In this document: positions 1-64,000 of the stretch, piece by piece | Layout of the letters: every line of letters begins with the position of its first letter | How positions within the stretch are numbered: position 1 is the stretch's first letter | Source: Prolixibacteraceae bacterium | Lineage (GTDB): Bacteria; Bacteroidota; Bacteroidia; Bacteroidales; Prolixibacteraceae | Assembly (NCBI GenBank): GCA_019856515.1 | Contig: CP082230.1 | Coordinates: 1,860,001-1,924,000, forward strand | Length of the DNA: 64,000 nt | Direction: 5' to 3' | Notes under the pieces: model-generated | The model's database searches: none | Told to the model about the DNA's origin: nothing | What the model saw: only the letters and a program-made list of their open reading frames with translations | Position numbers and translations under genes: made by a program

Positions 1-1
1 C

Positions 2-250
2 TATGAGTTACTTAATCGATTGGATGGTTTCAAAATCTTAGAAGCTCCTATCTTGGTTGGTTTCTCACGAAAATCGATGGTATATAAACCATTGAATACA
101 TGTCCACAAGAGGCATTAAATGGAACAACAGTTCTAAATACGCTTTCATTGCTTCAAGGGGCGAACATACTAAGGGTTCACGATGTTAAAGAAGCAGTAG
201 AGGCTGTGAAATTGGTTGAGATCACCAAATCAACGAGTAAGAAATCGTAA
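2..250 (+). CDS. folP: Dihydropteroate synthase, C-terminal part (5' end outside window)
   Basis: This is the last 82 codons of an open frame that enters from the left edge. The family condenses 6-hydroxymethyl-dihydropterin diphosphate with p-aminobenzoate to give dihydropteroate in folate synthesis. The motif GFSRKSM (strand and loop binding the pterin/sulfonamide site) is followed by the usual C-terminal helices with NGTTVLNTLSLLQGANILRV and HDVKEAVEAVKL, which match the end of the TIM barrel. The stop is followed 32 bases later by cdaA on the same strand; folP next to cdaA is a common Bacteroidota arrangement. An ATG-like internal start would only give a fragment, so the gene clearly begins upstream of the window. 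Confidence 0.9.
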   Translation, partial: YELLNRLDGFKILEAPILVGFSRKSMVYKPLNTCPQEALNGTTVLNTLSLLQGANILRVHDVKEAVEAVKLVEITKSTSKKS

Positions 251-282
251 TATTTGTTTTTACAAACTAAAATATTTTTCAT

Positions 283-1074
283 TTGAGTTTATTTATTACC
301 ATACGGCTATTAGATTTTATCGATATTCTTTTGGTGTCGATACTACTGTATAAACTTTATAAGTTAATAAGGGGTACTATTGCATTTAATATATCAATGG
401 GAATCTTCACGGTTTATTTGGTTTGGCTATTGGTTAAAGCTCTTAAGATGGAACTTATTAGTACCATATTGGGGCAACTTTTTGGCGTAGGGGTTATTGC
501 GCTTATCATCGTATTTCAACAGGAGATACGTCGTTTTCTGATTATGCTTGGGTCACAATATAAGCTTCATCGATGGATCAACTTCGAGAAGATATTTAAT
601 TACGACTCTCATGGCACGGACAATAGCAACAATCCGGTCATTGATATTATATGTGCAGCATGCAAAGAGATGGGGGCAACGCGAACTGGAGCACTTATTG
701 CGATCCAAAGGAAAGCGGATCTTAGTGAATATGCTGCAACAGGGGAAGCCATACAGGCAAAATTATCAAAAGAGCTATTAAAAACAATCTTCTTCAAGAA
801 TTCACCACTACATGATGGTGCCGTGATTTTATATAAGAACACTATCGTTTCGGCCAGATGTATATTACCTGTCACAGATCAAAGGACACTATCTCCAGAC
901 CTTGGGTTAAGACACAGGGCTGCTATTGGGATGTCAGAGATGACTGATGCAATCATCATTGTCGTATCAGAAGAAAATGGAACCATCAGTATTGTTAGAA
1001 GTGGAAATATCTATCGAAGACTTAATGCAGAAGAACTAAATAAGCAACTACACAAACAGTTTCAAGCAGAATAG
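283..1074 (+). CDS. cdaA: Diadenylate cyclase CdaA (DisA_N domain), membrane bound
   Basis: Makes cyclic di-AMP from two ATP, a messenger tied to potassium, osmotic and cell-wall balance. Three hydrophobic helices lie at about residues 10-30, 37-56 and 62-88, as in CdaA-type enzymes, followed by the DisA_N catalytic domain with the DGA motif (residues 178-180, in PLHDGAVIL) and the RHR motif (210-212, in GLRHRAAIG). Length 263 is normal. The start is uncertain: the frame opens with TTG at 283 and has no ATG before residue 39, so TTG is accepted because the first membrane helix requires it. It follows folP closely; engB is 67 bases downstream. Confidence 0.9.
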
Positions 1075-1141
1075 CTCTACATACAGGAGTATCAATAGAG
1101 AAGGAAAAATTAGGGAATTATTTATTTTATATCATATCGTC

Positions 1142-1750
1142 ATGCAAATTAAAACGGCAAAGTTTGTCATCAGCAACACGGATCCACTAAAATGTCCAAA
1201 AAGTAGTAAACCCGAATATGCATTTGTTGGACGTTCTAATGTGGGTAAGTCGTCGCTTATTAATATGCTTACCAATCAGAAAAAACTAGCCAAGACCTCA
1301 GGAAGACCTGGTAAGACACAGCTGATTAACCATTTTATTATCAATGACTACTGGTATCTTGTCGATCTTCCAGGATATGGTTATGCTCAGGTATCAAGAA
1401 CACAGCGTCGTAAATGGCAAGACTTTGTAAGAAATTACATTCAACATCGTGATAACCTTACATGTGTGATGGTTTTGGTCGATTCACGTCACGAGCCACA
1501 ACAACCTGATCTTGAATTTATCGAATGGTTAGGAATTAATGGAGTTCCTTTTGCCATCATCTTTACCAAGGCAGACAAACTTTCAAAAAATCAGTTGGCA
1601 AAGAGTATTGCACACTACAAGAGTGAACTGTTAAAAACATGGGAAGAGCTACCTCCTCACTTCATCACTTCAGCTGAATCCGGCGATGGTGCAGAAGGTT
1701 TATTGGGCTATATTGACCAGATCAATGAAAGTCTTAAAAAGAGAAATTAG
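1142..1750 (+). CDS. engB: Ribosome biogenesis GTPase EngB (YihA/YsxC)
   Basis: Circularly ordinary TRAFAC GTPase needed for late assembly of the 50S subunit. Motifs are in family order: P-loop GRSNVGKSS at residues 30-38, switch I region with GKTQ at 57-60, G3 DLPGYG at 75-80, and G4 TKAD at 142-145. Length 202 is typical. It sits on the same strand between cdaA and prs. The start ATG is immediately after a short A/T-rich stretch, without a Shine-Dalgarno motif, as for other genes here. Confidence 0.93.
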
Positions 1751-1814
1751 TTCGCTTTTATTATATTACAAAATTTTAATAGTGGTTTCGTTGGTTATTC
1801 TTTGGTCAATTTAT

Positions 1815-1822
1815 TAGTTTTG
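1815..1822 (+). promoter_or_regulatory. Promoter -7 box upstream of prs
   Basis: TAGTTTTG fits the Bacteroidota -7 consensus TAnnTTTG. A TTG at 1791-1793 lies 21 nt upstream and could be the -33 element. The bases that follow (TAGTTTTGCCCC) are identical to those at the candidate rpsL promoter on the other strand near 60486, which supports a real element. The start codon of prs is about 40 nt downstream. Confidence 0.45.
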
Positions 1823-1863
1823 CCCCAAGAATACAATCACTAATTTGATTATAAATCTGAGAG

Positions 1864-2799
1864 ATGTCTGTAGACAAAAAATTAAAAATCTTTTCGGGTA
1901 CTGAAACCCAATATTTGACAGAGAAAATTGCATCTGCTTTAGGTGTAGAAGTTGGTAAATCTGCTTGCCCTCGTTTCGCTGACGGTGAATTTGAGCCTTG
2001 TTACGAAGAGACAATTCGTGGCGCAGAGACTTTCATCGTTCAGTCCACTTTTCCTCCGTCAGATAATTTGATGGAACTTCTTTTGATGGTGGATGCTGCA
2101 AAGCGTGCTTCTGCAAAACAAACAATTGCTGTAATGCCTTACTTTGGTTTTGCACGTCAAGATCGTAAAGATAAGCCACGAGTTTCTATTGGAGCGAAAT
2201 TGATTGCTGATATGCTTTCTACTGCAGGTATTGATCGTTTAATCACGATGGACCTTCATGCGGATCAAATCCAAGGTTTCTTTAATGTACCAGTTGACCA
2301 CTTGAGTTCAACAACTATCTTTATTCCTCATATCGAGAAGATGAATCTAGAGAACTTAGTTGTTGCTTCACCTGATGTTGGAGGTTCGAAAAGAGCAAAT
2401 GTTTATGCAAAACACCTAGGTACAGACCTAGTTCTTTGTCATAAAACACGTGCCAAAGCAAATGTTATTGGAAACATGACATTGATTGGTGATGTAAAAG
2501 GTAAAGATGTAATCATTGTTGATGATATGATTGATACTGCTGGAACAATCACTAAAGCTGCGGACTTAATGAAAGAGATGGGTGCAACAAGTGTACGTGC
2601 ATTCGCTACACACGCCGTACTTTCTGGGCCTGCTTATGATCGTATCGAAGCTTCTGGTCTTGACGAGGTTTACTTTACAGACACTATCCCTCTAAGTAAA
2701 GAATCACCAAAGATTAAAGTACTTTCTTGTGCAGAGATGTTCGCTGACGTTATACGTAATGTTCACGATAATCAATCGATTAGCAAGTCATTCATTTAA
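1864..2799 (+). CDS. prs: Ribose-phosphate pyrophosphokinase (PRPP synthetase)
   Basis: Transfers diphosphate from ATP to ribose 5-phosphate, giving PRPP for purine, pyrimidine, His, Trp and NAD synthesis. Visible motifs are FARQDRKDKPR (ATP-binding flexible region, about residue 97), DLHADQIQGFF (about 133), and the PRPP-binding loop VIIVDDMIDTAGT (about 218-230). Length 311 is that of class I enzymes. Start ATG gives MSVDKKLKIFSGTE, the normal N terminus. It has its own candidate promoter and is followed by a 137-nt gap containing the rplY leader. Confidence 0.96.
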   Translation: MSVDKKLKIFSGTETQYLTEKIASALGVEVGKSACPRFADGEFEPCYEETIRGAETFIVQSTFPPSDNLMELLLMVDAAKRASAKQTIAVMPYFGFARQDRKDKPRVSIGAKLIADMLSTAGIDRLITMDLHADQIQGFFNVPVDHLSSTTIFIPHIEKMNLENLVVASPDVGGSKRANVYAKHLGTDLVLCHKTRAKANVIGNMTLIGDVKGKDVIIVDDMIDTAGTITKAADLMKEMGATSVRAFATHAVLSGPAYDRIEASGLDEVYFTDTIPLSKESPKIKVLSCAEMFADVIRNVHDNQSISKSFI

Positions 2800-2806
2800 T
2801 TTTTGC

Positions 2807-2814
2807 TATATTTG
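2807..2814 (+). promoter_or_regulatory. Promoter -7 box for rplY
   Basis: TATATTTG followed by C is a full match to TAnnTTTG, only 8 bases after the prs stop. No good TTTG is seen at the expected -33 position. Transcription from here would give an untranslated leader of about 115 nt, which contains the hairpin described at 2851-2913. Confidence 0.45.
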
Positions 2815-2850
2815 CAACGATTTTTTTAATATCAATATATTAAAGGGTGT

Positions 2851-2913
2851 GATGCAGTAGACATTTTCTCTTCTTATTATTTATAACTAAGGGAGAAATA
2901 CTGAGTAAGCATC
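2851..2913 (+). promoter_or_regulatory. Structured 5' leader of rplY (candidate autoregulatory element)
   Basis: A long imperfect hairpin lies between prs and rplY. GATGC (2851-2855) pairs with GCATC (2909-2913), and TTTCTCTT (2865-2872) pairs with GGGAGAAA (2891-2898, with two G-U pairs). Between the two stems is a purine-rich internal loop, AGTAGACAT opposite TACTGAGTAA. Its GTAG and GAGTA strands recall loop E of 5S rRNA, the natural binding site of L25. The pairing is seen; the regulatory role is inference. Confidence 0.45.
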
Positions 2914-2936
2914 TGTAACAAATTAAATAAACAAAG

Positions 2937-3518
2937 ATGAAGTCAGTTTCAATTAACGGATCAGTAAGAGCTGAGATTAACAAGAAAGCAACAAAAGCGT
3001 TGCGTAATGCAGGACAAGTACCATGTGTACTTTACGGTGGAGAAGCACCAGTTCACTTTTCAGCTGAAATTAACGAGTTCCGTAAGATTGTTTACACTCC
3101 AAGTGTATTCCTTATCGACTTAACTATCAATGGAAAAGATTGTAAAGCAATCATGCAAGACATTCAATTCCACCCAGTTTCAGACGAGATTCTTCACGTA
3201 GATTTCCTTGAGATTTCTGATGACAAAGCAGTGAAGATTGACGTTCCTGTTAAACTAGAAGGATTCGCTAAGGGTATCCAACAAGGTGGTAAGTTGAAGC
3301 TTAACCTACGTACTTTACGTGTTAAAGCACTTGCAAAAGACCTTCCTGATACAATTTCTATCGACGTAACAGAACTAGGTCTTGGACAGAGTTTCCGTGT
3401 TGGTGAAGTAGATGCTTCAGGTCTTGAGCTTCTTAACTCAAAATCTACTCCAGTTGCGACAGTAATGATTACACGTGCTGCTCGTGCTGCAATGAATGCT
3501 GCAAAATCAGGCAACTAA
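2937..3518 (+). CDS. rplY: 50S ribosomal protein L25, long (CTC) form
   Basis: Binds loop E of 5S rRNA in the central protuberance. The N-terminal about 90 residues are the L25 beta-barrel (RKIVYTPSVFLIDLTINGK region) and the rest, from about residue 95, is the TL5/CTC C-terminal domain (VPVKLEGFAKGIQQGGKL), so the protein is the 193-residue CTC type rather than the short E. coli type. The tail is Ala-rich. The start MKSVSINGSVR follows a leader of about 115 nt with a conserved-looking fold. A strong terminator follows at 3556. Confidence 0.95.
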   Translation: MKSVSINGSVRAEINKKATKALRNAGQVPCVLYGGEAPVHFSAEINEFRKIVYTPSVFLIDLTINGKDCKAIMQDIQFHPVSDEILHVDFLEISDDKAVKIDVPVKLEGFAKGIQQGGKLKLNLRTLRVKALAKDLPDTISIDVTELGLGQSFRVGEVDASGLELLNSKSTPVATVMITRAARAAMNAAKSGN

Positions 3519-3555
3519 TGATTGTCTTGCCTTCTTGGCAAACATTCTATGATAT

Positions 3556-3599
3556 AAAAGTTTGTGAGGGTAGTTTACTACTCCTTACAAACTTTTTTT
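3556..3599 (+). terminator. Intrinsic terminator after rplY
   Basis: AAAAGTTTGT (3556-3565) pairs perfectly with ACAAACTTTT (3587-3596); the inner part also pairs (GTAG 3570-3573 with CTAC 3578-3581). The stem runs into seven T. It separates rplY from pth. Confidence 0.85.
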
Positions 3600-3615
3600 A
3601 ATATATAATAATACC

Positions 3616-4179
3616 ATGAAATATCTAATTGTTGGCATTGGGAATATCGGTGCCGAATACGAAGAGACACGACACAATATCGGTTTTAAAGTTTTGGATC
3701 AATTGGCTAAAGAGAAAGGGGCCGAATTCAAAGCTGGTAGACATGGTGCCATCGCCGAAGTAAAGCATAAAGGACGAACCTTAGTTCTATTAAAACCATC
3801 TACCTACGTTAACCTTAGTGGAAAAGCCGTTAATTATTGGATGCAACAAGAGAAGATCTCTATCGAGAATGTTATGGTTGTAGTCGATGACTTAGCATTA
3901 CCATTTGGAAAGCTACGTATACGTGCCAAAGGGAGTGATGCAGGTCATAATGGGATCAAGGATATTACAAAAACTCTTGGTCGAGCAGACTATCCAAGGT
4001 TACGTTTCGGTATTGGAGATGATTTCTCTAAGGGAAGACAAGTAGACTATGTTTTGGGAGAGTGGAGCAAAGAAGAGAACTTAGATCTTCCCGCACATAT
4101 GGATGCAGCTATAAAAGCGATTGAATCATTTGCATCTATAGGCATCGAAAGAACAATGAATTTTCATAATACGAAATAA
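3616..4179 (+). CDS. pth: Peptidyl-tRNA hydrolase
   Basis: Cleaves peptidyl-tRNA released from stalled ribosomes and recycles the tRNA. The family signature is complete: N10 and the GIGNIGAEYEETRHNIGF stretch containing catalytic His21 (numbered in this protein as RHN near residue 20), KPSTYVNLSGKAV near 67, VVVDDLALPFGKLRIR near 91, and GSDAGHNGIKDI near 111. Length 187 is normal. It follows L25, a pairing found in many bacteria (rplY-pth). Gap to the next gene is 48 bases. Confidence 0.96.
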   Translation: MKYLIVGIGNIGAEYEETRHNIGFKVLDQLAKEKGAEFKAGRHGAIAEVKHKGRTLVLLKPSTYVNLSGKAVNYWMQQEKISIENVMVVVDDLALPFGKLRIRAKGSDAGHNGIKDITKTLGRADYPRLRFGIGDDFSKGRQVDYVLGEWSKEENLDLPAHMDAAIKAIESFASIGIERTMNFHNTK

Positions 4180-4227
4180 TCGCTATCTTCATATAATTAT
4201 TCATTATTTGGCAAACAAATATTGGTT

Positions 4228-4632
4228 ATGGAAGAACAAATAAGGGTAGACAAATGGCTTTGGGCAGTTCGAATATTCAAGACCCGGAGCATTGCTGCCG
4301 AAGCAATCAAAAAAGGTAGGGTTACGGTTAATGGTTTCCCAGTAAAAAGCTCTCGTACAGTTAAAGTCGGGGATAAGGTCGAAGTCAAAAAACAACCAAT
4401 CACATACAGCTTCAAAGTCGTTGGAATTATTGGCAAACGTGTAGGAGCAAAACTAGTGCCAGACTACATGAAAGACATTACTCCAGAATCAGAACTCGCT
4501 ATTCTAAAGACACAGAGATATGTGATGAATGGTATTCGAGACAGAGGGACTGGACGCCCTACGAAAAAGGAAAGAAGAGATATAGATAGCTTTCAAGACT
4601 ACGATGATCTCTTCGACGAAGAAGAGGATTAA
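4228..4632 (+). CDS. S4-domain RNA-binding protein, Hsp15 (HslR) type
   Basis: Small basic protein of 134 residues. The S4 RNA-binding fold covers residues about 5-65 (IRVDKWLWAVRIFKTRSIA, then KKGRVTVNGFPVKSSRTVKVGD), and the tail is charged and ends acidic (DDLFDEEED). In E. coli Hsp15 binds 50S subunits carrying nascent chains after heat shock, which fits a location after pth. The ATG at 4228 is preferred over an in-frame TTG two codons upstream because it begins the normal MEEQIRVDKWLW sequence. Confidence 0.88.
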   Translation: MEEQIRVDKWLWAVRIFKTRSIAAEAIKKGRVTVNGFPVKSSRTVKVGDKVEVKKQPITYSFKVVGIIGKRVGAKLVPDYMKDITPESELAILKTQRYVMNGIRDRGTGRPTKKERRDIDSFQDYDDLFDEEED

Positions 4633-4652
4633 TGAATTAAACGACTCGTCTA

Positions 4653-5198
4653 ATGTATATAGCGGAGAAAAAGAAGAGAGAGAATATTGCAGAATATATT
4701 CTCTATTTATTCCAAATTGAGGACCTTATTCGCTCACAATCCTTTGCTGAGGATAAGATCCGTCATAATATTGTGGATAAATATCCAGTAGAGGATCTTG
4801 AGAAAGAGAAAATCATTCATTGGTATATGAATTTTGCTGAGATGATGAAGCGCGAGCATCGTGAAGACAAAGGGCATATGCAGTTCATCAATAATCAGAT
4901 GAATGATCTATTCGAATTTCACTCATTGGTTGTAAAGAGTAATAAATATCCTCAATACAATGAAGCATATCTGACAGTTCAACCGAGTCTTGTGGAGCTT
5001 GCTACTAAAATGGGAGATCAGGCAGAGAATGAGATCCAAGTATCTTTCTCTTTTCTATATGGAGTAGTACTACTTCGTATGCAACAGAAAGAGGTGAGTG
5101 AAGGGACATTAAAGGTATCTAAAGAGATCTCTACGATGTTGGGCATGCTAGCCTCTCTATACAAAAAGAATCAAGAAGAGGAGTTAGATATATATTAA
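4653..5198 (+). CDS. DUF4924 family protein
   Basis: A 181-residue, largely helical, cytoplasmic protein of unknown function that is restricted to Bacteroidota. It begins MYIAEKKKRENIAEYILYLF and has the family's IEDLIRS and HWYMNFAEMMKREH segments. There is no signal peptide or membrane helix, and no catalytic motif can be seen. It ends a run of plus-strand genes and is closed by a terminator shared with convergent mutS2. Assignment to the family is by recognition of the N-terminal pattern; function is unknown. Confidence 0.75.
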   Translation: MYIAEKKKRENIAEYILYLFQIEDLIRSQSFAEDKIRHNIVDKYPVEDLEKEKIIHWYMNFAEMMKREHREDKGHMQFINNQMNDLFEFHSLVVKSNKYPQYNEAYLTVQPSLVELATKMGDQAENEIQVSFSFLYGVVLLRMQQKEVSEGTLKVSKEISTMLGMLASLYKKNQEEELDIY

Positions 5199-5217
5199 TC
5201 ACTCTTCGTGTTGATAT

Positions 5218-5255
5218 AAAAGAGGGTATTCATATGGTATGAATACCCTCTTTTT
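5218..5255. terminator. Bidirectional terminator between DUF4924 gene and mutS2
   Basis: AGAGGGTATTCATA (5221-5234) and TATGAATACCCTCT (5238-5251) form a perfect 14-bp stem with a 3-base loop. Runs of A before and T after it make it work on both strands, which suits the convergent genes. Confidence 0.9.
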
Positions 5256-5285
5256 CATATCTGAATTTATATATTATCAACCAGA

Positions 5286-7787
5286 TTACTTTAAGGAAAC
5301 AATAGAAATTCCAGATCCACCATATTGCACTGGAGCATCTTTAACACTTCTCACCATCGGCTCAACATTTAACTGCTTGCGGATTAAATCTCTCAAGATA
5401 CCACTCCCTTTTCCATGGAGTATACGCAATTCACCTTCACCCAACGTAATAGCCTGATCTACGAATTGCTGTACTTTTCGCAAAGCATCCTCAGCTCTTT
5501 CTCCCCTCACATCAATCTCAGATTTAAATGTTAGTTTCTCTTCTGAAATCTTTTCATTAATTAATCCTAATGTTTTATTCTTTTGGATCTTCTTCGCAGA
5601 ACTCGTCGAAACGACTTCTAACTTATCTCTCTTCAAGGTAGAACGAAGCATACCAAAAGCTACGATAACATTGTTACCGTCCATCTCAATCACTTCCCCA
5701 ACATTTGACTGCCCTTTAATACGAATACTGCATCCAACTTCTAGAGGTAAGGTTTTAATCTTTGCAATAGGGGTGTCATCACCTTTAGATTTAGCCGTTT
5801 TACCTCCTTGCTGAGAAACCTTCTTTTTAATATGCTCCTCTTTCTCTTGAAGCTTCTTCATTTTACGCTGAATCTTCTCATCTTGAACGGATGTATTGGC
5901 AGCCACCTCATCCTTAAACTCATTCAAACTCTGACGCAATGATCGTGTAAGTTCCTTATCAGCTTGACTCTCACGAATCTCTCTTACTGTCTTCTCGATA
6001 ATCTTATTCGAGTTCTTCAGTAGGATATCAGCCTCTTGTTTTGCACGATCAATAATCTCTTTCCTTTGTTTATTTGCCTCTTTAATATCGAGCTGATACT
6101 TTGAAGACATCTCTTCTAGCTGCTTCTCAAGTTTACGAATATCGGAACGTTTATTTTCCCAGTAACGTTTATCTCTTAGTACCTCTCTTAGGTGTTTATC
6201 AAAATCGATATGATCCTTTCCTAATTTATCCGTTGCTTCCTGTAGAATGGTTTCAGAGAGCCCAATCTTTCTAGCAATTTCAAAAGCAAAAGAACTACCA
6301 GGTCTACCAATAGCTAGTTGGAATAAGGGTTCCATTTTATGCGCATCATATAGCATTGCTCCATTCTCAATTCCTTGACAAGAAGACGCGAAGTGTTTAA
6401 GGTTAGTATAGTGCGTTGTTATGACACCATATACCTCTTGTTTATTCAACGTATTTAAAACAGATTCAGCAATAGCTCCTCCAAGCATAGGCTCAGTACC
6501 AGAACCAAACTCATCAATAAGAATCAAACTTTTATTGGTTGTATTCTTAAGGAAATATTTCATATTGGTCAAATGAGAACTATAAGTACTCAAATCGTTA
6601 TCAATAGATTGTTCATCCCCTATATCCACAAAAATACCATCAAACACTCCAATATGGCTATCCACTTCCATCGGAGCCAACATTCCTGTTTGAATCATAT
6701 ACTGTATTAAACCAGCACTCTTCAAGCAGACAGACTTACCTCCGGCATTGGGTCCTGAAATAAGAAGAATACGTCCTTTATGATTCAGGTCAATATCTAA
6801 AGGTACGATTTTACGCCCCTCTTTCCTCAGGTTCGCTTCTAACACAAGATGACGAGCCTTGTGCCACTTCATAGTAGGATACTTATGTAGTGTCGGCATC
6901 ACACAGGAGGTATCTTTAGCAAAAACAGCTTTCGCTCGAATAAAATCTATCGTTCCTAATATTTCATGTGCATAAAGAAGAGCCTCAATATAAGGACGAA
7001 TCGAATCAGTAAAGTCAGTCAATATTCTAATCACCTCGCGACGTTCAGCATACTCTAACTCTCTAATCGCATTATTGGTCTCCACAATCTCTGTAGGCTC
7101 AATATAGGCTGTCTTTCCAGTTGCAGATTCATCGTGAACTATCCCCTTCATTTTTCGTTTAAAAGAGGATGGGACAGGGATTACAGCTCTACCATCACGC
7201 ATACTCACCGCCACATCAGAATCAACATATCCCTCCTTTTGCATTCGTCTTAAGATCGAATGCATCGTTTTAGACACAGATGACTGACGATCTAATATCT
7301 CACGACGTATACGAGACAAATCGGCCGAAGCATGATCTTTAATCTTTCCATGCTTGGTCAAGATATCATCAATACGCTGATAGATAAAAGGGAATATTTC
7401 GATCTCCTTAATCACTTTTTTAAGTGCAGGAAATTGATCAGACTCGCTATTTTTAAAGAAGTTCACGACACCACGGATCGACTCCAATGATTTCTTTAAC
7501 TCAAATAGCTCTTTCTCATCAATGAATGTACCTTCTATTTTCGCTTTGTGCAGTGCCGGTCGAATATCACCAAAACTTATGGTGGGAAACTCTCGATCAC
7601 CAAGTAATATCGAAAGGAACTCTTGTGTCTCTAACATGGCAGTTTGAATCACTTTGTACTCTTTCATAAACTGAAAAGAGCCACAAATTTCACGTCCAAG
7701 ATGACTCAAGCATCTTTTCTCTAACATGAATCGTATTTGATCGAAACCGATCTTCTGCTCGAAATTAGAAGGATAAATATTGTACAT
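5286..7787 (-). CDS. mutS2: MutS2 family ATPase with Smr domain
   Basis: MutS2 proteins bind branched DNA or collided ribosomes; the family is linked to suppression of recombination and to ribosome rescue. The 833-residue protein has the MutS core with Walker A GPNAGGKS (345-352), Walker B ILIDEFGSGTEP (about 424), a long charged coiled coil (about 515-640), and a C-terminal Smr domain (about 757-833) with DVRGERAEDA and HGKGSGIL. It has no N-terminal mismatch-recognition domain, as expected. Start MYNIYPSNFEQKIGFDQIR matches the family. A -7 box lies about 55 bases upstream. Confidence 0.95.
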   Translation of the reverse strand: MYNIYPSNFEQKIGFDQIRFMLEKRCLSHLGREICGSFQFMKEYKVIQTAMLETQEFLSILLGDREFPTISFGDIRPALHKAKIEGTFIDEKELFELKKSLESIRGVVNFFKNSESDQFPALKKVIKEIEIFPFIYQRIDDILTKHGKIKDHASADLSRIRREILDRQSSVSKTMHSILRRMQKEGYVDSDVAVSMRDGRAVIPVPSSFKRKMKGIVHDESATGKTAYIEPTEIVETNNAIRELEYAERREVIRILTDFTDSIRPYIEALLYAHEILGTIDFIRAKAVFAKDTSCVMPTLHKYPTMKWHKARHLVLEANLRKEGRKIVPLDIDLNHKGRILLISGPNAGGKSVCLKSAGLIQYMIQTGMLAPMEVDSHIGVFDGIFVDIGDEQSIDNDLSTYSSHLTNMKYFLKNTTNKSLILIDEFGSGTEPMLGGAIAESVLNTLNKQEVYGVITTHYTNLKHFASSCQGIENGAMLYDAHKMEPLFQLAIGRPGSSFAFEIARKIGLSETILQEATDKLGKDHIDFDKHLREVLRDKRYWENKRSDIRKLEKQLEEMSSKYQLDIKEANKQRKEIIDRAKQEADILLKNSNKIIEKTVREIRESQADKELTRSLRQSLNEFKDEVAANTSVQDEKIQRKMKKLQEKEEHIKKKVSQQGGKTAKSKGDDTPIAKIKTLPLEVGCSIRIKGQSNVGEVIEMDGNNVIVAFGMLRSTLKRDKLEVVSTSSAKKIQKNKTLGLINEKISEEKLTFKSEIDVRGERAEDALRKVQQFVDQAITLGEGELRILHGKGSGILRDLIRKQLNVEPMVRSVKDAPVQYGGSGISIVSLK

Positions 7788-7841
7788 TCTTTAATATATT
7801 TGTTCTATATAGAGGGATACCCCCTAACTGTTATTGAGGCG

Positions 7842-7849
7842 CAAAGATA
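7842..7849 (-). promoter_or_regulatory. Promoter -7 box for mutS2
   Basis: On the minus strand TATCTTTG then C matches TAnnTTTG. It would give a leader of about 50 nt. No clear -33 motif. Confidence 0.4.
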
Positions 7850-7891
7850 CGAAACAGAGATCACGCATGAAATAAAAACAGGATGGATATT

Positions 7892-7937
7892 ATACCAATT
7901 ACATCAATAAATAAGCTATATCCTTTCGTTCTATTTA
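7892..7937. repeat. Dispersed ATACCAATT repeat, copy A
   Basis: ATACCAATTACATCAATA, then AATAAGCTATA and CGTTCTATTTA, matches copies near 25280 and 28083. It overlaps the last bases of the phosphoesterase gene. See the finding on this repeat. Confidence 0.5.
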
Positions 7938-9157
7938 TGCTTTAATGTAAACACCGTCACTTCTGGCCAAATTCCCAACCTTCCAGGATAACCAATAGAT
8001 CCAAAACCTCGGTTCACATAAAGTTGCACGCCATTTTTCTCATACATACCAGCCCATTTGGGATATATATATTTCACTGGACTCCACTTAAAAGATCCTA
8101 TTTCAATTCCAAACTGCATCCCATGCGTGTGCCCACTTAGCGTAAGATCTACTTTAGGAACGTTATTAGCCACAACCTCTTCCCAATAAGAGGGATCATG
8201 AGATAATAATATTTTAAAAGTACTTTGATCCATATGTTCAAATGCTTTATCCACATCACCCAATTGAGGAAATGGAGGTCTACCCCAATTCTCCACACCA
8301 CCTAATCCAATTGTCTGCTCTCTCTTCTTTAGTAAGATAGACTCATTCTTTAACCAACGAAATCCCATCTTCTTTTCCAACACCTCAAGAAGCGCTTCCT
8401 TATCCTCTTCATAAAATGCAGACTGTCGATGTCTTGCCATCTCATAGTCATGATTCCCCATAATGGTATACTTACCATCTTTGGCATCTAACTGTGAAAA
8501 GATCCGAATAAACTTCTTCGCTTCACTTGCCCTAAAATTCACAAGGTCACCAGTAAAAACAATCAAATCAGGGTTTAGATCATTGATTCTTTGGACCACT
8601 TTCTCCACGGGTTTCATTCGATCAAAAGTACCGAGGTGTGCATCTGATAGTTGCACAATACGATAGCCATCAAAATTCTCTGGTATTTTACTAGATGCGA
8701 TCGTTTGTTCATGGAACTTAAAATTATATTTTCCCCAAACTACCCCATAAACTAATGATGTAATAAGGGTTATTCCCACAGATAAAGAGATATAGCTTAC
8801 CACTTGTCGCCATCCTTTGGTCTCCATTTCAACCGATAATACCTTTTCAAAAATATATGCAAATATTCTTCCTATATCACCAACGAAGAAAATTGCTCCC
8901 ATAATCACTTTTGCGATAAGGAAGGCAAAAACAATTCCCACCATCAAGTTATATCCCAAAGTAGCATTAACAATGGCTTCGTGACTATTTAGATAGATGA
9001 CATAAAAAAGCGTCATATAGACCAATATAGAGACAAACCAATAAGCCCAACGATAAATGGTACTATGATTTGCAATCGTATTTAAGAACCAACGATACGT
9101 ATAAACATCACTCAGAAAGAACAGAGCGAATATGAAGTAAAAATATATAAAACGCAT
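7931..9157 (-). CDS. Membrane-anchored calcineurin-like metallophosphoesterase (YkuE/YaeI type)
   Basis: 408 residues. The first 140 hold about four hydrophobic helices (about 2-20, 37-57, 68-92, 120-141). The rest is a metallophosphoesterase domain with its five metal-binding blocks: QLSDAHLG (about 171), FTGDLVN (about 204), MGNHDYE (about 233), LSHDP (about 318) and SGHTHGMQFG (about 341). Relatives act on nucleotides or on UDP-sugar or lipid substrates (LpxH-like families); the substrate here cannot be inferred. It is on the same strand as mutS2 and yebC but is separated from each by more than 100 bases. Confidence 0.85.
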   Translation of the reverse strand: MRFIYFYFIFALFFLSDVYTYRWFLNTIANHSTIYRWAYWFVSILVYMTLFYVIYLNSHEAIVNATLGYNLMVGIVFAFLIAKVIMGAIFFVGDIGRIFAYIFEKVLSVEMETKGWRQVVSYISLSVGITLITSLVYGVVWGKYNFKFHEQTIASSKIPENFDGYRIVQLSDAHLGTFDRMKPVEKVVQRINDLNPDLIVFTGDLVNFRASEAKKFIRIFSQLDAKDGKYTIMGNHDYEMARHRQSAFYEEDKEALLEVLEKKMGFRWLKNESILLKKREQTIGLGGVENWGRPPFPQLGDVDKAFEHMDQSTFKILLSHDPSYWEEVVANNVPKVDLTLSGHTHGMQFGIEIGSFKWSPVKYIYPKWAGMYEKNGVQLYVNRGFGSIGYPGRLGIWPEVTVFTLKHK

Positions 9158-9222
9158 ACACTTTTTAATTTACAGAAAGAACATAAAATCTATCAATTCA
9201 CTATTTTGATTCGATATAACAA

Positions 9223-9230
9223 CAAAAATA
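9223..9230 (-). promoter_or_regulatory. Promoter -7 box for the metallophosphoesterase gene
   Basis: Minus-strand TATTTTTG fits TAnnTTTG, about 66 bases before the start codon. No -33 match. Confidence 0.3.
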
Positions 9231-9266
9231 GTGAATCTATGTTCTACTGATTCCGATAGCATATAC

Positions 9267-9310
9267 AAAAAAGGCGGAAACCTTATTATTTTTAAGATTT
9301 CCGCCCTTTT
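9267..9310. terminator. Intrinsic terminator after yebC
   Basis: GGCGGAAA (9273-9280) pairs with TTTCCGCC (9298-9305), and CTTA with TAAG inside. There are six A before it (a U tract for the minus strand) and five T after it. It ends the yebC transcript. Confidence 0.85.
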
Positions 9311-9330
9311 TATGAGTATAATTAAGATGC

Positions 9331-10044
9331 CTACTCTTTCATATTATGAAAAACGTTGGTTACATCTTCATCCTCTTCCAACTTCTCTAGTAACTTATCC
9401 ACATCTGCTTTCTGATCCTCTGTAAGTTCCTTAATATCTGTTGGGATTCTCTCGAATTCTGCTCCTTTGATCTCAAAGCCATTCTCTTCGAGAAATTTCT
9501 GAATATTACCATAAGACTCAAAAGGGGCATAAATCACCAATAGTTCGTCCTCTTCAAAAATTTCCTCAACACCATAGTCAATCATTTCAAGCTCTAGCTC
9601 TTCTAGATCTAAGCCATCTTTCATCACTACTTTAAAGTGGCACTTATGCTCGAACATAAACTCTACAGAACTTGTTGTTCCAAGAGCTCCGTTACATTTG
9701 TTGAAATAACTACGAACATTAGCTACTGTACGTGTATTGTTATCTGTTGCAGATTCCACCATAATAGCGATACCATGAGGTGCATACCCCTCATACGTAA
9801 TCTCCTTATAATCTTTCTGATCTTTCGAAGAAGCTTTCTTGATCGCACGTTCAACATTATCTTTAGGCATATTCGCAGCTCTCGCATTTTGAATTAATAC
9901 CCTTAAACGTGCATTTGATTCAGGATTAGGCCCTGCTGCCTTAACTGCAATAGCAATCTCTTTACCAATTTTAGTAAAGGTTTTTGCCATGGTTCCCCAA
10001 CGTTTAAGCTTTCGTGCTTTTCGATATTCGAATGCTCTTCCCAT
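9331..10044 (-). CDS. YebC/PmpR family translation/transcription factor
   Basis: 237 residues with the family's start MGRAFEYRKARKLKRWG and MAKTFTKIGKEIAIAVK, the NMPKDNVERAIKKA helix, YEGYAPHGIAIMVE, and an acidic C-terminal domain. YebC proteins were described as DNA-binding regulators and more recently as ribosome-associated factors that help at proline stretches. The start at 10044 (MGRAFE) is chosen over an upstream TTG that would add 14 residues (NKKKDKT) not found in the family. The Bacteroidota form MGRAFEYRKAR differs from the usual MAGHSKWANIK opening. Confidence 0.9.
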   Translation of the reverse strand: MGRAFEYRKARKLKRWGTMAKTFTKIGKEIAIAVKAAGPNPESNARLRVLIQNARAANMPKDNVERAIKKASSKDQKDYKEITYEGYAPHGIAIMVESATDNNTRTVANVRSYFNKCNGALGTTSSVEFMFEHKCHFKVVMKDGLDLEELELEMIDYGVEEIFEEDELLVIYAPFESYGNIQKFLEENGFEIKGAEFERIPTDIKELTEDQKADVDKLLEKLEEDEDVTNVFHNMKE

Positions 10045-10083
10045 TGTTTTATCTTTTTTTTTATTAATTCTATGTTCGAACCA

Positions 10084-10091
10084 CAAATTTA
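10084..10091 (-). promoter_or_regulatory. Promoter -7 box for yebC
   Basis: Minus-strand TAAATTTG, a TAnnTTTG match 40 bases before the start codon, supporting the ATG at 10044. Confidence 0.4.
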
Positions 10092-10150
10092 CAAGGTTTC
10101 CATTTCAAACATAGCTTTTTATAAAAAAAATATGTCTTTAAAGGCAAAAA

Positions 10151-11455
10151 TCACTCCACAACATCTACTGATGAATGTTCCATACTTTCTTCAGGAACTA
10201 AAACATCCATAAATATCTCTTCATCCACATCACCAATCAGCTCTTCTAATTTACTCCTCATACCCTCTTGTAACTTTTCCCTAGCCTCTTCTACTCCTTC
10301 GGGAGAGAAAGTCAAATGTTGTTCTGAAATGCGCTTATCATCAGGATATCTGTCAAAACAACCTGCTGCAACTAAGGACAACAAACAGTTTTTGATCTCC
10401 TTCTCTTCATATGGTAGCAGAGAACCTAGTTTCTCTATTAACTCACATAGAAGATGTCCCTCATATGCTAGTCGATAGTGATCAATTTGCGCCACGATAT
10501 CATCAAATACTCTACCATCAAAAGCTTTGAACATTGGTGTTCCTTTTGACAACATTTTCTTATAAAATGGTATCGTATGAACAGGTGATAATGATGTGAT
10601 ATGTGGTTCATCTATATAACCAGGGATAGTATGCTTTTTAAACACTACACGATATTCACTAGGCGCTTTAAACACCACCTTACAGCTACTCTCATAAGTG
10701 ATAAAACGTAGAAAATCGATTAAACGAACAAAACCCAAATTGAAGTAATTAAACGTTCCTAGTCGATACTCCATAATTTGACTAAATATCGAAATATTAA
10801 GTCCAGAACCATGAAGCAGCACTTCGGCATCAGGATTTTGAGAAAGAAATACCAAACACTCTTTGGCAATACCAACCACTTGATCCTTTTGCTGCAGTCG
10901 TAAAGGATCAAACTGTCGAATAAAAGCCATTACAATAGGATCATTTGTATTTACCCCCTCAACATGTATTTCGGGCTTCACGTAAGGTTCATTCAACCAC
11001 AAGAACTGGTCACTGACAGCCTCGAATATTTTATTCGTAGCACGTTGATAAGCACAACCAATTACCTTCTTGCCATATTCATGCAACTTTTTCGCTAAAG
11101 ACGAGAATCCACCATCGCCACTCACAATAACAAAAGTATCGATATGCTCACGAGTTAAAGCCATCTCAACAGCATCAATTGCTAGTTGGATATCGGAAGC
11201 ATTCTTTTGCGTCCCTTTTCCAAAACCAAACATCTGAATCGGTTCAATTCCTAATTCATTGATATCATCACGTAAATGCTTCAGCCTAGGATCGCTCCAA
11301 TTGGCATATGCTCGCTGAATACACGGAAGTCCATTATTTAACTCTTGAATATTTCGAAAGATCTCTTTAAGAGAGAGGGTTTGGATAAACTCTGTTTTTC
11401 CATAACCACCGATAAGGTTCTCTATATCGTATAAGATAGCTGTATTAAATTTCAT
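10151..11455 (-). CDS. NYN (LabA/DUF88-type) domain protein, putative RNA nuclease
   Basis: 434 residues, no signal peptide. The first about 155 form a NYN/PIN-like nuclease domain: acidic residues sit in LYDIENLIGG (D10), NASDIQLAIDAVEMAL (about 86-100) and VIVSGDGGFSSLAKKLHEYG (about 110), the arrangement of metal-binding aspartates in this fold. The remaining about 280 residues contain helical segments (for example about 330-385) that could be winged-helix or OST-HTH/LOTUS-like modules, but this is not certain. NYN proteins generally cut or process RNA. It lies 115 bases downstream of uvrB in the same direction; functional linkage is unclear. Confidence 0.75.
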   Translation of the reverse strand: MKFNTAILYDIENLIGGYGKTEFIQTLSLKEIFRNIQELNNGLPCIQRAYANWSDPRLKHLRDDINELGIEPIQMFGFGKGTQKNASDIQLAIDAVEMALTREHIDTFVIVSGDGGFSSLAKKLHEYGKKVIGCAYQRATNKIFEAVSDQFLWLNEPYVKPEIHVEGVNTNDPIVMAFIRQFDPLRLQQKDQVVGIAKECLVFLSQNPDAEVLLHGSGLNISIFSQIMEYRLGTFNYFNLGFVRLIDFLRFITYESSCKVVFKAPSEYRVVFKKHTIPGYIDEPHITSLSPVHTIPFYKKMLSKGTPMFKAFDGRVFDDIVAQIDHYRLAYEGHLLCELIEKLGSLLPYEEKEIKNCLLSLVAAGCFDRYPDDKRISEQHLTFSPEGVEEAREKLQEGMRSKLEELIGDVDEEIFMDVLVPEESMEHSSVDVVE

Positions 11456-11570
11456 GGACTTCTAAATTAAGTGATAGGCAATTGGTCATTCTACATTCAT
11501 TGCTCATATACACTAATTTAACACTTATAAACAGAAAATAAAAATATCACAACAGATAAATTACTTAATG

Positions 11571-13577
11571 CTATTTTTTTTGTTTTTTCAACTCTATCAA
11601 CAGATCTCTTAAATGGGCTGCCTCAAGAAAATCAAGATTTTTAGCAGCTTCTTTCATCTTATACTCCACTTTCACAATCTCTGTCTCCAAATCTCCTTTT
11701 ACACTGTAACCAGCAGCTTGTTCTGCAACTAAACCATGGCCTATATTATTCGGATCGTAAATCTTGCTTTGATCAATTTTTTGTGATTGACCTACAATAG
11801 CCCTACTCGCTTTTATAATAGGTTTAGGCTCTAATCCATTTTCCTCATTAAAACGTTGCTGTTTCTCCCGTCTATCTTCGGTAGAATCAATAGTCTTTTG
11901 CATAGAACGTGTGACCTTATCTGCATACATAATTACTCGACCATTCACATTTCTCGCTGCACGTCCAGCAGTCTGTGTTAACGAACGCTCTGACCTTAAG
12001 AATCCCTCCTTATCAGCATCAAGTATTGCAACCAATGAGACTTCAGGAAGGTCTAATCCCTCCCTCAACAAGTTAATCCCAACCAACACATCATATTGAC
12101 CTGCACGAAGGGCTTCCATAATCTCAATACGATCTAAAGTATCCACATCGGAGTGTATATATGCTGTAGAGATACCTAGATCTTTCAGATACTTGGTCAA
12201 CTCTTCTGCCATTCTTTTGGTCAAGGTAGTTACCAAGATTCTCTCCCCTTTGTCTTTGGTCTTATGAATCTCTTCAATAAGATCATCCACTTGATTTGAT
12301 ACTGGACGCACCTCAATAACAGGATCTAAAAGACCTGTTGGCCTAATGACCTGTTCAACAATTACACCTTCGGACATCTCTAATTCATAATCGGCAGGTG
12401 TAGCACTAACATATAATATTTGATGGATAATCTGTTCAAACTCCTCAAATTTCAATGGTCTATTATCCATAGCTGCAGGCAAACGGAAACCATACTCTAC
12501 CAAACTACTCTTTCGAGAACGGTCTCCTCCATACATGGCACGTATTTGTGGTATTGTCACATGGCTCTCATCTACAATCATCAAGTAGTCCTTTGGAAAA
12601 TAATCTAAAAGACAGAAAGGCCTTGAATTCACTTCTCGTCCATCAAAATAACGAGAGTAATTCTCTACCCCAGGACAGTAACCCAACTCTTTCATCATCT
12701 CCAGATCATACTCTGTACGATCCTTAATTCGTTTGGCTTCCACTGGCTTTCCTTCTCTCTCGAAATAACCAATTTGTTTCACCAAATCATCTTGAATTTC
12801 ACGAATAGCTCTTTGCGTTCGTTCCTGAGTTGTAACAAAAATAGTTGCAGGAAATATTACCAACTCATCAACAGCCTCAATCACTTTCGCAGTCAATGGA
12901 TCTATGGTAAAGAGTTCATCAATCTCATCCCCCCACATGCAGATACGATAAGCATAATCAGCATATGCTGGATATATATCAATTGTATCCCCTTTTACTC
13001 TAAACTTTCCTCTATCAAAATCAATCTCCGTACGAGAGTACATAGCATCCACCAATCCTCTCAAAAGCGCATTTCGACTAATTACATCTCCGACTTTTAC
13101 CTCTGTTACATTAGAGTGAAAATCTTCGGGGTTACCAATACCATAAAGGCACGATACCGAGGAGACAACAATCACATCACTTCTTCCAGAAAGTAATGCA
13201 GAAGTTGCGCTCAAACGCAACTTCTCTATCTCTTGATTAATCGATAAATCTTTCTCAATATAGGTATCTGTAGTAGGAAGGTAGGCTTCAGGCTGATAAT
13301 AGTCGTAATACGACACAAAATATTCCACAGCATTATTTGGAAAGAACTGTTTCATCTCCGCATATAACTGTGCCGCTAAGGTCTTGTTATGACTCAATAT
13401 AAGCGTAGGTCTTTGTGTCGTTTCGATCACATTGGCCATGGTAAAAGTCTTTCCAGACCCAGTAACACCAAGCAACGTTTGGTGCCTCACTCCATCTTCA
13501 ACCCCTGCTGACAATGATTCTATTGCAGCAGGCTGGTCTCCCATAGGAGCATAATCAGATACTATATTAAATTTCAT
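11571..13577 (-). CDS. uvrB: UvrABC system protein B
   Basis: Helicase-like damage-verification subunit of nucleotide excision repair; it is loaded by UvrA and recruits UvrC. 668 residues. Walker A GVTGSGKTFT (39-48), the beta-hairpin YYDYYQPEAYLP (about 90), helicase motif II DESHVT (about 337), motifs V and VI (NLLREGLDLPEVSLV and QTAGRAARN, about 500-545), and the C-terminal UVR motif (about 630-665, EAAKNLDFLEAAHLRDLL), which binds UvrC. Its start codon is only 5 bases after the stop of the upstream EEP-family gene, so the two are likely co-transcribed. Confidence 0.97.
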   Translation of the reverse strand: MKFNIVSDYAPMGDQPAAIESLSAGVEDGVRHQTLLGVTGSGKTFTMANVIETTQRPTLILSHNKTLAAQLYAEMKQFFPNNAVEYFVSYYDYYQPEAYLPTTDTYIEKDLSINQEIEKLRLSATSALLSGRSDVIVVSSVSCLYGIGNPEDFHSNVTEVKVGDVISRNALLRGLVDAMYSRTEIDFDRGKFRVKGDTIDIYPAYADYAYRICMWGDEIDELFTIDPLTAKVIEAVDELVIFPATIFVTTQERTQRAIREIQDDLVKQIGYFEREGKPVEAKRIKDRTEYDLEMMKELGYCPGVENYSRYFDGREVNSRPFCLLDYFPKDYLMIVDESHVTIPQIRAMYGGDRSRKSSLVEYGFRLPAAMDNRPLKFEEFEQIIHQILYVSATPADYELEMSEGVIVEQVIRPTGLLDPVIEVRPVSNQVDDLIEEIHKTKDKGERILVTTLTKRMAEELTKYLKDLGISTAYIHSDVDTLDRIEIMEALRAGQYDVLVGINLLREGLDLPEVSLVAILDADKEGFLRSERSLTQTAGRAARNVNGRVIMYADKVTRSMQKTIDSTEDRREKQQRFNEENGLEPKPIIKASRAIVGQSQKIDQSKIYDPNNIGHGLVAEQAAGYSVKGDLETEIVKVEYKMKEAAKNLDFLEAAHLRDLLIELKKQKK

Positions 13578-13582
13578 ATCAA

Positions 13583-14653
13583 TTATTTCCTTGTCAATTT
13601 CAATACAACTGGATAGTGGTCACTATATCCACCATAGTAGTTAGGTCCACCATAGGTCTTTGAAGGAGAAGTCTTTCCCAAATCCGACTCAAAGGTAAAC
13701 CAATCTTCAATAAATATCTTTGTAGGAAATGAATCTGCTCTCTTCTCCATAGATGCAATCTCCACCCCTAGACCTTTACTCTTCTTGATCACATTAGACG
13801 AAACAATCATATTGTCTAACATATTCCACATACCATGGTAGTTATAAGTTCCCTTTCCTTGTTTATCGTAAAAATACATTAGATTATATAGTGTGCCATC
13901 ATTCTGAATCGTTGATATGTCACTTGGCAAATCCCCTGCACGAAGAACATCATTCAAAGCATACTCATTAGGATCCTCATTCATATCTCCCATGATCACA
14001 ATATTCGCTTTGGGATTATCAGCTATAACTCGATCCACATCTCTTCTTAAGATGGAAGCTGCAATCATTCTCTTGGGCTCAGACTTCTCTGATCCACCCC
14101 TACGAGACGACCAGTGATTCACATAAAAAGTAAATGTCTCTCCAGCTAGTTTTCCAGTCACACACAAGATATCTCTTGTAGTGAACTTAGGGTCACTCAA
14201 TAACGTAACAGGAAGGACTTTTTCAGACTTCACCTTAAACAGTTTGGGATTGTACAATAATCCCACATCCATTCCACGATAATATGGGCTCTCAAAATGA
14301 GATATTGCATAGTTAGCATCCTTTAAAGCGGCACTATTAGCCAAATCTTCTAAAACCTTTCTATTTTCTATCTCACACAAGCCAATCACTGTAGGTAAAG
14401 TGCCATCCGCACTTGCAGCCAACACTTTGGCAAGATCCTTGATTTTCTTCTGATAACGATCCTCTGTCCACTTCTTATAACCATCGGGAGTAAAGTCATC
14501 ATCTTTTGTATTCGGGTCATTACTTGTGTCAAAGAGATTTTCTACATTGTAACTTACAACGGTCACCTTCTTTTTTCCCGATCCCATTTGGCACCCTACA
14601 AGAAAAACAGTTAATAGCAGTACCAATAGGGTGTTTTGTGTCGTCTTATTCAT
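13583..14653 (-). CDS. Endonuclease/exonuclease/phosphatase (EEP) family lipoprotein
   Basis: 356 residues. The N terminus is a lipoprotein signal (LLVLLLTVFLVGC, Cys at about 21), so the protein should be anchored in the envelope. The EEP fold follows: VVSYNVENLFDTSND (about 33), GLCEIENRKVL (catalytic Glu, about 90), VNHWSSRRGG (about 180), IVMGDMNEDPNEYAL (about 219) and a C-terminal GGYSDHYPVVL (catalytic Asp-His, about 342). These are the metal and catalytic residues of the DNase I-like superfamily. Substrate may be extracellular DNA or phosphoesters. It sits directly upstream of uvrB. Confidence 0.87.
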   Translation of the reverse strand: MNKTTQNTLLVLLLTVFLVGCQMGSGKKKVTVVSYNVENLFDTSNDPNTKDDDFTPDGYKKWTEDRYQKKIKDLAKVLAASADGTLPTVIGLCEIENRKVLEDLANSAALKDANYAISHFESPYYRGMDVGLLYNPKLFKVKSEKVLPVTLLSDPKFTTRDILCVTGKLAGETFTFYVNHWSSRRGGSEKSEPKRMIAASILRRDVDRVIADNPKANIVIMGDMNEDPNEYALNDVLRAGDLPSDISTIQNDGTLYNLMYFYDKQGKGTYNYHGMWNMLDNMIVSSNVIKKSKGLGVEIASMEKRADSFPTKIFIEDWFTFESDLGKTSPSKTYGGPNYYGGYSDHYPVVLKLTRK

Positions 14654-14733
14654 AGGTTCATAGATTTAATTTATTTGTCTTTGTTAATTTATCGTCACGA
14701 TAGTACAAAAGCCATTGAGATAAAAAGATGATA

Positions 14734-15366
14734 TTACTCACCTGACAGTGTCCAACCTTCATCTTCACCAATAGTAGTTTGATAATATTTAGTCACGTCC
14801 ACCACCTGCATTCCTCCATCTACAGCGGCTTGGATACCCAAGGCACCGTCCTCAAAGACAAGACAATTCTCTGGAGCTACATCAATAAGTTCAGCAGCCT
14901 TCAAGAAGGTCTCAGGGTGAGGTTTGTGGTGCGTTACATCCTCAGCACAAACCATTTTATCTTTCAAAAAATCTAACCCCAATATATCTAACACCTTACT
15001 CGCAGAATATCGATCTCCACCAGTTCCACAGGCCATCGGTAATTTTCCTTTATATTTTTCAATAATTTGCATCACGGGACCAACAGCTCTCACTTGATGC
15101 ATATGATTTAAGTATGTCTCTTCTTTCTCCTTTGCAAATTCTGCAGCACTCCATTGCTTTCCATATCTCTTACGAACGATCTCACAAGTTTCCAAAGCGG
15201 GTATTCCTGCCAGTTCTAAGAAAAGCTCTTTCGTATAATCCACCCCATACTTCTTAGCTACTTTTTGGAATACCAAAAAATGTACAGGCATTGAATCTGC
15301 AATAGTACCATCAATGTCGAATATCAATCCTTTTATATTCTTCGAAACTACAATCTCCTTCTCCAT
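14734..15366 (-). CDS. HAD superfamily phosphatase/phosphoglucomutase (YqaB type)
   Basis: 210 residues with HAD motif I FDIDGTIADSMPVH (about 16-29), motif II CGTGG (about 113), motif III Lys in HHKPHPETF (about 147) and motif IV VFEDGALGIQAA (about 170). The ADSMPVH form of motif I with a helical cap is seen in YqaB (fructose-1-phosphatase) and beta-phosphoglucomutase relatives. The nucleophile is the first Asp of FDIDGT. Motif II has Thr where beta-phosphoglucomutases usually have Ser or Thr, so mutase and phosphatase cannot be told apart. A -7 box lies 22-29 bases upstream. Confidence 0.8.
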   Translation of the reverse strand: MEKEIVVSKNIKGLIFDIDGTIADSMPVHFLVFQKVAKKYGVDYTKELFLELAGIPALETCEIVRKRYGKQWSAAEFAKEKEETYLNHMHQVRAVGPVMQIIEKYKGKLPMACGTGGDRYSASKVLDILGLDFLKDKMVCAEDVTHHKPHPETFLKAAELIDVAPENCLVFEDGALGIQAAVDGGMQVVDVTKYYQTTIGEDEGWTLSGE

Positions 15367-15387
15367 AAAAAATATCGTTTAGAATAA

Positions 15388-15395
15388 CAAAAATA
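15388..15395 (-). promoter_or_regulatory. Promoter -7 box for the HAD gene
   Basis: Minus-strand TATTTTTG fits TAnnTTTG and would give a leader of about 15-20 nt. No -33 match. Confidence 0.3.
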
Positions 15396-15508
15396 CAAAA
15401 AAAGAGTGTGTGATGACTTAGATCCATTCTCAAAATTTAGTTAATACACATTTTTACACTACATTAGTACACTATTAAACATTACATTGTCTGAATAAAT
15501 ACTATAAA

Positions 15509-15892
15509 ATGAAGAACGACATTTATCTCATGGCCACCATCCCACAATGGACTATTTTTCTTGGAATCATTAGTTTCTTTTGGGGAGTGATAGAGAAAAA
15601 GATCAAATATGCAAAGATCGGAAATTACTTATTTATTGCGACAACCATCATTGCAGTAGCATCTCTTCTATTTGGGAATTTTGGGGAGATAAAGACTCCG
15701 ACAGATACAGGAGCTATTATGAAATTACTCTGCTTGGGTAATATTCTTCTTGGGGTGTTTGCTTCATCAAACCTTTGGGTTCAGATGAAAAAGAACAAAA
15801 ATAATAAGTGGCTCTCTTTTGCAACATTTATCGTTGCGATCTCCATCTTTATGATGTACTACAATGTTCTTCAGGGAGCTTTTGAGAAATAA
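15509..15892 (+). CDS. Small four-helix membrane protein of unknown function
   Basis: 127 residues, not recognised. Four hydrophobic segments are visible: about 10-27 (TIFLGIISFFWGVIE), 36-54 (NYLFIATTIIAVASLLF), 67-88 (GAIMKLLCLGNILLGVFAS) and 98-120 (FATFIVAISIFMMYYNVL), with Lys-rich loops between them that suggest the usual positive-inside topology. No catalytic or transport motif was seen. The gene stands alone between a divergent HAD gene and a gene-poor stretch, and has its own terminator directly overlapping the stop codon, so it is likely a single-gene transcript. Confidence 0.65.
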   Translation: MKNDIYLMATIPQWTIFLGIISFFWGVIEKKIKYAKIGNYLFIATTIIAVASLLFGNFGEIKTPTDTGAIMKLLCLGNILLGVFASSNLWVQMKKNKNNKWLSFATFIVAISIFMMYYNVLQGAFEK

Positions 15893-15921
15893 AAAAAAGG
15901 ACAGCACCACCTGTCCTTTTT
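15893..15921 (+). terminator. Intrinsic terminator after the small membrane protein gene
   Basis: AAGGACAG (15897-15904) pairs with CTGTCCTT (15911-15918), loop CACCAC, followed by T residues. Confidence 0.85.
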
Positions 15922-16177
15922 ACTGAACAATAAAACCAACAAATTCAAATAATGAATCCTAAACTACACTCATTTAGTCTCACTTTATAAGGAAAACAAC
16001 TGTTGGTAAAATAAGTTCATACAAAAGGTGCTTTTTTTTATTTTTTTTCTCCGCCCTATACTTCATCCCCTCCAGCAACTTCAAAAACAAACACGGACAA
16101 CCTGCCCCAACACCCTAAACGCAAATAGAATACCATACGAATATTACTACCATATTCACTGAAAGGGAAATCGAACA

Positions 16178-16225
16178 TAGCCCAACGGTGTAAACACCAC
16201 CCCAAACATAAAAAGCTGAAGGCCT
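16178..16225. repeat. REP-like repeat, copy 1
   Basis: Carries TAGCCCAACGGTG (16178-16190) and GCTGAAGGCCT (16215-16225). The same two words occur in the same order at 16862-16874 and 16946-16956. Text of this kind (CCCAACGG, GGCTGAAGGCC) is typical of REP-like palindromic units in Bacteroidota genomes, but no REP-type transposase is in the window. Confidence 0.5.
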
Positions 16226-16285
16226 AACCGATAAAATATGACACGAAGAGTTGATACGCAAGGAATGGCACACTGATGAAACAGA

Positions 16286-16492
16286 TCAAACTGATAAACA
16301 CAGATCTTTTATCTCACAAATGCCCATGATTAAGTCTTTATAAAAATCATTTAATGCGATATCATAACTCTCAAGACATTTATGAAATTTAACTGGTTTA
16401 AGGTCTTGTGAGAATACATTTAAACTAAATAATAACAATAAAATTGTATCTCTTTTTATCCATTTATCTCGGTTACTAATTCTGTTAATACT
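16286..16492 (-). pseudogene. Remnant of a small secreted-protein gene
   Basis: The minus-strand frame has no proper start codon but encodes a typical Bacteroidota signal peptide end (ILLLLFSLNVFSQD) followed by about 40 residues (LKPVKFHKCLESYDIALNDF) before a stop. The frame directly follows the stop of another reading-frame remnant (16493-16642). The pattern suggests a broken gene rather than a live one. Product not recognised. A non-canonical start or a leaderless short protein is the alternative. Confidence 0.35.
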
Positions 16493-16642
16493 TCATTCCC
16501 CCTCACCAAAAGCAACAATTTCTACTGCTGCATCTAACGTTGTATTAAAACTATCGTCTCGATCTTTATTGGCAGGAGTTATGCCTTTAACACAGCCTAT
16601 GTTGGAAAATGTTCTATTTACCCTTCCAGAGAAGATTACAGC
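16493..16642 (-). pseudogene. C-terminal coding remnant, unknown product
   Basis: An open stretch of 49 codons without start codon, ending in TGA, with protein-like composition (FSGRVNRTFSNIGCVKG, then a tail VEIVAFGEGE). It is immediately followed in the same frame by the remnant at 16286-16492. It looks like the end of a larger gene whose front has been lost. No family is recognised. Confidence 0.3.
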
Positions 16643-16840
16643 CTAAGACATTCAGAACAAAACATTGATCAGTAAAGATAGAACGGACTTTCTGCCCTCC
16701 TGTTTATATATAATGTCCTTACCCAGCACTTCGCACTAGGCTATTAACTGTAACACTTTCAGGGCATTGTTGCAATATAAAAAACCCGTCCAATCCGTGG
16801 CTAAATTACCCTCTCGCACATCTAATAATTTCAACCAAGC

Positions 16841-16956
16841 CCCAAACGGGGTGAACGAACCTAGCCCAACGGTGAAATGAATATGTTGCGCCATAGCGCT
16901 ACATAAGCATGAGCCTTGGGTACAACATACCACTAATTACCAAAGGCTGAAGGCCT
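16841..16956. repeat. REP-like repeat, copy 2
   Basis: Contains CCCCAAACGGGGTGAACGAA, TAGCCCAACGGTG (16862-16874), a small palindrome around CATAGCGCTA, and GCTGAAGGCCT (16946-16956). It shares a 13-mer and an 11-mer, in order, with copy 1. A 65-codon open frame on the minus strand here is an accident of the repeat. Confidence 0.5.
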
Positions 16957-16992
16957 GGCCCATCATAATCACACCCATCCAGTACGACCAAG

Positions 16993-17104
16993 TTTGTGCC
17001 AATTCATTGGCAAAAGAGAGCTCCTCAACTCCAGGGAACGCAGTGCTCCGCTCGGCATCATGTTTCTTACAAGCGCGATGCTCGTGCCAATGAATTGGCA
17101 CAAA
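16993..17104. repeat. Inverted repeat of a GTGCCAAT-palindrome next to MORN gene 1
   Basis: TTTGTGCCAATTCATTGGCA (16993-17012) is an exact reverse complement of 17085-17104. Each arm is itself nearly palindromic (TGCCAAT, two bases, ATTGGCA), so the arms can fold alone or together around a 72-base centre. Related, more decayed copies lie at 18586-18605 and 19544-19562. Confidence 0.75.
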
Positions 17105-17127
17105 ATACAGATATCTGAAGCTCCTAG

Positions 17128-17847
17128 CTAATTCAACAAACGAAAGCCATTATGATAGGTATCAATTCTTAAAACCTTGCCTGTTGGATCGAAAACATAC
17201 CATTGTCCAGTTTTACTACCATCCTTAAATGCCCCTCGTTCTTTAAGCTTTCCTGTATCATAATAGTAATCTAAATAAAAACCTGTTCCTTGAACAAATG
17301 CTCCTGTTTTCTGTCCTAATTTGCGATCATAGTATTTATTCTCAGAAATCAATTGACCTTTTTGGATAAAACGTATTGATGAAGGCAAATCACCTCCATA
17401 GCTTGCTCTTAGAATTTCTCCTTGTAGATTATATACAAAATAGTCTCCATCCAATAGTCCATTACGATAGTTTAACTTCTGCACAACGACATGTTTGCGT
17501 TTGATAGTATATACTTCTTTTGTCCATGCACCATCTCGCTTCCCATCTTTTATCTTTCCGCTAATCCATCCATAAACTCGATTCTTCTCTTCCAACTTGG
17601 TTAAATATATATACACTACGGCATTCAACTTCGTCGAATCCAGATTAAGGTACAAACCTTGATGAATTAGAAATAGAGGAGCATCTCTGTTTATTTCATT
17701 TAAATTATAATCCAATACATGAAGGCGTGGCAAAGACCTATTTTCCTTCTCTACAGCCTTATTTCTCTGCTTCTTTACCCTATGATCTCGTGCCGATAAC
17801 GAGAATGTTAGAAGACTTAATATGATTACGGCGAATATATGCTTCAT
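17128..17847 (-). CDS. Secreted MORN_2-repeat protein, paralogue 1
   Basis: 239 residues. A signal peptide (residues 1-18, AVIILSLLTFSLSARD) is followed by a Lys/Arg-rich stretch and then repeats of the MORN-variant type: NGLLDGDYFVYNLQGEILRA, GTGFYLDYYYDTGKLKERGA and GSKTGQWYVFDPTGKVLRID. Such repeats are common in Bacteroidota (YwqK-like proteins), where function is mostly unknown; they usually act as binding or surface modules. It is the last of three tandem paralogues with the same repeat layout, each separately exported. It is 20 bases downstream of paralogue 2, so co-transcription is likely. Confidence 0.75.
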   Translation of the reverse strand: MKHIFAVIILSLLTFSLSARDHRVKKQRNKAVEKENRSLPRLHVLDYNLNEINRDAPLFLIHQGLYLNLDSTKLNAVVYIYLTKLEEKNRVYGWISGKIKDGKRDGAWTKEVYTIKRKHVVVQKLNYRNGLLDGDYFVYNLQGEILRASYGGDLPSSIRFIQKGQLISENKYYDRKLGQKTGAFVQGTGFYLDYYYDTGKLKERGAFKDGSKTGQWYVFDPTGKVLRIDTYHNGFRLLN

Positions 17848-17867
17848 AATGCGATTATTACACTTTA

Positions 17868-18503
17868 TTAAACTCCTGTAAGAGATAAGCCATCTCTATA
17901 AACATCCTCTTTAAGTAGTTCTCCTTTTTCACTGTAATAAGACCAACGACCATCTCGTTTCCCTTTATGTAAACGCCCTTTCACCTTCACAACTCCACTT
18001 TCGGGATAATAATCAAGATACAAACCCGTACCACGATTAAAAGTTAAAGTATCAATTATTTCGCCCTTTGAATTATACAAATAGCTTGCTCCATCCAACA
18101 TGTTAAAGAAATAATTCATTTTCTTAACAACAATCAGATCACCATTGATAAAATGATAGATCTGCCAAAGTCCATTTCTCATTCCATGATAAAGCTCTCC
18201 ACAAACACAACCACGCCTACTATCACCTATCACACTGTTTCCATCGGGGATAACGGATCTTGGTAAAACATTCTGTTTAACATCAATAATTATATCTCCA
18301 TTCGCTAAAGTTGAATCTTTCCAAACATCGATAAAGGTTGAACCTTCTAATGCTAGAAGTGTCTCTTTACAACCAAATGTTGCTCGAAAATCATAATCAT
18401 TCACATTATAGTAATAATATCCACTATTTATTGAATATTTACTTTGAGGAAAACAAACAAATACAATATGAATTAACATGAATGTCAAAACTAAATACTT
18501 CAT
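17868..18503 (-). CDS. Secreted MORN_2-repeat protein, paralogue 2
   Basis: 211 residues with a signal peptide (about 1-18, LVLTFMLIHIVFVCFPQS). The MORN-type repeats are RNGLWQIYHFINGDLIVVKK, DGASYLYNSKGEIIDTL, GTGLYLDYYPESGVVKVKGR and KRDGRWSYYSEKGELLKED. It is shorter than its neighbours at the front and has a Cys pair in RRGCVCGELYHG. It lies directly upstream of paralogue 1 and shares the same repeat order, so it arose by tandem duplication. No catalytic motif was seen. Confidence 0.72.
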   Translation of the reverse strand: MKYLVLTFMLIHIVFVCFPQSKYSINSGYYYYNVNDYDFRATFGCKETLLALEGSTFIDVWKDSTLANGDIIIDVKQNVLPRSVIPDGNSVIGDSRRGCVCGELYHGMRNGLWQIYHFINGDLIVVKKMNYFFNMLDGASYLYNSKGEIIDTLTFNRGTGLYLDYYPESGVVKVKGRLHKGKRDGRWSYYSEKGELLKEDVYRDGLSLTGV

Positions 18504-18585
18504 AGTTATTCTGATTTAATTAAATATTACATCTACTTTAGACACAAACATCCTCTCTTTACAAAGAACAAATCCATTTGCAATA

Positions 18586-18605
18586 TGTGCCTACTGATTG
18601 ACACA
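18586..18605. repeat. Decayed GTGCC-palindrome between MORN genes 2 and 3
   Basis: TGTGCCTACTGATTGACACA matches the consensus TGTGCCAATTCATTGGCACA of the palindrome at 16993 at 16 of 20 positions and keeps the dyad ends TGTG/CACA. Confidence 0.5.
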
Positions 18606-18688
18606 ACGAACTTGGATACAAATATTAAACTCCTCCACTGAATATATGATGTTTGCTAGGTTGTAATTACCGAAATGATACCGTTGCG

Positions 18689-19462
18689 CTAATCAAAGGG
18701 ATCTAAATTTGTAATTAGAATCCCATTGGAATATCTTTCTCTAAACAGCAATTCACCATCTTTTGCATAATAAGACCAAATTCCATCTCTTTTACCCCGA
18801 AAGAGACTCCCTGATATTTTAAGCCTTCCTGTATCATAATAGTAATCCTTATAAGGCCCTGTTCCTTTATGAAAACGGCTTACTACTTTCTTTGAGACAG
18901 GAAGATTACTCTCATCTAATACTGTTTCATATGACCAATTCAAGATATCTGCTCTTAAATTATAGACGATATAATCTCCATCTAACAATCCATTTTTATA
19001 ACTCATTCTTTTTACAACATAGCTATGAATGTTAAAATACACCGTTTTTGTCCAAACGCCCTCTCTTCGTCCATCAATAATATTGCCTTCTAACTCCCCA
19101 ATCATTGAATATACTTTCTCAACCACGGATGTATCGTCATCATCATGAAGAGTTATCATTAAATAGCGATTTAATGGTACCTCTGTTTCTGAATCTATCA
19201 TCTGACCACATTCATTAAAAGAAACCTTAATGCTATCTTCAAATGAAATCATAGAATAATCATCTAAATACAAAGAGGGATTAACTCTGGATTCCTCAAA
19301 ATCTGGAAATAAATCTAATATCATCATCGGTTCATCAAGAGAGTCTTTAATAATCATCTCTGATTCACCTTGACTCTCATTATCTTGCACCGTTTTTATA
19401 GAGATACATTGAGTAATAGATAAAGCAATCAATAGGGGGGCTCTCATATATGTTAAACGCAT
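18689..19462 (-). CDS. Envelope MORN_2-repeat protein, paralogue 3
   Basis: 257 residues with a hydrophobic N terminus (LTYMRAPLLIALSITQC). This could be a signal peptide or a poor lipoprotein signal, since Gln before Cys is unusual. An acidic region (about 25-90) follows, then MORN-type repeats: GRREGVWTKTVYFNIHSYVV, NGLLDGDYIVYNLRADIL, GTGPYKDYYYDTGRLKISGS and KRDGIWSYYAKDGELLFRE. ATG at 19462 is preferred to a TTG at 19483, because a -7 promoter box (19481-19488) overlaps that TTG. It is the first of the three tandem paralogues. Confidence 0.72.
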   Translation of the reverse strand: MRLTYMRAPLLIALSITQCISIKTVQDNESQGESEMIIKDSLDEPMMILDLFPDFEESRVNPSLYLDDYSMISFEDSIKVSFNECGQMIDSETEVPLNRYLMITLHDDDDTSVVEKVYSMIGELEGNIIDGRREGVWTKTVYFNIHSYVVKRMSYKNGLLDGDYIVYNLRADILNWSYETVLDESNLPVSKKVVSRFHKGTGPYKDYYYDTGRLKISGSLFRGKRDGIWSYYAKDGELLFRERYSNGILITNLDPFD

Positions 19463-19480
19463 TAATTTAACAAATGAAAA

Positions 19481-19488
19481 CAAACATA
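19481..19488 (-). promoter_or_regulatory. Promoter -7 box for MORN paralogue 3
   Basis: Minus-strand TATGTTTG fits TAnnTTTG. A GTTG lies 17 nt further upstream (19506-19509). A transcript from here starts near 19475 and supports the ATG at 19462. Confidence 0.4.
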
Positions 19489-19543
19489 ATTTAACATCAT
19501 ATGCCCAACAATCAAATGATACCGATTACACCCACAACAGTAT

Positions 19544-19627
19544 GCAAACTCATTGGCACGTGAGGGACATCTATACCTAACGTCATTTGGTTGATAGAAA
19601 GATGCCGAGTTGAAGCTAAGTGTTTCC
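19544..19627. repeat. Partial, inverted copy of the repeat that flanks MORN gene 1
   Basis: ACTCATTGGCACG (19548-19560) keeps half of the GTGCCAAT palindrome, and GAAAGATGCCGAG (19597-19609), followed by an AAGC and a GTTTCC, parallels the minus-strand text GAAACATGATGCCGAG near 17066. The two copies therefore face each other on either side of the MORN trio. Confidence 0.4.
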
Positions 19628-19768
19628 AGCGGTTGGCGGAGACCTATTAATATCTATGGAAATAATAACAATCACACCTGTAGTATGTAGTAGGACAGTC
19701 TTTGGGTATCGTAATTGCTATCAATAAGTTTTAAAGCCAGAATAGTCATTTCACCTAAAGTTTAGAGC

Positions 19769-19860
19769 AAAAAAAAAGGACAGAGTCCCCACTCTATCCT
19801 TTCAAACCTAACTAACTAAACCAATAAAACTAACTAAATCCAAACCTATGAATTTAAACA
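19769..19860 (-). ncRNA. Candidate small RNA, array member 1
   Basis: Read on the minus strand: TTTG (19897-19894), exactly 20 nt, TATATTTG (19873-19866), then an approximately 92-nt transcript ending in a hairpin and nine U. The terminator stem is GGATAGAGT/ACTCTGTCC with loop GGGG. One pair is a G-U on this strand but a C-A mismatch on the plus strand, which indicates that the minus strand is the one transcribed. Between position 19845 and the terminator the RNA has a long U/G/A-rich stretch that should be unstructured. It contains TTTTATTGGTTTA, complementary to the sialidase translation start region. Confidence 0.7.
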
Positions 19861-20008
19861 CTATGCAAATATAATGTTTTAAAACACATCTCACAAACTT
19901 TCAAGAAAAAAATGTTTCAAAACAGATAAATAAATTTGCAGTTTAAACCAAGAGATCGAAATATCTTAATCATAATAAGAACAATCCTATTATTTACCAT
20001 ATAGACAC

Positions 20009-20097
20009 AAAAAAAGGATAGAGAATCCTCTATCCTTTCAAACCTAACTAACTAAACCAATAAAACTAACTAAATCCAAACTTATGAATTTAAAACA
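20009..20097 (-). ncRNA. Candidate small RNA, array member 2
   Basis: Minus strand: GTTG (20134-20131), exactly 20 nt, TATATTTG (20110-20103), about 89 nt of transcript, then a perfect stem GGATAGAG/CTCTATCC (20035-20016) and seven U. The core (20041-20080) is almost identical to members 1 and 3. From about 20082 down to the terminator loop the RNA contains no C at all. Confidence 0.72.
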
Positions 20098-20182
20098 CAA
20101 TGCAAATATAGTGTTTTAGAACATACCACACAACTATTTTTCAATAAATGTTTCAAAACACCCTATTTTTTTTTGAAAACAC

Positions 20183-20272
20183 AAAAAAAGGATAGAAATA
20201 CCCTTCTATCCTTTCAAACCTAACTAACTAAACCAATAAAACTAACTAAATCCAAACTTATGAATTTAAACA
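20183..20272 (-). ncRNA. Candidate small RNA, array member 3
   Basis: Minus strand: GTTG (20309-20306), exactly 20 nt, TAAATTTG (20285-20278), about 90 nt, then the stem GGATAGAA/TTCTATCC (20211-20190) and seven U. The stem bases differ from member 2 by compensating changes (A-U for G-C at the loop end), and the loop differs, which supports a selected RNA hairpin. Confidence 0.72.
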
Positions 20273-20376
20273 CACTACAAATTTAAAGATGTGTTACTAC
20301 TTAAACAACTATATGATGTTATTGTTTTATGAACTAAATTTTAAAATAATCTTAAAATGTATTTTAACTTTTTCCA

Positions 20377-20457
20377 AAATGAGAATGCAGCAATATGCTG
20401 CATTCTCTGAAAATCAAACCTATAAAACTAACTAATCCAAATCATTGAATCTAAAAA
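20377..20457 (-). ncRNA. Decayed fourth member of the small RNA array
   Basis: Keeps the core TTAGTTAGTTTTAT and GGTTTGA and a strong but unrelated hairpin (GAGAATGCAGCA/TGCTGCATTCTC, 20381-20407). However, the -7 box is TAAGTGTG (20465-20458), no -33 motif is present and the U tract is only four long. Either a dead copy or one under other control. Confidence 0.4.
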
Positions 20458-20586
20458 CACACTTAAAGTTACATTAACACAATGGGAAAATAGATGACAA
20501 AAACCACCATTTCGAAAAAGTTGACACAATTCATCAAATTACAACCATGCAAAAGTTGTAGTAACCTTTGGACTTAAGTATATATA

Positions 20587-21699
20587 TCAATGATCACCCC
20601 CATCTGTTAGCCAGCCAATAGTAAATGAAGTAAAACTATTTTTCTTATATCCATCTTTCTCAAAAAAGACACCAACAGAACCATTATTCATCTTAGTTAT
20701 AGAAGAGTAGGCCGATGCTCCAGCATAAATTACTTTTGAAGAAGACCATGTTTTTCCATTATCATAGCTAATACGAGCACAAAGATTCTCTCGTTTCTTA
20801 CTACTATTGGCATTAACAAAAATCAATCGATTCTTATCATCACCACTCTTTTTAGAACTATAGGTAAGTATCGTCCCATTACAACCTGGATCATTCAGGC
20901 TCATCTCAACCTTAGTACTCCAAGTTTTACCATTACTCTTGGATGTATGTGAGAATCTTTTCCCACGAGGGTTGTTTACCCGACTATTTATCATCCATTG
21001 ACGATTTGGGAGTTCAATAATTTTTGATTCATCTCCCGGTATAATTGGTTCATCTATTAAAAACCAACTATCACCATGGTCTTTACTTCCAAAGACATGC
21101 AGGCCATTTCTCAAGTTAACGATAGTGTGTATCAACCAACCCTTGTGAGTTTGTGCACCTCGACCAGAGGTAATAAACTTAAAATCAGTTTTCCATTCTG
21201 GTTTCGTTATTTGGTCTGTGATATCCATCGGACTACTCCAAGTCTTTCCATTATCAACACTCTTCATCACATGCAAATAGTAGATATCCTTCTCTTTGTC
21301 CAAATCCATATAGTTATAGAATAGAAACACCACTCCACGTTCTCGGTCAACAATCATTGAAGGATCAGAAGCAGATTGGCCAAATGGATGATCGATGACC
21401 ATCTCCATATTACACCATGTCTTTCCATTATCTTTACTTCGGCGCAATACAATATTAATATCTCGACTCCACTTTAAGTCCCCGCATGAAGGAACGCGTT
21501 GGTCTATAGCTGCCAACAAATCTCCATTCGGAGCAGTTACCAAGGAAGGGATGCGGTAACAAGAGACTCCAGCATCATTAGAAGCATCAAATAGGTTCGT
21601 AAAGGAAAGCTCCTTATTATTTTGTGCGACAACGTCTAGGATAATACCACATATCATAGATACAACAAGTATCATAAATACACTTCTCCTCATAATCAT
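20587..21699 (-). CDS. Exo-alpha-sialidase (GH33-like), exported
   Basis: 370 residues. Signal peptide at about 1-25 (VFMILVVSMICGIILDVVAQ). The sialidase fold is shown by the arginine motif YRIPSLV (about 43), the ASDPSMIVD region (about 110) and at least five Asp boxes: SKDNGKTW (about 89), SVDNGKTW (about 146), SKDHGDSW (about 209), SKSNGKTW (about 258) and SYDNGKTW (about 319). It would release terminal sialic acid from host glycans or glycoproteins. No sialic-acid catabolic genes are near. The leader just before ATG carries TAAACCAATAAAA, the complement of the neighbouring small RNAs. A -7 box and an upstream dyad are present. Confidence 0.9.
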   Translation of the reverse strand: MIMRRSVFMILVVSMICGIILDVVAQNNKELSFTNLFDASNDAGVSCYRIPSLVTAPNGDLLAAIDQRVPSCGDLKWSRDINIVLRRSKDNGKTWCNMEMVIDHPFGQSASDPSMIVDRERGVVFLFYNYMDLDKEKDIYYLHVMKSVDNGKTWSSPMDITDQITKPEWKTDFKFITSGRGAQTHKGWLIHTIVNLRNGLHVFGSKDHGDSWFLIDEPIIPGDESKIIELPNRQWMINSRVNNPRGKRFSHTSKSNGKTWSTKVEMSLNDPGCNGTILTYSSKKSGDDKNRLIFVNANSSKKRENLCARISYDNGKTWSSSKVIYAGASAYSSITKMNNGSVGVFFEKDGYKKNSFTSFTIGWLTDGGDH

Positions 21700-21703
21700 A
21701 TAT

Positions 21704-21716
21704 TTTTATTGGTTTA
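21704..21716 (-). promoter_or_regulatory. Predicted small-RNA target site in the sialidase leader
   Basis: The mRNA reads TAAACCAATAAAA from 5 to 17 nt upstream of the start codon at 21699, a perfect 13-nt complement to members 1-3 of the small RNA array located 3' of the gene. Confidence 0.5.
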
Positions 21717-21750
21717 ATGAATCGGTTTCTACCTCAACATTTAATGAGGC

Positions 21751-21758
21751 CAAACATA
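21751..21758 (-). promoter_or_regulatory. Promoter -7 box for the sialidase gene
   Basis: Minus-strand TATGTTTG fits TAnnTTTG, about 52 bases before the start codon. No -33 match, which fits a promoter that needs an activator. Confidence 0.45.
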
Positions 21759-21781
21759 TTCTTTTTCAAGATCGATATAAT

Positions 21782-21801
21782 ATTTGTAAATATCTACAAA
21801 T
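21782..21801. promoter_or_regulatory. Operator-like dyad upstream of the sialidase gene
   Basis: ATTTGTA, six bases, TACAAAT: a perfect 7-bp inverted repeat. Its centre is 33.5 bases upstream of the first base of the -7 box, a position suited to an activator touching RNA polymerase. Confidence 0.45.
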
Positions 21802-22049
21802 CACAGAACAGTCACCTACACCAATTTCAAAACAGTATATTTAAAATCACTACGAAAAATACCCCAGACAGAGTTTAATTTACACTACCGTTACAAGATG
21901 GGCATAACCGAACGCTTACATATCAAACACCAAAGATAAGAACTCTTTAAAGCCACCTTCCCCTGACTAACACACTACGATCTACTGCTATCATTTGAAT
22001 ATTATTCAAAGTACATTTGAAGTTCCCTCACCCAAAATGCAAAATCGAT

Positions 22050-22082
22050 GAATGTACTTCGAATGAACTTTGAATGTACTTC
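22050..22082. repeat. 11-bp tandem repeat, three units
   Basis: GAATGTACTTC, GAATGAACTTT, GAATGTACTTC: three abutting 11-mers, with a reverse-complement relative (AAAGTACATTTGAA) at 22008-22021. Confidence 0.75.
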
Positions 22083-22125
22083 GAGCCATCTCAGGGGAAA
22101 GTATAGCTTTTCTTAGTGGATAGCC

Positions 22126-22213
22126 CGACTCTCCTTCGACTCTCCTTCGACTCTGGTTCGACTCTCATACGACTATTAGTCACATATTGGTCACATATTA
22201 GTCACATCTCAGT
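22126..22213. repeat. 11-bp tandem repeat, eight abutting units
   Basis: Unbroken 11-bp register: CGACTCTCCTT twice, CGACTCTGGTT, CGACTCTCATA, CGACTATTAGT, CACATATTGGT, CACATATTAGT, CACATCTCAGT. The sequence changes gradually from one end to the other while the period is kept. An 11-bp period cannot be a coding repeat. Confidence 0.85.
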
Positions 22214-22278
22214 GATATAAAGTGTGAAGAATGGGTATGGGATATGTGGTCAATATGTGATAAATGTGTAAACGATAG

Positions 22279-22322
22279 TCGAAGGAAGGGTAAAGGTGGT
22301 ACGAAGGAAGGGCGAAGGAGAG
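22279..22322. repeat. 11-bp tandem repeat, inverted relative, four units
   Basis: GTCGAAGGAAG, GGTAAAGGTGG, TACGAAGGAAG, GGCGAAGGAGA. Partly the reverse complement of the CGACTCTCCTT units at 22126-22147, so the two arrays form arms of a large imperfect inverted repeat. Confidence 0.7.
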
Positions 22323-22374
22323 TGGTATAAAAGGTAGAGTAACATCTATTGGATTCATAATAGAGCGATGAAGT

Positions 22375-22460
22375 GTTGTGAATCAATTTTGTTTAGACAA
22401 GGTTGAAAACTAAAAGCGTTGTGAATCTATTTTGGTTAAACAAGGTTGAAAAATAGAAGC
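22375..22460. repeat. 43-bp tandem duplication
   Basis: Two abutting 43-bp copies (22375-22417 and 22418-22460), starting GTTGTGAATC and ending in AAAGC or GAAGC, differ at only about six positions. Confidence 0.8.
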
Positions 22461-22789
22461 ATGGTCTTTTCTTACGAGGATATCATTTAATGGAAGGTAA
22501 ACAACCAAGAGTGCAAGGATATGGCTTATCTATAGAGACAATAGGCGCAAAACATTTTTTACTATCAAAATTGGTCTGAAGGAGATTAAAATAGTCAGTG
22601 ATAGGAGTACGCTGAGAGTATAAGTAAAGAGCCTAAACAGCCTATTTATACGTTACCGAGAGGTTCGTTTCGATATACAGCCTATGATGATGTCAAGGTG
22701 TTATATTCTTTACAAACCGTGTCGACAGAGTAGAAATAGCCTATCTAGGCCTATTTTGAAGTAATGGTATTTTGTTTTAGATGGAATTG

Positions 22790-23269
22790 TTACTTACCAC
22801 AGCACTTTTTAAATTTCTTGCCACTACCACACCAGCAAGGTTCATTACGCCCCATTTTACGAGAAGAACTTATCCCTGTCATGACATCCACCATTTCAGT
22901 TTTGGCATCCCCAGAGACATAGAGCCATTGGTCTGCTTCTTTGATAAATTGAGAACGTTCTTCGAGGATGGTCTGTTCGAATCCTTCTTTGTAGTATGCT
23001 TTAAATCGCACCTCTCCTTTCTCCCCCTCTTCTTTGGAAGAGATAACTTCTAATTTGGTGTAGGTTATATTTTCACACCACTGTTTTAGACCAGCTAATG
23101 TATTGGGCTTGGCCAATCTTTCGGTATCTAATATATATTCCACTTCGCCTAATGAGAAAGCGGTATATCTTGATCTCATCAATGCTTCGGGGCTATTTGC
23201 TTTCTCTTTACGTGAAATAAAACGTCCACAACAGCTGTTATAATCCTCTACTTTTCCACAAACACACAT
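22790..23269 (-). CDS. YchJ-family SEC-C motif protein
   Basis: 159 residues. Both ends carry Cys clusters: an N-terminal C-x-C...CC set (CVCGKVEDYNSCCG) and a C-terminal SEC-C zinc motif (RNEPCWCGSGKKFKKCCG, as in SecA). The middle has the YchJ domain with ALMRSRYTAFSLGEVEYI. The function of YchJ proteins is not established; SEC-C motifs bind zinc and often dock on the ribosome or nucleic acid. It starts 10 bases after the stop of aguB and is probably the last gene of that operon. Confidence 0.88.
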   Translation of the reverse strand: MCVCGKVEDYNSCCGRFISRKEKANSPEALMRSRYTAFSLGEVEYILDTERLAKPNTLAGLKQWCENITYTKLEVISSKEEGEKGEVRFKAYYKEGFEQTILEERSQFIKEADQWLYVSGDAKTEMVDVMTGISSSRKMGRNEPCWCGSGKKFKKCCGK

Positions 23270-23279
23270 AAATATATCT

Positions 23280-24167
23280 CTATTTTAAAAATCTCTTTAA
23301 TAATCCATCATACGACTCAATACGTCTATCCCTCAAGAATGGCCACCAACGACGTACTTGTTCGCTTCGCGTCATATCCAATTCAATCACTCTTATGGCC
23401 TCTTGATCGGAAGGGGCCTCGTAAAGCATCTCACCTTGTGGTCCTGCTACAAAGCTATTTCCCCAGAACTGGATGCCTGACGTAGAGTTAGAGGGGTCTA
23501 ATTCACGCCCTACACGATTTACAGATACTACGGGGATACCATTGGCAACAGCATGAGCTCTTTGTGATATTATCCATGCATCTTTTTGGCGTATCTGTTC
23601 AGCGTGATCATCCATATCAGACCAACCGATAGCAGTTGGATAAATCAATATCTCTGCACCAGCTAGTGTCATCAATCGAGCTGCCTCAGGAAACCATTGA
23701 TCCCAACACACCAATACTCCGATTCGACCAATGGAGGTATCAATAGGTTCAAAACCGATATCTCCTGGTGTAAAATAGAATTTCTCATAGAAACCAGGGT
23801 CATCAGGAATATGCATCTTACGATACTTGCCTAACATTGTGCCATTCTTTTCGAATACTACCGCTGTGTTATGGTATAACCCAGCACTCCGTCTCTCAAA
23901 TAGTGAAGTTATCAATACGACTCTATGCTCTTTTGCCAGATGACTATAAAACTCCGTTGCCGCACCAGGGATAGGTTCAGCTAAGTCAAATAGGTCTGTA
24001 TCTTCTGTTTGACAAAAGTATGGGGTATCGTGTAACTCTTGTAAAACAACGAGTTTTGCACCCTCTTCGGCTAACGATTTAACTTTCGTGGCAATGGTCG
24101 CTCTGTTGCTATGTACATCCGCCACATTTTGTTGTTGTATAATTCCAACTTGTACCGTTCTATTCAT
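23280..24167 (-). CDS. aguB: N-carbamoylputrescine amidase
   Basis: Nitrilase-superfamily enzyme that hydrolyses N-carbamoylputrescine to putrescine, CO2 and ammonia. 295 residues, normal length. The catalytic Glu-Lys-Cys triad is visible as E44 (LQELHDTPYFC), K117 (YRKMHIPDDPGFYEK) and C154 (VLVCWDQWFPEAARL). The motif WDQWFPEAAR is typical of AguB. It lies 9 bases downstream of aguA, so the pair makes putrescine from agmatine. No arginine decarboxylase (speA) is in the window. Confidence 0.95.
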   Translation of the reverse strand: MNRTVQVGIIQQQNVADVHSNRATIATKVKSLAEEGAKLVVLQELHDTPYFCQTEDTDLFDLAEPIPGAATEFYSHLAKEHRVVLITSLFERRSAGLYHNTAVVFEKNGTMLGKYRKMHIPDDPGFYEKFYFTPGDIGFEPIDTSIGRIGVLVCWDQWFPEAARLMTLAGAEILIYPTAIGWSDMDDHAEQIRQKDAWIISQRAHAVANGIPVVSVNRVGRELDPSNSTSGIQFWGNSFVAGPQGEMLYEAPSDQEAIRVIELDMTRSEQVRRWWPFLRDRRIESYDGLLKRFLK

Positions 24168-24176
24168 CCTATTGTA

Positions 24177-25229
24177 TTATATCTCAATAAAACCCTCAGG
24201 GTATTGCATCGTAACGCAGTGTAGTGAGCCATGCTGTTTGATTAATACGCTACAATCCACCCCTATAACATCTCTTTTGGGGAAAAGTTGGGAAAATATT
24301 CTTAGTACCTCCTCATCGCTTTGGTCATAATAAGTTGGGACCAAAACAGCTCCATTGATGATTAGGAAGTTGGCATAGGTGGCAGGAAGACGCTCATTTT
24401 GATCGTCATACTTTGCACTAGGCCATGGCAAACAAACCAATCGATAGGGTTCCCCATTAGGTTGTCGAAAAGACCCAAGGATGTTAGCCATCTCATTTAA
24501 TATTTCGTAATGATCATCATTTGGATCATCACACCCTTGATATACGATAGTATCTTCAGCAACAAAACGAGCCAAAGTATCTATATGACTATCCGTATCG
24601 TCTCCGTCTATCTCTCCAGCTGTTAACCACAAGATATGATCCACACCTAAATCTTGACGTAGACGATGCTCTATCTGTTGTTTATCTAGATGCTCATTTC
24701 TATTTTTTGATAGCAAACAGGCCTCTGTAACCATGCAAGAGCCTTTTCCATCGGTCTCAATCCCTCCCCCTTCTAAAACGAAATCTAATGCATTACGATA
24801 TTGCACTTCAGATGAAAAGGTGTTTGACTGAAACAGATGAGAAGTTATTTGATTGTCTAAGTCGGATGGAAATTTAAGCCCCCACCCATTAAACCTATAG
24901 TCATACAGTTGCGGCACACCCCCATTAAACACAGAGATACCACCATGATCACGAGCCCATGTGTCATTGGTTTTACACAGTACAACCTTAAACGGATAAG
25001 GACCGGTATTCCCCTCTAATAGCGATACTACACTCTCTTTTTCTTGTGCAACAATCACTAAAGGTTGATAACGAGTAATCGCTTTGCTTAGCTCCAGGTA
25101 ACACGATAAGACCTCCTCATAGACTTCTCTCCAGTCGGAGTCTATATGAGGCCACGTCAGTTGTATGGCTGACTGCCGATGCCATTCCGCAGGCCATATA
25201 ATTGATGTTTTAGAACCACTCTTCTTCAT
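24177..25229 (-). CDS. aguA: Agmatine deiminase
   Basis: Converts agmatine to N-carbamoylputrescine and ammonia. 351 residues from the ATG at 25229; a TTG five codons upstream is less likely. Motifs of the guanidino-group-modifying fold: AIQLTWPH (about 20), NDTWARDHGGI (about 90), FNGWGLKF (about 116), LEGGGIETDG (about 150), EIDGDDTDSHIDT (about 206) and the catalytic Cys339 in GSLHCVTMQYP near the end. First gene of aguA-aguB-ychJ. Confidence 0.95.
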   Translation of the reverse strand: MKKSGSKTSIIWPAEWHRQSAIQLTWPHIDSDWREVYEEVLSCYLELSKAITRYQPLVIVAQEKESVVSLLEGNTGPYPFKVVLCKTNDTWARDHGGISVFNGGVPQLYDYRFNGWGLKFPSDLDNQITSHLFQSNTFSSEVQYRNALDFVLEGGGIETDGKGSCMVTEACLLSKNRNEHLDKQQIEHRLRQDLGVDHILWLTAGEIDGDDTDSHIDTLARFVAEDTIVYQGCDDPNDDHYEILNEMANILGSFRQPNGEPYRLVCLPWPSAKYDDQNERLPATYANFLIINGAVLVPTYYDQSDEEVLRIFSQLFPKRDVIGVDCSVLIKQHGSLHCVTMQYPEGFIEI

Positions 25230-25279
25230 GACACAAAGAAACAAATAATTATGGACATGAAAATATCACGCTATCGATA

Positions 25280-25312
25280 ATACCAATTGCATCAATAGAT
25301 GAACTATGTGCT
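25280..25312. repeat. Dispersed ATACCAATT repeat, copy B
   Basis: ATACCAATTGCATCAATA then GATGAACTATGTGCT aligns with copy A at 7892 (ATACCAATTACATCAATA, AATAAGCTATATCCT). It lies between divergent aguA and the TonB receptor gene. Confidence 0.5.
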
Positions 25313-25379
25313 AAACTTATTTTTCTTTTTTTTACCTCTTTTACATTAAACCTTTTAATCCAAATGTTGTCTAAAAAAC

Positions 25380-27866
25380 ATGAGTAAAAGAGATCATTTT
25401 TTTAAATTGAATTTAATTACCAATCAAGTGAGAAACGTCATATTACTATTCACCCTACTCTTTGTCTTTACATCAAAGATTTGGGCCACAGATAACACAC
25501 CTCAACCAAGACCCAATAGAGCAGTTGTAGGAAGAGTGATTGATAAAAAGACAGAGAGCCCTGTCGAATATGCTACCGTAGCACTATACCAAATGCCAGG
25601 CAAGAAGTTGGTTACAGGAGTCGTAACCAATCAAAAAGGGGTATTTATGCTTAAAGGGGTAAAAAATGGATCGTATCAATTAGAGATCAAATATATTGGG
25701 TATGACAAACATCTTTCAAAACAGTTTCATGTTACTGATCAGAATAATTTCATCCGTATAGGTCAAGTTATTCTTGCTCCTAATGCCAAGTTACTTAATG
25801 AAGTAGAGGTTGTGGGTAATAATCGAAATATTGAGTATAAGATTGACAAGAAAGTCGTCAATGTGTCGAAACAGCTAACAGCCACAGCAGGAACAGCAGT
25901 AGATGTATTGGAGAATGTGCCGTCGGTAACGGTAGATGTTAATGGGGATGTATCGTTACGAGGAAGTACGAGCTTTACTGTCCTTATTGACGGAAAGCCT
26001 ACGGTTCTTGATGCGAATGATGCATTGAAGCAGATTCCTTCGGCATCAATCCAAAATATTGAGTTGATCACTAATCCTTCTGTGAAATATGATCCAGATG
26101 GCACATCGGGAATTATTAATATCATCACCAAGAAGAATAAGCTGACTGGAATAAGTGGGATGGCAAGTCTTAGTGGAGGAACTTTTGATAACTATAATGG
26201 GAACTTATTATTGAACTGGAGAAAGAACGATTTTAATTTCACTCTTGGCGGCAACTTCAGAAATGGAAATTTCCCTTATGACACTGAAAATAGAAGAGAA
26301 ACGTTCTCCAACGATACGACATGGGTAACCTCTTCATATGGAGAAGGGAAACGAAACTATAGTATGCAATCATTCAACGCAGGTGTAGAGTGGAATTTTT
26401 CAGATAAAGATATGCTATCGGTATCAGGTCGTTTCGGACAATTCAATATGAATATGGGATCAGATCTTACTTATACTGAATTGGTGAAAACATCCAAAGA
26501 GACGATCTCTGAGAAACAGTATTTAAGTAGTGAAAATGCTGATAGACAACGTAAGTTTTATTCGGTGAATACAACATATACTCATGATTTTGCGAAGAAA
26601 GGTCATCAAATTGAAGCTCAATTCAATGCAATGCAGAGAGATGCGATGGATGACTCAGGGAGTATATTGACAGATATGGATGGGAAGATCACTGATGGAA
26701 AGAATAATAGTGAAGATGGTCCAAGCAAAAGATATGTAACAAAGATTGACTATACTCTTCCTTTAGCTAATGATAGTAAATTTGAGGCAGGTTTTCAGAG
26801 TCGTGTTCAAAACAGCACGGACGACACGAAACTTTATAATTATGATGTAGCCAGTGGAGATTATGTTATCGACAATAAATTCTCTAGAGTTACAGACTAT
26901 CAAAGAGATATCTACTCTATGTATGCTCAATATAATACGCAGATAGATAAATTTGGAGTTCAAGCAGGCTTTAGAGAGGAGTATACTGATCGTGTCATCA
27001 GCTCCGATACTGATAATAGCACTGCTACAGTAAGAAGATGGGATTGGTTTCCAACCCTACACCTCTCCTATAATATTACAGATAATGATCAATTAATGAC
27101 TTCGTATACGAAGAGAATTAAGCGAACGAGAGGATATTATCTAGAACCATTTATTACATGGGTGGACAACTTTAATGTGCGTCAAGGTAATCCTAACCTT
27201 ATTCCAGAATTAATTGATTCATATGAAGTCACGTATCTAAAAGATTTTGGGCGTAATTTCTTATCTGTGGATCTATATTATCGTGTGACACACAATAAAG
27301 TGGAGCAGATAGAGAGTGTTTATGATGAAAATATCATTATGCGTACTCCTGAGAATATTGGACAAGACTACTCTTTTGGTACTGAAATAACATTAGGAGT
27401 GTCACCATTCAAGTGGTGGAAAATAAACTTGATGGGTAATCTATATGATTATCGGGTAGAAGGACAGCTGAATGATCAGGACTTCTCAAGATCGAGTTTT
27501 AACTGGACAGGACGATTCAATAATACCTTTATTATCAACAAAACGACATCTTTCCAAATCAATAACACATATCAGAGTGGTTCGGTTACGGCACAAGGTA
27601 GCAAAGAGGGTTATTATAGTATGAATATCGCTGCAAGGAAGTCATTCTTTGATCGTAAATTGAATGCAACCATACAGATGAGAAATGCGCTGAATACGAT
27701 TAACTATGAATCATATTCTGAAGCACCAGGTCTTACAACATATAACTCGACCACTTATGGTTGGCCTATGGTTAATCTAACGTTGAGCTATACATTCAAC
27801 AACTTCAAGCGTAGCATGAAGAAGAGAGGTGAAGGTAGTAGCGATATGGATATGGAAGGGTTTTAA
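25380..27866 (+). CDS. TonB-dependent receptor, outer-membrane beta-barrel family
   Basis: 828 residues. Signal peptide at about 18-37 (VILLFTLLFVFTSKIWA). A CarboxypepD_reg-like domain follows (about 47-125, VVGRVIDKKTESPVEYATVA), then a plug domain (about 140-235, with VDVLENVPSVTVDVNGDVSL and GSTSFTVLIDGKPT) and a barrel of the OMP_b-brl_3 type. The last residues are not the usual aromatic end, the barrel being followed by a charged tail (KKRGEGSSDMDMEGF). There is no susD partner, so it is not a SusC. Substrate unknown; relatives include peptide and metal-complex receptors. Standalone transcript with terminator at 27907. Confidence 0.88.
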   Translation: MSKRDHFFKLNLITNQVRNVILLFTLLFVFTSKIWATDNTPQPRPNRAVVGRVIDKKTESPVEYATVALYQMPGKKLVTGVVTNQKGVFMLKGVKNGSYQLEIKYIGYDKHLSKQFHVTDQNNFIRIGQVILAPNAKLLNEVEVVGNNRNIEYKIDKKVVNVSKQLTATAGTAVDVLENVPSVTVDVNGDVSLRGSTSFTVLIDGKPTVLDANDALKQIPSASIQNIELITNPSVKYDPDGTSGIINIITKKNKLTGISGMASLSGGTFDNYNGNLLLNWRKNDFNFTLGGNFRNGNFPYDTENRRETFSNDTTWVTSSYGEGKRNYSMQSFNAGVEWNFSDKDMLSVSGRFGQFNMNMGSDLTYTELVKTSKETISEKQYLSSENADRQRKFYSVNTTYTHDFAKKGHQIEAQFNAMQRDAMDDSGSILTDMDGKITDGKNNSEDGPSKRYVTKIDYTLPLANDSKFEAGFQSRVQNSTDDTKLYNYDVASGDYVIDNKFSRVTDYQRDIYSMYAQYNTQIDKFGVQAGFREEYTDRVISSDTDNSTATVRRWDWFPTLHLSYNITDNDQLMTSYTKRIKRTRGYYLEPFITWVDNFNVRQGNPNLIPELIDSYEVTYLKDFGRNFLSVDLYYRVTHNKVEQIESVYDENIIMRTPENIGQDYSFGTEITLGVSPFKWWKINLMGNLYDYRVEGQLNDQDFSRSSFNWTGRFNNTFIINKTTSFQINNTYQSGSVTAQGSKEGYYSMNIAARKSFFDRKLNATIQMRNALNTINYESYSEAPGLTTYNSTTYGWPMVNLTLSYTFNNFKRSMKKRGEGSSDMDMEGF

Positions 27867-27906
27867 ACATATTATTTGTCTATCATCGATTGATCCCCCC
27901 AAGTCT

Positions 27907-27941
27907 AAATGGCTATCCTTTCTGGATAGCCATTTATTTTG
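27907..27941 (+). terminator. Intrinsic terminator after the TonB receptor gene
   Basis: AAATGGCTATCC (27907-27918) pairs perfectly with GGATAGCCATTT (27924-27935), followed by ATTTTG. Confidence 0.8.
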
Positions 27942-28069
27942 TCTCGCTGCAATGATTTTATTTTAATCTAAAAAAGCTTGTGATTGTTTTTTTTGTTTCT
28001 ATTTCACGAATGAAAAGATCATAAGAATCCATATATTTGTTATATATACCAGTGCTCCGTTATAGTAGT

Positions 28070-28180
28070 ATTGGTATAATTCACACCAATTATATATTTA
28101 AATGAGCTATACCATCTCGTTCTATATTACGATATTGTCGGTAGTAATTATAGCTTAATTAAAAATTCAATTGGTATAAT
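28070..28180. repeat. Palindromic ATACCAATT element, copy C (MITE-like)
   Basis: In the 355-base gap before tex, a left arm ACCAATTATATATTTAAATG then AGCTATA (28085-28110) faces a right arm that reads, on the minus strand, ATTATACCAATTGAATTTTT then AATTAAGCTATA. TTGGTATAAT occurs at both 28071-28080 and 28171-28180. Copies A and B correspond to a single arm. No open reading frame inside. Confidence 0.5.
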
Positions 28181-28221
28181 AACCTTTATAGGATAGTAAG
28201 AAATAGATCAATGATATTGCC

Positions 28222-30351
28222 ATGATGACATCAATTGAGATAAAGCATATTAGCGACACCTTAGGTCTTCGCTCCCATCAAGTAGAAAATACAATTCAAC
28301 TCTTAGAGGAGGGTGCAACAGTACCTTTCATTGCTCGTTATAGAAAAGAGCGAACGGATTCATTAGATGAGGTGGCCATTGCCGATATTGAACAGCAAAA
28401 GGAGAAATTCGATACCCTTGCAAAGCGAAAAGAGTCGATCCTAAAAACGATAGAGTCTCAGGACTTACTTACACGAGAACTTAAGCAACAGATTGAGCAG
28501 ACTTATGATCTTCAGCAATTAGAAGATATATATCTTCCATACAAACCAAAGCGTCGTACTAAAGCAACCATTGCGAAAGAGAATGGACTAGAGCCTTTGG
28601 CTAAGATGATCATGAAACAGAATCATGATCAAATAGAGAATAATGCTGCAAAATTTCTTTCGAAAGAGGTCGTAGAGATAACTGATGCTATCACAGGTGC
28701 CCAACACATTATTGCAGAGTGGGTCAACGAAAATAGTATTGCAAGAGAGATTGTTCGTGATGGATTCCAACGTAATGCTTTTATTGAGTCGAAAGTCGTA
28801 AAAGGAAAAGAGGAAGAGGGCGATAAATTTTCAAATTACTTTGAATGGAGAGAGCCACTACATAAATGTCCGTCACATCGATTGTTGGCGATGAGAAGAG
28901 GGGAAAAAGAGGGGGTATTAAAGATCTATATTACGACAGATAATGAGCGTGTATTGATTCGTTTAAACCGACTCTTTATTAAAACAGGATCAACAACCTC
29001 AAACTATATAGAGGAGGCGATATCGGACGGCTATAAGCGACTTCTATTGCCTTCGATTTGTACAGAGATATTGAAATCAAGTAAAGAGGAGGCAGACAAA
29101 GAGGCTATTGGAGTATTTGCAGAAAACCTCAGGCAACTACTACTATCGGCACCTCTAGGACAGAAGCGTATTCTTGCTATTGACCCTGGGTTTCGTACAG
29201 GATGTAAGATCGTATGTATGGATAAACAGGGACAGTTGCTTCATAATGAAACGATCTTTCCTCATAAACCCAAAAGTGATTATCAAAAGGCAATGAAGAA
29301 AGTGGCTCAATTGACCAACGCTTATAAAATTGAGGCCATTGCTATTGGTAACGGGACTGCTAGTAGAGAGACGGAATCATTCATTAAGAAAGTTCCTTTT
29401 GATCGTGATGTGTCGGTTTTTATCGTTAGTGAAGATGGGGCATCCATCTACTCTGCATCAAAAGTAGCAAGAGATGAATTTCCACAATATGATGTTACTG
29501 TAAGAGGTGCGATATCAATTGGTAGACGATTAATGGACCCTCTAGCCGAACTGGTTAAGATCGATCCACAAAGTATAGGTGTGGGACAATATCAACATGA
29601 TGTGGATCAGAAACAGCTTAAAGAGGGTTTAGATCGTGTTGTATCGTCTTGTGTGAATAGTGTTGGAGTGAATGTAAATACAGCATCGACTCATCTATTA
29701 CATTATGTGTCAGGGTTGGGACCTACATTGGCTAAAAACATTATGGAGTATCGCAATGAAAATGGGCCATTTGAGTCTCGAGCACAGCTAAAGAAGGTGA
29801 AGCGTATGGGAGACAAAGCCTTTGAACAGTGTGCTGGATTCTTACGAATAGATGAACCGAAAAATCCACTTGATAATTCAGCGGTGCATCCAGAAGCCTA
29901 TGGTATTGTATCTAAAATGGCAAAAGATCTAAATACAAAGCCATCTGAACTTATCGGTAATGAGATGTTATGTGACCGTATCGACATCTATAAATATACC
30001 ACCGACAAGCTCGGGGCGCCTACTCTGTCAGATATTGTAGATGAATTAAGAAAACCAGGGGTGGATCCACGAGAAGAGATAGAGACCTTTAAGTTTGCTG
30101 AGAATATTTTCAAACTGGAGGATCTTACTACTGGGATGGTTCTTCCGGGTATTGTTACTAATATCACTAATTTTGGGGCGTTTGTAGATGTCGGGATTAA
30201 ACAACAAGGTTTGATTCATATCTCCGAAATGGCTGATCGTTTTATTTCAGATCCAAACGAAATTGTAAAACTACATCAACACCTTCAGGTAAAGGTTATT
30301 GATATTGACATACCACGTAAACGATTACAGTTATCATTGAAGCAGGTGTGA
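28222..30351 (+). CDS. tex: Tex family RNA-binding protein (transcription accessory protein)
   Basis: 709 residues. N-terminal Tex domain (GATVPFIARYRKERTDSLDE, about 31-52), YqgF/RNase H-like domain (ILAIDPGFRTGCKIVCMDKQ, about 317), helix-hairpin-helix region (VNTASTHLLHYVSGLGPTLA, about 480) and a C-terminal S1 domain (about 630-705, GMVLPGIVTNITNFGAFVDV). Tex proteins bind nucleic acid and interact with transcription elongation complexes. Length is normal. Two adjacent ATG codons could serve; the first is given. Stands alone between terminators. Confidence 0.93.
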   Translation: MMTSIEIKHISDTLGLRSHQVENTIQLLEEGATVPFIARYRKERTDSLDEVAIADIEQQKEKFDTLAKRKESILKTIESQDLLTRELKQQIEQTYDLQQLEDIYLPYKPKRRTKATIAKENGLEPLAKMIMKQNHDQIENNAAKFLSKEVVEITDAITGAQHIIAEWVNENSIAREIVRDGFQRNAFIESKVVKGKEEEGDKFSNYFEWREPLHKCPSHRLLAMRRGEKEGVLKIYITTDNERVLIRLNRLFIKTGSTTSNYIEEAISDGYKRLLLPSICTEILKSSKEEADKEAIGVFAENLRQLLLSAPLGQKRILAIDPGFRTGCKIVCMDKQGQLLHNETIFPHKPKSDYQKAMKKVAQLTNAYKIEAIAIGNGTASRETESFIKKVPFDRDVSVFIVSEDGASIYSASKVARDEFPQYDVTVRGAISIGRRLMDPLAELVKIDPQSIGVGQYQHDVDQKQLKEGLDRVVSSCVNSVGVNVNTASTHLLHYVSGLGPTLAKNIMEYRNENGPFESRAQLKKVKRMGDKAFEQCAGFLRIDEPKNPLDNSAVHPEAYGIVSKMAKDLNTKPSELIGNEMLCDRIDIYKYTTDKLGAPTLSDIVDELRKPGVDPREEIETFKFAENIFKLEDLTTGMVLPGIVTNITNFGAFVDVGIKQQGLIHISEMADRFISDPNEIVKLHQHLQVKVIDIDIPRKRLQLSLKQV

Positions 30352-30471
30352 TCATGATATATCTCATTTCATAATTCAACTGGAATTCCATGTTTACATG
30401 AGGGATATAATTTGCATTCTATATTATTGTACCTCGGTAAAGAATATCACCGAAAGGAGAACTATACTTGC

Positions 30472-30510
30472 ATTATCAGGATGTCTTCTACGACATCTTG
30501 ATAATCTTTA
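30472..30510 (+). terminator. Terminator-like hairpin after tex
   Basis: ATTATCAGGATGTC (30472-30485) pairs with GACATCTTGATAAT (30492-30505). The one G-U pair on the plus strand is a mismatch on the other strand. It is followed by CTTTATA. Confidence 0.6.
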
Positions 30511-30528
30511 TAAAATCGGATTGGTACG

Positions 30529-30578
30529 ATACAAAGAGAGGACCTAAAACATAAAATGTTTAGGTCCTCTCTTTGTAT
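30529..30578. terminator. Long perfect hairpin between convergent genes
   Basis: ATACAAAGAGAGGACCTAAA (30529-30548) is an exact reverse complement of 30559-30578, with a 10-base loop. A 20-bp perfect stem without a long U tract, between tex and the small acidic protein gene. Probably a bidirectional terminator. Confidence 0.7.
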
Positions 30579-30640
30579 ATGGGTTTCACTTATGGGCATA
30601 CAAACCCATAAGAGACACCACCGATATGTTAATTTATCGA

Positions 30641-30892
30641 TTATTCGTCTTCGTCTTCAAGAAGCTCTTCTTGATAATCCAACTCCGCTTCAAGAAAAGC
30701 ATCTGCTTGCGCTACCAAGTCTCCGATCAATTCAACACTTTCTGGTTTCTCATCAAACCAATGAATCGTTGGATTAGATGGGATACCATCATCGCCTGAT
30801 TCAACAACGAAACGTGGACTCTCTGTATGCAATACATACACTTTATCAGGATCAACCTGAGCATTGTCGGCAATTAAAAATTTTGGTAACAT
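30641..30892 (-). CDS. Small acidic protein of unknown function
   Basis: 83 residues, strongly acidic, ending EELLEDEDE. No signal peptide, membrane helix or known motif. It starts MLPKFLIADNAQVDPDKVYV, which looks like a conserved small Bacteroidota protein, but I cannot name the family. It stands alone; downstream is the 20-bp hairpin shared with tex. Codon use and composition look like real coding sequence. Confidence 0.65.
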   Translation of the reverse strand: MLPKFLIADNAQVDPDKVYVLHTESPRFVVESGDDGIPSNPTIHWFDEKPESVELIGDLVAQADAFLEAELDYQEELLEDEDE

Positions 30893-31125
30893 AACGCTTT
30901 ACATTAGTTTATGAAATGGACCTTTTCACTCTTTTCAAGAGCAAAGTTAATAATATTTCGAGTCGTTATCCTTTTGTTGTTAAATTATATCTTAATTCCG
31001 TGTTCTTTTTAACAAATATGACGGGATTCATCTTATCAAGAAATTATATTATATATATTTATCGACTCAAATTCCCCCCATAACGTTACTATATCATCTG
31101 TTTTTAATCATAATTGTTAGCATAT

Positions 31126-32772
31126 ATGAACTATTTCTTACACATCATTCAGATACTTGAGAGCTATATTAGTGGTTCTCTGTGGTTTGTTCTTCTGCTT
31201 CTCGGAACGGGACTTTTCTATACTATCTATTTGGGATTTCCTCAAATAAGGCATTTTGGAACTTCGATAAAAGTTCTTCGAGGCAAGTATGATAATCCAG
31301 ATGATAAGGGGGACACATCACACTTCCAAGCATTAACAACGGCACTATCAGGAACGGTGGGTACTGGAAATATTGCTGGGGTTGCATTTGCAATACACTT
31401 AGGTGGGCCTTCAGCACTATTTTGGATGTTAGTAACAGCACTTTTGGGTATGTGTACAAAATTTGTAGAGGTAGTAATGTCGCATAAATATCGTGAGATA
31501 AATGACAAGGGGACTGTTTCAGGAGGTCCTATGTACTATATGAAGAATGGGTTAAAATGGAAATGGATGCCTATTATATTTGCGATCGCAACTGTCATAT
31601 CTAGTTTTGGAACAGGTTGTCTACCTCAAGTAAATAGTATCGCGAATTCATTGCATGCGACCCTTGGTATAGATAAGATGCTTTCAGGAGCCGTGCTTGC
31701 ACTTTTGCTGGCTATGGTCGTTTTGGGTGGTATTAAGAGGATTGCAAAAGTAACAGAAACTTTGATTCCCCTGATGGCAATTCTTTATATCATCGGGGCA
31801 ATGGGAGTGCTAGCATATAACTACGAAAACATTCTTCCCTCTATTGCATCTATTTTTACTGGTATCTTCTCGGGGAGTGCAGCAACTGGAGGATTCCTTG
31901 GAGCATCCCTTGCATTTGCATTTAATAGAGGGGTAAACCGTGGATTGTTCTCGAATGAAGCAGGTCAAGGTTCGGCACCTATTGCCCATGCCTCAGCAAG
32001 GTGTTCAAATCCAGTTCATGAAGGTTTTGTTGCACTTTTAGAACCATTTATTGATACAATTATTATCTGCTCTATTACAGGTATTACACTACTGAGTTCA
32101 GGCGTTTGGAAAGAGAAAATAGACAATCCTTTTGAAAGAACAAACACCATTATCCTCTCCGAGAAGTACCAAGAGTCAAATCCGTCAGATGTAAATAAGC
32201 TTAAAGCATTTATCGTAGGGGAAGAGAAAGCACCAACATACAGTGGCGAATTGGAAATAGTAGACGGAAAGATATCGAACGAATTAACAGTGCTTCATGC
32301 CCACTCGATGGCTGAAGACATAGAGATACTTTTTGACAATAAACCTTATAGTGGAATGATTAATGTTCTAAATGGAATCCCTCAATTAGATAATAAATAT
32401 CAGATACATGGGCGTTCATTAATTCACAGTGCCCCTTTAACAACAGAGGCATTCACGAGAAGTTACTTCGGTAAATGGGGGAAATATATCGTAAGTATTG
32501 GACTGTTATTATTTGCTTTTTCAACAGCTATTGCTTGGGCATATTATGGATCCACTGCAATTATTTTTCTAGTAGGAACAAAATACGTTAATTGGTTCTT
32601 AGTGGTGTATGTTGTAGGGTTTTTTATCGCTGCATTTGCAGACACAACACTTATTTGGGCGATATCAGGAATTATGATCGCCTTGATGACTATTCCAAAC
32701 TTAATAGGAATTCTCTTTATGCATAAGGAGATAAAGCAAGAGCTAAAGCAGTTTGAAAAAGATGATAAATAG
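31126..32772 (+). CDS. Sodium:alanine symporter (AGCS family) with inserted domain
   Basis: 548 residues from the ATG at 31126; a TTG four codons upstream is less likely. About ten membrane helices carry AGCS motifs: LSGTVGTGNIAGVAFAI (about 68-84), GGPMYYMKNG (about 131) and RGLFSNEAGQGSAPIAHA (about 280). These proteins bring in alanine or glycine with Na+. Between helices at about residues 330-445 lies a hydrophilic stretch of roughly 100 residues (KLKAFIVGEEKAPTYSGELE and onward) that is longer than in the enterobacterial members. Terminator at 32792. Confidence 0.9.
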   Translation: MNYFLHIIQILESYISGSLWFVLLLLGTGLFYTIYLGFPQIRHFGTSIKVLRGKYDNPDDKGDTSHFQALTTALSGTVGTGNIAGVAFAIHLGGPSALFWMLVTALLGMCTKFVEVVMSHKYREINDKGTVSGGPMYYMKNGLKWKWMPIIFAIATVISSFGTGCLPQVNSIANSLHATLGIDKMLSGAVLALLLAMVVLGGIKRIAKVTETLIPLMAILYIIGAMGVLAYNYENILPSIASIFTGIFSGSAATGGFLGASLAFAFNRGVNRGLFSNEAGQGSAPIAHASARCSNPVHEGFVALLEPFIDTIIICSITGITLLSSGVWKEKIDNPFERTNTIILSEKYQESNPSDVNKLKAFIVGEEKAPTYSGELEIVDGKISNELTVLHAHSMAEDIEILFDNKPYSGMINVLNGIPQLDNKYQIHGRSLIHSAPLTTEAFTRSYFGKWGKYIVSIGLLLFAFSTAIAWAYYGSTAIIFLVGTKYVNWFLVVYVVGFFIAAFADTTLIWAISGIMIALMTIPNLIGILFMHKEIKQELKQFEKDDK

Positions 32773-32791
32773 TTGTTGACAATCAGTCATC

Positions 32792-32827
32792 AAAAGAGGT
32801 GGTCAAGTGTATTGACCACCTCTTTTT
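32792..32827 (+). terminator. Intrinsic terminator after the symporter gene
   Basis: GAGGTGGTCAA (32796-32806) pairs with TTGACCACCTC (32812-32822), loop GTGTA, followed by TTTTT. Confidence 0.9.
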
Positions 32828-32967
32828 CGTTAAATCAAACCATTATACTTTGTAAATATATGGTGTAAAGAGATAGATTTTGGGACATGCTAAATAGTAG
32901 TACAATGTTGTATTAAAGAAGAATTTTATCATATTTACATGGTAGAACCAACAACTCAAACCCTAAG

Positions 32968-33519
32968 ATGGAACAAAGATTATGGAACTTAATTCGACAA
33001 AATGATAAGGAAGCTCTTAAATCTCTATTCGATCAGCAATACGATACACTCTTGTCCTACGGTATTCGACTTAACTTCTCACCAAGCGAAGTGGAGGACG
33101 TAATTCAAGACCTCTTTATCTCTTTGCATGATCGAAATAAGTCGCTTCCGAAAGAGGTAAATGTCCAAGCCTACTTATTTTCGGCTATTCGGTTTTCACT
33201 ATTTAATCATAGAAAGAAGACAAGACGATTCTCGTCACTTAGCGATCAAGACGATGCTATCTTTCTTCTTGAATTTGATGATATAGATGCAGATATGTCT
33301 ATGGAAAACGTTCAAAAAAAGTTGACACAACTACCCACACGTCAAAAGGAGGCAATATATCTAAAATACTATCAAAATATGTCTATCAATGAGATAGGTA
33401 GCATTATGAGCATCGCACCACAATCTGTTAGTAACCTTCTTCATAAAGCATACGTATTGTTGCGAAATGATTTATCTAAACAAACGATACTTCAATTCAT
33501 CTGGAAATTACAATCTTAG
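32968..33519 (+). CDS. ECF-type RNA polymerase sigma factor
   Basis: 183 residues. Sigma region 2 (about 18-85, with LFDQQYDTLLSYGIR and VEDVIQDLFISLHDR) and region 4 (about 118-170, with LPTRQKEAIYLKYYQNMSIN and SIAPQSVSNLLHKAY, the helix-turn-helix). It is followed by fecR, susC and susD on the same strand, the layout in which a TonB-linked transporter signals through FecR to release the sigma factor. A 361-base gap separates it from fecR, which is wider than usual. Confidence 0.92.
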   Translation: MEQRLWNLIRQNDKEALKSLFDQQYDTLLSYGIRLNFSPSEVEDVIQDLFISLHDRNKSLPKEVNVQAYLFSAIRFSLFNHRKKTRRFSSLSDQDDAIFLLEFDDIDADMSMENVQKKLTQLPTRQKEAIYLKYYQNMSINEIGSIMSIAPQSVSNLLHKAYVLLRNDLSKQTILQFIWKLQS

Positions 33520-33880
33520 ATCTTCACATTATTATCATGGTGTGAAGAACTAAGATGTTTTATAACAGAACATATGGGAGAGTAGATTTCATACTTCAAG
33601 ACATCTACAGATAAGAAGACCCTTCACTCTTGCAATATGCTCTACAACACATAGAGTAAGAGAGTATATTTTCTTGAGAAAGAACACTTAGAGATAAAGG
33701 AGTTTTTTAGATTAAAATGTTCTACAACACATAAAGTAAGGAGTAGATATTTGATATCAGGAACATTTATATATGTACATTACACAGAACAGAACATACA
33801 AGACGTCATATTTATGATATCCTGATATACTTTCTAAATAAAGAGAAGAATTTAACGAGACGAAACAATTAGGACAATAA
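33520..33880 (+). other. Gap between sigma and anti-sigma genes with a direct repeat
   Basis: No gene seen. A 23-bp direct repeat lies at 33638-33660 and 33718-33740 (core TCTACAACACATA, then AGTAAG), 80 bases apart with two differences. This is the expected place for the promoter that serves fecR-susC-susD. Confidence 0.6.
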
Positions 33881-34783
33881 ATGAATAGTAAAAAAGATAT
33901 AAACGATTTAGATCAAATCATCCATAAGCTGAATGGATACTACTCTCTTAAACCAATAGGTAAAGAGGGTAGTTCATCGGCTTTATGGGAAAGAATTGAG
34001 AATAAACTGCTACAACAAAGGGTTATTCGTCTAAAACGTTGGAATTATATTGGATGGAGTGCGGCCGTGGTTATTCTAATGATAGGGGTATGGAACATAT
34101 ATAACCATGCAGATGTAGAACCTCAAGCTTTAATTTCAGAAATACAGATAGAGACTAAGATTGGAGAAAAAAACAGTTTTAATCTAAAAGATGGGAGTAA
34201 GATTTCTCTATTACCTAACTCATCAATGACAATTTACGCATCGAACTCAAATACCATAGACTCAGTATATCTTAGTGGAGCTGCAAAATTTCAGATCACT
34301 AAGCGCGAGGAAGATTTTCTTAGAGTTAGAACAAATAATTTCAATATACATGTATTAGGAACAACCTTCTTAGTCGAGGATTTTAAAACGAAGCAAGAGG
34401 CTACAACATCATTAATAGAGGGTAAACTAGCTGTTGCTCCTATTGCCAAAAATAGCAATCACACTTTAATTCTAAACCATGGAGAGAAGGTGATGATTGA
34501 TAAAAGTAACCATGAATACAGCAAACAAGAATTTACTCAAGATGACTTTCTTAAAGCAAAAGGAGTATATCGCTACAAAGACACCCCTCTAAGCGATTAT
34601 ATTTATGAAGTCGAGCAATTCTATGGAGTAAACATAGATATTGCCTCTAAGCTCAAAGATGAATGTTTCACACTTATTATAGACCAAAATAAAGAATTAA
34701 ACGAAGTATTTAAAGACCTCCTTAAAATCGGGAAAATTAAAACACACAAAACTAAAAACAGACACTATCAACTAACAAAGTAA
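33881..34783 (+). CDS. FecR family anti-sigma factor
   Basis: 300 residues. Cytoplasmic N-terminal segment (about 1-45) that holds the sigma factor, one membrane helix (about 50-69, YIGWSAAVVILMIGVWNIY), and a periplasmic FecR domain (about 90-190, with FNLKDGSKISLLPNSSMT and VRTNNFNIHVLGTTFLVEDF) plus a C-terminal DUF4974-like domain (about 225-300, ASKLKDECFTLIIDQNKELN). It would pass the signal from the SusC N-terminal domain to the ECF sigma factor encoded just upstream. Confidence 0.92.
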   Translation: MNSKKDINDLDQIIHKLNGYYSLKPIGKEGSSSALWERIENKLLQQRVIRLKRWNYIGWSAAVVILMIGVWNIYNHADVEPQALISEIQIETKIGEKNSFNLKDGSKISLLPNSSMTIYASNSNTIDSVYLSGAAKFQITKREEDFLRVRTNNFNIHVLGTTFLVEDFKTKQEATTSLIEGKLAVAPIAKNSNHTLILNHGEKVMIDKSNHEYSKQEFTQDDFLKAKGVYRYKDTPLSDYIYEVEQFYGVNIDIASKLKDECFTLIIDQNKELNEVFKDLLKIGKIKTHKTKNRHYQLTK

Positions 34784-34823
34784 ACAAACACCAATAAGTT
34801 AACTAAATAAAACGAACTAAACT
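34784..34823 (+). promoter_or_regulatory. susC leader, predicted small-RNA target
   Basis: The 40 nt before the susC ATG contain ACCAATAA (34790-34797), TAACTAAAT (34800-34808) and, with the start codon, CTATGAA (34822-34828). All three blocks, in this order and with similar spacing, are complementary to the candidate small RNAs at 19769-20272. Confidence 0.45.
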
Positions 34824-37800
34824 ATGAAGCAAGAAGGACCTAAGTCTTTTCTTCATCGAAGATTTACAAATGCTTCTTCGATGTTGAAAAGTACCATCTG
34901 TGTTGGGGCAATGGTACTATCATCTTTTAATACATCAGCAGCTGTGTTAGAGGAAGATGTGGATATTAATCTTAAGAATAAGCCTTTAATTGAATTTTTC
35001 CAGGCGATAGAACAACAAACAGAATATGTGTTTGTATATAAGACCAGCACTATAAACTCAAACAGAAAGATCTCTCTTGATGTTAAAGGCGAAGAGCTGA
35101 AAGATGTTTTGGACGAAATGCTTGATCAAAATAATCTTACTTATACATTGGAAAATAATAAGATTATTATCTCTGAGAATAATAGTTCGATTAATACCCA
35201 AGCCACACAAGCATCAAATAAACTAGTAATAAAGGGTAGCGTCGTGGATGATCAAGGAACACCGCTTCCTGGAGCAACACTTGTAATAAAGGGTACGACA
35301 CAAGGAACAATTACCGATTTTGATGGTAATTTCTCCCTAACGAATGTTCCCAAAGGAGCGACTATTGTTTTTTCTTATGTTGGGATGAGTTCTAAAGAGG
35401 TTATTGCAGATAAAACAAATTTCAAGATTCAATTAGAGAGTGATGCTGTTAATCTTCAAGAGGTGGTAGCCATAGGTTATGGTGTACAGAAGAAGGTGAA
35501 CCTGACAGGGTCAGTTGCTTCAATTAAATCTGAAGAGATACTAAAAACAAAAACAGCAAATATTACCAACTCCATGGTAGGTAAAGTCCCTGGGTTACTA
35601 TCAGTACAACGAAGTGGACAACCAGGAGAGGATGCAGCACAAATATCAATCCGTGGTAATTCGTCTCTAGGAAACAATGGCGCTTTAGTAGTTGTAGATG
35701 GGGTAGTTAGGGATGGTTTCAACCAAATCGATCCAAATATGATCGAAACTGTAACTGTCTTGAAAGATGCTGCTGCAACTTCTGTTTATGGTGTTCGTGC
35801 CTCAAATGGTGTAATTCTTGTTACGACTAAAAAAGGTAAAGAAGGAAAAACTTCTGTTTCATATTCTGGTTCATACGGAGTACAGACACCAACAAAAGTT
35901 CCTGAATTGATGGATGCTTATACTTATGCGAGTAACATAAATCAGGCATTTATTAATGAAGGTGATGCACCTAGGTATACTGACGAAGATCTACAGAAAT
36001 TTAAAGAAGGGACAGAACCAGGATATCAAAGCACCAATTGGTGGGATGAAACTTTTGATAAACTTGCACCTATTTCTCAGCATAACTTATCTGTTACAGG
36101 AGGTAGTAAAAAAAGCAACTATTATATATCCCTTGGAATGTTAGATCAAAAAGGAATGTATGAAACGAGTTGGTTCAAAAGATATAATTTAAGATCTAAT
36201 CTAGAGACTAAAATTAGTGACGATCTAAAGTTAAATTTAAATCTAGCAGGAAGAATTGAAGAGACAAGTAATTCAGGATCGGGGACATATGCAATTTTCT
36301 ATGGCGCATTAAGAGCTTGGCCAACCATGCCAACAACTCATCCAGATGGTAAAGTAGCATGGAGTGGTACACCAACGAATTCAGTATATGATGCAACAGA
36401 AACTGGATATGATAAAAGAACAAAAAACACATTCCAAAGTTCATTGTCTTTAGATTACAATATTTCAAAAATTAAGGGTTTGCATGCAAAAGCTTTGGTT
36501 GCATATGATGCGACGTTAACACCTAAAAAGAAGTTTGTACAACCATACAATTACTATATCAAAAACACGGATGGTACGTTTGATGAAAAAGCTGTTGGGA
36601 ACAAAACGACACTAAAAGAAACCTTCAATCAAAATAAAAGATTGACTACTCAATTATCATTAAACTACAATAGAACATTTGGATCACATGAGTTATCTGG
36701 ACTTCTTTTATGGGAGACGTTTCAATCTGACTCAAATAATTTTAATGCCTATAGAGAGAATGGTTTCCTTTCAAGTACACTTGACCAAATGTTTGCAGGA
36801 GGTGACCTAAATAAGAATAATGGTGGTAGTGCTAAAGAAGCAGGGCGACTAGGATATGTCGGTCGATTAACATATAACTACAAGAGTAAGTATTTATTTG
36901 AAACGAACTTTAGATATGATGGTTCATTTAATTTCCCAAATGGAAATAAATGGGGATTCTTCCCTTCAGTGTCTGCAGGATGGAGAGTATCTGAAGAAAG
37001 TTTTATTAAAGACAATTTCAGTGGAATAGACAATTTAAAGCTTAGATCTTCAATGGGTAAATCTGGTAACGACAACATTCCTCAATACAATTTTATCGGA
37101 GGATATAGTGTATACAGTGGTTCGGTTATCGGGGATACATTCTATAAAGGACTAAGAGAGTCATTAACACCAAATCCATTTATTACATGGGAAACATCAA
37201 CAAATTTTGATGTGGGTATTGATCTATCTTTATGGCAGGGTAAATTAACTTTAGAAGCAAACTATTTTTACAAAAACACAACAGATATACTCGTAAAAAG
37301 AGATGCTGAAGTTCCATTAACTTATGGAGGAAAACTACCTGTTGAAAATCTAGGTGAGACTGAAAATTCGGGTTATGAGTTTGTATTAGGTCATAATGGT
37401 AAAATTGGTGATCTAACCTACAATATAAATGGTAATTTTACTTTTGCAAGAAATAAAGTTATTGAGAAAGCAGAACCTAGTGATGTCCCTGATCGAATAA
37501 AAAGAACTGGTAGACCAATGAATCAATTTTATGGACTACAAGCTTTAGGGTTATTCCAAACGGAAGAGGAAATCCAAGACTGGGCTGATCAAAATGGTAA
37601 TAAAAACAAGGGAATAAAGCCTGGTGATATTAAATATCAAGATTTCAATAATGATGGTAAGATTAATGGAGAGGATATTCATTGTATCGGTAAAAGCTTC
37701 TTCCCAGAGATTAATTATGGTGTAAATCTTTCTCTTGCATATAAAGGTTTTGACATGTCTGTTTTCTTTCAAGGCGCATCAAACTTTGTTACTTACCTTG

Positions 37801-38168
37801 AGCAACAAGCAGCATATTCATTTATGCTAGAAGGGAACTCTCCAATGGCTTTAACAGATAGTTGGAGTCCTGAAAATCGAGACGCAAGATATCCAAGACT
37901 CCTAATTGGTCAAAATGCAAATAACACACAACAATCGTCATATTGGCTTGAAGATGCATCATACCTTAGATTAAAAAGTTTAAATATTGGATATACTTTC
38001 AATTTTAAACAAAAAAAATTATTCAAAAGCTTCAGAGTTTATGCCTCAGGAACAAACTTATTTACGTGGGATAAGCTAACTATTTTTGATCCAGAGACAC
38101 CCAAAGGTCGTGGTGCAACATATCCTCCGATGAAAGTATATTCATTAGGACTTGATTTTAGCCTATAA
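34824..38168 (+). CDS. SusC/RagA family TonB-linked outer-membrane transporter
   Basis: 1114 residues. After a signal segment (about 20-40) comes an STN domain (about 47-115, KPLIEFFQAIEQQTEYVFVY), which is the part that talks to FecR; then a CarboxypepD_reg-like domain (about 130-215, VVDDQGTPLPGATLVIKGTT); the SusC signature plug (about 220-330, VVAIGYGVQKKVNLTGSVAS and SLGNNGALVVVDG); and the barrel, ending SLGLDFSL. It forms the outer-membrane pore under SusD for import of oligosaccharides. The substrate cannot be told: no glycoside hydrolase is in the operon. Confidence 0.96.
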   Translation: MKQEGPKSFLHRRFTNASSMLKSTICVGAMVLSSFNTSAAVLEEDVDINLKNKPLIEFFQAIEQQTEYVFVYKTSTINSNRKISLDVKGEELKDVLDEMLDQNNLTYTLENNKIIISENNSSINTQATQASNKLVIKGSVVDDQGTPLPGATLVIKGTTQGTITDFDGNFSLTNVPKGATIVFSYVGMSSKEVIADKTNFKIQLESDAVNLQEVVAIGYGVQKKVNLTGSVASIKSEEILKTKTANITNSMVGKVPGLLSVQRSGQPGEDAAQISIRGNSSLGNNGALVVVDGVVRDGFNQIDPNMIETVTVLKDAAATSVYGVRASNGVILVTTKKGKEGKTSVSYSGSYGVQTPTKVPELMDAYTYASNINQAFINEGDAPRYTDEDLQKFKEGTEPGYQSTNWWDETFDKLAPISQHNLSVTGGSKKSNYYISLGMLDQKGMYETSWFKRYNLRSNLETKISDDLKLNLNLAGRIEETSNSGSGTYAIFYGALRAWPTMPTTHPDGKVAWSGTPTNSVYDATETGYDKRTKNTFQSSLSLDYNISKIKGLHAKALVAYDATLTPKKKFVQPYNYYIKNTDGTFDEKAVGNKTTLKETFNQNKRLTTQLSLNYNRTFGSHELSGLLLWETFQSDSNNFNAYRENGFLSSTLDQMFAGGDLNKNNGGSAKEAGRLGYVGRLTYNYKSKYLFETNFRYDGSFNFPNGNKWGFFPSVSAGWRVSEESFIKDNFSGIDNLKLRSSMGKSGNDNIPQYNFIGGYSVYSGSVIGDTFYKGLRESLTPNPFITWETSTNFDVGIDLSLWQGKLTLEANYFYKNTTDILVKRDAEVPLTYGGKLPVENLGETENSGYEFVLGHNGKIGDLTYNINGNFTFARNKVIEKAEPSDVPDRIKRTGRPMNQFYGLQALGLFQTEEEIQDWADQNGNKNKGIKPGDIKYQDFNNDGKINGEDIHCIGKSFFPEINYGVNLSLAYKGFDMSVFFQGASNFVTYLEQQAAYSFMLEGNSPMALTDSWSPENRDARYPRLLIGQNANNTQQSSYWLEDASYLRLKSLNIGYTFNFKQKKLFKSFRVYASGTNLFTWDKLTIFDPETPKGRGATYPPMKVYSLGLDFSL

Positions 38169-38196
38169 TTTACGAACAAGACAAATCTTATTGATT

Positions 38197-39807
38197 ATGA
38201 AACTTAGACATATATTATCTGTTGTAATAATCACATCATGTCTTTTGGGATGTGAATCTATTATTGACAAGAGACCACTAGATAGAATTGACGCAAACAG
38301 TGTTTGGAAAGAGCAGAATACTGCTGAGGCAGCAATCTTTAATATATATTCTAGAATATCAACTGGTTTTTTTGATACAAATAACGGGGGCTACATCTTC
38401 TCTACTTGCAACGTTAGTGATGAGTCAAGAAGCAAAAGTGGGTGGATTGGGTCTAACAAGGTAATAGTTCCCGGAAATATGGAAGCAACTAGAAACCCAA
38501 TGGATGTATGGAAAGTGAGATACGAAAGTATTAGAGACTGTAATATCGCAGTTGAATCACTTAAAACATCACCTATAGAGGAAAATTTAAGAAATCGATT
38601 AAATGCAGAAGCTCGTTTTGTAAGGGCTTGGCTTTACTTTGATTTAACTCGAAGATATGGTGGTGTTCCATTAATTACAGTACCACAGCAGTTAAATGAT
38701 GGCATTGAAGCACTGAAAGTTTCTAGAGAAACATATGAGAATTGCATCGATTTTATTACAAAAGAGTTGAAAGAATCAGCAGAGTTATTGCCAAATTCTG
38801 TTGCAAATGAAGAATGGGGTCGAGCAACAAAACAAGCATGTGACGCTTTAAATGGTAGAGTTTTAATGTATGCACAAAGATGGTCTGAAGCAGCAAATTA
38901 CTCAAAAAAGGTGATTGACTCTGATCAGTTTAAGTTATACGATGATTATAACGCACTATTTCAAACAAACGGTCGTACTGAAGAATCTATTTTTGACAAA
39001 TTATTTCTTGAGCCAGACAGAACACACAGCTGGGACTACTATAATATCCCTTATGGATTTACACCAGACTTTGGTAGTCAAACGAATCCAGTACAGGAGA
39101 TGGTAGATAGTTATGAGATGGTGAATGGAAAGGCAATCACCGATCCGACATCAGGTTATGATCCACAAAATCCATATAAAGACCGTGATCCAAGATTCAA
39201 TGCGACTATTCTTTATAATGGTGCACCATTCAAAGGGAAATTAATAGAAACGTACACAGGAGGAGCACAGGGGCTTCTTAAAAATGGCTTATGTACAGTT
39301 ACTGGGTATTATATCCGAAAATTTATTGAAGAGTCTAAAGGTGCTCCATCCAAAGGAACAAGTACAGTTAGCTGGAAAGAACTACGCTATGGAGAGGTAC
39401 TATTAAATTATGCTGAAGCACAAAACGAGGCAGCTGGACCAGACAACTCAGTATACAGCGCTATTAACCAAATTCGCAATAGAGCAGGTATGCCAGATAT
39501 TACAGCTGGACTTGACAAAGATGCTATGCGTGAAGTGATTCGTCATGAAAGAAAAATCGAATTAGCTTTCGAAAATCATCGTTACTGGGATTTAATTCGT
39601 TGGGGTAAAGCCAAAGAAGTACTTAATGATAAGCAATTCCACGGAATGCAGATCACTAAAAATGATGATGGTTCATTTACTTATGATGCAAGTTTTATAG
39701 TAACTAGGGGGGGAACCCAGGTATTTAATGACAGACAGTACCTATTCCCTATTCCACAAAGTGAAATAAACAAAAACTCAAATCTTACACAGAACCCTGG
39801 TTACTAA
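38197..39807 (+). CDS. SusD/RagB family surface lipoprotein
   Basis: 536 residues from the ATG at 38197, which puts the lipoprotein signal at the front (VVIITSCLLGC, Cys at about 19); an upstream start that overlaps susC would bury it. TPR-like helices follow, with NAEARFVRAWLYFDLTRRYG (about 130) and the family's C-terminal pattern LRYGEVLLNYAEAQNEA (about 403), ELAFENHRYWDLIRWGKA (about 461) and the closing YLFPIPQSEINKN. It caps SusC and binds glycan. 28 bases after susC; terminator follows. Confidence 0.95.
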   Translation: MKLRHILSVVIITSCLLGCESIIDKRPLDRIDANSVWKEQNTAEAAIFNIYSRISTGFFDTNNGGYIFSTCNVSDESRSKSGWIGSNKVIVPGNMEATRNPMDVWKVRYESIRDCNIAVESLKTSPIEENLRNRLNAEARFVRAWLYFDLTRRYGGVPLITVPQQLNDGIEALKVSRETYENCIDFITKELKESAELLPNSVANEEWGRATKQACDALNGRVLMYAQRWSEAANYSKKVIDSDQFKLYDDYNALFQTNGRTEESIFDKLFLEPDRTHSWDYYNIPYGFTPDFGSQTNPVQEMVDSYEMVNGKAITDPTSGYDPQNPYKDRDPRFNATILYNGAPFKGKLIETYTGGAQGLLKNGLCTVTGYYIRKFIEESKGAPSKGTSTVSWKELRYGEVLLNYAEAQNEAAGPDNSVYSAINQIRNRAGMPDITAGLDKDAMREVIRHERKIELAFENHRYWDLIRWGKAKEVLNDKQFHGMQITKNDDGSFTYDASFIVTRGGTQVFNDRQYLFPIPQSEINKNSNLTQNPGY

Positions 39808-39818
39808 TTCAATAATTA

Positions 39819-39846
39819 AGGCTGCCTATAAGGCAGCCTTATTATT
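39819..39846. terminator. Intrinsic terminator between susD and the convergent barrel gene
   Basis: AAGGCTGCCT (39819-39828) pairs with AGGCAGCCTT (39831-39840), followed by ATTATTA. Works for susD; weaker for the other strand. Confidence 0.8.
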
Positions 39847-39859
39847 AAATTAAAATCAG

Positions 39860-41014
39860 TTAAAAAGCTTCGTTGAAATTAAAATATAATCCTTTAGTTT
39901 CCTTTCCGACACCAAAGTCAATTCTAAAATTCATTCTTGGTTGCAATTCTAATCGATATCCAAAGCCAAGATTAGGGAGGCAATTCTGCAGATCCCCAAT
40001 ACTCTCACCCATAGTACCTGCAGCAGCCCATATAGTCATTCCACTTTTACTCAGACTCCCATCACTTTTCTTAAAAGTGTAACGATACTCTGTTATTCCA
40101 TATACCATCGCATTATCTCGATATTGGCCCCATGTATAACCTCTTAAATCAAATGGAGTTCCTAACTGAGATAATTCGGCCCATGGAACATCATTACACG
40201 CAAATCGACCCCGTACTTGCCAAGCCAGAACAGAACCTTTTCTTTTAATCTGTTGGTATTGTCTATAATCAAAATCGTAAACCTGATAGTTAGAACTTCC
40301 ACCCAGATAGCTACCATATGCAGTAGCGGAAGTTTTCAGGTAAATACCTTGCCATGCATTAACAGTAATGTCCCTTGTGTCATACTCTAATATAACACCT
40401 AAGCCAATGTTTAGCCTTTGATCATTATTAAAATATCCATCATTAAAAGGAGTAGTATTACCTGCATCTGAAATAGAATGATAATTGGTAGCATTAGTAT
40501 AGTTAAGGTCAATATTGGCTCCTAAGTATAAATCTTTCTTTATACGAAACATGAATCTTGGGTTAATCCAATACCAAGTACGATCATATCCTGTTATGTC
40601 AGAAGATTTTTTAAAATAGCTCCCGTTATCATATCCTTTTCCCCAATAGTTATCAGGCATCGATTTAAACCAAAAATCACCATTCACTCTAAATTTATCC
40701 TCATTCCAAAACGATGTAAGTCTAGCATTAAAGATAAATGCACCTGTAGTTGTATATCCAATAAAAACAGGAAGTGAAGATCGCTGAATCAAAGAGTCTT
40801 GTCGGTCAGTCTTAAAAGACATGAGTCCACCTGCAGAGAAAGAGACACCTAATTCAGGTGTATATGCAGGAGCCACCAAAGGAGATATCCAAAACCGATT
40901 TTCATCAAATGCTCTAGTTTTACGTTCAGACATTGGAACTTTCTGCTTTTTATCCTTACCAAGGACAGTAATCAAGGACATAGCAAAGAGAGCTAAAAGA
41001 AGTATTCTTTTCAT
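39860..41014 (-). CDS. Omp85 (BamA/TamA)-type beta-barrel protein without POTRA domains
   Basis: 384 residues with a signal peptide (about 1-19, LLLALFAMSLITVLGK). The rest reads as alternating beta strands with aromatic girdles and has the Omp85 barrel motif LRGY (in PFDLRGYTWGQYRD, about 296), and it ends in Phe (YFNFNEAF), as outer-membrane barrels do. No POTRA domains precede the barrel, so it is unlikely to be BamA itself; this short class is widespread in Bacteroidota and its role is unclear. A -7 box is 27 bases upstream. Monocistronic. Confidence 0.82.
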   Translation of the reverse strand: MKRILLLALFAMSLITVLGKDKKQKVPMSERKTRAFDENRFWISPLVAPAYTPELGVSFSAGGLMSFKTDRQDSLIQRSSLPVFIGYTTTGAFIFNARLTSFWNEDKFRVNGDFWFKSMPDNYWGKGYDNGSYFKKSSDITGYDRTWYWINPRFMFRIKKDLYLGANIDLNYTNATNYHSISDAGNTTPFNDGYFNNDQRLNIGLGVILEYDTRDITVNAWQGIYLKTSATAYGSYLGGSSNYQVYDFDYRQYQQIKRKGSVLAWQVRGRFACNDVPWAELSQLGTPFDLRGYTWGQYRDNAMVYGITEYRYTFKKSDGSLSKSGMTIWAAAGTMGESIGDLQNCLPNLGFGYRLELQPRMNFRIDFGVGKETKGLYFNFNEAF

Positions 41015-41040
41015 AATCTATTTTTATCATTACAGTTGAT

Positions 41041-41048
41041 CAAAAATA
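41041..41048 (-). promoter_or_regulatory. Promoter -7 box for the Omp85-type gene
   Basis: Minus-strand TATTTTTG fits TAnnTTTG, with a leader of about 20 nt. Confidence 0.35.
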
Positions 41049-41130
41049 GAAAATGAAAAGAATCAGTAAATTTACTATAGGCTCAGTTTTTATTTAACTT
41101 AGCTCATAAACATAAGTCTATAAATCGCCA

Positions 41131-42450
41131 TCAATCTTCTGATTTAGAAAAATCTATTAACCAATCTAATGTTTGAGAATTTGGACGTTCAATTGGTAAA
41201 CCAAGGAATCTATCCCAAATTAACTGTGCTCCAACACCTAAAGCACGACTTACACCAAACATAACAGTATAGAAGATATAATCTTTGATTCCATAATGCA
41301 TTAATAATGAACCAGAGAAAGCATCAACATTCGGCCATGGATTCTTTGCTTTACCTCTATCTAATAGTATCTGAGGAACAACCTTATAAAGGACTTTCGC
41401 AGTATCCACAATAGAATCGCTGGAAACATACTTATCAGCAAATTCCATCTGTGTAGTAAATCGAGGATCTGTTGCTCTTAATACAGCGTGTCCATATCCA
41501 GGAACAACTTTTCCGCTATCAAGAGTTATATTTACAAAAGAGGTAATTTCATCCTCAGTCAATTGCTCTTTAATATCACGATCAAAATGTTTATACATAT
41601 CAAAGATCCAACGCACAACATCCTGGTTAGCATATCCATGTAAAGGCCCCGCTAATCCAATCATTCCCGCAGAATATGAATAGAAAGGATTACTCAATGC
41701 AGAAGCAACAAGGTGTGCAGTGTGAGCAGAGACATTACCACCCTCATGGTCAGCATGAATATACATATACATTCTAAAGAGTCGATAGATCTCTTCTGAG
41801 TCAAAGCCCATCATATGAGCAAAATTAGCAGACCAATCTAAATCAGGATCTAAAGCAATAACTTTCCCATCTTCAAATTCTTTTCTATAGATATAAGAAG
41901 CGATGACAGGCAATTGTGCGATCATATTCATTACATCCTCATACGTTGAATCCCAATAATCCTCTTTTCGTAAACCATTACGATGTTTCTTTTGGAATTG
42001 TGATTGCGTCGCTGAAGCTAAAATTGCTGTAGAGAACCGTGTCATTGGTTTGGAACTACTTGGCAAAGCATCAATAGTTCGAAATACATGATCTGGAACA
42101 TTCGATCGTTGCACCCAATCTTGACGAATAAATTCGACCTCTTCAATAGTAGGAACATCACCTGTTAGCAGAAGAAAAAAAACACCTTCAGCTAAAGGTT
42201 CACCTTCAGGGTTTTTACGGGGTAATACTTTATATAATTCTGGGAGGGTAAAGCCTCTATAACGAATCCCCTCATAGGGATCAAGTTTAGAAGTTAAAGT
42301 CAGTAGCGAAGTAACTCCTCTCATTCCTCCTAAAACATGTCCAATAGTAACCTCATCTACAATGAGATCTTTGGAGGAACTTAAAAGTTCTTGCACTTGA
42401 GCTCTAGCTTCAGAGCCCTTTTCAAATAGTCGTTGTTTAATATAGTCCAT
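41131..42450 (-). CDS. gltA: Citrate synthase
   Basis: Condenses oxaloacetate and acetyl-CoA at the entry of the TCA cycle. 439 residues. The sequence resembles the long, eukaryote-like type (GGMRGVTSLLTLTSKLDPYE, RYRGFTLPELYKVLP). Catalytic residues are recognisable: His in HADHEGGNVSAHTAHL (about 246), His in GLAGPLHGYANQD (about 287) and Asp in GHAVLRATDPRF (about 343). It is separated from rplQ by a 100-base gap with a terminator, so it has its own promoter. Confidence 0.95.
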   Translation of the reverse strand: MDYIKQRLFEKGSEARAQVQELLSSSKDLIVDEVTIGHVLGGMRGVTSLLTLTSKLDPYEGIRYRGFTLPELYKVLPRKNPEGEPLAEGVFFLLLTGDVPTIEEVEFIRQDWVQRSNVPDHVFRTIDALPSSSKPMTRFSTAILASATQSQFQKKHRNGLRKEDYWDSTYEDVMNMIAQLPVIASYIYRKEFEDGKVIALDPDLDWSANFAHMMGFDSEEIYRLFRMYMYIHADHEGGNVSAHTAHLVASALSNPFYSYSAGMIGLAGPLHGYANQDVVRWIFDMYKHFDRDIKEQLTEDEITSFVNITLDSGKVVPGYGHAVLRATDPRFTTQMEFADKYVSSDSIVDTAKVLYKVVPQILLDRGKAKNPWPNVDAFSGSLLMHYGIKDYIFYTVMFGVSRALGVGAQLIWDRFLGLPIERPNSQTLDWLIDFSKSED

Positions 42451-42500
42451 ATATATTTAGGGTTAATAAGTTCTGGATAATATATGTTCTATATAACAAC

Positions 42501-42531
42501 AAAAAAGGGAAACAAATGTTTCCCTTTTTTT
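42501..42531 (-). terminator. Terminator of the ribosomal protein operon
   Basis: GGGAAACA (42507-42514) pairs with TGTTTCCC (42517-42524), with six A before (a U tract for the minus strand) and seven T after. It closes the long operon after rplQ. Confidence 0.88.
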
Positions 42532-42550
42532 CCTTAGAGTATCATAAAAA

Positions 42551-43021
42551 TTACTCTGCTGCCGTATCAGCTGCTGGTGCTTCTGTTGCTGCGTCAGTAG
42601 ACTTCTTACGACGTCTACGAGATTTAGCTTCAGGCTTAGCATCTTTAGCTGCCAACATAGCCTCATTGTAATCAACTAGTTCGATAATACACATCTCAGC
42701 ATTATCACCAAGACGGTTACCTGTCTTCAAAATACGTGTATACCCACCTGGACGGTCAGCTACTTTTACAGATACCTCACGGAACAATTCTGTAACAGCA
42801 GTTTTGCTTTTTAGGTAGCTAAATACAGTACGACGATTGTGTGTAGAGTCTTCCTTTGACTTTGTAATCAATGGCTCGACATACATACGCAAAGCTTTCG
42901 CTTTTGCTACAGTAGTAGTAATACGCTTGTGTAGGAGAAGAGAGCAAGCCATGTTTGCCAACATTGCCTTTCTGTGAGCACTCTTTCTACCCAAGTGGTT
43001 AAACTTCTTATTATGTCTCAT
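42551..43021 (-). CDS. rplQ: 50S ribosomal protein L17, with C-terminal extension
   Basis: Core L17 ([20 protein letters not shown] and [20 protein letters not shown]) covers the first about 120 residues, near the exit tunnel. The last about 35 residues form a low-complexity tail, basic (RRRRKK) then Ala/Thr-rich ([15 protein letters not shown]), common in Bacteroidota L17 but absent in E. coli. Last gene of the operon, 6 bases after rpoA. Confidence 0.97.
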
Positions 43022-43027
43022 TTTCTA

Positions 43028-44020
43028 TTATTCCTTGTCTAATTTATACTTACTTATATCCATCCCGAAATTGAGATTCATGCTATCCAATAGTTCATCT
43101 AGCTCAGTAAGTGACTTCTTACCGAAGTTACGAAACTTAAGCAGATCATTTCTATTGTACTGCACAAGGTCACCTAATGTATCAACATCAGCAGCCTTAA
43201 GACAGTTCAAAGCACGAACTGAGAGATCCATATCAACTAAACGAGTCTTTAGCAATTGACGCATATGAAGAACCTCTTCATCAAACTCTTCGTTGCCGAA
43301 TTTCTCCTCATTATCTAATGTTATCTTCTCATCAGAGAATAACATAAAGTGATAGATTAGAATTTTGGCAGCTTCCTTAAGCGCATCTTTAGGATGAATA
43401 GATCCGTCAGTAGTTAGCTCTAACACCAATTTCTCGTAATCAGTCTTCTGCTCAACACGGTAGTTTTCTACTGCGTATCTAACATTCTTGATTGGAGTAT
43501 AGATAGAATCGATTGGAATAATACCAAAATCATCCTCTACTGGTTTGTTTTCAGTACTTGGAACATAACCACGACCTTTTTCAATCGTAAGTTCCAATTG
43601 AAGCTTCACCTCAGGGTTCATTCTACAGATAACTTGATCTGTATTTAACACTTGGAAGTTTGAAGCAAACTTATTTATGTCGCCAGCAGTAAATTGCTCC
43701 TGACCGAAAAGTGAGATAGAAACTTTTTCGCTGTCAAAATCTTCTACTTCTTGCTTAAAACGAACCTGCTTAAGATTTAAAATAATCTCAGTTACATCTT
43801 CGATTACACCTTCGATAGTAGAAAACTCATGCTCAACACCTTCGATCTTAATTGTCGTGATAGCGTATCCTTCTAAAGATGACAACAGTATTCTTCTTAA
43901 AGCATTACCAACTGTAATACCATACCCTGGCTCTAGAGGACGAAACTCAAATTTACCAAAGGTCTCTGAAGATTCCACCATTATCACTTTGTCTGGCTTT
44001 TGGAAAGCTAATATTGCCAT
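43028..44020 (-). CDS. rpoA: DNA-directed RNA polymerase subunit alpha
   Basis: 330 residues. The N-terminal assembly domain (about 1-230; [20 protein letters not shown] at about 33) dimerises and holds beta and beta'. The C-terminal domain (about 250-320; [19 protein letters not shown] and [14 protein letters not shown]) binds DNA and activators. Located between rpsD and rplQ as in most bacteria. Confidence 0.98.
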
Positions 44021-44039
44021 AAATCTTAAGATTATATCG

Positions 44040-44648
44040 TTATTTAGAGTACAACTCGACGATTAGTTGTTCCTTAATATTCTCAGGAATCTCCGTTCTT
44101 TCAGGACGATTCAAGAATTTTCCTGATAAAGCAGCAGAATCCCATTCTAACCAAGAATACTGACCACCACGGTGAGACGCAAGAGAGTTTGAAACCACTT
44201 CAAGTGATTTTGATTTCTCACGAACTCCAATAATATCGCCAGGACGTACACTATACGAGGCAATATTTACAACGCTTCCATTTACAGTAATGTGCTTGTG
44301 TGATACTAACTGACGTGCTGCAGAACGCGTAGGTGCAATACCTAAACGATACACTACGTTATCTAGACGACACTCTAGCAATTGCAACAACACCTCACCT
44401 GTAACACCTTTAGATGCGTTTGCTTTCTTGAACAAAGTACGGAACTGACGCTCAAGAATACCATAAGTATATTTTGCTTTTTGCTTCTCCTTCAACTGAA
44501 GACCATATTCAGAAGTTTTATTTCTTCTTTGGTTAGGTCCATGTTGTCCTGGAGGGTATGCTTTATTCTCTAGAACCTTATCAGGTCCAAAAATTGCTTC
44601 ACCAAATCTACGTGCGATCTTCGACTTTGGTCCAATATATCTAGCCAT
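44040..44648 (-). CDS. rpsD: 30S ribosomal protein S4
   Basis: 202 residues; nucleates assembly of the 30S body. N terminus [20 protein letters not shown] without the four-Cys zinc site, so a zinc-free type. S4 domain at about 92-155 ([31 protein letters not shown]). In many bacteria S4 represses its own operon; no leader was identified here. 30 bases after rpsK. Confidence 0.98.
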
Positions 44649-44678
44649 TTAATCTTACTTTAATAAGTCCTATAAAAA

Positions 44679-45068
44679 TTATACTCTACGACGCTTAGGA
44701 GGACGACATCCATTATGTGGTAATGGAGTTACATCAACGATTTCCGACACTGTGATACCAGTATTATTGATAGCACGGATAGCCGACTCACGTCCATTTC
44801 CTGGCCCTTTAACGTATACTTTTACTTTACGAAGACCTAGATCAAAAGCAGTCTTAGCACACTCTTCAGCAGCAACCTGTGCAGCATAAGGAGTATTCTT
44901 CTTTGATCCACGGAATCCTTTTTTACCAGCTGATGACCATGAAATAACCTCACCGTTATTGTTAGTCAAACAGATAATGATGTTATTAAAAGACGAGTGA
45001 ATATGTGCTTGACCAATCGCCTCTACTTTAACAACTCTTTTTTTAGTATTACTTGACTTTTTTGCCAT
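44679..45068 (-). CDS. rpsK: 30S ribosomal protein S11
   Basis: 129 residues; platform protein near the mRNA exit and the anti-Shine-Dalgarno end of 16S rRNA. Motifs [20 protein letters not shown] and [15 protein letters not shown], and the C-terminal [15 protein letters not shown]. Basic N-terminal extension [11 protein letters not shown]. 12 bases after rpsM. Confidence 0.98.
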
Positions 45069-45080
45069 AATCAGTTAACC

Positions 45081-45458
45081 TTATTTAGTTGCTTTTTTCT
45101 TATTTGCAACAGTTTTTTTCTTACCCTTACGTGTACGCGCGTTGTTCTTAGTCTTTTGTCCACGCAATGGTAGTCCAATACGATGACGAATTCCACGATA
45201 ACATCCGATATCCATCAATCGCTTGATGTTTAACTGGATCTCCGAACGCAATTCACCTTCAACAGTATAATCACTATTGATCAAACCACGGATCGCTTGG
45301 AATTGTTCATCTGTCCAATCTTTCACTTTAATGTCCTTATCTACGCCAGCCTTTTCAAGTATATCAACTGAAAGACTGCGACCAATACCGTAGATATAGG
45401 TCAATGCGATCTCTCCACGTTTATTAACTGGGATATCTACACCAACAATACGAGCCAT
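45081..45458 (-). CDS. rpsM: 30S ribosomal protein S13
   Basis: 125 residues; head protein contacting P-site tRNA and the 50S subunit. [20 protein letters not shown], then [20 protein letters not shown] and a Lys-rich tail ([13 protein letters not shown]). 31 bases after rpmJ. Confidence 0.98.
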
Positions 45459-45489
45459 AAAATTTAATTTTAAACTTTAGATTAAAGAA

Positions 45490-45606
45490 TTATCCTTGAC
45501 GTTGCTTAAACTTAGGATTTTTCTTATTGATTACATACAAACGTCCTTTACGACGCACAATCTTGCAGTCACTACTGCGCTTTTTAATCGATACTCTAGT
45601 TTTCAT
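45490..45606 (-). CDS. rpmJ: 50S ribosomal protein L36, zinc-free type
   Basis: 38 residues, read directly from the minus strand: starts [19 protein letters not shown] and ends NPKFKQRQG. Of the four zinc ligands of the classic form (Cys11, Cys14, Cys27, His32) only Cys14 remains; the others are Ser, Asn and Lys, so it is the C-minus form. It stands between infA and rpsM, the usual Bacteroidota order. Confidence 0.95.
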
Positions 45607-45620
45607 TATAAGTTTAACGA

Positions 45621-45842
45621 TTAGTTTTTATATCGAAATGTGATACGTCCCTTAGTCAAATCATAAGGAGACATCTCTACTTTCACTTTATCACCAGGTA
45701 AGATCTTAATATAATGCATACGCATTTTACCTGAAATGTGTGCTGTAATTACGTGACCATTGTGTAATTCAACACGAAACATTGCATTTGACAATGCTTC
45801 AATGATAGTCCCGTCCTGTTCTATAGAAGGCTGCTTCGCCAT
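45621..45842 (-). CDS. infA: Translation initiation factor IF-1
   Basis: 73 residues forming one OB fold ([53 protein letters not shown]). Occupies the A site during initiation. Its first 22 bases overlap the end of map, implying coupled translation. Confidence 0.97.
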
Positions 45843-46633
45843 AAGAATTTATTTTTTTTCAATTGATTCTCAACAAAACAAAAATCAGTCAAGGTTTCAG
45901 CACCGTATGGTCTTACGGCAAGGGTATGTTCAAAATGCACACCCACACCACCATCTTTGGTCAAAACACTCCATCCATCATCTGACAAAAAAACATCCGA
46001 AGAATACTCTGTCAACATGGGTTCTATTGCAAGTGTCAAACCTCTAAGGAGTTTCATCCCTTTTTTTGACCTGCCAAAATTACGCACAAAAGGTGACTCA
46101 TGCAAATTTTTTCCAATTCCATGTCCACCAAAGGATTTTACCACACCAAAATCGGCCTCTTTTGCGATATTCTCAATAGAATAACCGATATCTCCGAGGT
46201 TTTTCCCCTCATGCGCATTTTCGAGGGCGCAAGATAAGCTTTCATACGCTGATTTACAAAGATTATAGTGATTTTCCGAAACATTACCCACTAAAAAAGT
46301 AAAACATCCATCTCCATGGTAACCATCTAAACAGACACCACAATCGACAGATACTACATCACCATCTTTAATAAGATAATTAGAGGGTAGTCCATGTAAT
46401 ACGCAATCATTGACAGATACACATAAACTGTTTGGAAATTCGTTATAATCTAAGAAACTAGGAGTAGCTCCTTGTTCGCGAATATAACATTCAGCAACGG
46501 CATCCAACTCTAGAGTTGAGATGCCGGGTTGAATAAGTTTAGTTATTTCAGCTAAAGTTTTACTTACAAGTAGCGAACTTTTTCGTATGAATGAGATTTC
46601 TTGTTCTGTTTTGTAGTAGATGGACCCATTCAT
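45821..46633 (-). CDS. map: Methionine aminopeptidase, type I
   Basis: Removes N-terminal Met from nascent proteins. 270 residues from the ATG at 46633, giving [20 protein letters not shown]; a start 12 codons upstream would overlap secY. Metal ligands are visible: [20 protein letters not shown] (two Asp, about 95-106), [12 protein letters not shown] (His, about 168), [12 protein letters not shown] (Glu, about 202) and [12 protein letters not shown] (Glu, about 235). The C terminus runs 22 bases into infA. Confidence 0.95.
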
Positions 46634-46643
46634 TATGAAAAAG

Positions 46644-47984
46644 CTATATTGCAGCTGCTCCACCAACACGTCCCTTAATACGACCGTCTTTCATAAGACC
46701 ATCATAGTGACGCATTAACAAGTGCGACTCAATCTGCTGTAATGTATCTAAAACTACACCTACCAAAATTAGAAGAGAAGTTCCTCCAAAGAAATTTGCA
46801 AACTGTCCATTGATACCCAATTTCATTGCAAAAGATGGTAAAATAGTAACCAATGCTAGGAATATAGATCCTGGCAAAGTGATACGTGACATAATAGTAT
46901 CCAAGAATTCAACGGTTTTCTTACCTGGTTTAACACCTGGAATAAAACCACCGTTCTTTTTCATATCTTCTGCCATTTGAACAGGATTAACTGTAATAGC
47001 AGTATAAAAATATGTGAAAATAACAACCATTAATGCCATAGCGAAATTATACCAGAACCCAGTAAAATCGCTAAATGCAGCTAAAGACGCTCTAATACCT
47101 TCAGACTCAAAAAGTCCTTGCATACTTAGAGGAATCATAACAATTGCTTGCGCAAAAATGATTGGCATAACACCAGCAGCATTCACTTTCAAAGGAATAT
47201 ACTGACGAACACCACCATATTGTTTGTTTCCTACAATTCGTTTTGCATACTGCACAGGCACTTTACGAGTACCTTGCACCAACAAAATCGAAAGCATGAA
47301 TACTACAAAAAGTAGAACTAGCTCAACCAAGAACATCAACATTCCTGCCCCTTGCTCAGACCAGCGTGAAGCCAACTCAGCGAAGAATGCGAAAGGAAGT
47401 CGAGATATAATACCGATCATAATGATTAAGGAGATACCATTACCGATACCTTTATCAGTAATACGCTCTCCTAGCCACATAACAAACATAGAACCCGCAC
47501 ACATAATAATGATAGCAGGTATAGTAAAGAAGGCGCCTCCTACTGCGAAGGCGCTTTCTGGTAATTGGTAATGCAAATTCGTTAGATAACCTGATCCTTG
47601 TAAAAATAAAATACCAACCGTTAGCAAACGGGTAATTTGGTTAATCTTATTACGACCAGACTCTCCATCTTTTTGTAAACGTTGAAAGTATGGAACAGCG
47701 ATACCCAAAAGCTGAATAACGATCGAAGCGGTAATATAAGGCATAATTCCCAATGCAAAAATCGAAGCATTTGAGAACGCACCTCCTGAAAAAGTATTTA
47801 GGAGTCCTAACAAACCATCTGCAGTCTGCTTTTTCAGTTCACCTAGTTGCATAGGATCAATACCTGGTAAGGCAATAAATGATCCTAGACGATAAACCAA
47901 TAACAACAACAAAGTTGTATTGATACGAGATCGCAACTCTTCGATCTTATAAATATTCTTTAGGGTGTCGATTAACTTTCTCAT
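46644..47984 (-). CDS. secY: Preprotein translocase subunit SecY
   Basis: 446 residues with ten membrane helices; the central channel of the Sec translocon. Plug and signature regions: ALGIMPYITASIVIQLL (about 75) and the cytoplasmic loop GTRKVPVQYAKRIVG (about 240), then GVMPIIFAQAIVMIPL. Typical position after rplO; 6-base gap. Confidence 0.98.
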   Translation of the reverse strand: MRKLIDTLKNIYKIEELRSRINTTLLLLLVYRLGSFIALPGIDPMQLGELKKQTADGLLGLLNTFSGGAFSNASIFALGIMPYITASIVIQLLGIAVPYFQRLQKDGESGRNKINQITRLLTVGILFLQGSGYLTNLHYQLPESAFAVGGAFFTIPAIIIMCAGSMFVMWLGERITDKGIGNGISLIIMIGIISRLPFAFFAELASRWSEQGAGMLMFLVELVLLFVVFMLSILLVQGTRKVPVQYAKRIVGNKQYGGVRQYIPLKVNAAGVMPIIFAQAIVMIPLSMQGLFESEGIRASLAAFSDFTGFWYNFAMALMVVIFTYFYTAITVNPVQMAEDMKKNGGFIPGVKPGKKTVEFLDTIMSRITLPGSIFLALVTILPSFAMKLGINGQFANFFGGTSLLILVGVVLDTLQQIESHLLMRHYDGLMKDGRIKGRVGGAAAI

Positions 47985-47990
47985 ATAGGT

Positions 47991-48437
47991 TTAGAGTATT
48001 TCTGTTGTTCCAGATAACTTTTCAATAGCTTCTTTTGCGCTTTTAGAAAAAGCATTTGCTTTCACCTCTAATTTAGAAGTAATTTCGCCATTTCCCAAGA
48101 TTTTTACCAAATCATTTTTAGAAACTAGCCCAGCCTTAATCAATAACGCTTTATCTATTGTTGTAGTCTCATGCTTATCAGCAACAGCCTGAAGTGATCC
48201 CAAGTTAACTCCTTTGTACTCTACACGGTTGATGTTCTTAAAACCAAATTTAGGAACCAAACGTTGTAGAGGCATCTGACCTCCTTGAAAACCAACTTTG
48301 CGGCTATATCCTGATCTAGACTTAGCACCTTTGTGCCCACGTGTCGAGGTACCACCAAAACCAGATCCTTGACCACGGCCAATTCGCTTATCAGAGTGAG
48401 TGGAACCTTTCGCAGGTTGTAGATTGTGCAACTCCAT
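47991..48437 (-). CDS. rplO: 50S ribosomal protein L15
   Basis: 148 residues. Glycine/basic N-terminal extension (RIGRGQGSGFGGTSTRGHKG) that threads into 23S rRNA, followed by the globular domain (LVPKFGFKNINRVEYKGVN). Late-assembly protein. Confidence 0.98.
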   Translation of the reverse strand: MELHNLQPAKGSTHSDKRIGRGQGSGFGGTSTRGHKGAKSRSGYSRKVGFQGGQMPLQRLVPKFGFKNINRVEYKGVNLGSLQAVADKHETTTIDKALLIKAGLVSKNDLVKILGNGEITSKLEVKANAFSKSAKEAIEKLSGTTEIL

Positions 48438-48460
48438 ATCTAGTTATTTTTATTTATTAA

Positions 48461-48640
48461 TTATAATTCAACGACCTTAACAAGGTGTTTAACAACATTA
48501 ATCATACCTAGAATTACTGGAGATGCATCATGCTCAACACTACCATTCAGTTTACGCAAACCAAGTGCTTCTAGATTACGCTTTTGGGTCTTAGTAGCTC
48601 CAATTGCGCTTTTTACTTGTGTTACTTTTATTTTTGCCAT
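48461..48640 (-). CDS. rpmD: 50S ribosomal protein L30
   Basis: 59 residues, read directly from the minus strand: starts MAKIKVTQVKSAIGATKTQK, then LEALGLRKLNGSVEHD and a hydrophobic end INVVKHLVKVVEL. Typical short bacterial L30, between rpsE and rplO, with gaps of 12 and 23 bases. Confidence 0.96.
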   Translation of the reverse strand: MAKIKVTQVKSAIGATKTQKRNLEALGLRKLNGSVEHDASPVILGMINVVKHLVKVVEL

Positions 48641-48652
48641 TGTGTTTTTCTA

Positions 48653-49168
48653 TTATCCGTTAAACACTTTGTCAAGAGAAACCCCACGGTGTGCAGCAAC
48701 AGTTTGTGCATCGCGAAGCTCTGCAAGAGCATTAAAAGTAGCCTTTACCAAGTTGTGAGGATTCGAAGAACCTTTCGACTTAGCTAGGATATCGTGAACT
48801 CCAGCACTCTCTAGTACTGCACGCATTGCACCACCAGCCTTTACTCCGGTACCCGAAGATGCAGGCTTCATGAATACACGCGCACCACCAAATTTAGCGT
48901 ATTGCTCGTGAGGAATAGTTCCCTTTAGAACAGGTACATTGATCAAGTTCTTTTTCGCTGCTTCTACCCCTTTAGAGATAGCAGTAGTTACTTCATTAGC
49001 TTTACCAAGACCCCATCCTACGATACCGTTCTCGTTACCTACTACTACAATAGCAGAAAAACTAAAGGTACGACCACCTTTTGTCACTTTAGTAACACGG
49101 TTAATAGCAACCAATCGATCTTTAAGTTCGATGTCGCTTGTTTTTACGTTACGTATATTTTGTGCCAT
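48653..49168 (-). CDS. rpsE: 30S ribosomal protein S5
   Basis: 171 residues. Double-stranded RNA-binding domain ([20 protein letters not shown], about 27) and C-terminal domain with [20 protein letters not shown]. Involved in decoding fidelity and mRNA helicase activity at the entry tunnel. Confidence 0.98.
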
Positions 49169-49176
49169 TGTAATAA

Positions 49177-49533
49177 TTAGAATTTAAGACCGTTTTCACG
49201 AGCAGCTTCAGCTACTGCTTTTACACGTCCGTGATACAAATATCCATTTCTATCGAATACAACTTGAGTAATACCTGCCGCTAGAGCTGCCTCAGCTGCT
49301 TTCTTACCAACAACAGTTGCGATCTCAGACTTAGATCCCTCAAGGCTTGCGATCTCTTTACATAGTGACGACACAGATAACACTGTTTTACCCGCATTAT
49401 CGTCAATAAACTGAACAGAAATCTGTTTGTTACTGCGATATACGTTCATGCGAGGAGTAGCTGCAGAACCAGAAATAATTTTTCTGATTCTTTTTTTGAT
49501 CCTGGCGCGTCTTTGTAGTTTTGTTAAAGACAT
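49177..49533 (-). CDS. rplR: 50S ribosomal protein L18
   Basis: 118 residues; binds 5S rRNA and helps attach it to the 50S. Basic N terminus [20 protein letters not shown], then [18 protein letters not shown] and [20 protein letters not shown]. Confidence 0.98.
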
Positions 49534-49552
49534 GATTTTCTAATTCTTATAA

Positions 49553-50107
49553 TTATACTTTAGCAGACTTACCTGCTTTACGACGTAGTTGCTCACCATC
49601 AAACTTAACACCTTTTCCTTTATACGGTTCTGGTGCACGGAATGAACGGATTTTAGCTGCAACTTGTCCAATCAACTGCTTATCGCAGCTTTTCAAAGTA
49701 ATTGTTGGATTGCTACGCTTATCTGTAACAGCAACAACATTTACTTCACTTGGAAGTTGCAAGTAGATGTGGTGAGAGTATCCAAGAACAAGGTCTAATA
49801 ATTGACCTTGATTCTCAGCACGATAACCTACACCTACCAACTCTAATTTGATTTCGTATCCCTTAGAAACACCAACCACCATATTACTGATTAGTGAACG
49901 ATACAATCCATGTAGAGAAGCGTGACGCTTCTGATCCGTTGGACGAGATACTACTACTTGATTTTCCTCTACTGTAACAGTGATTTCAGCATCAACTTTT
50001 TGAGTCAACTCTCCAAGTCCGCCTTTAACTGTAACGATGTTGTCGCTAGAAACACTAACGGTAACGCCAGCAGGGATTTCAATAGGTAATTTACCGATCC
50101 TTGACAT
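49553..50107 (-). CDS. rplF: 50S ribosomal protein L6
   Basis: 184 residues, two homologous halves; lies near the factor-binding site. MSRIGKLPIEIPAGVTVSVS, GLYRSLISNMVVGVSKGYEI, and the C-terminal signature PEPYKGKGVKFDGEQLRRKA. Confidence 0.98.
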   Translation of the reverse strand: MSRIGKLPIEIPAGVTVSVSSDNIVTVKGGLGELTQKVDAEITVTVEENQVVVSRPTDQKRHASLHGLYRSLISNMVVGVSKGYEIKLELVGVGYRAENQGQLLDLVLGYSHHIYLQLPSEVNVVAVTDKRSNPTITLKSCDKQLIGQVAAKIRSFRAPEPYKGKGVKFDGEQLRRKAGKSAKV

Positions 50108-50125
50108 TGAATATTCTCCTCTTGA

Positions 50126-50524
50126 TTAATATACGTAACACAATACTTCTCCACCAACATTTAGCTCACGAGCCTCTTTGTCAGTGATAACTCCCTTCGA
50201 AGTAGAAAGAATTGCTACCCCAAGACCATTCAATACACGTGGCATAGTGTCTGTGTTAGCGTATCTTCTCAAACCTGGTTTACTAATACGCTTCAATCCT
50301 TTGATTGCAGGTATCCCAGACTCTGGATGATATTTCAATGCTATCTTAATACTTCCTTGATAGTTTTTCTCGTCATCAAATTTGTAACTTAGGATATAAC
50401 CTTTTTCTTTAAGAATTTTGGTCATTTCCTTTTTGATCTTAGATGCAGGAATTTCCACAACGCGGTGCTTTGCTTTAACGGCATTCCTTAATCTAGTCAA
50501 AAAATCAGCTATAGGATCTGTCAT
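50126..50524 (-). CDS. rpsH: 30S ribosomal protein S8
   Basis: 132 residues from the ATG at 50524 ([20 protein letters not shown]); an in-frame upstream start would add a Lys-rich piece that overlaps rpsN. C-terminal [20 protein letters not shown] binds 16S helix 21. In E. coli S8 regulates the spc operon. Confidence 0.97.
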
Positions 50525-50549
50525 TTTTTTAAACTTTCTTTTAAAGAGA

Positions 50550-50819
50550 TTACCAACTTGCTTTTTTAACACCTGGAATTAAACCAGAAGAAGCCATTTC
50601 TCTGAAACAAATTCTACTGATTCCAAACTGTCGCATATATCCTTTTGGACGTCCAGTCAACTTACAACGATTGTGCATTCTAACTGGAGAAGCATTCTTA
50701 GGAAGCTTCTGGAGTCCTTCATAGTCCCCCTCTGCGATAAGACGACTACGCTTCTCAGCAAAGCGTGCAACTAACTTTGCACGTTTTACTTCGCGGGCTT
50801 TCATTGATTCCTTAGCCAT
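50550..50819 (-). CDS. rpsN: 30S ribosomal protein S14, zinc-free type
   Basis: 89 residues, the longer form. [20 protein letters not shown], then [20 protein letters not shown] and [18 protein letters not shown]. The CxxC pairs of the short zinc form are missing. Confidence 0.97.
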
Positions 50820-50824
50820 ATCTC

Positions 50825-51385
50825 TTATTTCTTTTTAGCGTTTTTAAAAGGCATACCAAATTCACGTAACAAAGCATAACCTTCTTCATCAGAAGTAGCT
50901 GTAGTTACGAATGTAATATTCATACCAGAAATCTTGTTGATCTTATCCATCGCGATCTCTGGGAAAATGATCTGCTCAGTTATACCCAATGTATAGTTAC
51001 CTCGACCATCCAATTTTGCTTGGATACCCTGGAAGTCACGAATACGTGGCAATGCTACAGAGATAAGGCGATCTAAGAATTCATACATGCGATCTTTACG
51101 CAAAGTTACTCTTGCTCCAATAGGCATCTTCTTTCTCAACTTGAAGTTAGAGATATCCTTTTTTGAAACAGTAGAAACAGCTTTTTGACCAGCAATCATT
51201 GTCAACTCAGCAAGTGCTATGTCAACTAATTTCTTGTCACCTGTAGCTGCTCCAACACCTTGGTTGATTACAATCTTCTCAAGTTTTGGCGCCTGCATTA
51301 CAGACTTATAACCAAACTCTTTCATCAAGGCAGGTAGAACCTGCTCTTGATATTTTGCTTTATAAGTAGGTATATTCGCGTTCAT
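50825..51385 (-). CDS. rplE: 50S ribosomal protein L5
   Basis: 186 residues; 5S rRNA binding, contacts P-site tRNA and S13. [20 protein letters not shown] (about 39), [20 protein letters not shown] (about 88) and [20 protein letters not shown]. Its ATG overlaps the rplX stop (TAATG). Confidence 0.98.
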
Positions 51386-51708
51386 TACTTAATCTCCTCT
51401 TTTGATTTTTTAGTATAACGAACCAACTTACCATCCTCATTAAGTCTGCGACCAACACGAGTAACCTCTTTTGTAGACGCATCTACGAACATCAAGTTAG
51501 AAATGTGAATTCCAGCTTCTTGCTTGATGATTCCACCTTGAGGATTTTCGGCATTAGGCTTAACATGCTTAGAAATTAGGTTTACACCTTCAACGATAAC
51601 GCGGTCGGTTTTCTTGATTACTTCAAGAACCTTACCTGTTTCGCCTTTTCCAGATCCAGCAATAACCTTAACGGTATCCCCTTTTTTTATTTTAAACTTT
51701 TTTTGCAT
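51385..51708 (-). CDS. rplX: 50S ribosomal protein L24
   Basis: 107 residues with a KOW motif ([20 protein letters not shown]); an assembly initiator at the tunnel exit. Overlaps rplE by one base. Confidence 0.98.
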
Positions 51709-51721
51709 TATATTGTACGAT

Positions 51722-52087
51722 TTACAAAACTTCAGGTGCTAACGAAACAATCTTCATGAAGTTGTCACGCAACTCACGAGCTACTGGCCCAAAGATACGA
51801 GTTCCGCGCATTTCACCTGCAGCATTCAACAAAACCAGTGCATTGTCATCAAAACGGATGTAAGATCCATCTGCACGACGAACCTCCTTCTTTGTACGTA
51901 CCACAACTGCTTTAGAAACAGTACCTTTTTTGATGTTACCAGAAGGAATAGCGCTCTTAACAGTTACCACTACTTGGTCACCTACAGAGGCATAACGCCT
52001 TTTAGTACCACCTAATACACGAATAACTAAAGCTTCTTTTGCACCACTGTTATCAGCAACAGCACATCTACTCTCTTGTTGTATCAT
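51722..52087 (-). CDS. rplN: 50S ribosomal protein L14
   Basis: 121 residues. [20 protein letters not shown] and [20 protein letters not shown] then [14 protein letters not shown]; sits at the subunit interface and binds RsfS. Two bases after rpsQ... that is, rpsQ ends two bases upstream. Confidence 0.98.
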
Positions 52088-52089
52088 GG

Positions 52090-52350
52090 TTACTTAGCTC
52101 TTTCAATGATTTCTACCAATCTCCATCCTTTTTTCTTACTCAAAGGACGAGTCTCCATAACTTTTACGGTATCGCCGATATTACAATCGTTTTTATCGTC
52201 TTGAGCATACAATTTTGAAGTCTTATTTACGAATTTTCCGTAAATAGGGTGCTTCTCTTTGCGATGCACAGTAACAGTGATGGTTTTATCCATTTTGTTA
52301 CTAACAACTACTCCGATACGCTCTTTTCTAAGGTTCCTTTCCATCGTCAT
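52090..52350 (-). CDS. rpsQ: 30S ribosomal protein S17
   Basis: 86 residues, OB fold. [20 protein letters not shown] and [20 protein letters not shown]. Two ATG codons in frame (52350 and 52344); most family members begin at the second (MERNLRKER), so the first two residues are doubtful. Confidence 0.96.
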
Positions 52351-52355
52351 CCTTA

Positions 52356-52556
52356 TTACTTAGTTTCACTAATTTGACGTTGACGCAAGATCGTCTTTAA
52401 ACGTGCAATAGTTCTGCGGCTTTCGCGAATACTTTGTGGATTGTCCACAGGGCTAACCGCGTGATTCAATTCCAAACGTACTAATGCCTCAGATTCTGTT
52501 GCGATACGCTCTTGGATCTCTGCTGTACTTAATTCTTTAATTTCAGAAGTTTTCAT
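52356..52556 (-). CDS. rpmC: 50S ribosomal protein L29
   Basis: 66 residues, two helices. [17 protein letters not shown] then [20 protein letters not shown]. At the polypeptide exit, part of the docking site for SRP and trigger factor. ATG overlaps the rplP stop. Confidence 0.96.
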
Positions 52557-52990
52557 TATTCTGCATTTGATGATTCAACAAAATCACGACGAACAACAAA
52601 CTTTGTCGTCACAGGTAGCTTCTGAGCAGCTAAACGTAGTGCTTCTTTTGCAAGGTCAAATGGTACACCATCTACCTCAATAATCATACGTCCAGGTGTA
52701 ACAGGTGCAACAAACGCCTCTGGAGCTCCTTTACCCTTACCCATACGAACCTCTGCAGGTTTCTTTGTAATAGGCTTATCTGGGAAAATACGGATCCAAA
52801 TCTGTCCTTGACGTTGCATCTTTCTTGTTACGGCAATCCTTGCTGCCTCTATCTGACGCCCTGTAATCCATGAAGTCTGTAGCGACTTAATACCAAAAGT
52901 ACCGAATGAAAGTTGGTTACCGCGCTGTGCGTTCCCCTTCATCCTTCCTTTTTGGACTCTTCTGAATTTTACTTTCTTAGGCTGTAACAT
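52556..52990 (-). CDS. rplP: 50S ribosomal protein L16
   Basis: 144 residues. [40 protein letters not shown] and [20 protein letters not shown]. Positions A-site tRNA near the peptidyl transferase centre. Confidence 0.98.
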
Positions 52991-53018
52991 CCTTTACTAA
53001 TCTTAGATAATTAACAAA

Positions 53019-53726
53019 TTACTTTCTACGCTTCTTAAAACCTCCGCGCTTATTACCGCCACGATTATCTCGTGGAGCTTGTACTGGAGCTAGTTCAGGT
53101 TTTCCATAAATCTCGCCTTTGCAAATCCAAACTTTAACTCCTAGAAGTCCAGTTTTTGTCAATGCTTCAACAAGTGCATAGTCAATATTTGCTCTAAGTG
53201 TATGTAGAGGTGTTCTACCTTCTTTGTACATTTCCGAGCGTGCCATTTCAGCGCCATTAAGACGACCTGAAATCTGAACCTTAATACCTTCTGCTCCCAT
53301 TCGCATTGCTGAAGAGATAGCCATCTTAACAGCACGACGATAAGCAATACGGCCTTCAATTTGACGAGCGATATTTGTACCTACAATCTTAGCATCAAGC
53401 TCTGGTCTTTTGATTTCAAAAATGTTGATCTGAACATCTTTTTTAGTGATCTTCTTAAGCTCTTCTTTAAGCTTATCTACTTCCTGACCACCTTTACCAA
53501 TAATAATACCAGGGCGAGATGTTTGAACGGTAATAGTAATAAGCTTAAGAGTACGCTCAATCATAATTTTTGAAATACTCGCTTTTGCCAAACGCGCATT
53601 CAAATATTTACGAATTTTGAAATCCTCGGCAAGCTTATCTCCATAATCATTACCTCCGAACCAGTTTGAATCCCATCCACGGATGAATCCCAATCGGTTT
53701 GCTATCGGATTAACTTTTTGTCCCAT
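53019..53726 (-). CDS. rpsC: 30S ribosomal protein S3
   Basis: 235 residues. KH domain (about 38-108, [20 protein letters not shown]) and C-terminal domain ([20 protein letters not shown]). Basic tail rich in Gly/Arg ([16 protein letters not shown]). Lines the mRNA entry tunnel. Confidence 0.98.
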
Positions 53727-53736
53727 GTATTATTAT

Positions 53737-54144
53737 TTATTCTTGAACAACATTATTACTTGCTAAGCGAATCGTAACGTGATTAGAACGCTTACGAATT
53801 CGGTGAGCACGACCTTGAGGTGCTGGTTGAATTCGTTTAAGCATACGTCCACCATCTACGAATACTTCAGTCACATACAAATTACTCTCTTCCAAACGAA
53901 CACCTTCGTTTTTTGCTTGCCAGTTTGCGACAGCAGAAAGAAGTAACTTCTCTACTTTTCTTGAAGCCTCTTTTGAAGAGAACTTTAAGATATCTAATGC
54001 GCGATTCACTTCTACACCACGAATCATGTCAACTACCAAACGCATCTTACGAGGTGAAGTAGGACAGTTACGCAATACAGCTGAATACTGTTGTTTTTTC
54101 GCTTCTTTAAGCTTTATCGCATTATTATGTTTTCTTGATCCCAT
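53737..54144 (-). CDS. rplV: 50S ribosomal protein L22
   Basis: 135 residues. [20 protein letters not shown] and the C-terminal [20 protein letters not shown]. Its hairpin reaches into the exit tunnel. The N terminus carries about 15 extra residues ([18 protein letters not shown]). Confidence 0.98.
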
Positions 54145-54159
54145 CGTGATACAGATTTA

Positions 54160-54429
54160 CTATTTTTTCTTATTACCACCATGACCGCGGAAAGTACGCG
54201 TTGGAGCAAACTCTCCAAATTTATGTCCTACCATGTTCTCTGTAACATATACAGGAATAAATTTATTCCCATTATGTACTGCGACTGTATGTCCGACATA
54301 ATCCGGAGAAATCATTGAGCTACGCGCCCAAGTCTTTACAACGGTCTTTTTACCTGACTCAATCAAAGCTGCAACCTTCTTATCAAGGTTTACATCAATG
54401 AAAGGTCCTTTTTTTAATGAACGACTCAT
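54160..54429 (-). CDS. rpsS: 30S ribosomal protein S19
   Basis: 89 residues. [40 protein letters not shown] and [19 protein letters not shown]. In the head, next to S13. Confidence 0.98.
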
Positions 54430-54451
54430 AATTTGTACTTACTTTTGCCGA

Positions 54452-55276
54452 TTACTTCTTTCTTTTTTCTACAATATACTTATTCGAAGCTTTTTTCTTC
54501 GAACGAGTTTTGAAGCCTTTAGCTAACAGACCCGTGCGTGACCTTGGGTGACCTCCAGACTGACGTCCTTCACCACCACCCATTGGGTGATCAACTGGGT
54601 TCATTGCCACACCACGAACTCGTGGACGACGTCCCAACCAACGTGAACGTCCCGCTTTTCCTGAACGCTCTAACGCGTGATCTGAATTACTTACTGCTCC
54701 AATTGTAGCACGACATGTTACAAGTACCATACGAGATTCGCCCGAAGGTAATTTTACAATAGCATATCTGCCTTCACGTGAAGTCAATTGTGCATATGAT
54801 CCCGCTGAACGAGCCATAACACCACCTTGACCAGGATGAAGCTCAATATTATGAATGATTGTTCCAAGAGGAATATTTGCTAGAGGAAGAGAATTTCCTA
54901 CTTCTGGTGCAACATTATCTCCTGACAACAACACTTGATCAACTTCAAGCTTGTTTGGTGCCAAAATATAACGTTTCTCTCCATCAGCATAAACCAACAA
55001 CGCGATACGCGCAGTACGGTTAGGATCATACTGAATAGATTCTACCTTTGCAGGGATACCGTCTTTATCTCTTGTAAAATCGATAACACGATATTTTCTC
55101 TTATGCCCTCCACCTATATACCTCATTGTCATCTTTCCAGAGTTGTTACGTCCTCCGGATTTCTTCATGGGCTTCAACAATGATTTTTCAGGTGTGTCAG
55201 TGGTAATCGTATCAAAAACACCAACGATCTTGTGTCTCTGACCGGGAGTTACAGGTTTAAACTTTCTTACTGCCAT
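54452..55276 (-). CDS. rplB: 50S ribosomal protein L2
   Basis: 274 residues, needed for subunit joining and peptidyl transfer. [20 protein letters not shown] (about 41), [20 protein letters not shown] and the C-terminal [20 protein letters not shown] with the conserved His (about 229). Confidence 0.98.
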
Positions 55277-55282
55277 TTCCTA

Positions 55283-55573
55283 TTAAATATTGCTGTAAAA
55301 ATCAATTACGCCACCTTCTTTCAAGGTAACGATCGCCTTCTTAAAAGATGCAGTCTTGCCGTTTTGCACACCAGTCTTAGTGTAACGCATCTTACGCTTT
55401 CCTGCATAAACCATTGTATTTACAGAGCAAACTTCTACTCCATACATAGCTTCAATGGCTTTTTTGATCTGGCCTTTATCTGCACTCTTCAAAACAACGA
55501 AACCATAAGAGTTCAAAGTCTCTTGCTGCTCCGTCATTTTTTCTGTTACTATAGGTCGAACTAAAACATTCAT
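55283..55573 (-). CDS. rplW: 50S ribosomal protein L23
   Basis: 96 residues. MNVLVRPIVTEKMTEQQETL and KSADKGQIKKAIEAMYGVEV. Docking site for trigger factor and SRP at the tunnel exit. Confidence 0.97.
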   Translation of the reverse strand: MNVLVRPIVTEKMTEQQETLNSYGFVVLKSADKGQIKKAIEAMYGVEVCSVNTMVYAGKRKMRYTKTGVQNGKTASFKKAIVTLKEGGVIDFYSNI

Positions 55574-55584
55574 TGCCTAAATCG

Positions 55585-56214
55585 TTAAATATTAAATACT
55601 TCCTCCAACTTACTTACAGAACCTTCCACAAAAACGATAGTTTTTGCACGCAATACGTTATATGTATTCAAGTCAGATACAGCAATAACGTCTACATTCT
55701 GTAAATTTCTGGTCGACAAATATATGTTTTTATTTGCATCAGATAAAACAATTAACAACTTTTTATCGTTAATCTGTAAATTCTTTTGCAAAGAAACCAT
55801 TTCTTTCGTCTTTGGAGACTCAAAAGTAAAATCTTCAAGAACCTTGATAGCTCCCTCGTTAGCTTTGTAAGTCAAAGCTGATTTACGAGCTAATTGCTTC
55901 ACTTTCTTATTCAACTTGAAACCGTAATTTCTTGGACGAGGCCCGAAAGCACGTCCACCACCACGGAAAATTGGAGACTTGATACTACCAGCACGAGCTG
56001 TACCAGTACCTTTTTGCTTTTTAATCTTTCTTGTTGAACCAGAAATATCAGCACGCTCTTTGGACTTGTGAGTCCCTTGACGTTGATTTGCCAAGAACTG
56101 TTTAACATCCAAATAGATTGAATGATCGTTCGGCTCAATCGCGAAGATTGCATCATTCAATGCAACTTTACGACCAGTCTCCTGTCCTGCTAGATTTAAT
56201 ACACTAATTTCCAT
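55585..56214 (-). CDS. rplD: 50S ribosomal protein L4
   Basis: 209 residues. The extended loop ([20 protein letters not shown], about 70-95) lines the exit tunnel and is the usual site of macrolide resistance changes. Overlaps the rplC stop by one base (TAATG). In E. coli L4 regulates the S10 operon; no leader was recognised. Confidence 0.98.
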
Positions 56215-56831
56215 TACTGCTGAATAATTAAGTAAGACCCCTTAGCTCCTGGAACGGAACCTTTAACAATTAACAAGTTACTCTCTGGTATTACTTTCAA
56301 AACTTTTAAGCTTTCAACCTTAACAGTCTTGCCACCGTGACGACCTGCCATACGCATACCTTTAAATACACGAGCTGGGTAAGATGCCGCCCCAATAGAA
56401 CCTGGTGCTCTCAAACGATTATGTTGACCGTGTGTAGCTTGACCTACACCAGCAAAACCATGACGCTTTACAACACCCTGAAAACCTTTACCTTTAGAGA
56501 CACCTGAAACATCAACCCATCCATCAACATTCAAAACGTCTAGGGTTACAACATCACCAAGCTGGAAATCCATACCTTCTGCAGAAAACTCTACCACTCT
56601 CTTCTTAGGAGTCGTGTTCGCTTTTTTAGCGTGACCTTGCTCTGCTTTTGTAGCATGCTTCTCTTTTTTATCCTCAAAACCCAACTGAATAGCAGCATAT
56701 CCATCTACTTCTTCAGTACGTACTTGAGTTACGACACAAGGACCAGCCTCAATCACAGTGCATGGAATGTTTTTTCCCTCAACACTGAATACGGAAGTCA
56801 TTCCGATTTTTTTTCCAATTAATCCAGACAT
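56214..56831 (-). CDS. rplC: 50S ribosomal protein L3
   Basis: 205 residues. [20 protein letters not shown] and the long loop [20 protein letters not shown], with [20 protein letters not shown]; it reaches the peptidyl transferase centre. 24 bases after rpsJ. Confidence 0.98.
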
Positions 56832-56855
56832 AATACTTTAAATTGTCTAAAATTA

Positions 56856-57161
56856 TTAAAGTTTAATTTCTACTTCTACACCACTAGGAAGCTCTAATTT
56901 CATAAGAGCATCGATAGTTTTTGCAGTAGAACTGTAAATGTCGATCAAACGCTTGTACGTTGACAACTCAAACTGCTCACGTGATTTTTTGTTCACGAAA
57001 GTAGAACGCAAAACAGTAAAGATACGCTTGTGCGTAGGAAGTGGAATAGGACCACTAACTACTGCACCTGTTGTTTTAACTGTTTTAACAATCTTCTCAG
57101 CTGATTTGTCTACAAGATTGTGATCGTAAGACTTTAATTTAATCCTGATTCTTTGACTCAT
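56856..57161 (-). CDS. rpsJ: 30S ribosomal protein S10
   Basis: 101 residues. [20 protein letters not shown] and [20 protein letters not shown], then [17 protein letters not shown]. Also the NusE partner of NusB in antitermination. It follows fusA directly, since tuf is not at this locus. Confidence 0.98.
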
Positions 57162-57182
57162 TTCGAGATAAATTACTATATA

Positions 57183-59288
57183 TTACAACAAATCTGTTCG
57201 ACCTTTCACATTCTCCAACACCTCAATTGCGATGTTCTTTGGTACTTCTTCATAATGAGAGAATGTCATAGAAGAAGTTGCACGACCAGAAGACAATGAA
57301 CGAAGCGTCGTTACATATCCAAATTGTTCTGAAAGAGGCACTTTTGCCTTAAGAACACGAGCAGTACCACGAGAATCCATACTTTCTACCTGACCACGAC
57401 GGCGGTTCAAGTCAGAAATAATATCTCCCATATACTCCTCTGGAGTAACAATCTCTAAACTCATCATTGGCTCTAACAATGCAGGAGATGCCTGTGATGC
57501 AGCACTCTTAAATGCTTGACGACCTACAAGTTCGAAAGACAATTGATCTGAATCGACTTGGTGATAAGATCCATCATAAAGAGTAACTTTAAGACTCTCT
57601 ACAGGATAACCAGCCAATGGTCCATTAACCATAGCCTCTTCGAAACCTTTCTTCACAGAAGGGATAAATTCTCTAGGAATAGATCCACCTTTGATCGCGT
57701 CAACAAACTCAAGACCTTCTTTTCCGTCCTCTGCAGGAGCAACACGTACGTGAACATCGGCAAATTTACCACGTCCACCCGACTGCTTCTTGAATGTCTC
57801 ACGTAATGAAACTTCAGAACGGATAGTCTCTTTATATGATACTTGAGGCTCACCTTGATTACACTCAACATTAAACTCACGCTTAAGTCGGTCAATAATA
57901 ATCTCCAAGTGAAGCTCACCCATACCACGAATAATAGTCTGCCCTGAATCCTCATCAGTATTTACCTGGAAAGTTGGATCTTCTTCTGCCAATTTAGCAA
58001 GACCAATACCCATCTTATCCATATCCTTCTGAGTCTTAGGCTCAACTGCTACTCCAATAACTGGGTCAGGGAAAGTCATCTGCTCAAGAACCATTGGCGC
58101 ATCCATAGCACACAAAGTATCTCCAGTACGGATATCTTTGAAACCTACAGCAGCACAGATATCTCCAGCTTCAATCTTCTCTCTAGCCTCTTGTTTATTT
58201 GAGTGCATTTGGAATAAACGTGAAATACGCTCTTTCTTTCCTGTTCTTGCATTCATTACATATGAACCAGAAAGAATTGTTCCTGAGTAAACACGGATAA
58301 AACACAAACGACCTACAAATGGGTCAGTTGCAATTTTAAATGCCAATGCAGCCAATGGCTCTTCAGCATCTGGTTTACGTACAGCTTCAGTATCTTCACC
58401 CAATACAGTACCAACAGTCTCTCCTTTATCCAAAGGTGAAGGCAAATACAAACATACTGCATCAAGCAATGTTTGAACCCCTTTATTTTTGAATGAAGAA
58501 CCACATAACATTGGAACTACATCTCCAGCGATAGTTGCTTTACGAATCACATCATACATCATCTCTTCAGTGATGCTGTCTGGATCCTCAAAGAAACGCT
58601 CCATCAAAGCTTCGTCTTGAACAGCAACTGCCTCAACTAGCTTCTCTCTATACTCCTCAGCTTGCTCTTGCAAATCAGCAGGGATATCCTCGATAGAGTA
58701 ATCCGCACCCATTGTTTCGTCATGCCAAAGGATAGCTTTCATTTTTACTAGGTCAATTACACCTGCAAAAGTCTCTTCGGCTCCAATTGGCAACTGAATA
58801 GGCACTGGATTTGCACCCAATTTCGCCTTAACATCTGCAACAACGTTGAAGAAATCAGCACCAGAACGGTCCATCTTATTTACATATGCAATCTTTGGCA
58901 CACCATACTTATCAGCCTGGCGCCATACAGTCTCTGACTGTGCCTCAACACCACCTACTGCACAAAATGTTGCAACAGTACCATCCAAAACACGCAATGA
59001 ACGCTCTACCTCAACAGTAAAGTCAACGTGACCCGGAGTATCAATGATATTGATCTGATGAGTTTTATCACAATAATTCCACTCAGTGTATGTAGCAGCA
59101 GAAGTAATGGTAATACCACGCTCTTGCTCTTGCTCCATCCAATCCATCGTAGCTGCACCATCATGCACCTCACCGATCTTATGTGTTCTACCAGTATAGA
59201 ATAAAATACGCTCTGTAGTGGTAGTCTTACCAGCATCAATGTGAGCCATGATACCGATATTCCTAGTAAATTTTAAATCTCTAGCCAT
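57183..59288 (-). CDS. fusA: Elongation factor G (canonical)
   Basis: 701 residues. Translocase GTPase with intact motifs: G1 [13 protein letters not shown] (about 15), G3 DTPGHVDF with the catalytic His (about 84-91), and G4 NKMD (about 138). Domains IV and V contain [30 protein letters not shown] and the C-terminal [20 protein letters not shown]. Between rpsG and rpsJ. It is the active counterpart to the EF-G2-like protein encoded on the other strand at 60772. Confidence 0.98.
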
Positions 59289-59323
59289 TATATACTATTG
59301 TATAAACAGATTCAACTAACAAA

Positions 59324-59800
59324 TTAGAAGCGGAAGTGAGCAAACGCACGGTTAGCCTCAGCCATTCTATGTGTATCTTCTCTCTTCTTATATGCACCAC
59401 CCTCTTCATTAAACGCAGCCATAATCTCTGCAGCCAACTTATCAGCCATAGTCTTACCTGAACGCTTACGAGCATACATAATTAAATTCTTAACTCCGAT
59501 AGCCAGCTTACGCTCTGGACGAATCTCCATTGGCACCTGAAAAGTAGATCCACCTACACGGCGACTCTTAACCTCAACACCTGGAGTAATATTTTGGATT
59601 GCTTTCTTCCAAATATCCAGTGCAGACAACTCTTCAGTTTTCATACGACCATCAACGATGTCAAGAGCATCATAAAAAATGCGGAATGCCACACTTTTCT
59701 TTCCATCTTGCATCAAATCGTTAACGAACCTTGTTACCATGGTATCGTTAAACTTTGGGTCCGGCAAAAGGACCCTCTTTTTTGGTTTTGCCTTTCTCAT
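59324..59800 (-). CDS. rpsG: 30S ribosomal protein S7
   Basis: 158 residues. [20 protein letters not shown] and [20 protein letters not shown], then [20 protein letters not shown]. Head assembly initiator at the E site. Preceded by a 185-base gap from rpsL in which no promoter box was found. Confidence 0.98.
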
Positions 59801-59985
59801 CTTTTAGCCCTAATGTTTGTGTTATTCGAATTGGCTGTTAAGCTTCAGGCAGCCTACATTTCTTCTTTGAAACCAGAAACGGTCATCAAACCCTTACTCA
59901 ACCAAACCACGAACAAACAACCAAGATTTTTAATCAATTACATATCTCAACTCTCTGTTGAGACAAAAACTCTTACCTAGAAAAA

Positions 59986-60363
59986 TTACTTCTTCTTAGG
60001 TCTCTTCGCTCCGTATTTAGAACGACGTTGAAGACGTCCTTCAACTCCAGCAGTATCTAGCGCTCCACGAACCAAGTGATAACGTACCCCTGGTAAGTCT
60101 TTTACACGACCACCGCGAACCAATACAATCGAGTGCTCTTGCAAGTTGTGTCCTTCACCTGGAATATAAGCATTCACTTCTTTTCCGTTGGTAAGACGAA
60201 CCCTTGCAACTTTTCTCATTGCTGAATTAGGCTTCTTTGGAGTAGTTGTGTAAACACGTACACAAACTCCACGACGCTGTGGACATGCATCCAACGCTGG
60301 AGATTTGCTATTCTCCACTTTGCTTGTACGCCCTTTACGTACTAACTGTTGAATAGTAGGCAT
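59986..60363 (-). CDS. rpsL: 30S ribosomal protein S12
   Basis: 125 residues; decoding centre. [40 protein letters not shown] (with the Lys of the streptomycin site) and [20 protein letters not shown]. The residues at the classic streptomycin positions look wild type. First gene of the operon, with a candidate promoter about 125 bases upstream. Confidence 0.98.
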
Positions 60364-60719
60364 AAAAATTAATCTTTATTTAACTATAAGTTTTAAAATC
60401 AAAACGGCAGTAATGCACTTTCTCAAAACACATTGCTCTCACAAGGCATTTACTTTCGTGCTTCACCAAGCCAAAAATCGAGGGGCAAAACTACTAATTT
60501 CCAAGACAAAAACACAGCTTTTCTTGAAAAAAGATCATTTTTATCTATTTTTTTATATATTATGAGGTACACAACAGCCTATTAGAACCATTATTCTACC
60601 ACAAGAAGAGACAAACCCTTATAATATACAATCTTTTACACGGACCTCAAACAACCACTAACATGCTGTAAAACAAGGTTAAAATAAGCACCCCATCATA
60701 TCAAATAAAAACTTCTTTA
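60364..60719. other. Divergent intergenic region between rpsL and the EF-G2-like gene
   Basis: Just over 400 bases lie between the two start codons. Apart from the two -7 boxes and the CRP-like dyad listed separately, I see no gene, tRNA or strong hairpin. Confidence 0.6.
60486..60493 (-). promoter_or_regulatory. Promoter -7 box for the rpsL operon
   Basis: Minus-strand TAGTTTTG fits TAnnTTTG, and with its downstream bases (TAGTTTTGCCCC) is identical to the prs box at 1815. Leader about 120 nt. Confidence 0.45.
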
Positions 60720-60735
60720 TGTAACTTTAGTCACA
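60720..60735. promoter_or_regulatory. CRP-like operator upstream of the EF-G2-like gene
   Basis: TGTAA, six bases, TCACA matches the CRP-family pattern TGTGA-N6-TCACA in 9 of 10 positions, and flanking A and T extend the dyad (ATGTAA/TCACAT). The centre lies 33.5 bases before the -7 box. In Bacteroides the EF-G2 gene is reported to be activated by the CRP-like carbohydrate regulator Cur. Confidence 0.5.
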
Positions 60736-60760
60736 TGTAACAAATAGTATCAACCTTAAA

Positions 60761-60768
60761 TACATTTG
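60761..60768 (+). promoter_or_regulatory. Promoter -7 box for the EF-G2-like gene
   Basis: TACATTTG fits TAnnTTTG and ends four bases before the ATG at 60772, so the message would be nearly leaderless. No -33 motif at the expected distance, consistent with dependence on an activator. Confidence 0.45.
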
Positions 60769-60771
60769 GCT

Positions 60772-62925
60772 ATGAAAACATACAAAACTTGCGACATCCG
60801 TAACCTTACCATCATTGGGGGTTCCGGATCAGGTAAAACCACTCTGTGTGAATCTATGTTATTTGAAGGAGGCGTAATTGGGCGAAGAGGAAGTGTTGCA
60901 CAAGAAAACACTGTTTCTGACCATACGACCGTAGAACATGAATATCGGAATTCCGTCTTCAGCTCAGTGCTTTACACGGAGTACAACGATAGAAAGTTAA
61001 ATATCATTGATACTCCAGGAATGGATGATTTTGTAGGAAATGTAATCCCAGCACTGCGCGTTGCCGCCACAGGTATCATGGTAATAAATGCAACAGAAGG
61101 AATAGAGGTTGGTACAGAGATAGCCACTCGACAAGCAAAAAACTTCGAGACACCTCTTATCTTTACAGTCAATCAGCTCGACAGAGCAGATATCCAATGG
61201 GACACGCTTATCAGCGAACTAAATAATGGATATCAAAACCACATTGCTTTGATACAGTACCCTGTAGAGACAGGCGAAAACTTCCATCAAGTAATCGATG
61301 TTCTAAAGATGAAGATGTACCAATGGGGTCCAGAAGGCGGATCACCTGAGATTCTAGACATTCCTGATTCAGAACTAGAGAAAGCCAATGAACTACACAA
61401 CGAATTGGTAGAGAAAGCAGCAGAAAATGATGAAAAGCTCATGGAACTATTCTTTGACAAAGGGACTCTGACCGAGGAGGAGATGCGTGAAGGAATAAAA
61501 AAAGGGATGCTAGCAAGAGAACTATATCCTCTATTTTGTATCTGTGCAGAGAAAGACATGGGCGTACGTCGTTTGATGGAATTTATATGTAATGTTGCAC
61601 CAGCACCCAATGAATTGAAGCCGAAAGAGACCGTGGATGGACAACAAGTATTCGTTGATGAAAAAGACAAAACATCTCTATTCTTCTTCAAGACATCCGT
61701 TGAGCCACACGTAGGTGAAATCAACTACTTTAAAGTAAACTCAGGAATACTTAAAGAGGGAGATGAGCTACTTAATACCACCACCGATAATAAAGAAAAA
61801 TTATCACAACTATTTGTCTCAGCAGGTAAAAACAGAGTACGTGTTAACGAACTCCATGCTGGAGACATCGGAGCAACTGTAAAACTAAAAGAAACAAAAA
61901 CAGATCACACTCTCTGTGACAAAACTGAAAACTATAAATTTCGCAACCTTAGGTTTCCTAAACCTCGATACACAACAGCTATTAAAGCAGTTAACGAGAG
62001 TGACGATGAAAAGGTAGCCGAAATTCTTCATAAACTCTCACAAGAAGATCCAACCTGGAAAATGGAGTATGCAAAAGAGCTAAAACAACTTTTAGTTCAT
62101 GGACAAGGAGAGTATCATATCAACACCCTTAAATGGTATTTCGATCACATCTACAAAGTAGACATCCAACTTGAAAGACCACGCATCTCATACAGAGAGA
62201 CAATTACCAAGCCTGCACTTGCAAACTTTAGACACAAGAAACAATCTGGAGGATCAGGACAATTTGGAGAAGTCCACTTAATGATTGAACCATACATCGA
62301 AGGAAAAGAACCAAGGAAGAGCATTAAAATTGGCGATAAAGAGATCAAACTAAGCCTTCGCCACGTCGAGGAACACCCTCTTAAGTGGGGCGGAAAACTA
62401 ATCTACTGTAACTGTATCGTAGGAGGAGTAATTGACGCAAGATTCCAACCAGCAATTCTAAAAGGAATAATGGAAAAAATGGAAGAAGGTCCACTAACAG
62501 GAAGTTATGCACGCGACATTATCGTATATGTTTACGATGGAAAGATGCACCCTGTTGATTCAAATGAAATATCTTTCAAAATCGCTGGACGAACAGCGTT
62601 TAGCCAAGCATTCAAAGAGGCTGATCCAAAGATCCTTGAACCGATCTACAAAATGCAAGTATTTGTTCCTAGTGATAAAATGGGAGATGTAATGAGTGAT
62701 CTTCAAGGTAGAAGAGCCATGATTCTAGGAATGGAATCAAGTGGAAACTACGAAGTAATCAATGTGCAAATACCACTAAAAGAGACTTACAAATACTCTA
62801 CAGCATTAAGTTCTCTAACCAATGGTAGAGCCATGTTCAAGATGGAGTTTGACAAATACGAAAAGATGCAATCAGAGGTACAGAAAAAAGTTCTTGAAGA
62901 ACACGAAGAAGTAGAATTAGTTTAA
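60772..62925 (+). CDS. EF-G2-type elongation factor G paralogue, probably GTPase-deficient
   Basis: 717 residues with the five-domain plan of EF-G: P-loop GGSGSGKTT (16-24), RPRISYRETITKPALANF and SGGSGQFGEVHLMIEP (domain IV), and a C-terminal NGRAMFKMEFDKYE. Two key positions are altered: G3 reads DTPGMDDF, so the catalytic His is Met84, and G4 reads NQLD (134-137), not NKxD. Known EF-G2 of Bacteroides is a slow translocase that does not need GTP hydrolysis and is used during carbon starvation and gut colonisation; these changes fit that class. ATG at 60772 is preferred to a TTG two codons upstream. Confidence 0.9.
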   Translation: MKTYKTCDIRNLTIIGGSGSGKTTLCESMLFEGGVIGRRGSVAQENTVSDHTTVEHEYRNSVFSSVLYTEYNDRKLNIIDTPGMDDFVGNVIPALRVAATGIMVINATEGIEVGTEIATRQAKNFETPLIFTVNQLDRADIQWDTLISELNNGYQNHIALIQYPVETGENFHQVIDVLKMKMYQWGPEGGSPEILDIPDSELEKANELHNELVEKAAENDEKLMELFFDKGTLTEEEMREGIKKGMLARELYPLFCICAEKDMGVRRLMEFICNVAPAPNELKPKETVDGQQVFVDEKDKTSLFFFKTSVEPHVGEINYFKVNSGILKEGDELLNTTTDNKEKLSQLFVSAGKNRVRVNELHAGDIGATVKLKETKTDHTLCDKTENYKFRNLRFPKPRYTTAIKAVNESDDEKVAEILHKLSQEDPTWKMEYAKELKQLLVHGQGEYHINTLKWYFDHIYKVDIQLERPRISYRETITKPALANFRHKKQSGGSGQFGEVHLMIEPYIEGKEPRKSIKIGDKEIKLSLRHVEEHPLKWGGKLIYCNCIVGGVIDARFQPAILKGIMEKMEEGPLTGSYARDIIVYVYDGKMHPVDSNEISFKIAGRTAFSQAFKEADPKILEPIYKMQVFVPSDKMGDVMSDLQGRRAMILGMESSGNYEVINVQIPLKETYKYSTALSSLTNGRAMFKMEFDKYEKMQSEVQKKVLEEHEEVELV

Positions 62926-62946
62926 CAATATTAATATTTCTAAGAT

Positions 62947-62977
62947 GAGGGTGTCACTAAAAGACACTCTCTTTTTT
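62947..62977 (+). terminator. Intrinsic terminator after the EF-G2-like gene
   Basis: GAGGGTGTC (62947-62955) pairs with GACACTCTC (62963-62971, one G-U pair), followed by six T. Confidence 0.88.
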
Positions 62978-63000
62978 ATTCCCACAAGAATCAAAAAAAA

Positions 63001-64000
63001 GGGCTCTTTCCGAAACTTAGTGGGTATGCTACATGTTTAATTTCTATATAATAACTTCTAAAATAAGACATCATGTACGATTTATTAGCCTCAGCCTTAC
63101 ATATTGAATCTCCCTATTTTATTGATGGTATTAACTTAGACAAGGAATCCCAACGTTTAGATGTTTATATCGATTTTAAGAGAGGTTCTCGTTTTAGTCA
63201 CAATGGAGAGGATAACCTACAGGTGCATGATACACGAAAGAAAACATGGCAGCATTTAAGCTTCTTTGAGTATAAGTGTTATTTAACTGCACGTGTTCCC
63301 CGTGTTATAAAGGGAGATGGTAATGTTGCTATTCTTGATATGCCTTGGGAAGGTGAACTACCTGGTTTTACACTGTTGTTTGAAGCATTATTAATGTCCT
63401 TAATTTCTTATATGCCAGTTCATCAGGTTGCACAAATGACAGGTGTTTATGATGATAAGCTATGGAAGTTGGCAACTTTGTATGTCGATACAGCAAAGGC
63501 CGAAGAAGACCATTCTGATATTGAGATGATAGGGGTTGATGAGACTTCTTGTAAAAAAGGGCATAATTATGTTACTTTGTTTGTAGACCTAAAAGAACGC
63601 AAGACAGTACATGTTACTGAAGGAAAAGGGGCAGAAACTATTGCTTCTTTTTGTAAGGTTATTCCACATTATCACGACCAAAATAAAGTGATCAAATCAA
63701 GTAAAATAAGTCATGTCAGTTGTGATATGTCTCCTTCATTCATTAGTGGCATAGCAACACACCTTCCAGATGCTTCCATTACATTTGACAAGTTTCATAT
63801 TATGAAGATAATCAATGAAGCAGTAGATAAGGTTAGACGATCTGAAGCAAAAGATGAAGAGTGTCTAAAGGGGAACAGGTATTTATTCTTAAAGAACAAG
63901 ACAAACTTCACCTTAAAGCAACAGCAAGCCTTTAAGGATCTTTCTATATCAAACAGTAAATTAAAGAGTTTCAGAGCACTCCGAATACGTGAAAGCTTTC
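63001..64000 (+). mobile_element. ISL3-family insertion sequence, left part (continues beyond window)
   Basis: GGGCTCTTTCCGAAACTTAG at 63001 has the form of ISL3-family terminal inverted repeats (GGCTCTTT...), and is followed 72 bases later by the start of an ISL3-type transposase. The right end and target duplication are outside the window. Confidence 0.75.
63073..64000 (+). CDS. ISL3-family transposase (3' end outside window)
   Basis: Frame open from the ATG at 63073 to the window edge, 309 codons. Begins MYDLLASALHIESPYFIDGI. The DDE transposase core is visible: first Asp in MIGVDETSCKKGHNYVTLFV (about 157), second Asp in HVSCDMSPSFISGIATHLP (about 219), and the FDKFHIMKIINEAVDKVRR segment typical of ISL3. 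No stop or frameshift in the visible part, so it could be active. It lies 147 bases after the EF-G2-like gene and does not interrupt it. Confidence 0.88.
   Translation, partial: MYDLLASALHIESPYFIDGINLDKESQRLDVYIDFKRGSRFSHNGEDNLQVHDTRKKTWQHLSFFEYKCYLTARVPRVIKGDGNVAILDMPWEGELPGFTLLFEALLMSLISYMPVHQVAQMTGVYDDKLWKLATLYVDTAKAEEDHSDIEMIGVDETSCKKGHNYVTLFVDLKERKTVHVTEGKGAETIASFCKVIPHYHDQNKVIKSSKISHVSCDMSPSFISGIATHLPDASITFDKFHIMKIINEAVDKVRRSEAKDEECLKGNRYLFLKNKTNFTLKQQQAFKDLSISNSKLKSFRALRIRESF

Follow-up and report, generated by a model that had tools for sequence, protein, structure and literature searches.

SusC-type uptake is the route by which polysaccharides are imported in these bacteria. In Bacteroides thetaiotaomicron, susC translation is repressed in vitro and in vivo by FopS (RF04319, BTncRNA_FopS), a set of paralogous small RNAs (sRNAs) which are bound by the RRM protein RbpB, itself an antagonist of FopS, and whose transcriptional regulator is described as unknown in PMC11697453. 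The same source names Qrr, LhrC and the Cia-dependent sRNAs as examples of multicopy sRNAs (PMC11697453), and GibS (RF04182), a further Bacteroides sRNA, targets start codons as well (PMC7366714). In this study, we followed up a preliminary description of a tandem sRNA family on the minus strand of the window, i.e. the whole 64,000-nt stretch of Prolixibacteraceae DNA analysed here, which had left undecided whether this family is related to the multicopy sRNAs of Bacteroides or new.

Architecture of the array

The array of three minus-strand sRNA cassettes is real, at the place and with the parts that had been claimed. In A, B and C alike, a TTTG or GTTG box is followed by a spacer of exactly the predicted 20 nt, TAnnTTTG, four bases, a GTGTTT start, a body which is poor in C and spans about 60 nt, and a hairpin that runs into a stretch of T, so that each copy carries a Bacteroidota-type (sigma-ABfr type) promoter TTTG/GTTG-N20-TAnnTTTG; we infer that the cassettes are transcribed. 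The features, with a fourth copy (D) and a more distant unit (E), are:

19770..19861, minus strand: sRNA copy A, predicted transcript from GTGTTT to the T run (covariance model match 1.9e-11)
19774..19803, minus strand: terminator hairpin of copy A
19866..19897, minus strand: promoter of copy A, TTTG-N20-TATATTTG
20008..20098, minus strand: sRNA copy B (covariance model match 2.6e-12)
20012..20039, minus strand: terminator hairpin of copy B
20103..20134, minus strand: promoter of copy B, GTTG-N20-TATATTTG
20182..20273, minus strand: sRNA copy C (covariance model match 1.0e-10)
20186..20215, minus strand: terminator hairpin of copy C
20278..20309, minus strand: promoter of copy C, GTTG-N20-TAAATTTG
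20377..20462, minus strand: copy D, divergent paralogue whose 5' seed differs and which lacks a canonical -7 box
20381..20407, minus strand: hairpin of copy D, perfect 12-bp stem, weak T tract
15893..15985, minus strand: unit E, weak similarity to the array family (nhmmer 4e-5)

Searched against its own genome, copy A matched B over 109 bases (E 4e-37) and C over 104 bases (E 3e-32), and the cores of the three copies are indeed nearly identical, with differing hairpin loops and promoter upstreams. The body is, as described, almost free of C, with a single one among the first 58 nt in every copy from A to C. The expectation that it would stay single-stranded held in part, since a 78-nt piece of copy A, folded without the 3' half of the terminator, was no more stable than shuffled sequences, but all three copies have a predicted 9-bp hairpin, rich in A/U, close to the 5' end. 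The array RNA thus has a FopS-like layout, a C-poor 5' part with this weak predicted hairpin alone, followed by a covarying intrinsic terminator. Over 34 homologues, 98.4% of the cells of the terminator stem pair, compared to 39-73% in slid versions, and the compensated changes first noticed among the three copies recur, both sides having changed in 38 cells versus 12.9 in shuffles. A core hairpin proposed by RNAalifold was not counted as evidence, its pairs being invariant or changed on one side only.

The terminator also bears on the strand. In the stem, 33 G–U cells would become A–C on the plus strand, while A–C cells on the minus strand number 4, which bears out the earlier argument from a single such pair. 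That the array is a repeat at the DNA level, or a leader element of the plus strand, with no transcription from the minus strand, a reading to which the resemblance of the antisense text to a start region (AAACCTATGAA) lends some colour, is highly improbable in view of these cells, of the promoter on one side and of the covarying, U-tailed terminator on the other. A plus-strand leader of a full gene, the pattern which the preliminary description had named as speaking against sRNA genes, was not seen either, the single plus-strand ORF of at least 40 aa over the array being an unsupported 48-aa frame at 20289-20435. Equally little credence can be given to translated micro-ORFs in place of a non-coding RNA: copy A is readable, by eye, as a GTG-started frame of 17 codons, but A, B and C contain no ATG, and single-base length changes occur within the core of homologues (L026:1770-1868, L033:1490-1580, L027:1242-1340).

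Copy D had been called decayed, with its promoter lost. No canonical promoter is present (TAACTTTA), but since its 50-nt core is identical in four genomes of the genus (G000, the home genome, to G003) in which both flanks have diverged, it is not decayed; judged by this conservation and by paired changes in its hairpin across the same genomes (by reading), it is a conserved divergent paralogue. Unit E, of which about 90 nt are identical to G002, the only relative compared, beside diverged flanks, is a probable further member of the family. Between the array and unit E, at 17128-19483 on the minus strand, lie three adjacent ORFs that look secreted and resemble one another in their C-terminal repeats (of the KRDGxWxYY type, by eye); these ORFs are missing at the same place in G002, and a Pfam search with one of them gave no match.

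Distribution and genomic context

By BLASTN, relatives were found in 32 of 61 genomes, all from one family (32 of the 37 Prolixibacteraceae and none of the 24 others). A covariance model, whose construction the preliminary description had suggested and which we built from 34 copies, matched in 135 of 140 Prolixibacteraceae genomes (101 of the 103 of good quality, 23 of 23 genera), with 452 matches in total, a median of 3 and a maximum of 8 per genome. In 294 other genomes of the class it gave three weak matches, two of which (G289, G424) were on sight not accepted as genuine and are possibly due to chance. The third, a tandem sRNA pair in a genome of another family (G413:C26:53518-54124; L353, L357), looks like a genuine intermediate between FopS and the array family. 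The 61 stretches returned by an exact-pattern scan of genome contigs belonged either to Prolixibacteraceae genera or to MAGs that carry the label Prolixibacteraceae, Bacteroidales or Bacteroidota. No Rfam family matches the array, look-alikes within the window at E 0.5-9.4 being regarded as chance, and we found no report of this sRNA family in the openly accessible literature.

Array loci were read in 23 Prolixibacteraceae genomes, in 10 of which (8 genera) the array follows nfeD-floA in the same orientation, at a distance of 68-238 nt; clpS stands in front of nfeD-floA in 8 of these 10, and the array of G014 follows clpS, these neighbours being named from blastp clusters and from Pfam matches of one representative set. 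The array of G002 and G003 comes after PAD_porph (agmatine-deiminase-like), carbon-nitrogen hydrolase and SEC-C genes, from which it is separated in the window by an intervening BNR-repeat (sialidase-like) gene, and the remaining genomes carry their arrays at other places. These varied loci fit a trans-acting RNA better than a cis element. The claim of a paralogous minus-strand sRNA family in tandem is thus well supported by its near-universal occurrence, conserved core and covarying terminator, whereas expansion in place describes it only partially, as the arrays occupy several unrelated loci across Prolixibacteraceae.

Two further groups of loci were observed. A second sRNA-like relative with the seed TTCATAAGTTTAGGTTTAGTT is present once or twice per genome (G029:C1:2045350, G009:C3:315824 and 316024, G032:C1:4742038, G033:C1:63906, G016:C11:30666, G016:C13:60668, G023:C1:36251, G012:C80:15391), and several of these loci adjoin one conserved gene for a protein of about 248 aa (cluster c8), of which one tested example had no Pfam match. 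The home genome itself contains a second tandem locus (L021:1484-2400, minus strand, corresponding to G000:C1:3964983-3965899) with seven TTTCATAGATTT seeds, in which Tandem Repeats Finder counts 4.3 units of 120 nt; each unit has strong hairpins and there are few promoter-like boxes between the units, as if several sRNAs shared one precursor.

Complementarity to susC start regions

The SusC model TIGR04056 has 57 matches in the home genome, and pairing was computed for the best-scoring 30 of these, with the first in-frame ATG taken automatically as start. The controls were 124 genes preceded by a long gap, drawn from scattered stretches totalling 400 kb, and 72 in-operon genes. Relative to dinucleotide-shuffled sRNAs, the mean z of the duplexes was -1.64 at susC starts, compared to -0.03 at leader genes (p 6e-9) and -0.07 at in-operon genes, and the difference between susC and leader genes was retained with shuffled mRNA windows (p 3e-9). 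The reversed sRNA kept a small susC bias (p 0.03 and 0.02), so that leader composition explains part of the signal. FopS RNA, used as a control on the same starts, gave none (p 0.38 and 0.30), and a unit of the second tandem locus L021 also fitted susC starts (p 3e-6). A first run against 254 unfiltered genes had yielded p 7e-10, and the effect was absent when windows at +150 or -150 were used. In windows of 40 nt the signal was confined to -20 (z -1.13) and 0 (-1.25) and was not seen at -40 (-0.15) or +20 (0.35). When the sRNA was divided into four overlapping segments, nt 9-34 (AUUCAUAGGUUUGGAUUUAGUUAGUU) gave the strongest signal (p 1.5e-6; the others p 2e-5 to 0.004), and the words AACTAAA, AAACTAA and TAACTAA, complementary to the array RNA, are enriched in susC leaders. 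As computed, the complementarity thus appears specific to susC starts, and it recurred in a second genome, G032, with its own sRNA (30 of 61 matches against 28 controls, p 8e-4). Swapping the sRNAs of G000 and G032 revealed no preference for own targets, so that seed-target co-evolution between the two was dropped as not significant (p 0.19).

One predicted target lies in the window, and its duplex is the second best of the 30:

34764..34843, plus strand: susC start region (-60 to +20) with the ATG at 34824, predicted target (duplex -33.7 kcal/mol, z -3.2)

Among the 254 control genes, the best duplex reached -35.6 kcal/mol at the start of a 929-aa protein that is polysaccharide-lyase-like by eye, followed by a glutamate-5-kinase-like and a GH29 fucosidase-like gene (names likewise by eye). 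The first and third of these would suit a narrow sRNA with one or few non-susC targets, such as a polysaccharide lyase or a fucosidase, the susC signal then reflecting a shared leader style. However, taken together the susC genes stand apart from leader genes, and do so in two genomes, which makes this a quite improbable reading. Near-perfect antisense targeting was also considered and rejected: 21-nt patterns with up to three mismatches, searched in 10 genomes, returned the arrays, the second, mostly single-copy relative and scattered weak matches, and in G000 the array alone.

Promoter palindrome and candidate regulator

Two of the three home promoters contain a palindrome, TGTT-N4-AACA, as a candidate operator:

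19875..19886, no strand assigned: palindrome adjoining the -7 box of copy A, candidate operator
19913..19924, no strand assigned: second, upstream palindrome of copy A
20112..20123, no strand assigned: palindrome adjoining the -7 box of copy B
20149..20160, no strand assigned: second, upstream palindrome of copy B

Family-wide, 55 copies were collected, of which 4 lacked a recognisable core; a -7 box was present in 48 of the other 51, and these 48 form the promoter set, with TTG at -33 in 14 of them. The palindrome, degenerate at two bases, occurs in 33 of the 48, compared to 0.7 expected and at most 4 in 200 shuffles, where the counts come from related copies and are not independent events. 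Two positions are used, one adjoining the -7 box and the other some 50-55 nt upstream; A and B carry the palindrome at both, C at neither. FopS promoters carry the same palindrome in 9 of 14 cases (from 14 of the 15 matches over cut-off), compared to 0.14 expected and at most 2 in 500 shuffles; eight of the nine sites fall between -21 and -25, and the ninth is at -54. A scan for strict matches to operator plus promoter covered 665 kb of the home genome and 871 kb from relatives, and all 27 matches fell at these sRNA loci. The home-genome sample is the fairer test of specificity here, as the relatives' stretches were mostly chosen around sRNAs. Four of the 27 are not directed towards the beginning of an sRNA, and two of these four arise from reading the same palindrome on the opposite strand. 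This pattern suggests that a regulator probably acts at TGTT-N4-AACA in most promoters of the family.

In other genera, array promoters contain a direct repeat with an 11-bp period, TTAAC-N6-TTAAC, which as a relaxed pattern occurs in 20 of the 48 promoters (0.3 expected), all outside the home genus (e.g. L036, L032, L043). Direct repeats of this period are typical of OmpR/PhoB-type regulators. A strict 17-base PhoB-type box had one match in 6 genomes and nothing decisive emerged from the literature, and a PhoB-type assignment was not adopted.

Proposed function and relation to known sRNAs

We consider it likely that the array acts as a brake on SusC-type transporters which resembles FopS and has been amplified in tandem, with a regulator acting at its promoters. 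The computational results behind this model are the conserved, family-wide multicopy sRNA genes, their promoters, the covarying terminator, the palindrome enrichment and the complementarity to susC starts. The array would encode trans-acting RNAs of about 90 nt, which would pair through their C-poor 5' two thirds, most strongly through nt 9-34, with the start regions of many susC-like mRNAs; such pairing would block ribosome entry and, like FopS, put a brake on polysaccharide uptake. Because each copy has its own promoter and terminator, tandem copies would add dosage and could be switched separately, with a regulator at the palindrome controlling most promoters of the family. Both repression as the outcome and a regulator dedicated to these genes are what we infer. 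A more far-reaching version remains tentative and strikes us as rather doubtful: a Prolixibacteraceae-wide brake of 1-8 sRNA copies which carry the susC start consensus in negative, governed by one dedicated TGTT-N4-AACA regulator with few other targets, the same regulator-sRNA module standing behind FopS, no RbpB antagonist in the home genus, and the seven-seed tandem locus as a second element fitting susC starts. If the model is true, the control of susC translation by sRNAs predates Bacteroides and extends beyond it, being near-universal in one family with sequence links to FopS. The shared palindrome would then give a specific starting point for finding the transcriptional regulator of FopS, and related species, with their copy numbers of 1 to 8, would form a natural dosage series in which to ask why sRNAs become multicopy.

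The binding of FopS RNAs by RbpB (PMC11697453) raises the question of a protein decoy, in which the UUAGUUAG body would mainly sequester an RNA-binding protein in a CsrB-like manner, the susC complementarity being secondary. The core, with 36 invariant columns over 34 copies, is conserved far beyond the needs of one target, and the number of UUUAGUUAG repeats differs between copies, both of which a decoy would accommodate. Nonetheless, an RRM_1 search of the home genome gave no match, so that this genome lacks the RbpB arm of the FopS circuit, and a decoy has no need of specificity for susC start codons; we regard it as unlikely. RRM_1 matches do exist elsewhere (1-3 in G029, G032, G023 and G055; the three Prolixibacteraceae genomes tested besides the home genome have 2-3), and binding or antagonism by RbpB appears unlikely for the home genome in particular.

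As to descent, the preliminary question of related or new can be narrowed. The RF04319 model does not match window positions 19700-20560 even at E 10; outside Prolixibacteraceae it passes its cut-off in 5 of 24 genomes, and inside in 0 of 37, where it leaves two matches below cut-off (G029, G032) and none in G000. The GibS model exceeds its cut-off in 0 of 61 genomes and has no match in G000 at E 1e-3. Nevertheless, when copy A was aligned with FopS, which has its R1 seed GUGUUUUUCAU(A/G)GUAUUAGAU at the 5' end, 2 of 300 shuffles did as well; against the G413 pair 1 did, and against the second G032 locus none. The latter two align with FopS with 0 and 0 of 300 shuffles as good. The seed of the G032 array does not follow (161 of 300 as good), and an L021 unit has no resemblance to FopS (94 of 300). 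The array RNA thus looks like a divergent relative of Bacteroides FopS and GibS outside both Rfam models, and common descent with FopS is likely, although the likeness may also reflect convergence on start codons.

By the model test no member of RF04319, the array RNA would nonetheless work like FopS, with which it shares multiple copies, an own TAnnTTTG promoter, the GTGTTT start, a C-poor 5' region before the terminator, what looks like a UUCAU(A/G)G seed facing the start codon, predicted targets at susC start regions and the TGTT-N4-AACA palindrome at many promoters. It differs from FopS in its longer body with UUAGUUAG repeats, in the palindrome lying elsewhere in the promoter and in a home genome without RRM protein; its family is furthermore tandem, a word absent from the main text of the FopS paper (PMC11697453). 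With GibS, copy A has GUGUUU and UUCAUAG at the 5' end in common, 10 of 300 shuffles aligning as well, and the array RNA would share its start-codon-targeting mode, in contrast to which GibS is an RNA of 145 nt with a second seed, R2, and inner hairpins (PMC7366714).

The multicopy sRNAs Qrr, LhrC and the Cia-dependent sRNAs stem from other phyla and are not known to be related to the array in sequence or promoters. What they have in common with it is an organisation in several near-identical copies with overlapping targets (PMC11697453).
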